In this document: positions 1 to 40,347 of the stretch, in pieces
How positions within the stretch are numbered: position 1 is the stretch's first letter
How the letters are laid out: each line of letters begins with the position of its first letter
Assembly: GCA_946891915.1 (NCBI GenBank)
Contig: CAMPNN010000008.1
Coordinates: forward strand, 1-40,347
Direction: 5' to 3'
Source of the DNA: an uncultured Bifidobacteriaceae bacterium
Lineage (GTDB): Bacteria; Actinomycetota; Actinomycetes; Actinomycetales; Bifidobacteriaceae
Length of the DNA stretch: 40,347 nucleotides
Position numbers and translations under genes: made by a program
Notes under the pieces: generated by a model
What the model was told of the DNA's origin: nothing
The model's input: the letters and a program-made list of their open reading frames with translations, nothing else
Database searches by the model: none

Positions 1-8
1 TGCTTAGG

Positions 9-72
9 GTTGAAAGCACAGTGTGCTTTCAACGCAAGCGAGGTCTGCCTTCGTCTCTATTGACGAAGGCAG
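9..72 (+). mobile_element. Partial B element (multi-hairpin intergenic repeat), copy B1
   Basis: This is a partial copy of the B repeat found complete at 14721 and 22760. It holds a near-perfect 25-nt palindrome at 10-34 (12-nt arms), the same central hairpin as in other B copies but with the inner arms changed together. It is followed by a perfect 11-bp hairpin at 45-72 (arms CTGCCTTCGTC and its complement, 6-nt loop). A fragment of the B left end recurs at about 119-134. The rest of 1-426 has no gene I can support. At about 312-350 there is a decayed family A unit (GACACTAACGCAG). Confidence 0.55.
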
Positions 73-426
73 GGCAGAGCCGTGCGGCTGTGATTTAGAA
101 ACTAGGTTGTGGTTTGTGTGCGCGACGACCTGCTTGAATGGTAAGTAGAGACTTGAAAAACGCTGGGACAGTATCGAAAATTGCGAAAATCTAGTTGACA
201 CCTTCGTAAACCATTGTAATTCCGCCTTTCTTCCCAAAATCGGCAATTTTTATTACCGTAATTTACCCCAAAATCAATATTTTTTACTACATAAGCACAC
301 CATAAGCGATCGGACACTAACGCAGAAAACACGCGCTTTCTAATTTGCAGTAATTAAAAATACGATAGATTTTCTCTTCTACCGCCTTTTAAAGTTCATA
401 CAACTATCTACTTTGCTCTTTGTGTA

Positions 427-1455
427 TTAAATTTTCAAATTCTTATTGTTTAACATTCCAGCAAACATTGTATGATACATATCCTTAGATGATTCTTCTA
501 TTTGAGTAATACTTGATATTTTATTTCCCGCATCCTTTGATGATGCTCCACAAAGATAAAAGGCCTCATTTTCCGCCCCAAAGTCTAGTGCAATATATCT
601 ATCGTGGTATTTTTTATCGGATACCTTCAGATTCAGGTCTATATTAGGATAGTCTTTTCTAAAATCATCTAAAATATTTTTTGTAAGCATATCTTTATTT
701 CTCACATTATCGCTAAAAATTATGATTTGCGTGTTATCTCTTGCAGCCCTTAAAAGTTCCAATGTTTTAAGCCCAATATAGTTGTCGATAACATAAATGC
801 TTTTCTTTGCTGACTTATATATTTTTGTATAGGCAACATCCGCTTCTATCTTATCTCCATTCAGCAAAAGAAAATGCTTGTAAGTGTCCGGATCTATAAA
901 ATTATCCATTACCTTTTTCAAATCTTCTTTTGTTGCAAAGGTGCTAATTTTATCGTTTATATTTGCTATTTCTTTTGAATGCTGCATTATGTCATTCGTA
1001 TTTTGACTTGTTTGCAATAACAGTTGCGACATTTCTTTTGAGCTAAGAAAGTCTCTATTTTCAACAATGAAGTCTTTCATCTGCTTAAACATTCGTATTA
1101 AAGCTTTGCTCTGTTTAATTGCCAGCTCTCCCCTTAATACAGTCATAAGCATATAGATGCCCTGTTCTGTGAAGGCATAAGGCATATATCTTCTACCACC
1201 TGAACCTTCATCTGATTTTGAGGTCAAAATTTTTGACCTCAAAAATTCCCATTCATCTTTTGTAAGTTGAAATCTAAAATCTTCATCAAATTTTTCTATG
1301 TTATTCTTTACTTGCTGATTAAATGTTTTTGTTTCATATCCATATATTTCAGCAAGTTCAAAATCAAGCATAACCTTTTGATTTCTTATATAGTAAATCT
1401 TACTTTTCACTGTAGTTTCATCTATCACTACAATTTCTCTGTTTTCTTCTGCCAT
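427..1455 (-). CDS. ORF6N-domain DNA-binding protein with C-terminal PLD-like domain (RhuM-like)
   Basis: The 342-residue protein has an ORF6N domain at about residues 8-110 (VIDETTVKSKIYYIRNQKV near the start, then PYAFTEQGIYML). This fold is usual in phage-related DNA-binding and antirepressor-like proteins. A coiled or linker part follows. The C-terminal region, about 200-335, resembles half of a phospholipase D domain: SIYVIDNYIG, then HDRYIALDFG and CGASSKDAG, where the classic HxK lysine is replaced by Arg. I chose the ATG at 1455 because GGAGG lies 8 nt upstream; the ATG at 1473 lies before that site and is not used. The gene is very AT- and Lys-rich and looks like a transfer from Firmicutes. 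A broken paralogue sits at 4356-4763. The exact function is unknown; phage defence or antirepressor activity is possible. Confidence 0.8.
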   Translation of the reverse strand: MAEENREIVVIDETTVKSKIYYIRNQKVMLDFELAEIYGYETKTFNQQVKNNIEKFDEDFRFQLTKDEWEFLRSKILTSKSDEGSGGRRYMPYAFTEQGIYMLMTVLRGELAIKQSKALIRMFKQMKDFIVENRDFLSSKEMSQLLLQTSQNTNDIMQHSKEIANINDKISTFATKEDLKKVMDNFIDPDTYKHFLLLNGDKIEADVAYTKIYKSAKKSIYVIDNYIGLKTLELLRAARDNTQIIIFSDNVRNKDMLTKNILDDFRKDYPNIDLNLKVSDKKYHDRYIALDFGAENEAFYLCGASSKDAGNKISSITQIEESSKDMYHTMFAGMLNNKNLKI

Positions 1456-1545
1456 GAAATAAACCTCCAACATTATCTAAATATCTTTACTAATCCGTCA
1501 CGTACTGCGTAACTTTTTTAAATCAACTGCGCCAGCAACAAATAA

Positions 1546-1738
1546 ACAACATCGTGCGTAGATTTATTAGTTTTTGAGCTGAATTAATAGGTAGGATGCA
1601 TCTATGCTCTATTTCAGCGTCTCTTATCATACGTATCATTTCGTTGTTAGTTTTAGGCATACTACTGAAGTTATTTGAGAATACGATGAATAGACAATAA
1701 ATTTATAACATTGTGGTTAAAAGGTGTTGTAGTACGAT
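1546..1738 (-). pseudogene. Decayed 5' remnant of an AbiEi/DUF559-like gene
   Basis: This gene-free stretch aligns with the 5' part of the intact gene at 4859-6118 and with that gene's upstream DNA. Positions 1550-1580 match an internal segment near 5725-5765 (…GTTAGTTTTTGAGC). Positions 1612-1735 match about 6068-6195, including the start-codon area (CATAC.ACTGA.GTTATT) and the shared upstream string ATTGTGG.TAAAAGGT. The piece between is deleted. No reading frame survives. It sits immediately upstream of an intact ORF6N gene, the mirror of the situation at 4356-6118. Confidence 0.6.
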
Positions 1739-1743
1739 TCATG

Positions 1744-1946
1744 TGTTACTCATGCAGTAAGCCGACTGCGTGAGTAAAAAAAATGCCCCTATACGTTACT
1801 CGCGCAGTAACTCATCTGCACTAGTAACGAATAATCGGCATTATACGTTACTAACGCAGAAACCATACTGCACTAGTAACGAAAAAACGCTGTTATACGT
1901 TACTAACGCAGTGTGCAATCTGCACCAGTAACGAAAAAGCGGTGGC
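1744..1946. repeat. Tandem 52-bp array, family A (array A1, 4 units)
   Basis: The anchor GTTACT recurs at 1745, 1795, 1847 and 1899, giving steps of 50, 52 and 52 bp. Each unit has the plan CGTTACT, then CGCAG, an 8-nt variable loop, CTGC, and AGTAACG. That is a 36-bp interrupted palindrome followed by a 16-bp linker ending in TATA. The array lies in the divergent gap between the ORF6N gene and the MntA-like gene. The remainder of 1456-2162 holds the pseudogene remnant, a damaged A unit near 1500-1545 and the MntA promoter region. Confidence 0.9.
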
Positions 1947-2063
1947 GCGCACAATTGTGGACCTACACCCCACCCAAGTCCACAAACGCTGGGTAACTCA
2001 CATGTTAAATCGCAGCGCTTGAGCAGGTCGTCTATTAATAAGGTGTGATTAATTGCGCATTAT

Positions 2064-2071
2064 GGTATAAA
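2064..2071 (+). promoter_or_regulatory. Candidate extended -10 promoter for mntA-hepT
   Basis: TGGTATAAA has an extended -10 (TGN) and a TATAAA hexamer about 90 nt before the MntA start. No good -35 is present at 17 bp, so this is a moderate call made from sequence alone. Confidence 0.35.
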
Positions 2072-2162
2072 ATTTCAGTTAAGACAACATCACAAAGCAT
2101 ACGCAAAAATGCAAAACATACGCAGGATGCTGCGCACATAAGCAATACGAGGAGGAAGCAGA

Positions 2163-2567
2163 ATGGCAAATAATATTGCATCTTCTAATTCGCTTGCCGC
2201 CAACGCATCTGAACTAACGCCAATAGCGGTCAAAAATCTGTGCGAAAAAATAGCGCGCAAATTAGGCGTAGACGAGCTATACCTTTTTGGCTCGGTCGCG
2301 CGAAACGCAGCAAACCGCGATTCGGACGTTGACTTCATTTACCAAATTCGCAACGATTCAAACCTGCAGTCACCTCAATCGACTATTGAAGAAGCGAGAA
2401 AAAAGCAAGAATTACGCCTAGCTCTGTCCGAATGTTTAGGAAGAAAAGTGGACCTTGTAAACAAAGATTACGTAACGAAACCACTTTGCGATGACGGAGA
2501 TCTGGAGTTGCAAAGAAAAGCGTTCATTACAGCAATCAACAAACAGCCAATCTACAAAATCATTTAG
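2163..2567 (+). CDS. mntA: MntA-like nucleotidyltransferase antitoxin
   Basis: This is a 134-residue minimal nucleotidyltransferase. The family motif GSx10DxD is intact: GSVARNAANRDSDVDF at about residues 46-61. In the characterised MntA-HepT systems this enzyme adds AMP to a tyrosine of the HEPN partner and so blocks its RNase activity; that role is taken from the family. The start is well supported by GGAGG 7 nt upstream of the ATG, and residues 1-20 are a short extension before the domain. The HEPN partner begins 81 nt downstream on the same strand. The gap between them is larger than in tightly coupled pairs and contains four 12-bp repeats. Confidence 0.85.
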   Translation: MANNIASSNSLAANASELTPIAVKNLCEKIARKLGVDELYLFGSVARNAANRDSDVDFIYQIRNDSNLQSPQSTIEEARKKQELRLALSECLGRKVDLVNKDYVTKPLCDDGDLELQRKAFITAINKQPIYKII

Positions 2568-2585
2568 TGCGAGATTCGACGCGGA

Positions 2586-2633
2586 ATTTGGCACATAATT
2601 TGACACATAATTTGACACATAATTTGGCGCACA
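2586..2633 (+). repeat. Four 12-bp tandem repeats between mntA and hepT
   Basis: The unit ATTTGACACATA occurs four times in a row with 0-3 changes (2586, 2598, 2610, 2622), directly between the antitoxin stop and the toxin start. It could affect the leader of the toxin gene or its copy number could vary; both are inference. Confidence 0.8.
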
Positions 2634-2648
2634 ATAATAAGGTAAAAA

Positions 2649-3050
2649 ATGAGCACAATAAGCCCTCAAAACGACATGGTCCACGCAATCAAAATACGCA
2701 TGTATTTGCAAAAAGCAACAAATTTCATAAACAACATGACTTTGAGCGAATTCGAAGCAAATGAGGAAAAACAGTACGCTGCAGCGCATGCAGTAGAACA
2801 AGCCGGCGAGCATGTGAAGAAACTTTCGCAACATTTCCGTGAAGCAATGGGCGAAGTAGAGTGGAAAAATGTTGCGGGAATGCGTGACTGCATTGTTCAC
2901 GATTATGAAGGCATAGACATGGAATTGCTGTATACTTCGGTCGTTCGCGACGCGCCAAAAGTTGTGAAGTTGCTCAGCGAATATATATCAAACAATGAAA
3001 GCCTTTATGCTGATACAACTTTAGATTTCACGCGAATAAGAAGAATATAG
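2649..3050 (+). CDS. hepT: HepT-like HEPN-domain RNase toxin
   Basis: The protein has 133 residues, is mostly helical, and carries the HEPN signature Rx4HxY as RDCIVHDY at about residues 79-86, with a helix containing AEQAGEHVKKL-like residues before it. HepT toxins with this motif cleave RNA, and the tyrosine is the site AMPylated by MntA; both facts come from the family. The context (mntA immediately upstream, same strand) fits a type VII toxin-antitoxin pair. The ATG at 2649 follows a modest AAGG. Both partners keep their key residues, so the pair looks intact. A family A repeat array follows the stop. Confidence 0.85.
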   Translation: MSTISPQNDMVHAIKIRMYLQKATNFINNMTLSEFEANEEKQYAAAHAVEQAGEHVKKLSQHFREAMGEVEWKNVAGMRDCIVHDYEGIDMELLYTSVVRDAPKVVKLLSEYISNNESLYADTTLDFTRIRRI

Positions 3051-3083
3051 GTAACGTGTAGTCGCTCTGTGCTTCCAACCAGA

Positions 3084-3304
3084 GACACGCGCGCTGAACG
3101 CAAACTGCACGAAGGTCACACTACGTCAATCTTCCGACCCTAACACAGAACGCCATCTGCACCAATGTCCGATAATCACCAACCAAAGGCTCTAACGCAG
3201 TACGTCATCTGCACGACGGTCGAATAACGCCGGTCTTCAGACCCGCGCGCAGAAACAGTACTGCACCAATGTCCTATAATCACCAACCAGAGACCCTAAC
3301 GCAG
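3084..3304. repeat. Tandem 52-bp array, family A (array A2, 4 full units plus a split one)
   Basis: The anchor CTGCAC falls at 3105, 3157, 3209 and 3261, exactly 52 bp apart. Units alternate between two linker types: one ends in an accaaccaga-like string and the other in a ggtcttcaga-like string. A fifth unit begins at 3292 (GACCCTAACGCAG) and is interrupted by the B2 element. Its other half (CCATCTGCACCAATGTC) reappears at 3438. The array fills the convergent space between hepT and higA. Confidence 0.9.
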
Positions 3305-3437
3305 CGCGACGACCTGCCTTCGCGCTTAAAGCGCAGCACGCGAAGGCAACTCGGAGCGGAAACTCGCTTAAGTTGGAAGTCCACTGGACTTCCAACTTAA
3401 GCGAGTTTCGTAAGCGAGCGCGTTACCCGCGCGAGCG
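3305..3437 (+). mobile_element. B element copy B2, inserted in a family A repeat unit
   Basis: This copy is about 133 bp and runs from CGCGACGACCTGCC to CGCGCGAGCG. It contains a perfect inverted repeat with 25-nt arms around one base (3359-3409), plus flanking GC-rich stem-loops. The two halves of one family A unit lie on either side (to 3304 and from 3438), which shows the element interrupts that unit. No open reading frame is present, so if mobile it is non-autonomous. The mobility is inference. Confidence 0.7.
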
Positions 3438-3493
3438 CCATCTGCACCAATGTCGCCACAAACCGCAGCGCGCGAACGCAGCGCTCAAGCAGG

Positions 3494-3844
3494 TCAGCGC
3501 GTATTCGGCACAAACTCAATCCTGCAAGTCGCATTCAGAGCATTTGCAATACGATTCAAAAGCGCAATAGTCGGATTCCTCGAACCATTTTCCAACCTGC
3601 TAATATCCGACTGACTTATACCCGTCTTCTCCGACAGCTCAGCCTGAGTCAAACCAGCCTTCTTCCTCGCCATCACAAGCGACATAGTCAAGTCTCTTTC
3701 CGGCTGAAGCGCATCATACTCTTTCTTGAATTTAGGATCCTTAATAAGCTCGTCCGTGAGTTCATGCAAATCATTCATTCGTTTTCCCTGCCCTACTTGC
3801 GTTCCCTGCAACTCCTGCTTTTCCTGCAACTCTTGCCTTTTCAT
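3494..3844 (-). CDS. higA: HigA-like XRE-family antitoxin
   Basis: The 116-residue protein has a clear helix-turn-helix of the XRE family in its C-terminal half (about 55-110): ARKKAGLTQAELSEKTG, then ISQSDISRLENGSRNP. It would bind its own promoter and neutralise the toxin encoded just before it. The ATG at 3844 shares its A with the toxin's TGA stop, which fits translational coupling. A second start at 3778 (MNDLHEL) has a better AGGG site 7 nt upstream and would remove a repetitive Gln-rich leader (QELQEKQELQ). Which start is used cannot be decided by eye. The gene runs toward array A2. Confidence 0.85.
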   Translation of the reverse strand: MKRQELQEKQELQGTQVGQGKRMNDLHELTDELIKDPKFKKEYDALQPERDLTMSLVMARKKAGLTQAELSEKTGISQSDISRLENGSRNPTIALLNRIANALNATCRIEFVPNTR

Positions 3845-4194
3845 CACAAGCCTATCTTTCTATTAAAATATTCAGCCCTTCTCTGCATAGCTACTAATAT
3901 TTCACTACGCGGAGTTTTCTGCTGCTTTTTAACAAATCCGTTGGTGGCAACAATAATCTTATTTGCATCAAAAAAGTATAAAATACGCACTATGTTGCTA
4001 CCTAAAATAGTGCGAAGTTCAAAAATATGGTTGCCAACATGCTTACTAAGCGGCTCCCTTGCGTCACTTCCTAACATCTCCAAACGATGCAAATCCGAAA
4101 CCACCTTTGCTTGCAACTTAACATCCAAACTTTTAATAAACTCACGTACTGGCTTATCACCATCCTTATCACTGTAAAAAATCACATCAAACAA
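3844..4194 (-). CDS. higB: HigB/RelE-superfamily toxin (Gp49-like)
   Basis: This is a phage-derived Gp49-like member of the RelE/ParE fold. Visible parts are FDVIFYSDKDGDKPVREFI at the N-terminus, LRTILGSNIVRILYFFD in the middle and FVKKQQKTPRSEI near the end. Toxins of this family usually cleave mRNA at the ribosome. An ATG exists at 4263, but the likely promoter (-35 at 4249-4254, -10 at 4225-4230) lies inside that extension, so it is probably untranslated. I chose the TTG at 4194, 9 nt after a GGGGG site; the GTG at 4185 is an alternative. It overlaps higA by one base. Toxin first, antitoxin second is the usual higBA order. Confidence 0.8.
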   Translation of the reverse strand: MFDVIFYSDKDGDKPVREFIKSLDVKLQAKVVSDLHRLEMLGSDAREPLSKHVGNHIFELRTILGSNIVRILYFFDANKIIVATNGFVKKQQKTPRSEILVAMQRRAEYFNRKIGL

Positions 4195-4210
4195 TTCCCC
4201 CAACCCCCTG

Positions 4211-4232
4211 TTTATGTTATATATAGCATAAA
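4211..4232. promoter_or_regulatory. Palindromic operator at the higBA promoter
   Basis: This 22-bp inverted repeat matches in 10 of 11 pairs (TTTATG...CATAAA around TATATA) and overlaps the -10 hexamer. Such a site is expected for autoregulation by a HigA-type repressor; the binding itself is inferred. Confidence 0.6.
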
Positions 4233-4254
4233 TAGTACATGCACACCTTGTCAA
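4225..4254 (-). promoter_or_regulatory. Promoter of higBA
   Basis: On the minus strand there is a perfect -35 TTGACA (4249-4254), an 18-bp spacer and a -10 TATGCT (4225-4230). Transcription would start near 4218, about 24 nt before the proposed TTG start of higB. Confidence 0.65.
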
Positions 4255-4261
4255 AACAAGC

Positions 4262-4355
4262 AACCAGAGACACTCACGCAGCGCGACGACTGCGCGAAAG
4301 TCTCATTCCGCCAATCTTCAGGCCCTAACGCAGAAACAGTACTGCACCAATTAAT
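4262..4355. repeat. Family A repeats (array A3, about 2 units)
   Basis: The anchor CTGC occurs at 4290 and 4342, 52 bp apart. The second unit is cut at about 4350-4355, exactly where the homology of the broken ORF6N gene begins. The unit loop here is CGCGACGA, the same string that starts the B element. Confidence 0.85.
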
Positions 4356-4763
4356 CATATAGATGCCCTGTTCTGTGAAGGCGTAAGGCTTGTACTTTAT
4401 ATTGCTACCTCTGCCTTGCTTTTTGTTCAAGGTCGCAAAACGCGACCTTGAAAGTTCAGATACTTGCCCATCGTTCAAGGTGCCAAAATTACAACTTTAA
4501 AATTCAGATACTCGACCATCGTTCAAGGTGCCAAAATGGTACCTTGAAAGTTCAGATACTTCCTCATCGGTTAATTGGAACATAAAATCGTCATCGAATT
4601 TTTCAATATTCCTTTTAACCTGTCTATTAAACATTTTTGTTTCGTAACCGTATATTTCAGCTAAATCCGAATCAAGCATAACTTTTTGATTTCTTATATA
4701 GTAAATCTTACTTTTAAGCGTAGTTTCATCTATTACAACAATCTCTTTATTTGCTTCTGACAC
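4356..4763 (-). pseudogene. Broken ORF6N-domain gene (second copy)
   Basis: The N-terminal part copies the intact gene at 427-1455 (EIVVIDETTLKSKIYYIRNQ, then AEIYGYETKMFNRQV). The start would be the GTG at 4763 behind a GGGGG site, where the intact gene has ATG. After residue about 80 a segment SELSRxxFxTLN is repeated about three times. One repeat carries an in-frame TAA at 4497-4499. Reading resumes in the same frame to PYAFTEQGIYM and is then cut off by a family A repeat at about 4355. The whole C-terminal PLD-like half is missing, so this is a remnant. Confidence 0.85.
4455..4560. repeat. About 50-bp tandem duplication inside the broken ORF6N gene
   Basis: Near-identical copies of TTCAGATACT..CATCGTTCAAGGT follow one another, with a partial third copy before them. 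Each has a short palindrome such as GGTGCCAAAATGGTACC. The intact paralogue has only one such site, with a different palindrome. Confidence 0.7.
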
Positions 4764-4858
4764 AATGCCCCCTCTCCGAATCATCTAAATATTTTTCCCA
4801 ATACGCCGACCATACGTTACGCTCGCAGTTAATGCTCGCGCAGATTGCGCGCTCGTTA

Positions 4859-6118
4859 TCACCCAACGCGCATGATCCGCGGCACACCAGCCTCAACAAG
4901 CTTCCGCTCAAGATTCTTAACGCCAACAACATCCGCAAAATTAAAGCGAACAATCTTACTCACACCGCACTCCCTAAAAAGCACCGACTCACGCTCCGCC
5001 TGCCTATCAATATTGCGATTAATAGTGGCCTGATTGTAGGAATTACGCAACATTTGAGTATCAGACGAAGAATTAAAGTTGATATTCGCATGCGTAGAAT
5101 TAGTCGAATCAACAAAATACTTGTCATACCCATCAAGCTCACCAACAATCAGGCCGCCGCCCGAAACCCGCCACAAAAAATCACACCTATACTTAACCCT
5201 GGAATTCGGCGAAACAAACTCATGCTGCAACTCAGGCACCATAAACCCAAGATCAATCATCGTTCCGCGCGCGAAAGACTCGCCACCATTCTCGCTTAAA
5301 CCATTCTTAAAAAGGCAAAGGCGGCGCAGCCTAAAAATAGGATCCGCATTACTGCCGAAACTAGCTACACCACTAAGACCAACGCCGCCAACGCCAGCGC
5401 CGCTAACCTCCTCAAAGTCCTCACTACCGCCGTATCTTCTCCCGCAAATCTCAAGAACCTTGTTAAAGTTCACGTTATCGCGCGCAGCAGAATCAAAAAT
5501 CGGCAAAGCAGCCCTAAAACTCAAACTGTTAGCAGCATCAAGAAGCAACGTACTCTTGTCAACAACATGACTCCTAATCTCATAACTTACCCTGTCACTT
5601 AAATGCGGAAGCGTAATAAGACGACCGTCATACTTGCGACTAGGCTGCACAATACGCACGTCGTCGCTAGTAGCATCTTGCTCATTTCCGGTTGCGCAAA
5701 TACGATGCAATTGCGGATTATCGTGTGTAGATCTGTTAGTTTTTGAGCGAATATAAATCTGCGTTGGGAGCGTTTGCAAATTAGTATTCTGTGAATCGTA
5801 TTTGCTACCAACAAACAGCATGTCATAATCTTCAACAACATCGTAGCCTAATAAAGCTGCCCCACTCGTCACAGTAAACTTCCAATCCGGGTAAATATCC
5901 ATCAAGGAAAGCGCTACATGACGTATGCGTTCTGACGTATATAGCTTCTGCCAGTACTCAGTTTGCGCGTAAAGATTGCGGAAAGTGCGCACAAAAGTGC
6001 CGCTTTTCACGCGCCTCTTTAGATACTGCCTTTGCGCATTGGTGACAGGCCTAATGCATGTGCGCTCTTGTTCAGCGTTTGAAACCATGCCGATAGTACT
6101 AGTATTTGCTTCAATCAT
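4859..6118 (-). CDS. AbiEi-like protein with C-terminal DUF559/PD-(D/E)xK-like domain
   Basis: The protein has 419 residues. The N-terminal third (about 28-100) looks like the AbiEi-type region: QRQYLKRRVKSGTFVRTFRN, then VTSGAALLGYDV. The C-terminal part (about 310-415) resembles Vsr/DUF559 endonuclease folds: CDFLWRVSGGGLIVGELDGY with Asp and Glu spaced like the D-ExK pattern, then FRECGVSKIVRFNFAD. In the middle there is a Gly-rich stretch. Families like this are common single genes in bifidobacteria, often linked to toxin-antitoxin or defence roles; the function here is unknown. The ATG at 6118 has no strong ribosome site. A decayed copy of its 5' end lies at 1546-1738. Confidence 0.55.
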   Translation of the reverse strand: MIEANTSTIGMVSNAEQERTCIRPVTNAQRQYLKRRVKSGTFVRTFRNLYAQTEYWQKLYTSERIRHVALSLMDIYPDWKFTVTSGAALLGYDVVEDYDMLFVGSKYDSQNTNLQTLPTQIYIRSKTNRSTHDNPQLHRICATGNEQDATSDDVRIVQPSRKYDGRLITLPHLSDRVSYEIRSHVVDKSTLLLDAANSLSFRAALPIFDSAARDNVNFNKVLEICGRRYGGSEDFEEVSGAGVGGVGLSGVASFGSNADPIFRLRRLCLFKNGLSENGGESFARGTMIDLGFMVPELQHEFVSPNSRVKYRCDFLWRVSGGGLIVGELDGYDKYFVDSTNSTHANINFNSSSDTQMLRNSYNQATINRNIDRQAERESVLFRECGVSKIVRFNFADVVGVKNLERKLVEAGVPRIMRVG

Positions 6119-6233
6119 ACGACTGAGGTTATTAGACTTGACAATACTTGCGCAATAAGATTAACGCATTGTGGATAAAAGGTATTGAACGCACGGAAAT
6201 AAGCAGTTACGTAAGATTACGAATACTACGCAA

Positions 6234-6683
6234 GACAAGCGCGCAGTACGACGACTGCACGAAGGTCGCATAATGCCGATCTTCCGACACGCACGCAGTA
6301 ACTCATCTGCACGAATGTCGCACTATTCCGGTCTTCAGACCATAACGCAGAACGCAATCTGCACGAATGTCCGATAACCGCCAACCAGAGACCATAACGC
6401 AGTAAGCCATCTGCACGAAGGTCGAATAACGCAGGCCATCAGACAATAACGCATTACGCAATCTGCACCAATGTCCGATAACCGCCAACCAGAGACCCTA
6501 ACGCAGAAACAGTACTGCACGAAGGTCGCATTCTGCCGATCTTCAGGCCCTAACGCAGAACGCACGCTGCGCCAGTGTCCGAAAGTAGGCAAAATCAGAC
6601 ACTAACGCAGAAACAGTACTGCACCAGTGTCCCAAAACAAACAAAATGAGACACTAACGCAGTATGCACGCTACGCCAGCAAC
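6234..6683. repeat. Tandem 52-bp array, family A (array A4, 9 units)
   Basis: The CTGC (or CTAC) anchor lies at 6255, 6307, 6359, 6411, 6463, 6515, 6567, 6619 and 6671: eight consecutive steps of exactly 52 bp. The plan is GACNNTAACGCAG, an 8-nt loop, CTGCAC, then an arm that pairs with the first bases (GACC with GGTC, GACA with TGTC, GACACT with AGTGTC). Linkers vary between a few types. The array ends right at the rpoC terminator. Nothing else is recognised in 6119-6739 apart from one isolated DnaA-box-like site at 6170-6178. Confidence 0.95.
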
Positions 6684-6719
6684 AAAAAAGGAGCTTCAAG
6701 CCCGAAAGCTTGAAGCCCC
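6684..6719 (-). terminator. Rho-independent terminator of rpoC
   Basis: On the minus strand GGGGCTTCAAGC, a 6-nt loop and GCTTGAAGCTCC form a 12-bp stem (one G-U) followed by six Ts. It lies about 20 bp after the rpoC stop. Confidence 0.9.
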
Positions 6720-6739
6720 ATTTTTATATCAGACTAGCG

Positions 6740-9700
6740 TCACTCAGCTTCGTCACCGTAATCGCCCTGACCGCCCTGATCATCAAGGAAGTCATCCGGA
6801 TTAAAGTCGTCGCCGAGCTTCATGTCGCCGAAGTCAATGTTGGAGAAGTCCACGTCGCCCATGTCGCTCTCACCGAAGTTCGATGGCGTGCCGTCAGCCC
6901 CACCCAAACCGAAGTTCGGGTAAATGGAGTCGCGCACCTGAGGATCCGGCTCCACGTTAGCGTTTCGGTAACGCGCCAAACCGGTACCAGCTGGGATGAG
7001 CTTACCGATAATCACGTTCTCCTTCAAGCCCTTAAGATCATCTTCCTTCTGGCTCAAGGCGGCCTCAGTAAGCACGCGCGTAGTCTCCTGGAACGATGCC
7101 GCAGAAAGCCAAGAATCCGTAGCCAAAGAAGCCTTGGTAATACCCATAAGCTCTGGTCGGCCGGCAGCAGGCTTTCCGCCGTTCTTCACAGCAGCCAAGT
7201 TTGCCTCGCGGAACTTTGCTTGGTCAACAAGCTCGCCTGGAAGAAGATCCGTGTCGCCAGAATCAATCACCGTAATGCGGCGAAGCATCTGGTGCACAAT
7301 AACCTCAATGTGCTTATCGTGAATATCAACGCCCTGAGAACGGTACACGTTGTGCACTTCTTCCACGATGTTCACCTGAGCTGCACGCGGGCCAAGAATA
7401 CGCAGAATCTTCTTAGGATCCACAGAACCCTCAATCAACTGCGTACCGACCTCAACGTGGTCGCCATCCTTCACAAGCATTGGCGCACGACGAGTCACAG
7501 GGTAAACGATTGGCTCAACCGTAGTGTCGTCCGGAGTCAAAGTCACCTGACGGCCGTGGTCGGTATCCTCAACCTTCACAACGCCTGGGAACTCAGCGAT
7601 TGGAGCCTCGCCCTTAGGAGTACGAGCCTCGAAAAGCTCCGTAACACGAGGAAGACCCTGCGTAATATCGGAAGCCGAAGCAACACCACCGGAGTGGAAG
7701 GAACGAAGCGTAAGCTGCGTACCAGGCTCACCAATGGACTGTGCTGCAACAATACCAACAGCCTCGCCAACATCCACAAGTCGGCTCGTAGCCAAGGACC
7801 ATCCGTAGCACTTTGCGCAAACGCCGCGCTTGGATTCGCAAGTAAGCACAGAACGCGCCTTAACTTCCTCAACGCCGTGCGCAACCAAATCGCGCAAAAC
7901 GTCCATAGAAAGCGCATCTCCGCACTTTGCCAAAACTGTAGTGCCGTCAGCAGGATCAACAACATCCGCAGCAAGCAAGCGCGAGTATGGGCCGCCGTCA
8001 GCAGCCTTAACAAGCGTCAAATTGCCGTTTTCATCGCGATCAGCAATCTTCATAACAAGGCCGCGCTTAGTGCCGCAGTCTTCTTCGCGCACGATTACTT
8101 CCTGCGAAACGTCCACAAGACGACGAGTCAAGTAACCAGATTCTGCAGTACGAAGTGCGGTATCTGCCAAGCCCTTACGAGCGCCGTGCTGGGAGATGAA
8201 GTACTCCAACACGGACAAGCCGTCGCGGTAGTTTGACTTAACAGGTCGAGGAATAATCTCGCCCTTAGGGTTTGCCACGAGGCCTCGCATACCAGCAATC
8301 TGGCGAATCTGCATCCAGTTACCACGTGCGCCTGACTGAACCATGATGTTCACGTTGTTGTCGTCGTGGAAGTTTTCGCGCATTGCGTCTGCAACCTTGT
8401 CGGTGCATTCAGTCCACAAGTTGATCAATTCTTGACGACGCTCTTCGTCTGTAAGAAGACCCATGTCGTACTGGGAGTTGATTTTTGCAGCCTGATCCTC
8501 GTAATCTTGCGCAATTGCCTCGCGATTTGGAGGAAGCACAATATCGGAGAATGCCATTGTTACGCCAGACCAAGGAGCGCGCGTAAAGCCGAGATCCTTC
8601 AAAGCGTCGAGTGTTGCTGCGACTTGCGCTGTAGAGTAGCGTGTTGCGATTTCGTCGACGATCTTAGAAAGTACGCCCTTTGGCACCTGTTCGTTTACGA
8701 ACGGATAGTCAACCGGCAAAGTTCCGTTGAACAAGATACGTCCGCAAGAAGTTGCGAAAAGTACAGTTCCGTCCTTAAAACGCTCTTCGCGCACAACGTC
8801 TGGGCTGCCTGGCTCAGGGTCAACTACCTTAAGCTCCGAAGGCTCCCAATTCCTTGGCAATACGAAGTCTGCAGGAACGCGGATCAGCACCTTAGCCTGC
8901 ATGTCGATCTCATGCTTGTCGAGAGCCATTTCAGCTTCAGCAAGCGAGGAGAAGATTCGGCCCTGGCCCTTGGCTCCGTCGATTACGGTAGACAAGTAGT
9001 AAAGGCCCAAAATCATATCCTGAGAAGGCATTGTAACGGTGTGGCCGTCTGCCGGCTTCAAAATATTGTCGGAAGCCATCATCAAAGTGCGCGCTTCAGC
9101 TTGAGCTTCTGCAGAAAGTGGAAGATGCACTGCCATCTGGTCACCATCGAAGTCTGCGTTAAATGCGGCGCAGGCAAGTGGCGGCAGGTGGATTGCTTTA
9201 CCTTCAACCAAAATTGGCTCGAAGGCCTGAATACCCAAGCGGTGCAGTGTAGGTGCGCGGTTAAGAAGCACAGGATGCTCGGAAATAACTTCCTCGAGCA
9301 CGCCCCAAACTTCGGAGTCGCCGCGGTCTACCAAACGCTTTGCGCTCTTCATGTTCTGAGCGAAGCCCTGGTCCACCAAACGCTTAATAACGAACGGCTT
9401 GAACAGTTCCAATGCCATTGGCTTTGGCAAACCGCACTGATGCATGCGAAGGCTTGGGCCAACGACGATTACGGAACGGCCTGAGTAATCAACACGCTTA
9501 CCAAGCAAGTTCTGGCGGAATCGGCCTTGCTTACCCTTAAGCATGTCGGAAAGCGACTTCAGTGCTCGGTTGGATGCGCCGGTTACTGGGCGTCCGCGGC
9601 GACCGTTGTCGAAGAGCGAGTCGACTGCTTCCTGAAGCATGCGCTTTTCGTTGTTGAGCATGATTTCAGGTGCGCCAAGCTCAATAAGTCGCTTCAAACG

Positions 9701-10759
9701 ATTGTTGCGGTTGATTACGCGACGGTACAAATCGTTCAAATCGGAAGTTGCGAAACGTCCACCGTCAAGCTGAACCATTGGTCGCAAATCTGGTGGGATT
9801 ACTGGAATTACGTCCAAAACCATAGCTTCTGGCTTGTTTCCAGTAGTCAAGAATGCGTTTACAACTTTCAGTCGCTTCAAAGCGCGAGCCTTGCGCTGAC
9901 CGGTACCGTTGTCGATTTCTGCGCGAAGTTCTTCTGCGGCAGACTTCAAATCGAAGTCTTGCAAACGCTTCTTAATAGCTTCAGCGCCCATGCAGCCTTC
10001 GAAGTAGTCGCCGTAACGATCTTCCATCTCGCGCCACAAGTCAACGTCGCCTTCCATATCGCCGGCACGCAAGCCCTTGAAGCGGTCAAATACGGCGTTC
10101 AAACGCTGAATTTGCTCGTCGTAGCGTGTGCGAATTGCGGCCATTTCGCGCTCTGCACTAGCGCGCAGCTTGGATTTGGCAGCGCCCTTGTTTTCGCCAG
10201 ATTCTTCCAGCTCGTGCAAGTCTTCTTCAACTTTCTTTGCGCGCGCTTCGATTTCGTTGTCGCGACGCTTGCGAAGGTTGCCGATTTCGGTATCGAATTC
10301 GTCTTGCAGATCTGGAAGATCCTGATGACGCTGCTCTTCGTCGACTTTCGTAACCATGTAGGCTGCGAAGTAGATTACTTTTTCAAGATCTTTAGGTGCA
10401 ATGTCGAGCAGGTAGCCCAAACGGCTTGGCACACCTTTGAAGAACCAAATGTGCGTCACCGGAGCTGCAAGCTCAATATGACCCATGCGTTCGCGGCGAA
10501 CGCGGCTGCGCGTAACTTCTACGCCGCATCGCTCGCACACGATTCCCTTAAAGCGCACGCGCTTGTACTTGCCACACGCGCACTCCCAGTCGCGAGTTGG
10601 ACCGAAGATCTGCTCACCGAACAGACCGTCCTTTTCTGGCTTTAGGGTACGGTAATTAATGGTTTCTGGCTTCTTTACTTCGCCGTGGCTCCAGCTACGG
10701 ATATCTTCGGCGGTTGCCAGTCCAATCCTCAGTTTGTCAAATGCGTTGACGTCCAGCAC
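6740..10759 (-). CDS. rpoC: DNA-directed RNA polymerase subunit beta'
   Basis: This is the catalytic beta' subunit of RNA polymerase, 1339 residues, full length for actinobacteria. It begins with a GTG ([14 protein letters not shown]) behind AGGA with 8-nt spacing. The N-terminal zinc site is visible at about residues 60-80 (CACGKYKRV...CERCG). The metal-binding active-site motif NADFDGDQ lies at about residue 535. A second zinc cluster is at about 890-980 ([18 protein letters not shown]). The C-terminus is an acidic tail typical of bifidobacteria. It lies 94 bp after rpoB and is co-transcribed with it; it ends in the terminator at 6684-6719. Confidence 0.99.
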
Positions 10760-10824
10760 TCTTATCGTCCTGTCTCATGAAATTGTTTTCTAACGTTTCT
10801 TAATTTCTTAAAGTGTGTTCGTTG

Positions 10825-10845
10825 CCGATTCAGTTACTGAATCGG
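10825..10845 (-). other. Hairpin in the rpoB-rpoC spacer
   Basis: CCGATTCAG, a 3-nt loop and CTGAATCGG form a perfect 9-bp stem just after the rpoB stop. There is no T tract, so it is not a simple terminator. It could be an RNA processing or stability element. Confidence 0.5.
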
Positions 10846-10853
10846 TTACCGAA

Positions 10854-13800
10854 TCACTGGTATTCAGGTTCAACAGCAATCTGATCTTCCTTGGCGGACG
10901 AATCTGGTCGAGCGCCAATATTGAAGCCAAGATCGTCGGAAGATGAAACTGGGTCGTCCTCTTCATCCTTCATGTCGATTGCAACGCCTTCAGCGTTCAG
11001 CACCTCAACATTAAGGGAAAGCGACTGCATTTCCTTAAGCAACACCTTGAAGGATTCAGGAATGCCAGCTGGTGGTAGGTTATCGCCCTTGACGATAGCA
11101 CCGTACACGCGCACGCGGCCGTCGACGTCATCAGACTTCGTGGTCATCATTTCGTGCAATGTGTAAGCAGCGCCGTAAGCCTCAAGCGCCCACACTTCCA
11201 TTTCGCCGAAGCGCTGGCCGCCGAACTGAGCCTTACCACCCAACGGCTGCTGGGTAATCATGGAGTAAGGACCAGTGGAACGCGCGTGAATCTTATCATC
11301 AACCAAGTGATGCAGCTTCAAAATGTACATGTAGCCCACAGAAATTGGCTTCGGGAATGGCTCGCCAGTGCGGCCATCGAACAAAGTTGCCTTACCGTCT
11401 GGGCCAACAAGCTTGTCGCCGTCACGATTTGCGAGGGTTGTAGAAAGCAAGCCCTTCAAAGTTTCTGGGCGAACGCCGTCGAATACTGGGGTTGCAACTG
11501 GAGTGCATGGATCGCCATGCTCAGCACCCTGCGGCACGTACTTCTTCCAAGCTGCTTCCAAATCTGGATCCAAATTAATATCCCAGCCAGCATGAGCAAT
11601 CCAACCCAAGTGAAGCTCAAGCACCTGGCCCAAGTTCATTCGAGAAGGCACGCCCAACGGGTTAAGCATGATGTCAACTGGAGTACCATCAGCCAAGAAT
11701 GGCATATCTTCTTCTGGCAAAATGCGGGAAATAACACCCTTGTTGCCGTGGCGGCCGGAAAGCTTATCGCCTTGCGTAATCTTACGATGCTGAGCGATGT
11801 AGACGCGGATCATTTGGTTCACGCCGTTTGGAAGCTCGTCGCCGTCGTCTTCAGCGTCTTCGCGAGTGATTTCCTTAACTGCAATCACAGTACCGGTTTC
11901 GCCGTGTGGCACGCGCAAAGAAGTATCGCGCACTTCGCGGCTCTTTTCGCCGAAGATTGCGCGGAGCAAACGCTCTTCTGGAGTAAGCTCGGTTTCGCCC
12001 TTAGGCGTTACCTTACCAACCAAAATGTCGCCGGCTTCAACTTCAGCACCGATGCGAATAATGCCGCGCTCGTCAAGATTTGCAATTGCGTCTTCGCCAA
12101 CGTTTGGCAAGTCGCGAGTAATCTCTTCGGAACCAAGCTTCGTTTCGCGAGCGTCGATTTCGTATTCTTCAATATGAATAGAAGAAAGCGTATCGTCCTG
12201 CACAAGACGCTGCGAAATAATCACAGCATCCTCGTAGTTGTAACCATTCCAAGGCATAAACGCAACGAGCAAATTCTTACCCAACGCAAGTTCGCCCTTT
12301 TCGGTTGCAGGACCGTCTGCCAAAACTGTACCAGCTTCAACGCGCTCACCGTCTTTAATAAGCGGCACTTGGTTGTAGCAAGTAGTTTGGTTAGAACGCT
12401 GGAACTTGGAAAGCTTGTAGCTGGACTGGGTTCCGTCGTCGTTCATAACGCGAATAATATCTGCAGAAACGTAGATTACTACGCCCGGCTTTTCTGCCAA
12501 AATTACGTCGCCAGAATCAACTGCCGCGCGCCATTCAGAGCCGGTACCAACAAGTGGTCGCTCGGACTTAATAAGCGGCACAGCCTGACGCTGCATGTTC
12601 GTACCCATCAATGCGCGGTGGCCTTCGTCGTGCTCCAAGAATGGAATCAAGGAAGCGCCAAGGGAAACCATCTGGCGTGGGGAAACGTCCATGTAATCAA
12701 CAGTGCTCACAGGCACATCGACTGCTTCTTCTTCGTCCACGCGGGCAAGTGCCTGAGTGCCAACGAAGTTGCCGTTTTCGTCGAGTTCCTGGTTTGCCTG
12801 AGCAATAACGTGCTCGGCTTCGCGGTCTGCAGTCATATATTCGACTTCGTTAGTTACGTGACCGTTAATAACCTTGCGGTATGGGGTTTCGATGAAGCCG
12901 AATGGGTTGATTCGTCCGAAGGTTGCCAAAGAACCGATAAGACCGATGTTTGGACCTTCTGGGGATTCGATTGGGCACATACGTCCGAAGTGGGATGGGT
13001 GCACGTCTCGAACTTCCATGGAAGCGCGATCGCGAGAAAGACCGCCAGGGCCGAGTGCGGAAAGACGACGCTTGTTCGTAACGCCTGCCAATGGATTGTT
13101 TTGATCCATAAACTGGCTGAGCTGGGAAGTTCCGAAGAATTCCTTAATTGTTGCGTTTACTGGGCGAATGTTGATTAAGGACTGAGGAGTAATTGCTTCT
13201 GCGTCCTGAGTTGTCATACGTTCGCGCACAACGCGCTCCATGCGGCTTAAGCCGGTACGAAGCTGGTTCTGCACAAGCTCGCCAACCTGACGAATACGAC
13301 GGTTGCCGAAATGATCAATATCGTCAACGTCAACGCGCAACTGCACGTCTTGACCGTCGCGCTTGCCTGGGAAGGTTTTTTCGCCTGCGTGTAAGGTTAC
13401 CAAATATTTGATAGTGGCGATGATATCTTCGCGGTTCAAGCTGCGATCGCCGTAGTCGGCTTCGAGGCCGAGCTTGCGGTTGATCTTGTAGCGGCCGACT
13501 CGCGCCAAATCGTAGCGCTTTGTGTTGAAGTAGAAGGAGTCGAGAAGATTGCGGCCAGCTTCTGGAGTTGCGGTGTCGGCTGGGCGAATCTTACGATACA
13601 AGTCGGTAAGTGCATCATCTTGCGTATCTATAGGCTCTTTTGCGAGCGCATCCAGCACAAGAGGATATCCTTGGAAAGCGTCGGCAATTTCGTCTTTTGT
13701 CATGCCGATTGCCATAAGGAATACGATTGCGGACTGCTTGCGCTTGCGGTCGACGCGCACGCCTAAAACGTCGCGCTTGTCAATCTCAAATTCCAACCAT

Positions 13801-14420
13801 GCGCCGCGGCTTGGGATAATCTTCGCACCGAAAACATCCTTGTCGGAAGTGCGATCTTGTGTACGGTCGAAGTACACGCCTGGGGAGCGCACAAGCTGAG
13901 AAACGATTACTCGCTCGGTGCCGCCAATAATGAAGGTGCCGTGTGGAGTTTGCAGTGGGAAATCACCCATGAAAACGGTCTGGCTCTTAATTTCGCCGGT
14001 TTCGCCGTTTTCAAACTCAGCGTTCACGTAAAGTGGAGCGGAATAGGTGTAATCCTTTTCCTTGCACTCAAGCACTGTGTGGCGTGGTTCTTCAAAGTAT
14101 GGGTCGGAGAATGTGAGGCTCATTGTGCCAGCAAAATTCTCAATTGGGGAAATCTCTTGGAAGACTTCGTCAAGACCGGAAACGTGAGGTACGGTGTGAG
14201 TTCCGTTTGCCTCATCTTCGGCCACGCGCTTCTTCCAGCGTTCAGAGCCGATCAACCAATCAAAGCTGTCGGTTTGTACGCCGAGGAGGTATGGCACATC
14301 AATAGGTTCACAAATGGAGCCAAAATTCACACGATCTGACGCTTTATGCAGCTTAATATCATGCTCGTCAGCGCGTGCGATGACTTTTGTGGTACTCGTC
14401 ATAGCTTGTTCAGCAGCCAA
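10854..14420 (-). CDS. rpoB: DNA-directed RNA polymerase subunit beta
   Basis: This is the beta subunit, 1188 residues from the start chosen here. Conserved blocks are easy to see: [15 protein letters not shown] and [11 protein letters not shown] (rifampicin-binding region, about residues 430-460), [23 protein letters not shown] and [13 protein letters not shown] chose TTG at 14420 because AAAGGA lies 7 nt upstream. A GTG at 14438 and an ATG at 14402 are alternatives without a clear ribosome site. The residue matching E. coli His526 is Asn (codon 13074-13076). The gene precedes rpoC with a 94-bp spacer. Confidence 0.99.
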
Positions 14421-14613
14421 TGGACGTTCCTTTATCACTCGCTAGTTAATAATAATTAATATTTGAAAACTAAAGAAAATCGCTGCAAATTTGGTGCTTA
14501 TTTAAGCATATTGTGATTCGCGGGCGCCTTCTTCGGTTCCATGAGCATGCCCGCTATATGACACACCTTACACAGTCTGTCCACTCTACCAAAAACTCCG
14601 GACTTCCCTATCA

Positions 14614-14642
14614 ATAAAAAGAGTCCGCTCTAGCGTTTGCAA
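14614..14642 (-). promoter_or_regulatory. Candidate promoter upstream of rpoB
   Basis: On the minus strand TTGCAA (14637-14642), 17 bp and TTTTAT (14614-14619) match four of six bases in each hexamer, about 190 nt before rpoB. This is a weak call; the long leader would hold other regulation. Confidence 0.3.
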
Positions 14643-14720
14643 TTTTTTAGTTGCTTAATATTCACTACTTCAGTTGAACTAATATTAGTGTGGTAGAGAT
14701 TTGAGATTTTTCGCACTGAA

Positions 14721-14857
14721 CGAAGGCACGCTCGCGCGATTAACGCGTTCGCTACGAAACTCGCGTTGGAAGCACACTGTGCTTCCAACTTAAGCGAGTT
14801 TCCGCTCCGAGTTGCCTTCGCGCGCTACGCTCTGAGCGCGAAAGCAGGTCGTCGCGC
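14721..14857 (-). mobile_element. B element copy B3 (137 bp)
   Basis: This copy is the same length as B5 at 22760 and in the same orientation. It contains the central hairpin at 14756-14802, with inner arms GGAAGCACA and TGTGCTTCC, and side hairpins such as TTCGCGCG...GCGCGAA. The left arm lacks the TTAA that the right arm has. It has no coding capacity. It separates the rpoB leader from the candidate RNA at 14946. Confidence 0.7.
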
Positions 14858-14945
14858 AGAGCCGAAGGCTGCTGACAAGCCGAGCGAAGAAGAAAAATCG
14901 AAAAATCTCTGCGATAAAACACGGTTATTAAAGATTAAGCACGCA

Positions 14946-15085
14946 GAGTTTGGGGGATTTCTCTACGAGAACTAAAAGAGGACTGAGGAAGCAACATTCA
15001 TTTAAGAACAAAGCAGACACAAAAAGCCTCTAACAGTCAGAGCGACGAAGGACGGGACGTTCGAGGAGAGAAATCCCCAAAACTC
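14946..15085 (+). ncRNA. Candidate structured RNA or long hairpin leader
   Basis: Two 27-nt arms (14946-14972 and 15059-15085) are complementary except at four positions, with a core GGGGATTTCTCT and AGAGAAATCCCC. The 86-nt interior has a further nested pairing (GACT...AGTC with GAGG...CCTC inside). A competing stem CTCTGCG (14907-14913) with CGCAGAG (14942-14948) overlaps the left arm, so two alternative folds are possible. It lies 110 nt before the TrmL-like gene. It does not show the signatures of tmRNA, RNase P RNA or SRP RNA. It could be a leader, an independent RNA, or a small inverted-repeat element. Strand is assumed. Confidence 0.4.
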
Positions 15086-15195
15086 GCGCAACACCAAACA
15101 TGAATGCTCACAATAGTAATGTGCAAGTCGCGAGTAAACTAAATACGTTACGATTACAAAGTTACGTAAGGAATATTAAAAAGCTAAGGAATAGC

Positions 15196-15885
15196 ATGAA
15201 TAACAGCGAGAATCCGCAAGAAGCAAAAGCAAAAACCGAAGAGCAAACCGACGCACAAAAATCAGCCGCAAGCCGCGTAGAGCAAATGTACGAGTACGGG
15301 TACCGCAAATCCAACTATGGCCCGGACGAGCTTGTAACCGACGCTCACGGCAATCCAATTAGCGTTATGGACGCCATGCTCAGCGCCGACGATGCCGCGC
15401 GCGCCGAAACGCACACCCCTCACCTTTGCTTCTACTCCCCTCGCATTCCGGGAAATACAGGATCCGCAATTCGTCTTTGCGCTGTAACCGGCACGATTTT
15501 GCACTTGGTTGAGCCGCTCGGTTTTAATTTGCACGATACTAAGTTGCGTCGCGCTGGCTTAGATTATCACGATATGGCTCACGTTGTTTTGCATCCGAAT
15601 TTTGAGAATTTAGTTGAGTCGATGCCGAATTCGCGAATTATTGCGTTTACTGCAAATGCTACGAAACTTTACACCGATATTGAGTATAAGCCGAACGATA
15701 TTCTGCTTTTTGGCCCAGAACCAGGAGATATTCCGGATCCGATGGATGTTATGGCAGGTCCGCACGTTGCAGAGCAGGTGCGTCTTCCAATGCGACCGTC
15801 GCTTCGTAGTTTGAACCTTACAAATTGCGCTTCTATTGCAGTTTACGAAGCGTGGAGGCAGCTTGGTTTTGCCGGCGGCGAGTGA
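15196..15885 (+). CDS. trmL: TrmL-like tRNA (cytidine/uridine-34 2'-O)-methyltransferase, SPOUT family
   Basis: The family methylates the ribose of the wobble base in some tRNA-Leu using S-adenosylmethionine. The 229-residue protein shows the SPOUT knot motifs: CFYSPRIPGNTGSAIRLCAV at about residues 77-96, LLFGPEPGDIP, and a C-terminal RLPMRPSLRSLNLTNCASIA that forms the cofactor loop. Residues 1-70 are an extra charged leader not found in short TrmL proteins. I chose ATG 15196 because AAGGA lies 5-6 nt upstream; the ATG at 15100 has no ribosome site. The gene stands alone, followed 31 nt later by a membrane protein gene. Confidence 0.85.
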   Translation: MNNSENPQEAKAKTEEQTDAQKSAASRVEQMYEYGYRKSNYGPDELVTDAHGNPISVMDAMLSADDAARAETHTPHLCFYSPRIPGNTGSAIRLCAVTGTILHLVEPLGFNLHDTKLRRAGLDYHDMAHVVLHPNFENLVESMPNSRIIAFTANATKLYTDIEYKPNDILLFGPEPGDIPDPMDVMAGPHVAEQVRLPMRPSLRSLNLTNCASIAVYEAWRQLGFAGGE

Positions 15886-15916
15886 TCTCATCAAACGATG
15901 CATTACAATAGTTAAT

Positions 15917-16912
15917 ATGTTTATGCCAGACGGGATTCTACGCAAGCTGCGTAAAAAAGTGAGCGAAATAAAAGCTCGTAAGCCAATGCGTACTCCCGCG
16001 CGCAAAATCGCGAAGCTTGCGACGTCACTTAAGAAAAATCTCAAGAGCAATCTTAATAGCAAGCTCACTGGCAAACTCACTGGCAAACTCACTGGCAAAC
16101 TCGCAAGCGACTTGCCTAGTAATCTTAAGAAAAATATTAAAAGCAAACTTAATAGCAAATTCGCAAGCGATTTAACGCATAAACTCAAAAGCAAGCCTGC
16201 ACGCAAGCCGTCGCGCAACAATATGAGCACAGCTCGGCGCAGAATGTACCTCCGCCGCCGCATTGCAGTAGGCACGGCACTGTTGCTAATTCTTGCGATT
16301 GCAATATTTTGCGTTATTAGCTTAGGCAAAGGACTTGCTGCTATTGGCGGCGCTTTTGCTGGTCACGAAGTTAATGTTTCGCGTAAAACTGTGCCGGATC
16401 CTCGTCCAGTTGGTTTAACACCTCGTTGCACTGCGCGCGATATTCGTCTTGAGCTTACTGCGCAATCCCAGAATGTTCCTATGGGTGGCGGCGTTGAGTT
16501 TACGGAACGTTTTGTTTACGATGGCAATACTTCCTGCCTTATTGACGCGTCTAATATAAACGCTGTTTTGACGATTAATGACGGCGGCTCTGCTGCGCAA
16601 AATACGCATGGTGCTAAGGATAATAACGGCAAAGTTGCTGGTAAAGATAACGATGGCAAAAATGATGAATACTTGTCTCAGGCTGTGTGGCGTTCTGACG
16701 TGTGCAAAGATGTGCCTTTGAAGCCGCTTTTAATGTCTAAGGGCGACCATTTCGAGAAGAAAATTATTTGGAATACTAACGCAACTTCTGGCGATAATTG
16801 CATTGCAGATAGCGATTTGCCTAAGGTGAATCGTGGGACTTATTTTGCGCGGATTGTGCATAAGCGGGTGCCTGGCTTGCGTAGTGAACCTGTGATAATA
16901 AACGTGCAGTAA
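15917..16912 (+). CDS. Hypothetical single-pass membrane protein with Lys-rich repetitive N-terminus
   Basis: I do not recognise a named family. The N-terminal ~100 residues are strongly basic and repetitive (KLTG three times, then LKKNIKSKLNSKF), encoded by 12-bp repeats near 16060-16100. One transmembrane segment follows (VGTALLLILAIAIFCVIS, about residues 117-134). The outer domain of about 180 residues has paired cysteines and a sequence (RDIRLELTAQSQNVPMGGGV) that suggests a beta-sandwich. The ATG at 15917 is only one choice, as no strong ribosome site is visible; an ATG at 16222 (MSTARRRMYL) would give only the membrane and outer parts. A cell-surface role is inferred. Confidence 0.6.
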   Translation: MFMPDGILRKLRKKVSEIKARKPMRTPARKIAKLATSLKKNLKSNLNSKLTGKLTGKLTGKLASDLPSNLKKNIKSKLNSKFASDLTHKLKSKPARKPSRNNMSTARRRMYLRRRIAVGTALLLILAIAIFCVISLGKGLAAIGGAFAGHEVNVSRKTVPDPRPVGLTPRCTARDIRLELTAQSQNVPMGGGVEFTERFVYDGNTSCLIDASNINAVLTINDGGSAAQNTHGAKDNNGKVAGKDNDGKNDEYLSQAVWRSDVCKDVPLKPLLMSKGDHFEKKIIWNTNATSGDNCIADSDLPKVNRGTYFARIVHKRVPGLRSEPVIINVQ

Positions 16913-16967
16913 GATTCGTTAAGTAGAGTTCGCGCGTTATTAGTTTCTGTTTTTGCTGATTTTTGGA

Positions 16968-17005
16968 TGGCGTGCTTTCTGGAGTGGCTGCGTGAGATAG
17001 GAATT
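16968..17005 (+). repeat. Fragment of the E element (right end)
   Basis: GGCGTGCTTTCTGGAGTGGC and the following GTGAGATAGGAATT repeat, in inverted orientation, the right end and flank of the E element near 23089-23130. It lies beside B4, as E lies beside B5. Confidence 0.65.
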
Positions 17006-17010
17006 ACTAG

Positions 17011-17134
17011 CGCAACGATCTGCTTGAGCGCAGCATTGCGCGCGCGAAAGCAACTCGGAGCGTGAGCTTGCTCAAGTTGAAAGCACGGTGTGCTTTCAAC
17101 GCAAGCTCAGTAGCGAGCGCATAGCGCGCGAGCG
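17011..17134 (+). mobile_element. B element copy B4
   Basis: This copy is opposite in orientation to B5 at 22760. The central hairpin is at 17063-17109. Its outer arms read TGAGCTTGC and GCAAGCTCA where other copies read GAAACTCGC and GCGAGTTTC, so both sides of the stem have changed together. Flanking strings AACTCGGAGCG and GCGCGCGAGCG match the other copies. Confidence 0.65.
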
Positions 17135-17149
17135 TTTTGGCGTTGTTGT

Positions 17150-17398
17150 GAAACATTTGCCGGAAATTATCCGGCATTTGTAGCTATATCAGCGTTATTT
17201 TGGAACATTTGCCGGAGTTTTTTCTCCGGAAAATGTAGCTGCACCAGCGTTGTTTTGGAACATTTGCCGGAAATTATCCGGCATTTGTAGCTGAATTTGC
17301 GCAATTATGGAACATTTGCCGGAAATTATCCGGCATTTGTAGCTGAATTTGCGTAATTATGGAACATTTGCCGGAGAATTACACGGCGAATGTTCCAT
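17150..17398. repeat. Tandem 52-bp array, family C (5 units)
   Basis: AACATTTG starts at 17152, 17204, 17259, 17311 and 17363: steps of 52, 55, 52 and 52. The core is GCCGGA, a short AT loop and TCCGGC. One unit instead has CCGGAG and CTCCGG, a paired change. The linker of the 55-bp unit, GCTGCACCAGCGTT, resembles family A. Confidence 0.9.
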
Positions 17399-17434
17399 AA
17401 AACAGTGATATGTACCCCTTTTGCTGAACATACA

Positions 17435-17800
17435 TCAATTCCGATTATTCCTTTACGCCGATGTAAAGTCTCAACCGCTTTCCCGCAAAATACCGACATT
17501 CCCTTTACACGGCTGTAAAGTTTTAATCGCTTTTTGACTTGATTCCGATTATTCCTATACAACACTGTAAAATTTCTGTCACTTTTCGCCACGATTCCGA
17601 TTATTCCTATACAACACTGTAAAATTTCTGTCACTTTTCGCCACGATTCCGATTATTCCTATACAACACTGTAAAGTTTCTGTCACTTTTCGCCACGATT
17701 CCGATTATTCCTATACACGCACGTAAAGAAACAATCGCTTTTCAGCTAAATTGCGACATTTCCTATACACGCACGTAAAGAAACTGTCATCTCGCGCAAA
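17435..17800. repeat. Tandem 52-bp array, family D (7 units)
   Basis: The anchor CTWTAC lies at 17451, 17503, 17555, 17607, 17659, 17711 and 17763: six steps of exactly 52 bp. The unit is ATTCCGATTATTCCTATACA followed by CACTGTAAA and a variable tail. The core TTTACA-NNN-TGTAAA is a palindrome. The array fills the convergent gap before the UPF0210 stop. Confidence 0.95.
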
Positions 17801-17815
17801 GAGAACGCTACTTCC

Positions 17816-19180
17816 TTAGTTCTTAAAGCTGTGAACAGGCGCCGGAATACGCCCACCGCGCGTAACGAAAGCCTCGCAACTGGTCTGATTCACCGGCATA
17901 ATCGGCGCGTACCCCATCAATCCGCCGAAGTTCGCCATCTCGCCAACGCCCTTGCCAATCACAGGAATAATGCGCACGGCCGTAGTCTTCTGATTAATCA
18001 TGCCGATTGCTGATTCGTCCGCAATCATTCCAGAAATCGTAGCGGCGGAAGTATCTCCCGGAATCGCAATCATATCGAGGCCCACAGAGCACACGCAAGT
18101 CATTGCTTCAAGCTTTTCAATCGTCAAGCAGCCAGATTTCGCCGCCGCAATCATATTCGCATCTTCCGAAACAGGTATGAACGCTCCGGAAAGTCCGCCA
18201 ACGTAGCTGCTGGCCATAATTCCGCCCTTCTTCACCTGATCGTTCAGCATTGCGAGCGCCGCAGTCGTGCCAGGCGCACCAACCTGCTCCAAACCAATCT
18301 TCTCAAGCACTTCGCCAACGGAATCTCCAACTGCAGGCGTTGGCGCAAGCGACAAATCAATAATTCCAAACGGCACTCCAAGCCTGCGCGAAGCCTCTTG
18401 CGCAACCAACTGCCCCACTCGCGTAATCTTAAACGCCGTGCGCTTAATCGTTTCGCACAGGAAAGCAAAGTCCTTGCCGCGAGCCGCGTCCAGCGCGCAC
18501 GACACTACGCCCGGCCCGGAAACGCCCACGTTAATCACAGCATCGCCTTCAGTAACGCCGTGGAATCCGCCTGCCATAAACGGATTATCGTCCGGAGCGT
18601 TGCAAAAAGCCACAAACTTAACGCATCCGTAAGAATCCTTGCTAGCCGTCGCCTCGGCAATCTTCTTAACCGTGCGCCCAAGCAGCTCCACGCAATCCAT
18701 GTCGATTCCGGTGCGAGTTGAGCCAACGTTCACAGACGAGCACACAATTTCCGTCTCGCTTAAAGCTTGCGGAAGCGACTCAATAAGCATGCGGTCGGCT
18801 GCAGTCATCGACTTCGCAGGAAGCGCGGAATATCCGCCGATTAAATCAACTCCAACCGTGTGCGCTGCCCTGTCTAGCGCGTGCGCAATTTGCACAAAAT
18901 CTTCAGGCTTTTTGCAAGACGACGCACCAACAAGCGAAATCGGCGTTACGGTAATTCGCTTGTTTACAATCGGAATGCCGTAATCGCGCGAAATGTCGTT
19001 GCCGGTTTTGACGAGGTCTTTCGCAAGACGCGTGATTTTCGCCTCAACATTGCGGCAAACGTCCTGCAAATTTTCCGAAGCACAGTCGAGCAGGTTAATT
19101 CCCATTGTGATTGTGCGAACGTCGAGCTGTTCTTGCTCAATCATCGAATTGGTTTCGCTTACTTCCATCAAGTTGAGCAT
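17816..19180 (-). CDS. UPF0210 (DUF711) PFL-like family protein
   Basis: The protein has 454 residues and belongs to the UPF0210 family, recognised from the start [17 protein letters not shown], the middle [20 protein letters not shown] and the end [20 protein letters not shown]. Its fold is related to glycyl-radical pyruvate formate-lyase-like proteins, but the biochemical role is not established. It almost always sits next to an ACT-domain UPF0237 protein, as it does here (upstream at 19319-19645). The ATG at 19180 follows AAGGA with 8-nt spacing. A 138-bp degenerate TACGGTTTCGC repeat stretch separates the two genes. Confidence 0.9.
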
Positions 19181-19318
19181 GGCACACTTCCTTACGTTTA
19201 CTTAGATTGCTACGGTTTTGCTATGGTTTTGATACGAGTTTGATATGGTTTCGCTACGGTTTCGCTACGAATTTTCAAAAAAGATTTCTACGAGTTTTAT
19301 GCAATATTCCTACGAATT
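19181..19318. repeat. Degenerate short repeats between UPF0210 and UPF0237 genes
   Basis: A motif of about 10-13 bp close to GCTACGGTTT (also GCTATGGTTT, GATACGAGTT) is repeated about eight times. It looks like slippage-derived DNA; no gene is seen. Confidence 0.5.
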
Positions 19319-19645
19319 TTAGATTCTGTGCATTGCGGTGAAAATATTGCTGCGCTGGCAGCGAATACGCACGCCGATTTCGGCACCGAGCGACTCCAAT
19401 CCATCCGCAAATTCGCCAAACTCGCAGTCCATAGTCGAAACGTCAACAATCATCATCATGTTGAAGAATCCGTCAACAATGGTCTGTGAAATATTCAAAA
19501 TATTTACGTTATGCTCAGCTGCGTGCGTCGTAACTTTGGCAATAATGCCTACGGTATCGCATCCAACAACGGTAATAATCGCCTTAGAAGCGTCGCCTTT
19601 AGAAAGCGATTCCTGATTTTCTGCAACTGTAGTATTGGCGACCAT
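19319..19645 (-). CDS. UPF0237 ACT-domain protein
   Basis: The protein has 108 residues with one ACT domain at about residues 22-90 (KAIITVVGCDTVGIIAKVTT, then NILNISQTIVDGFFNMMMIV). ACT domains bind small ligands, often amino acids, so this may be the regulatory partner of the UPF0210 protein; that is inference from the constant gene pairing. I chose the ATG at 19645 because GGAGG lies 6 nt before it; the longer reading from 19696 adds 17 residues without such a site. The region between its 5' end and prs is AT-rich with TTTGCTTTATT repeats (about 19680-19760). Confidence 0.9.
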   Translation of the reverse strand: MVANTTVAENQESLSKGDASKAIITVVGCDTVGIIAKVTTHAAEHNVNILNISQTIVDGFFNMMMIVDVSTMDCEFGEFADGLESLGAEIGVRIRCQRSNIFTAMHRI

Positions 19646-19767
19646 ATTTGCCTCCTGCCGTTGTGAAACCGCGTATGCGGATTTGCATTTTTGCATTTTT
19701 GCTTTATTTTGCTTTATTCAGTTTTTGCTTTATTTTGCTTTATTCAGTTTTTAGTTTTATTCAACTT

Positions 19768-20781
19768 TTACGCGTAAATATTATGCTGCTTCATATCTTC
19801 CGGAAGTGCGTTGCGAAGTGACACAAGCGATCCAGAACGGAACACGGAACGAATACCGGCGGCAAGAAGAGGCGCAATCGAAAGCACCGTCATATTCTTA
19901 AGTCGCTTTTCTTCCGGCACAGGCACCGTATCCGTCACAATAATTTCGCGCACATCCGCATCCTTCAAACGCTCAACAGCAGGACCGGAAAGCAAAGCGT
20001 GCGTTGCAACCAAAGTAACAGACTTAGCACCAGCCCCACGCAAAGTGCGCACAGCCTCGCAAATTGTGCCGGCAGTATCAATCATATCGTCAACAACAAT
20101 GCAATCGCGCCCCTGAATATCACCAATAATTCCGTGAGCTTCAGCGTGATTTGGACGCGTAATATCGCGAGTTTTATGAATAAAAGCAAGAGGCAAATCG
20201 CCAAGTTTTGCAGCCCACTGTTCGGAAACTTTAATGCGGCCAGCATCCGGAGAAACAATAGTTGCGTTGTCTAGTTTCATGGAATTTCGCACGTAGTCAA
20301 TCAGCACAGGCATTGCAGTTAAATGGTCAACCGGGCCGTCAAAGAAGCCCTGCTCCTGCGTGGCGTGCATATCAACCGTCAAAATTCGCGTAGCACCTGC
20401 CGCGCGGAACAAATCAAACATAAGGCGAGCTGTAATAGGTTCGCGACCTTGATGCTTTTTATCCTGGCGCGAATACCCAAAGAATGGCGCAACCACGTTA
20501 ATGCTGCGAGCAGACGCGCGACGCAAGGAATCAACCATAAGCAGCTGTTCCATAATCCAATTGTTAATAGGATTCGTATGCGCTTGAAGCACAAAAACGT
20601 CCGCTCCACGAACTGGCTGCGTAAAGCGCACGTACATTTCGCCATTCGCAAAATCGTAGGCAGTTGTCTCCAGCACATCAATACCAAGATATTGCGCAGT
20701 TTCTGTAGCAAGTTCCGGATACGCGCGGCCCGTGACCAGCATCATCTGCTTTTTTGGATTGCCTTCAAGAATTGTTGACAT
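19768..20781 (-). CDS. prs: Ribose-phosphate pyrophosphokinase
   Basis: This enzyme makes PRPP from ribose-5-phosphate and ATP for purine, pyrimidine, histidine and tryptophan synthesis. The 337-residue protein carries all class I landmarks: FANGEMYVRFTQPVRGADVF near residue 45, the flexible loop YSRQDKKHQGREPI at about 103-117, the metal-binding VDMHATQEQGFF at about 138-149, and the PRPP loop IVVDDMIDTAGTI at about 230. The ATG at 20781 has GGGAAGG at good spacing. It stands as a single gene with AT-rich flanks; no riboswitch is visible. Confidence 0.98.
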   Translation of the reverse strand: MSTILEGNPKKQMMLVTGRAYPELATETAQYLGIDVLETTAYDFANGEMYVRFTQPVRGADVFVLQAHTNPINNWIMEQLLMVDSLRRASARSINVVAPFFGYSRQDKKHQGREPITARLMFDLFRAAGATRILTVDMHATQEQGFFDGPVDHLTAMPVLIDYVRNSMKLDNATIVSPDAGRIKVSEQWAAKLGDLPLAFIHKTRDITRPNHAEAHGIIGDIQGRDCIVVDDMIDTAGTICEAVRTLRGAGAKSVTLVATHALLSGPAVERLKDADVREIIVTDTVPVPEEKRLKNMTVLSIAPLLAAGIRSVFRSGSLVSLRNALPEDMKQHNIYA

Positions 20782-20879
20782 AATTGCCTTCCCGTTTGCA
20801 AATTTGCATGTACAGTGACAGAGTCAGTTTCTATTTTAGCAGTTACCGCGCCGGAAAGGACACAGCTTTTATATTATGT

Positions 20880-21020
20880 GCAAAATCAACTGAATTAAGC
20901 GAATAATAGGCAATTAATAAGCGAGTAAATTAGATAGTTTAGATTAGTTTAGATTAACTAAATTAAGCGAATTTATTAAGCTAATTTATTAAGATAATTT
21001 GATTTACTTGGGTTAAGTTA
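20880..21020. repeat. AT-rich degenerate repeat tract between prs and the EamA gene
   Basis: Short strings such as AATTAAGCGAAT, TTTAGATTA and TTTATTAAG recur several times. No gene, promoter or terminator can be supported here. Confidence 0.4.
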
Positions 21021-21023
21021 AGT

Positions 21024-22022
21024 TCAGTCAGTGCGTTTGCACAACAGAATCATCATAATAAAGATAAGACCGAAGCCAACGAAATCTGCCCACGAAAAAA
21101 CAGCGCCCGTAAACAGAACGGCCGTAATCGCAGCAGTAACAGGCTCGCTCGCTCCAAGAAGCGTACCTCGCACGGAACCCACGCGCATAATACCCTCAAG
21201 GAACAGCCAGTACGCACCAAAAGTGCCGGCAACAACCGTAAAAGTAAATAGCAAAAGCGCGCGCCAATCAAGCGGCGGCATAGTCGCCCACGGACGCACA
21301 AACGGAAGCATAATCAGCCCCGAAATAATAAACGTAATGCCGTTTACAGTAAGATTTCCCCATTTCGCAATCAGCTTCACCGGCATAATTGCGAGCGCCG
21401 CCGTTGAAGCCGCGTCCGCTAAGCCCCAAAGCAAGCCCATGATTGGCAGGGAAAGCGACGAAAGATTACCGCCGGTAGCCATTAAAGCGGTTCCTGCAAA
21501 AGCTAGCACAACGCCAATTGTTTCGCGCATAGTTGGCACACGGCGCGTATGCAAGCACGCATAAACCAGCACGAACAGAAGATTAAGACTTTGAAGCACG
21601 GTTGCTGTGCCGGAATTAGTCCAGTCGATTGTGCATAAGTACGAAACTTGCGTAAGTAGCACGCAAACTACGCCGGTAACTGCCATCGAGATCCATGTGC
21701 GGCCGGATTTGATTGCTCCTGTAAGCTTTTTTGGTGTGCAAGCTGCGGCGGTGATGCTGAATAATATGCCGGCTGCGATTTGGCGGACGCACGCGATTTG
21801 CAACGGAGATACGTGATACGTTGACATGAGGATTTTCGACACTGTTGCGTTTGCGCCCCAGAATGCGCCGCCCAGAAGAGTGAGCAGAATGCCGATAAGT
21901 ATTGCGTTCGTTGAGTGGTTGAATGCTGGATTAGGGCGATTCGGGGTGCTCGCTATTGCTTTTGCGGCGGATTTTGAAGTGTCGAAGGTTTTAGAGCCAG
22001 TTTGCAACGTAAGCTTAGACAT
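21024..22022 (-). CDS. EamA-family (DMT) transporter
   Basis: The protein has 332 residues with about ten hydrophobic segments and two EamA repeats; the first begins at about residue 40 (ILIGILLTLLGGAFWGANAT) and the second at about 185 (LPIMGLLWGLADAASTAALA). Members of this superfamily export or import small metabolites, and the substrate cannot be told here. The first 35 residues are a polar leader. The ATG at 22022 follows GAGGTGA with 7-nt spacing. It lies downstream of tRNA-Ser on the same strand but after that gene's terminator, so it is likely transcribed separately. Confidence 0.9.
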   Translation of the reverse strand: MSKLTLQTGSKTFDTSKSAAKAIASTPNRPNPAFNHSTNAILIGILLTLLGGAFWGANATVSKILMSTYHVSPLQIACVRQIAAGILFSITAAACTPKKLTGAIKSGRTWISMAVTGVVCVLLTQVSYLCTIDWTNSGTATVLQSLNLLFVLVYACLHTRRVPTMRETIGVVLAFAGTALMATGGNLSSLSLPIMGLLWGLADAASTAALAIMPVKLIAKWGNLTVNGITFIISGLIMLPFVRPWATMPPLDWRALLLFTFTVVAGTFGAYWLFLEGIMRVGSVRGTLLGASEPVTAAITAVLFTGAVFSWADFVGFGLIFIMMILLCKRTD

Positions 22023-22155
22023 ATCAGATTCACCTCACATCCCCAAAACAAGCAATCATGCAGCAATTATTGCACGCGCGCTCAACTAATATTCGGCACA
22101 TAGTTGGCGCGTATTACGTAACGTAAGTGCATGCAGCGTACAACAATTGGAAAAC

Positions 22156-22189
22156 AAAAAGCTCCCGACGCTAAATCAGCGCCAGAAGC
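22156..22189 (-). terminator. Rho-independent terminator after tRNA-Ser
   Basis: On the minus strand GCTTCTGGCGCT, a 5-nt loop and AGCGTCGGGAGC form a 12-bp stem (with G-U pairs) followed by five Ts. It lies 7 nt after the tRNA. Confidence 0.85.
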
Positions 22190-22196
22190 CTAAGCG

Positions 22197-22281
22197 CGGA
22201 GAATACGAGATTCGAACTCGTGAGGCTGTTACACCAACACGCTTTCCAAGCGTGCGCCATAGACCACTAGGCGAATTCTCC
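22197..22281 (-). tRNA. tRNA-Ser (anticodon GGA)
   Basis: The acceptor stem is GGAGAAT with ATTCTCC, the anticodon loop is TTGGAAA with GGA, the T arm has GTTCGAATC, and there is a long variable arm as in all tRNA-Ser. Total 85 nt, CCA not encoded. It reads serine codons TCC and TCT. Confidence 0.97.
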
Positions 22282-22417
22282 AAACTGCTAACTTGCAAGC
22301 AAATCGCTCGCCAAGCAAACAACTTAAATAGAATACCACGGATCGCAGATATTGCAAACTCGCGCGCGCCGCAGCGACGAACCCCGACCAAATCTCCTGC
22401 AAATGCTCCATAACAAC

Positions 22418-22618
22418 GCCAAAGCGATTATTTCTTTACAGCGCCGTACAGAAAATAACGAAACCTCACCTAAAAACGATTTTTCCTTTACAGCGCTGTA
22501 TAGAAAATAACGAAACCTCACCTAAAAACGATTTTTCCTTTACAGCGCTGTACAGAAAATAACGAAATCTCGCCCAAAACCGACAATTCCTTTACACGAG
22601 CGTAAAGAAACAGTCGAA
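22418..22618. repeat. Tandem 52-bp array, family D (second array, 4 units)
   Basis: The anchor CTTTAC starts at 22434, 22486, 22538 and 22590, each 52 bp apart. The core TTTACAGCGCTGTA is palindromic and more symmetric than in the array at 17435. An inverted family C fragment (TCCGGCAAATGTTCC) follows at about 22625-22640. The stretch 22282-22417 shows nothing else. Confidence 0.9.
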
Positions 22619-22660
22619 ACTATCTCCGGCAAATGTTCCAGTAGCTTTGCAGTAATGCTT

Positions 22661-22757
22661 CTGCTAACAGTGAGTATTTGCTGGTTAGTGAACTTTAACA
22701 GTATTGCTCTGCTAACGGTGAGTATTTATTGCTTAGAGAACGCTAGCATCGTTGCTG
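22661..22757 (+). repeat. Two 48-bp tandem repeats
   Basis: CTGCTAACRGTGAGTATTT starts at 22661 and 22709. The preceding GCAG, 8 nt, CTGC arrangement matches the core plan of family A. Confidence 0.6.
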
Positions 22758-22759
22758 AG

Positions 22760-22896
22760 CGAAGACACGCTCGCGCGGGTAACGCGCTCGCTACGAAACT
22801 CGCGTTGGAAGTCCACTGGACTTCCAACTTAAGCGAGTTTCCGCTCCGAGTTACTTTCGCGCGCTACGCTTTTAGCGCGAAAGCAGGTCGTCGCGC
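22760..22896 (-). mobile_element. B element copy B5 (137 bp)
   Basis: Complete copy nearly identical to B3 and of the same length. The central hairpin is at 22795-22841 with inner arms GGAAGTCCA and TGGACTTCC, as in B2. No reading frame is present. Confidence 0.7.
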
Positions 22897-22923
22897 ACCA
22901 AAAACAACGGTGGGTGAATTTGC

Positions 22924-23103
22924 GTGTGGGAGATAGGAATTGCTTGTCGAGCAATATAAAAGCGGAGCGATAGTAATATCGTGTTGATGAATAACTATTT
23001 CCGCAAAAAAGTAAGTAAAAAACTAAACTTAACTATGCAACCGCTAAGTTCGAATAAGGTATAAGAGCGGAGCGCTGCGAGATAAGTAATTCCTATCTCA
23101 CAC
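22924..23103. mobile_element. E element: possible MITE with about 23-bp inverted ends
   Basis: Ends GTGTGGGAGATAGGAATTGC and, on the other strand, GTGTGAGATAGGAATTAC are inverted repeats with one gap and two changes. The 180-bp interior is AT-rich with AGCGGAGCG near both ends and has no gene. A fragment occurs at 16968-17005. Mobility is inference. Confidence 0.45.
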
Positions 23104-23158
23104 AGCCACTCCAGAAAGCACGCCAGCCAAAACTCGCGCCACAGTAAGAAGCAGACAA

Positions 23159-24412
23159 CTACTTAAGCAAAGGAGCCACTTGCGATTCGTAAGCACGCAA
23201 AGCCATATCGATCACGTTATGCATATCGTAATAGCTGTAAGTTCCCAAGCGCCCTCCGAAAACCGTGCGCGGTTCAGCCGCCGCAAGCTCCGCATAGCGC
23301 GCGTACAACGCCTTATCCGCCTCAGTATTCACCGGGTAGTACGGCTCATCATCGCGGCTGGCGGCGCGCGAATACTCCTGCCACACCACAGTCTCTCCAG
23401 CTTTCACAGTCTTTCCAGGCACAAAATCAGCCGAATCTCCAGCCTCTCCAGCCTCGCCAGCCTCGCCGCCAACCTCCTCACGCTCCGGGTTAAAGTTCTT
23501 AAACTCAATCGCGCGCGTAAACGGCACATCCGCATCCGAATAGTTCATCACAGGGCAGCCAAAGTGGTCACTCTCCTCGTAACGCACTTCCTTAAAGTCC
23601 ACGGTTCGCCACTTTAACTCGCCAAGCGCGTAGTCAAAATACCTATCAACCGGTCCCGTATAAACCACCGGCACTCCAGCCTCCGCCAGCGCGCGCTTAT
23701 TAAACGGCTGCGACTCGTCGAAGAAGTCTACGCCAAGCGACACGTGAATTCGCGGATCGTCAATCATGCGCTGCATCCAAGCTGTGTAGCCGTCCGTTGG
23801 CAAGCCTTCCCAAGTGTCTTTAAAGTAGCGATTATTGTAGTTAAATCGCACTGGCAAGCGCTTAATAATTCCGGCCGGAAGCTCGGAAGGATCCGTTTGC
23901 CACTGCTTTGCCGTGTAGTTTTTAATAAACGCTTCGTAAAGCGGCCGCCCAATTAAGCTAATTCCCTTATCGTTCAAATTCTGCGGATCTTTGCCAGCAA
24001 ACTCCCCCGCTTGGCTTGCAATCAGCGCCTTTGCTTCTTCTGGCGTGTAGTGCGCGTGGAAGAACTGGTTAATTGTGCCCAAGTTGATTGGCAGCGGGTA
24101 AACTTCGCCGTCGTGCGTTGCGTACACGCGATGCACGTAGTTAGTAAACGTTGTGAAACGGTTCACATAATCCCACACGCGCTTGTTGCTTGTGTGGAAA
24201 AGATGCGCGCCGTACTTGTGAATTTCGATTCCCGTGCGCTCGTCAAAATACGAGTAAGCGTTGCCGCCAATGTGATTCCGAACGTCAATAATTTCAACGC
24301 GAGCGCCCGCGTGCTCCACTGCTTGCTGAGCTACAGTTAAGCCGAACAATCCTGCGCCAACAACTACTAAATCTGGGTATTTTTGCGATTTTGCATTATT
24401 TTTTTCGTTCAT
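23159..24412 (-). CDS. glf: UDP-galactopyranose mutase
   Basis: This flavoenzyme converts UDP-galactopyranose to UDP-galactofuranose, the donor for galactofuranose residues in surface glycans. The 417-residue protein starts with the FAD-binding motif VVGAGLFGLTVAQQA (about 16-30), followed by GGNAYSYFDERTGIEIHKYG, HLFHTSNKRVWDYVNRF, and a C-terminal GRLGTYSYYDMHNVIDMALR. Near residue 320 it has an unusual Gly-Glu-Ala repeat (GEAGEAGEAGDSA), a loop not typical of the family. It is the last gene of a minus-strand glycan operon, 7 nt after the previous stop. Its ribosome site is weak, so it may depend on coupling. Confidence 0.97.
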   Translation of the reverse strand: MNEKNNAKSQKYPDLVVVGAGLFGLTVAQQAVEHAGARVEIIDVRNHIGGNAYSYFDERTGIEIHKYGAHLFHTSNKRVWDYVNRFTTFTNYVHRVYATHDGEVYPLPINLGTINQFFHAHYTPEEAKALIASQAGEFAGKDPQNLNDKGISLIGRPLYEAFIKNYTAKQWQTDPSELPAGIIKRLPVRFNYNNRYFKDTWEGLPTDGYTAWMQRMIDDPRIHVSLGVDFFDESQPFNKRALAEAGVPVVYTGPVDRYFDYALGELKWRTVDFKEVRYEESDHFGCPVMNYSDADVPFTRAIEFKNFNPEREEVGGEAGEAGEAGDSADFVPGKTVKAGETVVWQEYSRAASRDDEPYYPVNTEADKALYARYAELAAAEPRTVFGGRLGTYSYYDMHNVIDMALRAYESQVAPLLK

Positions 24413-24419
24413 TTTGCGC

Positions 24420-25559
24420 CTACTTCATATTTTTGATTTTGTAATCGTAGATTATTTTTTCAAGATTTCGCACACATGACAGCGTAAAACATTGCGCGCG
24501 CTGCAAAAAAGTAAGCTTTTTAACGGCTAATTTAGCAAATTTTACGTCTTTGGCATAATTTTTTTCGTATATTTTTTGGATTTCTGCGTCGCCATTTACC
24601 GTGCTATTTTCCCCGCTTTTCAGCGCACTTTCCCCACTTTTCAGCGCGCATCGCTCGTAACGCAAGTTCCCAACCATTGTGTAGTAGCTTCTTGCTGGCA
24701 CAACGTTGTGTTCTAAGCACAAATCCCAATTTGCTCGAACCGCGTCGATGTGATCGTGGTAAAAACCAGCGTCTCGCATTTTGTGAGTTACAGAATCCGC
24801 GCGCTGCAGCCAGTAGTACAGCACTTCGTCCACGTGAGCCACGCAATTCATGCGCGAGTAGAGCACGCTTGCCATCGCAGTATCCTGCGCAAACTTTCCT
24901 TCTGGGAATCGCACTCCTTCCCAAACCTCTCGCTTGTACAGTCTGCACCAGTTTGCTTCGTTAAAGTAACGCGCTTCGCTGCTCCTGCCGAGCTTGTTTC
25001 CTATTATTCGCAATATTTTGCAAAATACGGTTTGGTACGCTTTTAGAGGATTTTTTACGATTTTTATTTGAGGCATGCTTGCTTGGTTCGTTGCGTCTTG
25101 TTGCTTTTCCGCACCACAAGATTCCGCACCCAAGCCAGCCTTATTTTTAATCTGCTCTAAGCTACTTAGCCCGAATTGTTGCCACTTTGCTTTGCTCATA
25201 TCCGCCCCGCTTTGCAAAAGCGCATTGAGCAGAATTTCAATATTTTTGCAGTCCAGAATGTCGTCGTTGTCTGCAAACGCTATAAATTCGCCACGAGCTG
25301 CATCTAGTCCAGCGTTTTGCGCGCGCGATATTCCGCCGTTTTGTTGGTGTATTACTTTAACGCGCACGTCGGCTGCTGCGTAGGAGTCGCAAATTTTGCC
25401 CGAGTCGTCTTTTGAACCGTCGTCTACTAAAATCAGCTCTATGTTTTTGTAAGTTTGCGCAAGAATCGAATCTACGCATCCGCTTAAATATTTTGCAGAA
25501 TTGTAGACTGGCACGATTATGGAAACTAGCGGATTTTCGTTTTTAGCGTAAGTTTTCAT
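24420..25559 (-). CDS. Family 2 glycosyltransferase
   Basis: The 379-residue GT-A type glycosyltransferase has its catalytic domain at about residues 8-120: VSIIVPVYNSAKYLSGCVDS, LILVDDGSKDDSG, then GISRAQNAGLDAARG and FADNDD, where the last acidic group should bind metal and sugar nucleotide. The C-terminal 100 residues (HKMRDAGFYHDHIDA onward) are helical. The acceptor and sugar are unknown. I chose the ATG at 25559 because AAAGGA is 5 nt upstream. The gene begins 2 nt after the previous stop, so the two GT2 genes are coupled. Confidence 0.93.
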   Translation of the reverse strand: MKTYAKNENPLVSIIVPVYNSAKYLSGCVDSILAQTYKNIELILVDDGSKDDSGKICDSYAAADVRVKVIHQQNGGISRAQNAGLDAARGEFIAFADNDDILDCKNIEILLNALLQSGADMSKAKWQQFGLSSLEQIKNKAGLGAESCGAEKQQDATNQASMPQIKIVKNPLKAYQTVFCKILRIIGNKLGRSSEARYFNEANWCRLYKREVWEGVRFPEGKFAQDTAMASVLYSRMNCVAHVDEVLYYWLQRADSVTHKMRDAGFYHDHIDAVRANWDLCLEHNVVPARSYYTMVGNLRYERCALKSGESALKSGENSTVNGDAEIQKIYEKNYAKDVKFAKLAVKKLTFLQRAQCFTLSCVRNLEKIIYDYKIKNMK

Positions 25560-25561
25560 TG

Positions 25562-26500
25562 CTATCCTTTCAAAATCGTGTTCTGCACTGCTCCGCACCC
25601 AGCTTTGCGCATTTGACGAATCTTTTGCTGCCCATCCTTAAATCCGCGTATCATTGCGCGAATTTTCGCAAATTTATTCTTTTCCCACAACGCCACGAAA
25701 ATCATATCTCGCACAACCGCACGCAACGACTTAACGTACGAGTATGTTCCCATTTTGTAGTCCACTACTTGCATATTTCGCGCTATGTAATACTTGCGTT
25801 TTGCGTTGTGATTCCACACTATTGGGTGTTTTATAATCAGGTTTATTGAGCGTGCTTTGCCGATTTGGTGCTCCATTATAACGTTTTGGCATTCTACGAT
25901 TTTCCACCCTGCTCGCACAAGTCGCCTTGAAAAGTCAAAGTCTACTCCGTCGATTTCTAGCCATTCGTCAAATCCGCCGATTTTCTGCCACGCTTCTACG
26001 CTTGTTAGGCTGCCAGACGTTATGCATTCGTCTTCGTGACATTTGCTGTGTAAAATTGTGCCGTCTAAACGGTTTTTTAGAAGCGAGCAGACGATTGCGA
26101 TTTTTTGATTTGCATTATTCGCTTGATTTTCCTGACTTACTTGATTCGCTTGATTAGCAATATTCGCTTTATTTGCTTCGTTTTCTAGGATTTTTTTGTA
26201 TTCGCTAATCATATTGCTTGGCACAACGGAATCGTCGTTAAGTGTTAGCACCCAGTTGAAACCTTGCGATTTTGCCCACTTAAATATTTGCGTTAGAGCC
26301 TTTGCGAAACCAATATTTTGGTTGTTTTTAATTAGGGTAACGTTTGGGTATTCGCTTACGATTTCTTGCAAACTTTTAACGTTTTTTGACGCATTGTCTA
26401 CGATTATTACGCGCTCTACTTGTTTGCACAGAGCTTTTAGGCATGTTGTTACGTCCGAAAGATTCGGATTGTACGTGATTATTCCGGAAGCAATACGCAT
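25562..26500 (-). CDS. Family 2 glycosyltransferase, rhamnosyltransferase-like
   Basis: The 312-residue protein has the GT2 fold of the WbbL/RfbN-like group: IITYNPNLSDVTTCLKALCK at the start, IIVDNASKN, NQNIGFAKALTQIF, and LTLNDDS as the metal motif, then GGFDEWLEIDGVDFDFSRRL. Members often transfer rhamnose, which fits the rml genes in this locus; the sugar is inferred. Around residues 110-140 lies an Asn/Ala/Gln-rich stretch (NANQVSQENQANNANQ) that looks like an expanded repeat. It lies just after the acyltransferase gene. Confidence 0.88.
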   Translation of the reverse strand: MRIASGIITYNPNLSDVTTCLKALCKQVERVIIVDNASKNVKSLQEIVSEYPNVTLIKNNQNIGFAKALTQIFKWAKSQGFNWVLTLNDDSVVPSNMISEYKKILENEANKANIANQANQVSQENQANNANQKIAIVCSLLKNRLDGTILHSKCHEDECITSGSLTSVEAWQKIGGFDEWLEIDGVDFDFSRRLVRAGWKIVECQNVIMEHQIGKARSINLIIKHPIVWNHNAKRKYYIARNMQVVDYKMGTYSYVKSLRAVVRDMIFVALWEKNKFAKIRAMIRGFKDGQQKIRQMRKAGCGAVQNTILKG

Positions 26501-26501
26501 T

Positions 26502-27683
26502 TTAGTCCAAACTGCGATTTGTGCTGTTATTATCGCTGCTATTAGTTACAGCGCTATCATTGCGATTATTGCTACCACTTTTCACGCAACATTTGCTCAC
26601 AAAACCCACAATCAAGTTTGTAAAACGCTTAAGCATTACAGAAAGCACAAGAATCACCGCAAACTCTGCGATTAGCAGCCCGTATGCTTGCCAGCGATTA
26701 AGCCACACAGGGTATATTACTGTAAACACTTGCATTATTAACACGTGATGAACCAAAAAAATCGGGTACGAATATGCGGAAACAAACTTCGTGCACGCAG
26801 TTAGTGGCTTAATGTTTTTAACAATCTCGCCAACGTAGGACAGCAGAAGGAATGCTAGTATGCCAACAATCGTAACTGCAATATTTCCTTGTAAAACGTG
26901 CGTTAATTGTTGCGCTGCAAGAATCACAAAAGATACTGCTGCAATCCAGTGCGGCACTTTTTTAATAAACTTCACAAAAATCATGCCAAATACTAGTTCT
27001 GGCAATCTTGTTGTTAAAAGAATGTCGGACGGCACTCGCGGAATCTGGTAAAAAGTAAAGAACACAACTGTTGCAACATATAGAGCCAACACAACACACA
27101 CTGTAACTATTGGCATTTTGTTTATGCCAACTCTTAAAAGAGGGAACACTATGTAGAACAGTATTATGAATCCGAGGAACCATTCACCTAATGTATAAAA
27201 AGTTCCTACGCCGAATGCAGCAGCGTAACCATCCATTCCAAAAAGCGAAAAAATTGCTGTTATTTTATGTCTTGGCACAAAAATATAACCGTTATTGCGA
27301 ATAAACAGTAAAATATTCGCCACTACAAATGCCACCCAAAACATTGGGTACAGTGTTTTTGCGCGCTTTGTGTAGAACGTGCGCAAATCCAGGCTTTCTC
27401 TATCCCCGTAGTTGTACATAAGAGCAGCGCCAGAAATAATCAAAAATAGCGATACTCCTAATCCGCCAATGTAAATTCCAAACGGCCTATTTACAAAGAA
27501 TCGCGTAGGCTCCAAATACGGGTTATTAAAGTGTGTTACCACAATCAAGATCGCAGCTATTGCGCGAATCCAATCCAAGTAGAAAAGTCGTGGTTTTCTT
27601 GCGCGCGCAAGTTTTGGCGCTACTACATTTGCGTCTGCGTCTACATTTGCGCTTGTACCAGCATTTGCGCTTATATCACTCAT
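26502..27683 (-). CDS. Acyltransferase 3 family membrane protein
   Basis: The 393-residue integral membrane protein has about ten hydrophobic segments. The N-terminal motif FYLDWIRAIAAILIVVTHF (about 34-52) carries the conserved Arg and catalytic His of the acyltransferase 3 family, which O-acetylates or otherwise acylates sugars of surface polysaccharides. The first 30 residues are Ala/Asn/Asp-rich and the C-terminus is Asn/Ser-rich. The ATG overlaps the stop of the RgpF-like gene by 8 nt (ATGAGTGA), and AAAGG lies upstream, so the genes are translationally coupled. Confidence 0.9.
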   Translation of the reverse strand: MSDISANAGTSANVDADANVVAPKLARARKPRLFYLDWIRAIAAILIVVTHFNNPYLEPTRFFVNRPFGIYIGGLGVSLFLIISGAALMYNYGDRESLDLRTFYTKRAKTLYPMFWVAFVVANILLFIRNNGYIFVPRHKITAIFSLFGMDGYAAAFGVGTFYTLGEWFLGFIILFYIVFPLLRVGINKMPIVTVCVVLALYVATVVFFTFYQIPRVPSDILLTTRLPELVFGMIFVKFIKKVPHWIAAVSFVILAAQQLTHVLQGNIAVTIVGILAFLLLSYVGEIVKNIKPLTACTKFVSAYSYPIFLVHHVLIMQVFTVIYPVWLNRWQAYGLLIAEFAVILVLSVMLKRFTNLIVGFVSKCCVKSGSNNRNDSAVTNSSDNNSTNRSLD

Positions 27684-29577
27684 CTTCTTTACCTTTACGA
27701 CCGATGTGAATAATTCTTTGACCTATGTACAGAGTCTTGTAAAATACGCGTTTTGCTATGCTTCTTAACACTCTTAAAGCAGCGTAACGGAATCGTTTTC
27801 CGCGCATTACTTCTCTACAAGTTTCTTCCAAGTTGCGTTTAATCCATGGTGTGCTCACGGATTTTGTGAGTTCTCGCACATCGAATTCGAGATTTGTCAT
27901 CTCTATTCGCGCAAAATGGTCCGAGAATATGTACGCGTCGTAATATCCGTTGGCTTGCGGCACATATCCGTATGCTCGCTCTATAAAGTGCAGCAAAGTT
28001 CCGTCTATTTTTAGCGGTTCTGCTGGGAAATCTTCGTAAGTCCACTTTTTATCTAACAGCCCGTGCAGTGCTTTCGTGCGGAACCAGAACATTGTGCCGA
28101 GCGGTGCTATAGCGTCTTTATTTTCGTCTAACGGAACGCTGATTCCTAACTTTTTTTCTAGGAATTTCTTTGTACCTTCAAAGTTTGGACCCCACGTGTA
28201 TGTAAATCCTGGGAAGTAGTCTGCGTGGTTTGGAGGCGTTGGCATTGCCATTCCGAGACGCGGATGCGTTTCAAATAGATTTATAACGTTTTGCACATAC
28301 TCTTCGCTTGCAAGAATATTTTCAAAACACTTGTACGCGAATCCGTCGCCTATGCTTCGAGGAGATAATTGCGTGACTTTTTTATCGTGCGCAAAGCATA
28401 CGTAATCGTACTTCATAAGGTCAGCACCGCCGCCAACTAAGAACGCGCTCACATCTCTACCGCGATTTTCAATCAAGCGAACGTCCACATTATACGGAAG
28501 TTGTTTCACGCGTTGTTTCACGATTTGCTGGTTTTCTTTTGAACCTACAGTTAAAATAACGTCACATCCTTGCGGCATGGATTGAATATAGTGCAAACTT
28601 TTATCTAGCAAATCCATGTAGTACAAGTGCATACACAACGCAACTTTTGGCTTAGATGCAGCTGTTGAGGAGCTTTCCACAATCTGATTTTGCGGCAAAA
28701 TGTATCGCAAATGAAGATTCTTCATCAAATCTGCCATATTCATGCTTCGTAAAGCATTTTCCCAAATCAAATCCGTGTCGTAATCGGTGTAATCCCGCAA
28801 ATACTCGTATAAATCCAATGCCGGATTTCCAACAGATTGCGTAGAAACGTCGGAGTAATCGTGGAAGAACGACCTGCGCTTAAAAATAGGGCAACGCTTA
28901 TATTCCACAATCTGCCTTGCGGCATACGTTATTGGACCGTAAGAGTAGCCTTCTAAATCACTCGTATCAACGTACACATCCCACTTGTAACCCTTGTCTG
29001 CAAATCGCTTTGTAAACACGGATTCATGCAATCCAACTGACTCAAAGTAGCTGTTGATTTGTGGAAGATTATTCCAATAATTCTGAAAATCTTTAGATTG
29101 AATAAAGCTTTTTCTGTATGCGTGGAAGTGCGATTGAATATGCTCTGGCAAGTATCCGTATGGGCTGTAGCCGAACGGATCTCCATTAACCTTATGAAAC
29201 TTTGTTATACCCCAAAAATCAAGGTCTTTTGCGTTCATCGCATTAAACATTTCGCTAAATGGGTACACAGGACCCATAATTGTTGCGTTAAACAGCACTA
29301 TTTCGTCAAACTTTTCCAGTTCGCCCCAACCGTAAGAGTCCATTGCTGTTTTGTACGCCCAAACGTCAAAACCTTTGTTTTCGCGCAAAATAAATTTATC
29401 TGCGTAGCTTTTAAGCATTGCTTTGCTTGGCTCGTCTATTTTTCCGTTTACTACAATCGCAAGCTCGTTAAAGAATGGCTTAAATCCGTCAAGCAGCGTA
29501 GACACATAACGGTCTGCGTGACCTTGCGCATCATAGAAGAAGAAAATGCCCAAGCGCTTTGGATTTTCCAAAATCAT
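27676..29577 (-). CDS. rgpF: Rhamnan synthesis protein F family (RgpF-like)
   Basis: The 633-residue cytoplasmic protein is of the RgpF type, found in loci for rhamnose-rich wall polysaccharides. The N-terminal half shows LGIFFFYDAQGHADRYVSTL and FDVWAYKTAMDSYGWGELE, the second half KVALCMHLYYMDLLDKSL, ENRGRDVSAFLVGG and APLGTMFWFRTKALHGL; together these are typical of the two-part RgpF family. The ATG at 29577 follows GGGAGA; the reading from 29589 is less likely. It begins the tightly packed block rgpF - acyltransferase - GT2 - GT2 - glf. A 97-bp AT-rich gap with TTTTTCG repeats precedes it. Confidence 0.92.
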   Translation of the reverse strand: MILENPKRLGIFFFYDAQGHADRYVSTLLDGFKPFFNELAIVVNGKIDEPSKAMLKSYADKFILRENKGFDVWAYKTAMDSYGWGELEKFDEIVLFNATIMGPVYPFSEMFNAMNAKDLDFWGITKFHKVNGDPFGYSPYGYLPEHIQSHFHAYRKSFIQSKDFQNYWNNLPQINSYFESVGLHESVFTKRFADKGYKWDVYVDTSDLEGYSYGPITYAARQIVEYKRCPIFKRRSFFHDYSDVSTQSVGNPALDLYEYLRDYTDYDTDLIWENALRSMNMADLMKNLHLRYILPQNQIVESSSTAASKPKVALCMHLYYMDLLDKSLHYIQSMPQGCDVILTVGSKENQQIVKQRVKQLPYNVDVRLIENRGRDVSAFLVGGGADLMKYDYVCFAHDKKVTQLSPRSIGDGFAYKCFENILASEEYVQNVINLFETHPRLGMAMPTPPNHADYFPGFTYTWGPNFEGTKKFLEKKLGISVPLDENKDAIAPLGTMFWFRTKALHGLLDKKWTYEDFPAEPLKIDGTLLHFIERAYGYVPQANGYYDAYIFSDHFARIEMTNLEFDVRELTKSVSTPWIKRNLEETCREVMRGKRFRYAALRVLRSIAKRVFYKTLYIGQRIIHIGRKGKEDE

Positions 29578-29674
29578 GTTATCTCCCAATTTTCTTAATT
29601 AATTTTGATTACTATTCGCTAAAATTGTAGTTTTCTAGGTTATTTTTCGATTATTTTTCGGTTTTTCGTAATTT

Positions 29675-30985
29675 TTACTTATTTATTTTCGATTTAACTA
29701 AGTATTTTATCTTCTTTGCTGCTTTCATATAAGCCGGCATTTCGTCATAAAGTTTTTGCTGCTCAACCTGCAGTCTTTTTTGTTCTTCTTCATATTTTTG
29801 TTGATGAACCTGCATAATGTGCAAAGACATTAAGTCTACTTGCTCAGCATAAGTTGCGTTCTGTGAATCATTAAAACTATCTGGTTTAATGTTTCTGTAA
29901 ACGTTAAGAAGAACATCACATGCCGAACCGTGTTTTATTATGCAATCGCTTTCTACAACCTGATTCATAAGGTCTACAAGCTCTTCGAGCACAATCAAGC
30001 ACGCACGCTCTAATCCCCATGTTTCAATAACAGCGTTTATGGCTTCTTGAAAATCCTCAACTTTTAGTCTTGTAGAGAACTCATCTTTTACTATTTTCAA
30101 AGCGCGATTACTAAACCATTGCGCAGCTTCTTTAACGGTCTGCTTGCGACTTTTCAACTCGGAATCGTCAAAAGAATCATTAACAAAAGCACCGTTGGAA
30201 TCGTCAACAAAATCCTTAGCAAAATCGCAAAAAGCATTCACAACATCTTTAATATATTTCTGCTCTGTGCTAAATCTTTCAACGCTTATTTTAGATCTTC
30301 CAGAAATTCCTCTGCCAATATGATATTTAAGCGCGCGGAACGCCGTTAAGTCCTTCAAAGTCTTAGCAGAAGATGCTGTTACAAAGTATTCGTATGCGTC
30401 TTCAACTTTAGTGAGTCTAGTAGAAACTGTTTTTTCAAAAGAAGCTCGTATTAAATCGCCATTAAAAAGTGCTGTTATTACATTCCAAGGCATCCAATGT
30501 GGAAGATCGCTAGAGAACGACGATTTTATAATATTGTCTCCCGCTTGATCACCATTTGTTTGCGCATACATTTGATCGTAACTGTATGCAAAATTTTCGT
30601 CCGATTTGCCTTCTGGATGAATAGAAACACCAAAATGCAATATATCCGCTGGATGACTACTAACGTACGAGTAAAGAACTTCGCAAGCTTTAAGCTCAAT
30701 CTCATCGTCTGCGTCAACAAAAAGAACATAATCTCCGCTAGTTGCCTGAACAGCGGTTTTACGAGCCATATGCAATCCGCCGTTCAAAGTCTTAGCAATA
30801 ATTTTTACTCTAGAATCTTTTTTCTCGTAATCGCGCAAAATCTGCAAAGTATTATCTGTACTAGCGTCGTCAACAACAATAATCTCAATGTTTTTAAGAG
30901 TTTGATTAACAAGTGAATCCATGCACTGTTTAATATATGGATCTTTGTTATACGCAGGAACCACTATGGAAATTGCAGGATTCAT
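29675..30985 (-). CDS. Family 2 glycosyltransferase with C-terminal helical extension
   Basis: The 436-residue protein has a GT2 domain at about residues 4-110: ISIVVPAYNKDPYIKQCMDS, IIVVDDASTDNTL, GGLHMARKTAVQATSGDY and FVDADDE. The C-terminal 200 residues are mostly helical and charged, ending in a coiled-coil-like stretch (KYEEEQKRLQVEQQKLYDE) and a basic tail. I chose the ATG at 30985 because GGAGA is 4 nt upstream; the reading from 31021 adds 12 residues. It is the first gene of the minus-strand set and is divergent from the GtrII-like gene. The acceptor is unknown. Confidence 0.9.
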   Translation of the reverse strand: MNPAISIVVPAYNKDPYIKQCMDSLVNQTLKNIEIIVVDDASTDNTLQILRDYEKKDSRVKIIAKTLNGGLHMARKTAVQATSGDYVLFVDADDEIELKACEVLYSYVSSHPADILHFGVSIHPEGKSDENFAYSYDQMYAQTNGDQAGDNIIKSSFSSDLPHWMPWNVITALFNGDLIRASFEKTVSTRLTKVEDAYEYFVTASSAKTLKDLTAFRALKYHIGRGISGRSKISVERFSTEQKYIKDVVNAFCDFAKDFVDDSNGAFVNDSFDDSELKSRKQTVKEAAQWFSNRALKIVKDEFSTRLKVEDFQEAINAVIETWGLERACLIVLEELVDLMNQVVESDCIIKHGSACDVLLNVYRNIKPDSFNDSQNATYAEQVDLMSLHIMQVHQQKYEEEQKRLQVEQQKLYDEMPAYMKAAKKIKYLVKSKINK

Positions 30986-31066
30986 ATCGTCTCCATTGCA
31001 CACTAATCGGTAAAATAGCACAAATCATGTCTATTGTACTACTAAACGTAATCAGTTTTTAGATTG

Positions 31067-31095
31067 TTGAATACGTATTAAAAATCTTGTAATAC
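31067..31095 (+). promoter_or_regulatory. Candidate promoter of the GtrII-like gene
   Basis: TTGAAT (31067-31072), 17 bp and TAATAC (31090-31095) lie about 46 nt before the ATG. Confidence 0.5.
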
Positions 31096-31141
31096 AATTA
31101 CAGTAAGTATCTACAGATTAAACGCATAGAAGGGTTGTAGC

Positions 31142-32854
31142 ATGAATCAAACTGTCTCTAGTTGTATTAAAGAATTAAATACTAATCAACTACAAAATTC
31201 ATCTACACTCGCAAAATGCGGCAAAAAAAGCAACTCAACTAGCGCAACTGCAGCAACTAGCGCAACTGCAGCAACTAGCGCAACTGCAGCAACTATAGAA
31301 AAAACGTATTCTTTTAAGGACTTCCTTAATTTTTGCAAATCTAATGTTGCTGAACTTGCAATAAGCGCGATTTTTTTGATTATTGCATACGGTCAAAAAG
31401 CTTTTTCTAACACTTTTTCTATAGACACAGAAGAGATGATTGCGCGCTCAAAGGATCTTTACAATTCTTGGATACGCCTAGAACGCTTTGGATTGCTTGC
31501 TTTTAAGTACGTTACAGGAAGATACTGGTATAACAATTCATTAGCTGGAATCTTAATGGTTCTTGCGCTTTTTGCGGCTGCAACAACATGGGCATATTTG
31601 TTTAGCAAAGCGCATAATTCAAGCACAAAATTCCATCCAGCTTTATTTATGATTCCGTTTATAAGCGCTCCTATTCTTGCAGAAATGCTTGGATTCTTGC
31701 TTATGGGAGATGACGTAGCTTGTGCGCTAATGTTTGTTAGCATATCGCTTATGTGCACGCACAACGCGTACCAAAATCGAAAGCAGCTTAAAACTCTTTT
31801 AACATACGCATTAATGGCACTTGTTTTTGCAGTTTTTGGTTTCACTATCTACTTAGCAATGACTACTGTTTTTATTGCTGGAACAGCCATGATTGCATTA
31901 ATGGTTAAAGGCGACTATGCGTGCAAATTCAAGAACATAGTAACTTACGTTTTTACGTATATTTGCGTGTTTATAGCAAGCTATGCATGCTATGCAATTT
32001 TGAACAAGATTGTTATAGCCGCCAACCACACCTTCGTTGATCCGTACATTAAAGAACAAATGCGCTGGGGTAAAGACCCTATATTAAAAATCATTCATGC
32101 TATACTTTCGCATGCAAGAAACGTGTATCTAGGGAGAACGATATTCCATAGCGTATTTATAACAATCGCATTAATCGCTTTAGTGTTATTAGTCACTGTT
32201 CAAGTTATTGGTAAAAAACTTAACGCTTTTACTATTATTTTTGCTATTGCTATAGCTGCAAGCCCTATGATGATGAGCGTAATACTTGGCACATCTGGAA
32301 TAGCACGCACGGAACTAACCTACCCTCTTGCTGGCGCTTTTGCGTCAATGTACGTGCTTCATTACATTATGCAGTTGAGCAAAAAGACCTTAACAACGAT
32401 TATTGCGTGCATTCTTCTTGCAATTATCGGATTAAGCCAGTCGTTTACAGTAAACCGCTTGTATTATACGGAATACATGACTTACAACCAAGACTATTAC
32501 ATTGCTCAAGATGTTGTTAGAAGAATAGAAGAAATACAAGCAAATCATGAAAACCAGCTTAAAGTAGTATTCGTTGGAAATCATACAGCCAACTACAATC
32601 CTAGTGAATTTAAGCCAAATCAGCTTGAACTTATTGGGCGATCAATGTTTGAAATTGGATTCTCAACTACTCACGGCACATGGGTAAAAAGTGGTTTCAT
32701 ACGCTCAACTACTGGATTTAAGATGGAAACACCTGTATCAGAATCAGCTTATATGAGTGCAGAAGAGGCCGCACAAAATCTGCCTTCTTGGCCTTCGGAT
32801 AGATGCATTACTGTTTTAGATAACAAGTATATAGTCGTAAAATTCTCTGAATAA
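31142..32854 (+). CDS. GtrII-like polytopic membrane glucosyltransferase
   Basis: The 570-residue protein has roughly ten membrane segments starting at about residue 70. Landmarks are FSIDTEEMI soon after the first segment and RFGLLAFKYVTG; both fit the Glucos_trans_II (GtrII) family, which adds a glucose side chain to a polysaccharide outside the membrane using a lipid-linked glucose. A soluble C-terminal part follows (YTEYMTYNQDYYIAQDVV onward). Near residue 35 lies SATAAT repeated three times, encoded by an 18-bp repeat. AAGGG precedes the ATG. The partner that makes the lipid-linked sugar is the gene on the opposite strand at 32898. It is the only plus-strand gene in this half of the cluster. 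Confidence 0.8.
   Translation: MNQTVSSCIKELNTNQLQNSSTLAKCGKKSNSTSATAATSATAATSATAATIEKTYSFKDFLNFCKSNVAELAISAIFLIIAYGQKAFSNTFSIDTEEMIARSKDLYNSWIRLERFGLLAFKYVTGRYWYNNSLAGILMVLALFAAATTWAYLFSKAHNSSTKFHPALFMIPFISAPILAEMLGFLLMGDDVACALMFVSISLMCTHNAYQNRKQLKTLLTYALMALVFAVFGFTIYLAMTTVFIAGTAMIALMVKGDYACKFKNIVTYVFTYICVFIASYACYAILNKIVIAANHTFVDPYIKEQMRWGKDPILKIIHAILSHARNVYLGRTIFHSVFITIALIALVLLVTVQVIGKKLNAFTIIFAIAIAASPMMMSVILGTSGIARTELTYPLAGAFASMYVLHYIMQLSKKTLTTIIACILLAIIGLSQSFTVNRLYYTEYMTYNQDYYIAQDVVRRIEEIQANHENQLKVVFVGNHTANYNPSEFKPNQLELIGRSMFEIGFSTTHGTWVKSGFIRSTTGFKMETPVSESAYMSAEEAAQNLPSWPSDRCITVLDNKYIVVKFSE
31236..31296 (+). repeat. 18-bp in-frame repeat (3 copies) in the GtrII-like gene
   Basis: ACTAGCGCAACTGCAGCA is repeated three times, giving SATAAT in the cytoplasmic N-terminal part. 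Copy-number changes would not shift the frame. Confidence 0.85.
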
Positions 32855-32897
32855 GTGCAAGTTAAGCATTAAGTAGGAGTTAGGTATTTAGATATTA

Positions 32898-33869
32898 CTA
32901 AATAGTAGTTTCAATCTCGTAACGTGGGCGATGCTTAGATTCCATGTAAATCTTGCCAATATATTCGCCCACAATGCCGATTGAAAGCATAATCAATCCG
33001 CCAATAAACCACATTGAGAACATAACAGAACCCCAGCCAGCAACGGCTTTCCCTTGCAAAATAGAGACTATTACGTAAACAAACACGCATAGCGAAACTA
33101 AAATAGACGCAAATCCTGCAAAAGTAACGAAGCTCAAAGGCTTAGTAGAAAAAGACGTAATTCCGTCTATAGCAAACGAAATCATCTTTTTAAGCGGATA
33201 CTTAGATACACCCGCTTCGCGCTTTCCGCGCACATACTCAACTTTTGTTGACTTAAAACCAATCGACGGCACTATGCCACGCAAGAAAAGATTAACCTCT
33301 TTGTATTCCAAAAGAGCCTTCAACGCATTCTTGCCCATAAGCCTATAATCGGCATGATTTGGCACAGTTTCTGCGCCCATCCACTTAAAAACACTGTAAA
33401 AAGCTAATGCAGTGTTGCGCTTAAACCACGTGTCGGTTTTTCTAGACGAGCGAACGCCATACACAACCTCGTAGCCTTCAACATACTTTGCAATAAACTC
33501 ATCAACAACATTAATATCGTCTTGCAAATCGGCATCCATGGAAATTGCAGCATCGCAACCAGATTTATACGCTGTAGTTAAGCCAGCAAGCAAAGCATTC
33601 TGATGGCCACGATTATGCGCAAGCTTTACTCCGCCAAAAATCGAAGGATTCGACTTGTGTAAATCGCAAATAATATTCCAAGTAGAATCTTTAGATCCAT
33701 CGTCAACAAAAAGAATACGGCTTGAATCCGAAATAATCTTATTTTCAATAAGAAAAGTAACTTTGCTTAAAAGAATACTGGAAGTCTGAGGAAGAACAGG
33801 CTCCTCATTGTAGCAAGGAAGAACAAAATATACGCATGGGCGCTTGCCGTTTTGCAATGTTTCAGGCAA
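32898..33869 (-). CDS. GtrB-like undecaprenyl-phosphate glycosyltransferase
   Basis: The 323-residue protein has a GT2 domain (about 10-230) with VYFVLPCYNEEPVLPQT, FVDDGSKDSTW, GHQNALLAGL and MDADLQDD, then two membrane segments near 240-300. This plan fits GtrB/DPM1-like enzymes, which transfer a sugar from a nucleotide donor to undecaprenyl phosphate. The product would feed the GtrII-like transferase that ends 43 nt away on the other strand. The start is a TTG at 33869 with AAAGGA 6 nt upstream. No GtrA-like flippase is seen nearby. A short AT-rich hairpin (TATTTAG with CTAAATA) is in the convergent gap. Confidence 0.88.
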   Translation of the reverse strand: MPETLQNGKRPCVYFVLPCYNEEPVLPQTSSILLSKVTFLIENKIISDSSRILFVDDGSKDSTWNIICDLHKSNPSIFGGVKLAHNRGHQNALLAGLTTAYKSGCDAAISMDADLQDDINVVDEFIAKYVEGYEVVYGVRSSRKTDTWFKRNTALAFYSVFKWMGAETVPNHADYRLMGKNALKALLEYKEVNLFLRGIVPSIGFKSTKVEYVRGKREAGVSKYPLKKMISFAIDGITSFSTKPLSFVTFAGFASILVSLCVFVYVIVSILQGKAVAGWGSVMFSMWFIGGLIMLSIGIVGEYIGKIYMESKHRPRYEIETTI

Positions 33870-33933
33870 TATTAATCCTTTCTAAAAACCACAATCTAGC
33901 AATAAAAATCCAGAAACTAACAATTTTCAATAA

Positions 33934-34776
33934 TTATTTTAGAAAATCACTCATAATCTCGGAAATTTTGCTATTATCTCCCCAAACTGCTGGAGAATCG
34001 TATGGTCTATCAGGGAATGCGCCATATTCAAGCGAAATATCGAGATTATTCTCACGAATGTAACGCTCAACGCGATCCGCCAACGAAACAGGCTCACCCG
34101 TGCAGCAATTAATAACACCATTTACCTTGTTTTGTAAAACGGTTGCAGCAATCTGCTTAGCTAACACATCTACGTTAATAAAATCGTACTTGTTCTTGCC
34201 AGTAGTAAACGGAAAAGTCTTCTTGCCCTCCTGCGCAGCCTGAAGAAGCTTAGAGAAAATGGAGTTTCCGCGAGCGTCGTCACCAACAATGTAGTACGCG
34301 CGAATCCACTGAACAGTGGCATCATACTCTTTGCCCAAAAGCAAAGTAGCTTCACGCAAAGCATTCTTAGAAATGCCATACATGGAAGCTGGCTTGCAAG
34401 GCGTGTTCTCGTCAATAGCGCCCTCCCAGTAGCCAACTTCGTGCATTGAACCCATAACAGCAATCTGCTTTAGGCCACCCTGAAGCATAAGACGAATAAA
34501 TCGATAATGGTTCGATAAATCTTCCATATGCGTGTCTGCAGCATGCTTAAAACCGTTGCGCCAAGCCATGTGCAAGCAAACGTCTGGAGACCCAAGCTTC
34601 GTGAACAAATCAGCATCATCGCTAAAAATATTCGCTTCAATACGCGTTGCACGCTCGTCAACGCCGTCAAGACGCAAATCGGACGCAATTACTTGCGCAC
34701 CAGCATCCAACAACGCTTTAACAACATGACGACCAATATAACCACCAGCACCGGTAACAAGAATTCGCTTACTCAT
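33934..34776 (-). CDS. NAD-dependent epimerase/dehydratase (extended SDR)
   Basis: The 280-residue protein has the dinucleotide-binding motif TGAGGYIG near the N-terminus and the catalytic YxxxK as YGISKNALREA at about residue 140, with a serine-containing VMGSMHE before it. It resembles sugar-nucleotide modifying enzymes such as dTDP-6-deoxysugar or UDP-sugar epimerases or reductases. It is not a clear member of GalE or RmlB; the substrate is unknown. Its place between GtrB and the ABC exporter suggests it makes another sugar for the same glycan. I chose the ATG at 34776; the ribosome site is weak. Confidence 0.85.
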   Translation of the reverse strand: MSKRILVTGAGGYIGRHVVKALLDAGAQVIASDLRLDGVDERATRIEANIFSDDADLFTKLGSPDVCLHMAWRNGFKHAADTHMEDLSNHYRFIRLMLQGGLKQIAVMGSMHEVGYWEGAIDENTPCKPASMYGISKNALREATLLLGKEYDATVQWIRAYYIVGDDARGNSIFSKLLQAAQEGKKTFPFTTGKNKYDFINVDVLAKQIAATVLQNKVNGVINCCTGEPVSLADRVERYIRENNLDISLEYGAFPDRPYDSPAVWGDNSKISEIMSDFLK

Positions 34777-34953
34777 AATTTTTAAGTTTAGCAGCGTATA
34801 AAAACTTTCAAACATACCAAACACAGTAAAGCTATAAACAAAAGCAACCTAACACAAAACACGTGCGAGATATTAGCCCAAATCAATCCCCAAATGTAAA
34901 CTATAACAAAGTTGTAAGTGTGCAATACCGCTAAATTCGTAAGAAAGGCAACG

Positions 34954-35817
34954 ATGACAGCAAAGTCTGACGCCATCTATCATCCTGGTAAAAGCAAAGG
35001 CCTGATTGACATTCCAAGATACCTTTATTTGCTTGACCTACTTGTAAAAAAAGAAGTGCGTATTAGGTACCGTGGCTCTTGGCTTGGCATGGCTTGGACG
35101 TATGTGAAGCCGATTACACAATTTATAGTGTTTTACGTAGCAATGGGAATTTTCCTAGGGCTTGGCCGCGGAGGCGGAATTCAAGCCTACCCACTGTACC
35201 TTTTTAGCGGAATAATAGTCACGAATTTCTTTGTGGAAGCGTTCTCTAATTGCACCAGATCAATACTTTCCAACGCTGGTTTAATACAAAAAATTTATTT
35301 GCCTAGAGAATTGTTCCCGCTGGCATCGTTGCGCGTGGCTCTAGTACACTTTTTCCCACAATTAATAGTTCTTATTATTGGCGCTTTATGTATGGGCTGG
35401 ATTCCAGATTTTGCCGGCTTAATAGTGGCAATAGTTGGGTTCGTAAGCGTATGCACGTTTGCTTTCGGCCTTGGATTATTCTTTGGAGCAATTAACGTTT
35501 TCTACAGGGATGCAGAAAATATTACAGACTTGGTTGCAATGGTTGCAGTGTGGTTAGCTCCATGCTTTTACACTTGGCAAATGGTGGCCATTCACGTTCC
35601 AGCGTGGGCACTCGAAGTCTACTACGCAAATCCTATTGCAATATGCGTTGAAGCATTCCACCGCGGCTTCTGGCTAAATGCCACAGATCACACGTTCCAA
35701 TTTGCGGGTGCATGGTCCTTAAGACTTTGCGAAAGCCTGTTGGTTGCTTTTGCAGTTCTGCTCATTGGCGAAGGAACTTTTAGACATCTTGAAGGCAAGT
35801 TCGCCCAGGAAATTTAA
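34954..35817 (+). CDS. wzm: Polysaccharide ABC exporter permease (Wzm/TagG type)
   Basis: The 287-residue ABC-2 type permease has the typical cytoplasmic start ending in VKKEVRIRYRGSWLGMAWTY before the first membrane segment, and about six membrane spans. Such permeases, with the ATPase next to it, move finished lipid-linked polysaccharide across the membrane. The ATG at 34954 follows AGAAAGG at 5-nt spacing; the earlier ATG at 34918 has none. It opens the plus-strand block of exporter and rml genes. The 177-bp divergent gap with the epimerase gene should hold promoters for both sides, but none is strong by eye. Confidence 0.92.
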   Translation: MTAKSDAIYHPGKSKGLIDIPRYLYLLDLLVKKEVRIRYRGSWLGMAWTYVKPITQFIVFYVAMGIFLGLGRGGGIQAYPLYLFSGIIVTNFFVEAFSNCTRSILSNAGLIQKIYLPRELFPLASLRVALVHFFPQLIVLIIGALCMGWIPDFAGLIVAIVGFVSVCTFAFGLGLFFGAINVFYRDAENITDLVAMVAVWLAPCFYTWQMVAIHVPAWALEVYYANPIAICVEAFHRGFWLNATDHTFQFAGAWSLRLCESLLVAFAVLLIGEGTFRHLEGKFAQEI

Positions 35818-35867
35818 GCCGCTTAGGATTAGCGAATTTACTTTTAGGAGTTACGCAGGAGTTACAT

Positions 35868-36632
35868 ATGAATAAGCTTTCCAACACTCTTCCAGAAGAC
35901 GTTGTGTTAGACGTTTGCAACGTTAGCAAACGATTTTCACTACGTGCAAATCATTCAATTAAAGAATCGATAGTAAACTTATTGACACCGCCGTCAAAAA
36001 GGCACGCAACGCAAAATTTCACAGCTTTAGACAACGTTAATTTTGCTATTAAACGCGGAGAAACCGTTGGACTCATAGGCATGAACGGTTCTGGAAAGTC
36101 AACAATGTTAAAGCTGCTTTCCGGCGTTATGCAACCAGACGAAGGCCAAGTCTGCGTGCGTGGAAGAATCGCAGGATTGATTGAAGTTGGAGCTGGTTTT
36201 GCAGCCGACTTAACTGGCCGCGAAAACGTGTATCTTAACGGCGCAATTCTTGGAATGACAAAAGAAGAAATAGACGCTAAATATCAGTCAATAGTTGATT
36301 TTAGCGAAATAGAACCTTTTATGGACACGGAAGTTAAGTTCTATTCTTCCGGAATGTTCTTACGATTAGCGTTCTCTGTGGCCGTTCACAGCGATCCGGA
36401 CATATTCCTCATTGATGAGATTCTTGCAGTTGGAGATGAAGCTTTCCAACACAAGTGCATTACTAGGCTTAAAGAGCAGCAAAAACGCGGGCAAACAATG
36501 GTAATTGTTTCGCACAGCGAAGATCAGATTAAGCAACTTTGCTCTCGCTGCATTGTGCTTTCACATTCGCACATGATTTATGACGGCGACACAGAACCAG
36601 CATTTAATGTAATGCGCAAAAGCTTAGCGTAA
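35868..36632 (+). CDS. wzt: Polysaccharide ABC exporter ATPase (Wzt/TagH type)
   Basis: The 254-residue ATPase shows Walker A GMNGSGKST at about residue 73, signature YSSGMFLRLAFS near 158, and Walker B IFLIDEILAVGDEAF near 180. It has no long C-terminal carbohydrate-binding domain, so it is closer to TagH-like short forms than to E. coli O9a Wzt. AGGAG lies at good spacing before the ATG. It is 50 bp after wzm and 34 bp before rmlB, probably one operon. Confidence 0.95.
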   Translation: MNKLSNTLPEDVVLDVCNVSKRFSLRANHSIKESIVNLLTPPSKRHATQNFTALDNVNFAIKRGETVGLIGMNGSGKSTMLKLLSGVMQPDEGQVCVRGRIAGLIEVGAGFAADLTGRENVYLNGAILGMTKEEIDAKYQSIVDFSEIEPFMDTEVKFYSSGMFLRLAFSVAVHSDPDIFLIDEILAVGDEAFQHKCITRLKEQQKRGQTMVIVSHSEDQIKQLCSRCIVLSHSHMIYDGDTEPAFNVMRKSLA

Positions 36633-36657
36633 AAATCTTTCCAAGAAAGGCAGATAA

Positions 36658-37701
<1,044 letters not shown>

Positions 37702-37709
37702 TAATCACC

Positions 37710-37749
37710 TTTATTAGTTTATGAGATATAAAATTCATAAACTAATAAA
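37710..37749. other. Long AT-rich hairpin between rmlB and rmlCD
   Basis: Two perfect 15-nt arms (TTTATTAGTTTATGA and its complement) surround a 10-nt loop directly after the rmlB stop. It could act as a weak terminator, an RNA stability element or the trace of an inserted palindrome; no T tract follows closely. Confidence 0.6.
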
Positions 37750-37793
37750 CTTTGTAAGCTTTGTAAGCTTTGTAAGCTTTGTAAGCTTTATAA
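37748..37793 (+). repeat. 9-bp tandem repeat (about 4 copies) upstream of rmlCD
   Basis: TTTGTAAGC is repeated four times in a row, just after the hairpin and about 65 bp before the rmlCD start. Copy number could vary by slippage and change expression; this is inference. Confidence 0.8.
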
Positions 37794-37857
37794 AAGTCAG
37801 CTCTGCTTGCTTTAGTAAACGAATTTAATAACAAATAAAAAGAATTTGTAGGATGCT

Positions 37858-39291
37858 ATGGAATTTGAAAAAGAACTAAGCGTTACAAAAACTAACATTC
37901 CTGGTCTGCTAGTATTCGACCTTCCGGTACACGGAGATAACCGAGGATGGTTCAAAGAAAACTGGCAACGAGCCAAAATGACTGCCCTAGGATTACCAGA
38001 CTTTGGACCTGTGCAAAACAACATTTCGTTCAACGAAAAACGCGGAGTAACCAGAGGCATACACGCAGAACCATGGGATAAATACATTAGCATCGCAACA
38101 GGCGAAGTATTCGGCGCATGGGTTGACTTAAGACCAGGAGAAAGCTTCGGACAAGTTTACACAACCACACTAAACCCAAGCAAAGCAATATACGTTCCTA
38201 GAGGCGTAGGCAACAGCTTCCAAGCACTGCAAGACGGCACAGCATACACTTACTTAGTAAATGCACACTGGTCGTTAGAACAAAAGAAAACATACACTTT
38301 TGTGAACCTAGCAGACCCAGAATTACACATTAACTGGCCAATACCGCTCGAAGAATCCGAGCGCAGCGAAGCAGACTTACACCATCCAATGCTAAAAGAC
38401 GCAAAACCAATGGCGCCAAAACGCACACTCGTAACGGGATGCAACGGACAACTTGGACGCGCAATCAAAGACTACGCTCAAAAGCATAATTTAGAGGGAT
38501 TTGAATACGTAGACTTAAACAGCTTTGATATAGCAAATAAATCCGATTACAACAGCTACGACTGGGATTTATACGGCACAATTATTAACACTGCAGCATA
38601 CACGTCTGTAGATAAAGCAGAAACCCCAGAAGGAAGACGCGAAGCATGGCGCAGCAACGTTACGGGAGTTGCAAATCTTGCAAAAATTGCGCAAGACCAC
38701 CATATTACGCTAATACATATTTCTAGCGACTACGTTTTCGACGGAAGTGAAGAATACCACAAAGAAACAGAAGACTTCTCCCCACTCGGAGTGTATGGTC
38801 AAACAAAAGCCGCTGCCGACGCTCTTGTGGAAAACGTTTCGCAACATTACATTATTCGATCAAGCTGGATTGTTGGCGAAGGACACAATTTTGTAACCAG
38901 AATGATTGATTTTGCAAACCGCTGCAATAATGGCGAAAACGTAAACGTTCAAGCGCCAATAGATCAAGTTGGAAGACTCACTTTTGCAAGCGATTTAGTT
39001 AAAGGAATATTCCATCTTTTAGACACAAACGCAGAATACGGAACCTACAATCTTACATGCTCAGGTAAATCTACATCATGGCATGATATTGCAGAAAAAG
39101 TATTCTCTAGCATTGGAGCAGACGCAAGCAAAATTGAGGCAAATCTTGTAGACGACTACGCAAGAATATCGCACGGTTCGCCTCGTCCACACAACTGCTC
39201 GCTAGATTTGTCAAAAATAGAAGCTACCGGTTTTAAGCCAGCAGACTGGGAGCAGTTGCTCGAAAATTACGTAGAAAATCACAACAAGTAA
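37858..39291 (+). CDS. rmlCD: Fused dTDP-4-dehydrorhamnose 3,5-epimerase / dTDP-4-dehydrorhamnose reductase
   Basis: This 477-residue protein joins the last two enzymes of dTDP-L-rhamnose synthesis. Residues about 1-185 are an RmlC-like cupin ([32 protein letters not shown]). The catalytic His of RGIH is present; the second His seen in many RmlC proteins (PRGFAHGF) is Asn-Ser here. Residues about 192-477 are an RmlD-like reductase with [20 protein letters not shown] and [11 protein letters not shown]. Such fusions are known in bifidobacteria. AGGA precedes the ATG. It is 10 bp before rmlA. Confidence 0.95.
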
Positions 39292-39301
39292 AGGACGAAT
39301 C

Positions 39302-40201
39302 ATGAAAGGAATTATTCTCGCCGGCGGATCAGGCACACGACTGTACCCTCTTACTACAGTAACATCAAAGCAGCTGTTACCTGTGTACGATAAGCCAATG
39401 GTCTACTACCCTCTTAGCGTGCTTATGATGGCTGGCATTAGGGATATTCTTGTGATTTCCACGCCAAAAGATTTACCAAACTTCGAAAAGTTACTTGGAG
39501 ACGGTAAACAATTCGGCATCAACTTGTCCTATGAAGTTCAGCCATCCCCAGACGGATTAGCGCAAGCGTTTATTATTGGAGAAAAGTTCATAAACGGCGA
39601 CTCCTGCGCTCTTGTGCTTGGAGATAATATATTCTACGGAAACGGCCTTGGAGGTATCCTAAAGCACGCCGCACGCGTAGAACACGGAGCTACGGTATTC
39701 GGATACTATGTTGACGATCCAGAACGCTACGGCGTTGTGGAATTTGACGAGAACCACAAAGCCATCAGCATAGTTGAAAAACCAGAGCACCCTGCATCAA
39801 ACTACGCTATTACAGGCTTATACTTCTACGATTCAAGAGTAACTGAATTTGCTAAGCAAGTTAAACCTTCCGCGCGCGGAGAATTAGAAATAACTGATCT
39901 TAACAAAATATATCTTGAAAACGATTCACTTAACGTAATGACGCTCGGCAGAGGCTACGCGTGGCTAGACACTGGCACAATGGATTCGTTGTATGAGGCA
40001 GGCGAATTCGTGCGCACTATAGAAAAAGCTCAAGGATTGCCAATTGCTGTTCTTGAAGAAATCGCTTACGAAAATCAGTGGATTGACCGCGAGCAGCTTA
40101 TGGAATCTGCTGAAAAATACGGTAAAAGCAACTACGGAAAGCATCTAAAGCAGGTTGCCGAAAATCGTATTATTATATCCAAAGATTTATTCGCAGATTA
40201 G
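39302..40201 (+). CDS. rmlA: Glucose-1-phosphate thymidylyltransferase
   Basis: This is the first step of dTDP-L-rhamnose synthesis: glucose-1-phosphate plus dTTP to dTDP-glucose. The 299-residue protein is full length and starts with the nucleotide-binding [34 protein letters not shown] follows, then [10 protein letters not shown] near residue 105 and [11 protein letters not shown] near 219. It follows rmlCD by 10 bp with AAGGA at 6-nt spacing. It completes the set rmlB, rmlCD, rmlA and is the last gene of the block. Confidence 0.98.
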
Positions 40202-40228
40202 TTGCGCGAAAGTGAAATTAGTAAATAT

Positions 40229-40275
40229 TATTGGCGATATTTATTAGTGATATTTATTAGTGATATTTATTAATT
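40229..40275 (+). repeat. 13-bp tandem repeat (3 copies) after rmlA
   Basis: GATATTTATTAGT occurs three times in tandem (last copy partly changed) between the rmlA stop and the terminator. Confidence 0.75.
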
Positions 40276-40293
40276 TGAAGTAAAAATATAACA

Positions 40294-40328
40294 AATGGCC
40301 GGGCGTTGTATGCACCCGGCCATTTTAT
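40294..40328 (+). terminator. Rho-independent terminator after rmlA
   Basis: AATGGCCGGG, an 11-nt loop and CCCGGCCATT form a perfect 10-bp GC-rich stem followed by a T-rich run. Confidence 0.85.
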
Positions 40329-40347
40329 TATTCGCTTGCAGTTACGA

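Follow-up and report, generated by a model that had tools for sequence, protein, structure and literature searches.

The window analysed here is a 40,347-nucleotide stretch of DNA (contig CAMPNN010000008.1, assembly GCA_946891915.1) from an uncultured Bifidobacteriaceae bacterium, and was taken as Gardnerella because the DUF711 protein that it encodes at 17816-19180 (Pfam) shares 100% identity with its counterpart in Bifidobacteriaceae bacterium NR047, and 98% with the counterparts in Gardnerella vaginalis NR010 and G. swidsinskii. RpoC of two further genomes, G099 and G112, was 99% identical to RpoC of the window. Tandem arrays were located using TRF, which, after merging of rows, returned 52-bp arrays at 1790-1942, 3136-3304, 6233-6679, 17152-17381, 17513-17769 and 22421-22596. 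Autocorrelation of the whole window gave 755 qualifying positions at lag 52 and 643 at lag 104; outside the multiples of 52, the strongest lag was 48, with 119 qualifying positions. Lags 51, 53 and 54 had zero segments, which rules out a chance origin of the lag-52 signal, and lags 50 and 55 had a single segment each, both inside or at the margin of the 52-bp arrays. An intergenic step of 52 bp, as proposed in the preliminary description of this DNA, was confirmed for six arrays by TRF, autocorrelation and core anchors, with exceptions of 50 and 55 bp that are named below.

Three of the arrays belong to family A. Array A1 (1754..1942) contains four cores of the form GCAG-N8-CTGC at steps of 50, 52 and 52 bp, has outer arms of the AAC/GTT type, and lies upstream of a nucleotidyltransferase/HepT pair (Pfam). 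Array A2 (3084..3322) proceeds in 52-bp steps with outer arms of the GTC/GAC type, its anchors consisting of one 52-bp step plus degenerate cores 52 bp off on either side, and its right side is broken by a nested palindromic element at approximately 3320-3440. The nucleotidyltransferase/HepT genes, a pair of the toxin-antitoxin type, occupy 2163-3050 between A1 and A2; a HepT search of six related genomes, run without a positive control, gave zero matches. Array A4 (6233..6689) is immediately downstream of rpoC (6740-10759, minus strand; Pfam), and comprises nine units, one with a degenerate core, at steps of 52, 52, 52, 104, 52, 52 and 52 bp, where the 104-bp step bridges the degenerate core at 6458. 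Array C (17152..17396) has five units with core GCCGGA-TCCGGC at steps of 52, 55, 52 and 52 bp, the 3 additional bases of the 55-bp step sitting within one longer palindrome. Array D1 (17432..17804), between convergent genes and adjoining the DUF711 gene, has seven units with core (C)TTTACA-TGTAAA(G) and variants, spaced by 52 bp in 6/6 steps. Array D2 (22408..22620) lies between tRNA-Ser and the UDP-galactopyranose mutase (glf) gene, with four cores at 22435, 22487, 22539 and 22591 (52 bp in 3/3 steps), and is flanked on both sides by C-like half elements. The anchor counts previously given for A1, C, D1 and D2 were all reproduced.

By eye, nested palindromic elements of approximately 100-140 bp were seen beside or within arrays at 3320-3440, 17030-17130 and 22760-22900 of the window, and in loci L002, L003, L241 and L243; an A unit is split at 3320, and one end of the element resembles an A core (GCAGCGCGACGACTGC).

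Arrays with another period are present in the same window. A palindromic array with a 48-bp unit, TTCAAGGT...ACCTTGAA, lies at 4413-4582 (dyad 0.85, equalled in 0/500 shuffles) and, as an array of similar kind at another period, is evidence against a universal 52-bp step. A further 48-bp family at 22640-22764 had no detectable dyad (p 0.96), and 48-49-bp arrays resembling it in sequence are present in the G. vaginalis NR010 sample. The palindrome arms of the array at 4413-4582 vary among units, by eye in a partly compensatory way (GGTCGC/GCGACC versus GGTGCC/GGTACC).

Core-to-core steps were collected from a de-duplicated set comprising the window and 66 Gardnerella loci, using neighbouring cores 40-70 bp apart. 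The step was exactly 52 bp in 40/41 cases for A cores (the remaining step being 50 bp), and in 17/18 cases for D cores (the remaining step being 41 bp). The 20 steps of family C were distributed over 52 bp (seven), 53.5 bp (twelve) and 55 bp (one), and in 20/20 cases the value followed the pair of palindromes involved, according to whether it consisted of two short ones, one of each kind, or two that are 3 bp longer; counting the short C core alone would give a misleading 7/7 at 52 bp. In whole genomes, A cores were spaced by 52 bp in 18/18 steps in G099, and in 13/15 in G112 (the others being one of 51 and one of 53 bp), D cores gave six steps of 52 and one of 104 bp in NR047, and eight of 52 and three of 104 bp among 34 listed of 42 in NR010, and the 13 D cores of G. 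swidsinskii had no neighbours within 165 bp. With wider core patterns and the undeduplicated set, C steps were 52 (six), 53.5 (fifteen), 55 (one) and 104 bp (one), and D steps were 51 (seven), 52 (seventeen), 53 (two), 42 (one) and 103 bp (one); the variation in C is genuine, and that in D was taken as an effect of where the wider pattern places its centre.

Unit profiles of the three families were compared over 104 shifts and orientations with the cores masked. A and D fitted best at shift 0, and A and C at shift 0 or 1 (both rank 1 of 104), with z of about 3 for the register of the outer halves in both pairs; C and D showed a weak register (rank 2-3 of 104), and with cores included A and D were out of register at rank 10. 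For any one pair, rank 1 within a shift of 1 would arise by chance with a probability of 6/104. Pairs with unrelated arrays (B. apri, B. santillanense and the 48-bp array) ranked from 2 to 68, the rank of 2 being that of D against B. santillanense, which served as a negative control and was treated as noise. Kinship of A, C and D to any of these arrays was rejected, the registers being otherwise unmatched. There is moderate support from these alignments for an ancestor, or a common outer module, shared by A, C and D. Of three families with differing sequences, as initially described, the cores do differ, but the outer halves of A and C, and of A and D, align in register under core masking; the possibility, also raised there, that the families are recent copies of one sequence is not the case.

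Calls made by eye on printed sequence show that one family can take the place of another next to a given gene in related species. Family A is the one seen at the 3' end of rpoC in the window, NR010, G099, G112 and G. swidsinskii, in the last of these together with a nested palindromic element; NR047 has two D cores there, and G. piotii has none of the family cores; the far flank in NR047 is a different gene from that in the window, so that there the sameness of the site rests on one flanking gene. At the tRNA-Ser/glf site, the window has D, NR010 has both D and C, G. swidsinskii has A, and NR047 and G099 have a single C each, with cores absent from G112 and G. piotii. Next to the DUF711 gene, the window has both C and D and NR010 has C, whereas remnants were seen in NR047 (of C) and G. 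swidsinskii (mixed), with cores absent from G. piotii. Because families swap beside the same genes in related species, one ancestral array that diverged by turnover, which had been offered at first as an alternative, is the better fit.

Turnover of this kind could be entirely neutral, and the main rival to the reading favoured below is that the arrays are functionless mosaic minisatellites, in which slippage and in-register recombination act on the units, the common length is a by-product because only units of that length recombine well, and palindromes matter solely by promoting slippage. In its favour, copy number and family vary beside the same gene among close species, and similar arrays exist at other periods (48-49 bp and the C steps of 53.5 and 55 bp in Gardnerella, and 71 bp in locus L233). 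The arrays also have no clear orientation preference, as 19 arrays of 51-55 bp comprised 9 co-directional, 7 convergent and 3 divergent cases, compared with 38, 14 and 14, respectively, among 66 gaps of at least 250 bp, all by crude ORF calls that score A1 as co-directional where the Pfam-supported genes around it diverge. Against it, adjacent A units differ at 15/52 positions on average, which is too diverged for recent homogenisation, and yet their length is fixed. Shuffling of old modules would soften this point, yet each module must still have kept its length. Neutral turnover is a serious possibility, to which we give about one chance in three.

To quantify the fixity of length, indels expected from divergence were compared with irregular steps observed. 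Adjacent A units differed at a mean of 15.2/52 positions (607 differences over 40 pairs), and adjacent D units by 225 differences over 17 pairs; as these raw counts are inflated by shuffled old modules, a lower bound on substitutions, taken as the distinct bases per column, was used (101 for A, 84 for D), which protects only partly. Non-array noncoding DNA gave 59 gap events and 225 mismatches when the window was set against L001, L002 and L003, which made the three largest comparisons, and twelve smaller control comparisons ranged from zero aligned columns up to 0.54 gaps per mismatch. The pooled control ratio with the lower bound predicted 26.5 (A) and 22 (D) indels, versus a single irregular step in either family (P about 9e-11 and 6e-9), although the control is a comparison between species, and the arrays are copies within genomes. 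With the ratio of L003 (0.125) the P values were 4e-5 (A) and 3e-4 (D), and with the lowest usable ratio (0.056; L242, 2 gaps and 36 mismatches) the deficit was weak, at 0.024 (A) and 0.053 (D). A deficit of indels in A and D is likely from these counts, its magnitude being uncertain. The suggestion that spacing is constrained is therefore supported for A and D, with 1 irregular step despite 607 differences in A, and fails for C, with steps of 52, 53.5 and 55 bp.

The inner anatomy of the units was examined for symmetry and phase. A crude dyad test on TRF consensus sequences was significant for C (p 0.018), borderline for A1 (0.066) and D2 (0.056), and insignificant for A2 (p 0.94) and D1 (p 0.95). 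Short cores are enriched; in NR010, for example, CTTTAC-N6-GTAAAG occurs 42 times and its reversed pattern 0 times. In family A, the outer trinucleotides, 15-17 bp from the core centre, were of the same type across the spacer in 40/40 neighbours, and arm type switched within 7/56 units versus 0/40 across spacers (Fisher p = 0.039); counted by letter, switches were 11/56 within units versus 3/40 across spacers (p = 0.14). Pairing of D outer arms across the spacer was no higher than in shuffles, and cross-spacer pairing was rejected as a general rule, as it applies to A and fails in D. Degenerate A cores with one mismatch showed compensation in 0/4 cases, and more degenerate A cores had one compensatory pair in 1/10. 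The proportions of arm types AAC:GTC differ among species, being 49:5 in G112, 45:107 in NR010, 18:46 in G099, 25:17 in G. swidsinskii, 4:19 in NR047 and 0:0 in G. piotii (reversed-pattern controls, 0-3 per genome); chi-square was 78 over the five non-empty genomes, an unclean test since arms within one array are not independent.

The preliminary description had further proposed that the step, at about five helical turns, would place each core on one face of the helix. With 10.4 bp per turn, 52 bp does amount to 5.0 turns, but conservation showed no significant harmonic at 10.4 bp (p = 0.06 for A, 0.69 for C, 0.23 for D), and 48-bp arrays and steps of 53.5 and 55 bp coexist with the 52-bp arrays, so that the idea is unsupported. 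A 13-bp harmonic was found in A (p = 0.026) and D (p = 0.004; C, 0.50), and mirrors only the layout of blocks.

Palindromic units in tandem could alternatively act as RNA hairpins serving as transcript terminators, stabilisers or processing sites, the period being hairpin plus linker. Strong folding was seen in C (z on the two strands, -10.2/-8.0), A1 (-5.4/-5.6) and D2 (-4.8/-3.6), as this explanation predicts, but is not general (A4, -2.7/-1.4; D1, -0.1/-1.8), and palindromes fold as RNA from either strand regardless of role. The arrays had no Rfam match at gathering score (D2 had one chance-level microRNA match, at 25.3 bits versus a gathering score of 90), and three arrays lie between divergent ORFs, leaving an RNA role improbable.

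STAR elements of Staphylococcus are intergenic direct repeats at many loci, with a short motif and a 40-44 bp spacer, whose copies expand and contract, whose spacers are locus-specific, whose abundance is uneven among species, whose locations reportedly differ among staphylococcal species, and whose function is unknown (PMC3532100). The 14-bp STAR motif given there, T(G/A/T)TGTTG(G/T)GGCCC(C/A) (PMC3532100), and the shorter TGTTGNGGCCC had 0 matches on both strands of the window and 66 Gardnerella loci. The Gardnerella repeats likewise form direct repeats between genes at many loci and vary in copy number, but differ in that units have a palindromic core, several core families exist, sites are common to several species, and family A holds its 52-bp step through about 29% divergence. 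MIRU of Mycobacterium, also an actinobacterium, are tandem repeats between genes that vary in copy number, many having units of about 53 bp; to our knowledge, they form one related family and have no palindromic core. BIME/REP of E. coli and REPINs are described as intergenic palindromic units in mosaic, strain-variable clusters (PMC2884548, PMC3733652), which the Gardnerella repeats resemble in their tandem palindromic cores and mixed D plus C clusters, and from which they differ in having several unrelated cores and a near-fixed step. No description of these Gardnerella repeats was found in open-licence PubMed Central papers.

Spread of the units as mobile palindromes (REPIN or MITE-like), carried by a transposase and leaving tandem copies, would account for dispersed copies, single remnants at some sites, and different families beside one gene. 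The RAYT transposase domain PF01797, in a search that covered neither G099 nor G112, was found in 0/4 Gardnerella genomes and 1/14 Bifidobacteriaceae, and matched 5/14 control genomes, so that a RAYT-driven REP system is unsupported. DNA like the C and D arrays was absent from 50,697 phage records, and DNA like array A4 from 72,556 plasmid records; recurring sites, moreover, are unexpected under free insertion. Mobile units consequently seem an unlikely source.

The arrays are probably best read as an interspersed mosaic repeat that is specific to this lineage and behaves much as BIME or STAR elements do. We favour, at a probability of roughly 0.45, an interspersed mosaic repeat of Gardnerella whose unit length is under purifying selection, probably as a fixed-length module bound in tandem by a putative protein. 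The descriptive part of this explanation we regard as quite probable. Each 52-bp unit consists of a palindromic core, with arms centred about 6.5 bp from the centre, and outer half-sites about 16 bp away, which in family A mirror one another across the spacer as well. Recombination or conversion among arrays would produce growth, shrinkage and in-place replacement, by which the core family would switch (A, C, D), with the unit length and part of the outer half (A-C, A-D) retained. Purifying selection would hold the length because the unit would act as a fixed-length module, most plausibly within a lattice of sites that a dimeric DNA-binding protein, or a nucleoid protein that reads structure, would occupy. 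This mechanism does not require helical phasing, which is unsupported. The lattice step itself we consider doubtful, as three differing cores per genome suit one sequence-specific protein poorly, and the length rule has against it that C escapes 52 bp, that 48-bp arrays coexist, and that the crude dyad test fails D1 and A2. Intergenic mosaic repeats of the STAR/BIME type are common and mostly unexplained. In two of the three families here length is held tighter than sequence, so that a length constraint becomes separable from a sequence constraint, and the identity of the reader of the 52-bp step becomes a testable question. The arrays also provide variable markers for Gardnerella typing.

The distribution of such arrays was surveyed in other bacteria. 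DNA similar to arrays C and D was found in 4/121 Bifidobacteriaceae genomes (NR010, NR047, G099, G112), and DNA similar to array A4 in NR010 only, among 98 genomes of the class. Arrays of 51-53 bp whose sequence is unrelated to these were seen twice in B. apri, and also in B. santillanense, B. catenulatum and B. scaligerum. Among 45 noncoding arrays with a period of at least 35 bp in 175 Bifidobacteriaceae loci, 15 had a period of exactly 52 bp and 19 of 51-53 bp (15/19 of the latter in Gardnerella), the B. santillanense array being excluded from the count owing to a spurious ORF overlap. Other periods included 45, 48-49, 55, 57, 71, 74, 79 and 120 bp, and 61 bp in CRISPR-like arrays. The broad spread of periods envisaged at the outset as counting against a 52-bp rule is thus not clearly seen, in that periods cluster (19/45 at 51-53 bp), and others exist too. 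In 43 non-bifidobacterial loci, two such arrays were found, with periods of 53 and 107 bp. The B. santillanense array had steps of 50-52 bp plus one gap of 154 bp. The dyad was significant in B. apri L158 (p 0.00, 100 shuffles), and had p values of 0.08-0.13 in L025, L128 and L145; in a second dyad scan, the centre recurred in B. santillanense, was single in L128 and in L145, and was absent from L025 and L158.

A more far-reaching possibility is a sequence-tolerant, length-reading system of Bifidobacteriaceae, in which a trans-acting factor would sense modules of ~52 bp mainly by structure and spacing. Were it so, cores would be replaceable family by family with the step unchanged, each species would fix its arm type (AAC versus GTC) by co-evolution with the factor, and the 51-53-bp arrays of B. 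apri, B. santillanense, B. catenulatum and B. scaligerum would belong to the same system; we hold this to be rather unlikely.

Several further arrays were encountered in the survey. At L233:12740-13720 (Bifidobacteriaceae), about 13.6 tandem copies of a 71-bp unit carry mirrored GGCGA/TCGCC blocks, although the consensus fails the crude dyad test (p 0.51). L077:11471-11715, in Anaerocolumna, a member of another family, has 4.6 copies of a 53-bp unit in which the dyad is partial (p 0.17). CRISPR arrays share a regular period and a palindromic repeat with the Gardnerella repeats, and arrays that look like them are present in L133 and L152 at 61 bp; a CRISPR identity of the 52-bp arrays was ruled out, as both halves of the unit recur, the spacer halves are themselves conserved between loci, and unique spacers are absent. 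The CRISPR-like 61-bp arrays are located at L133:7996-8390 and 8850-9304, and at L152:6361-6754 and 14855-15187, with repeats of the GTCTTTCCCGCATACGCGGGGGTGATCC- and GTGTTCCCCGC-type in G. swidsinskii and B. santillanense.
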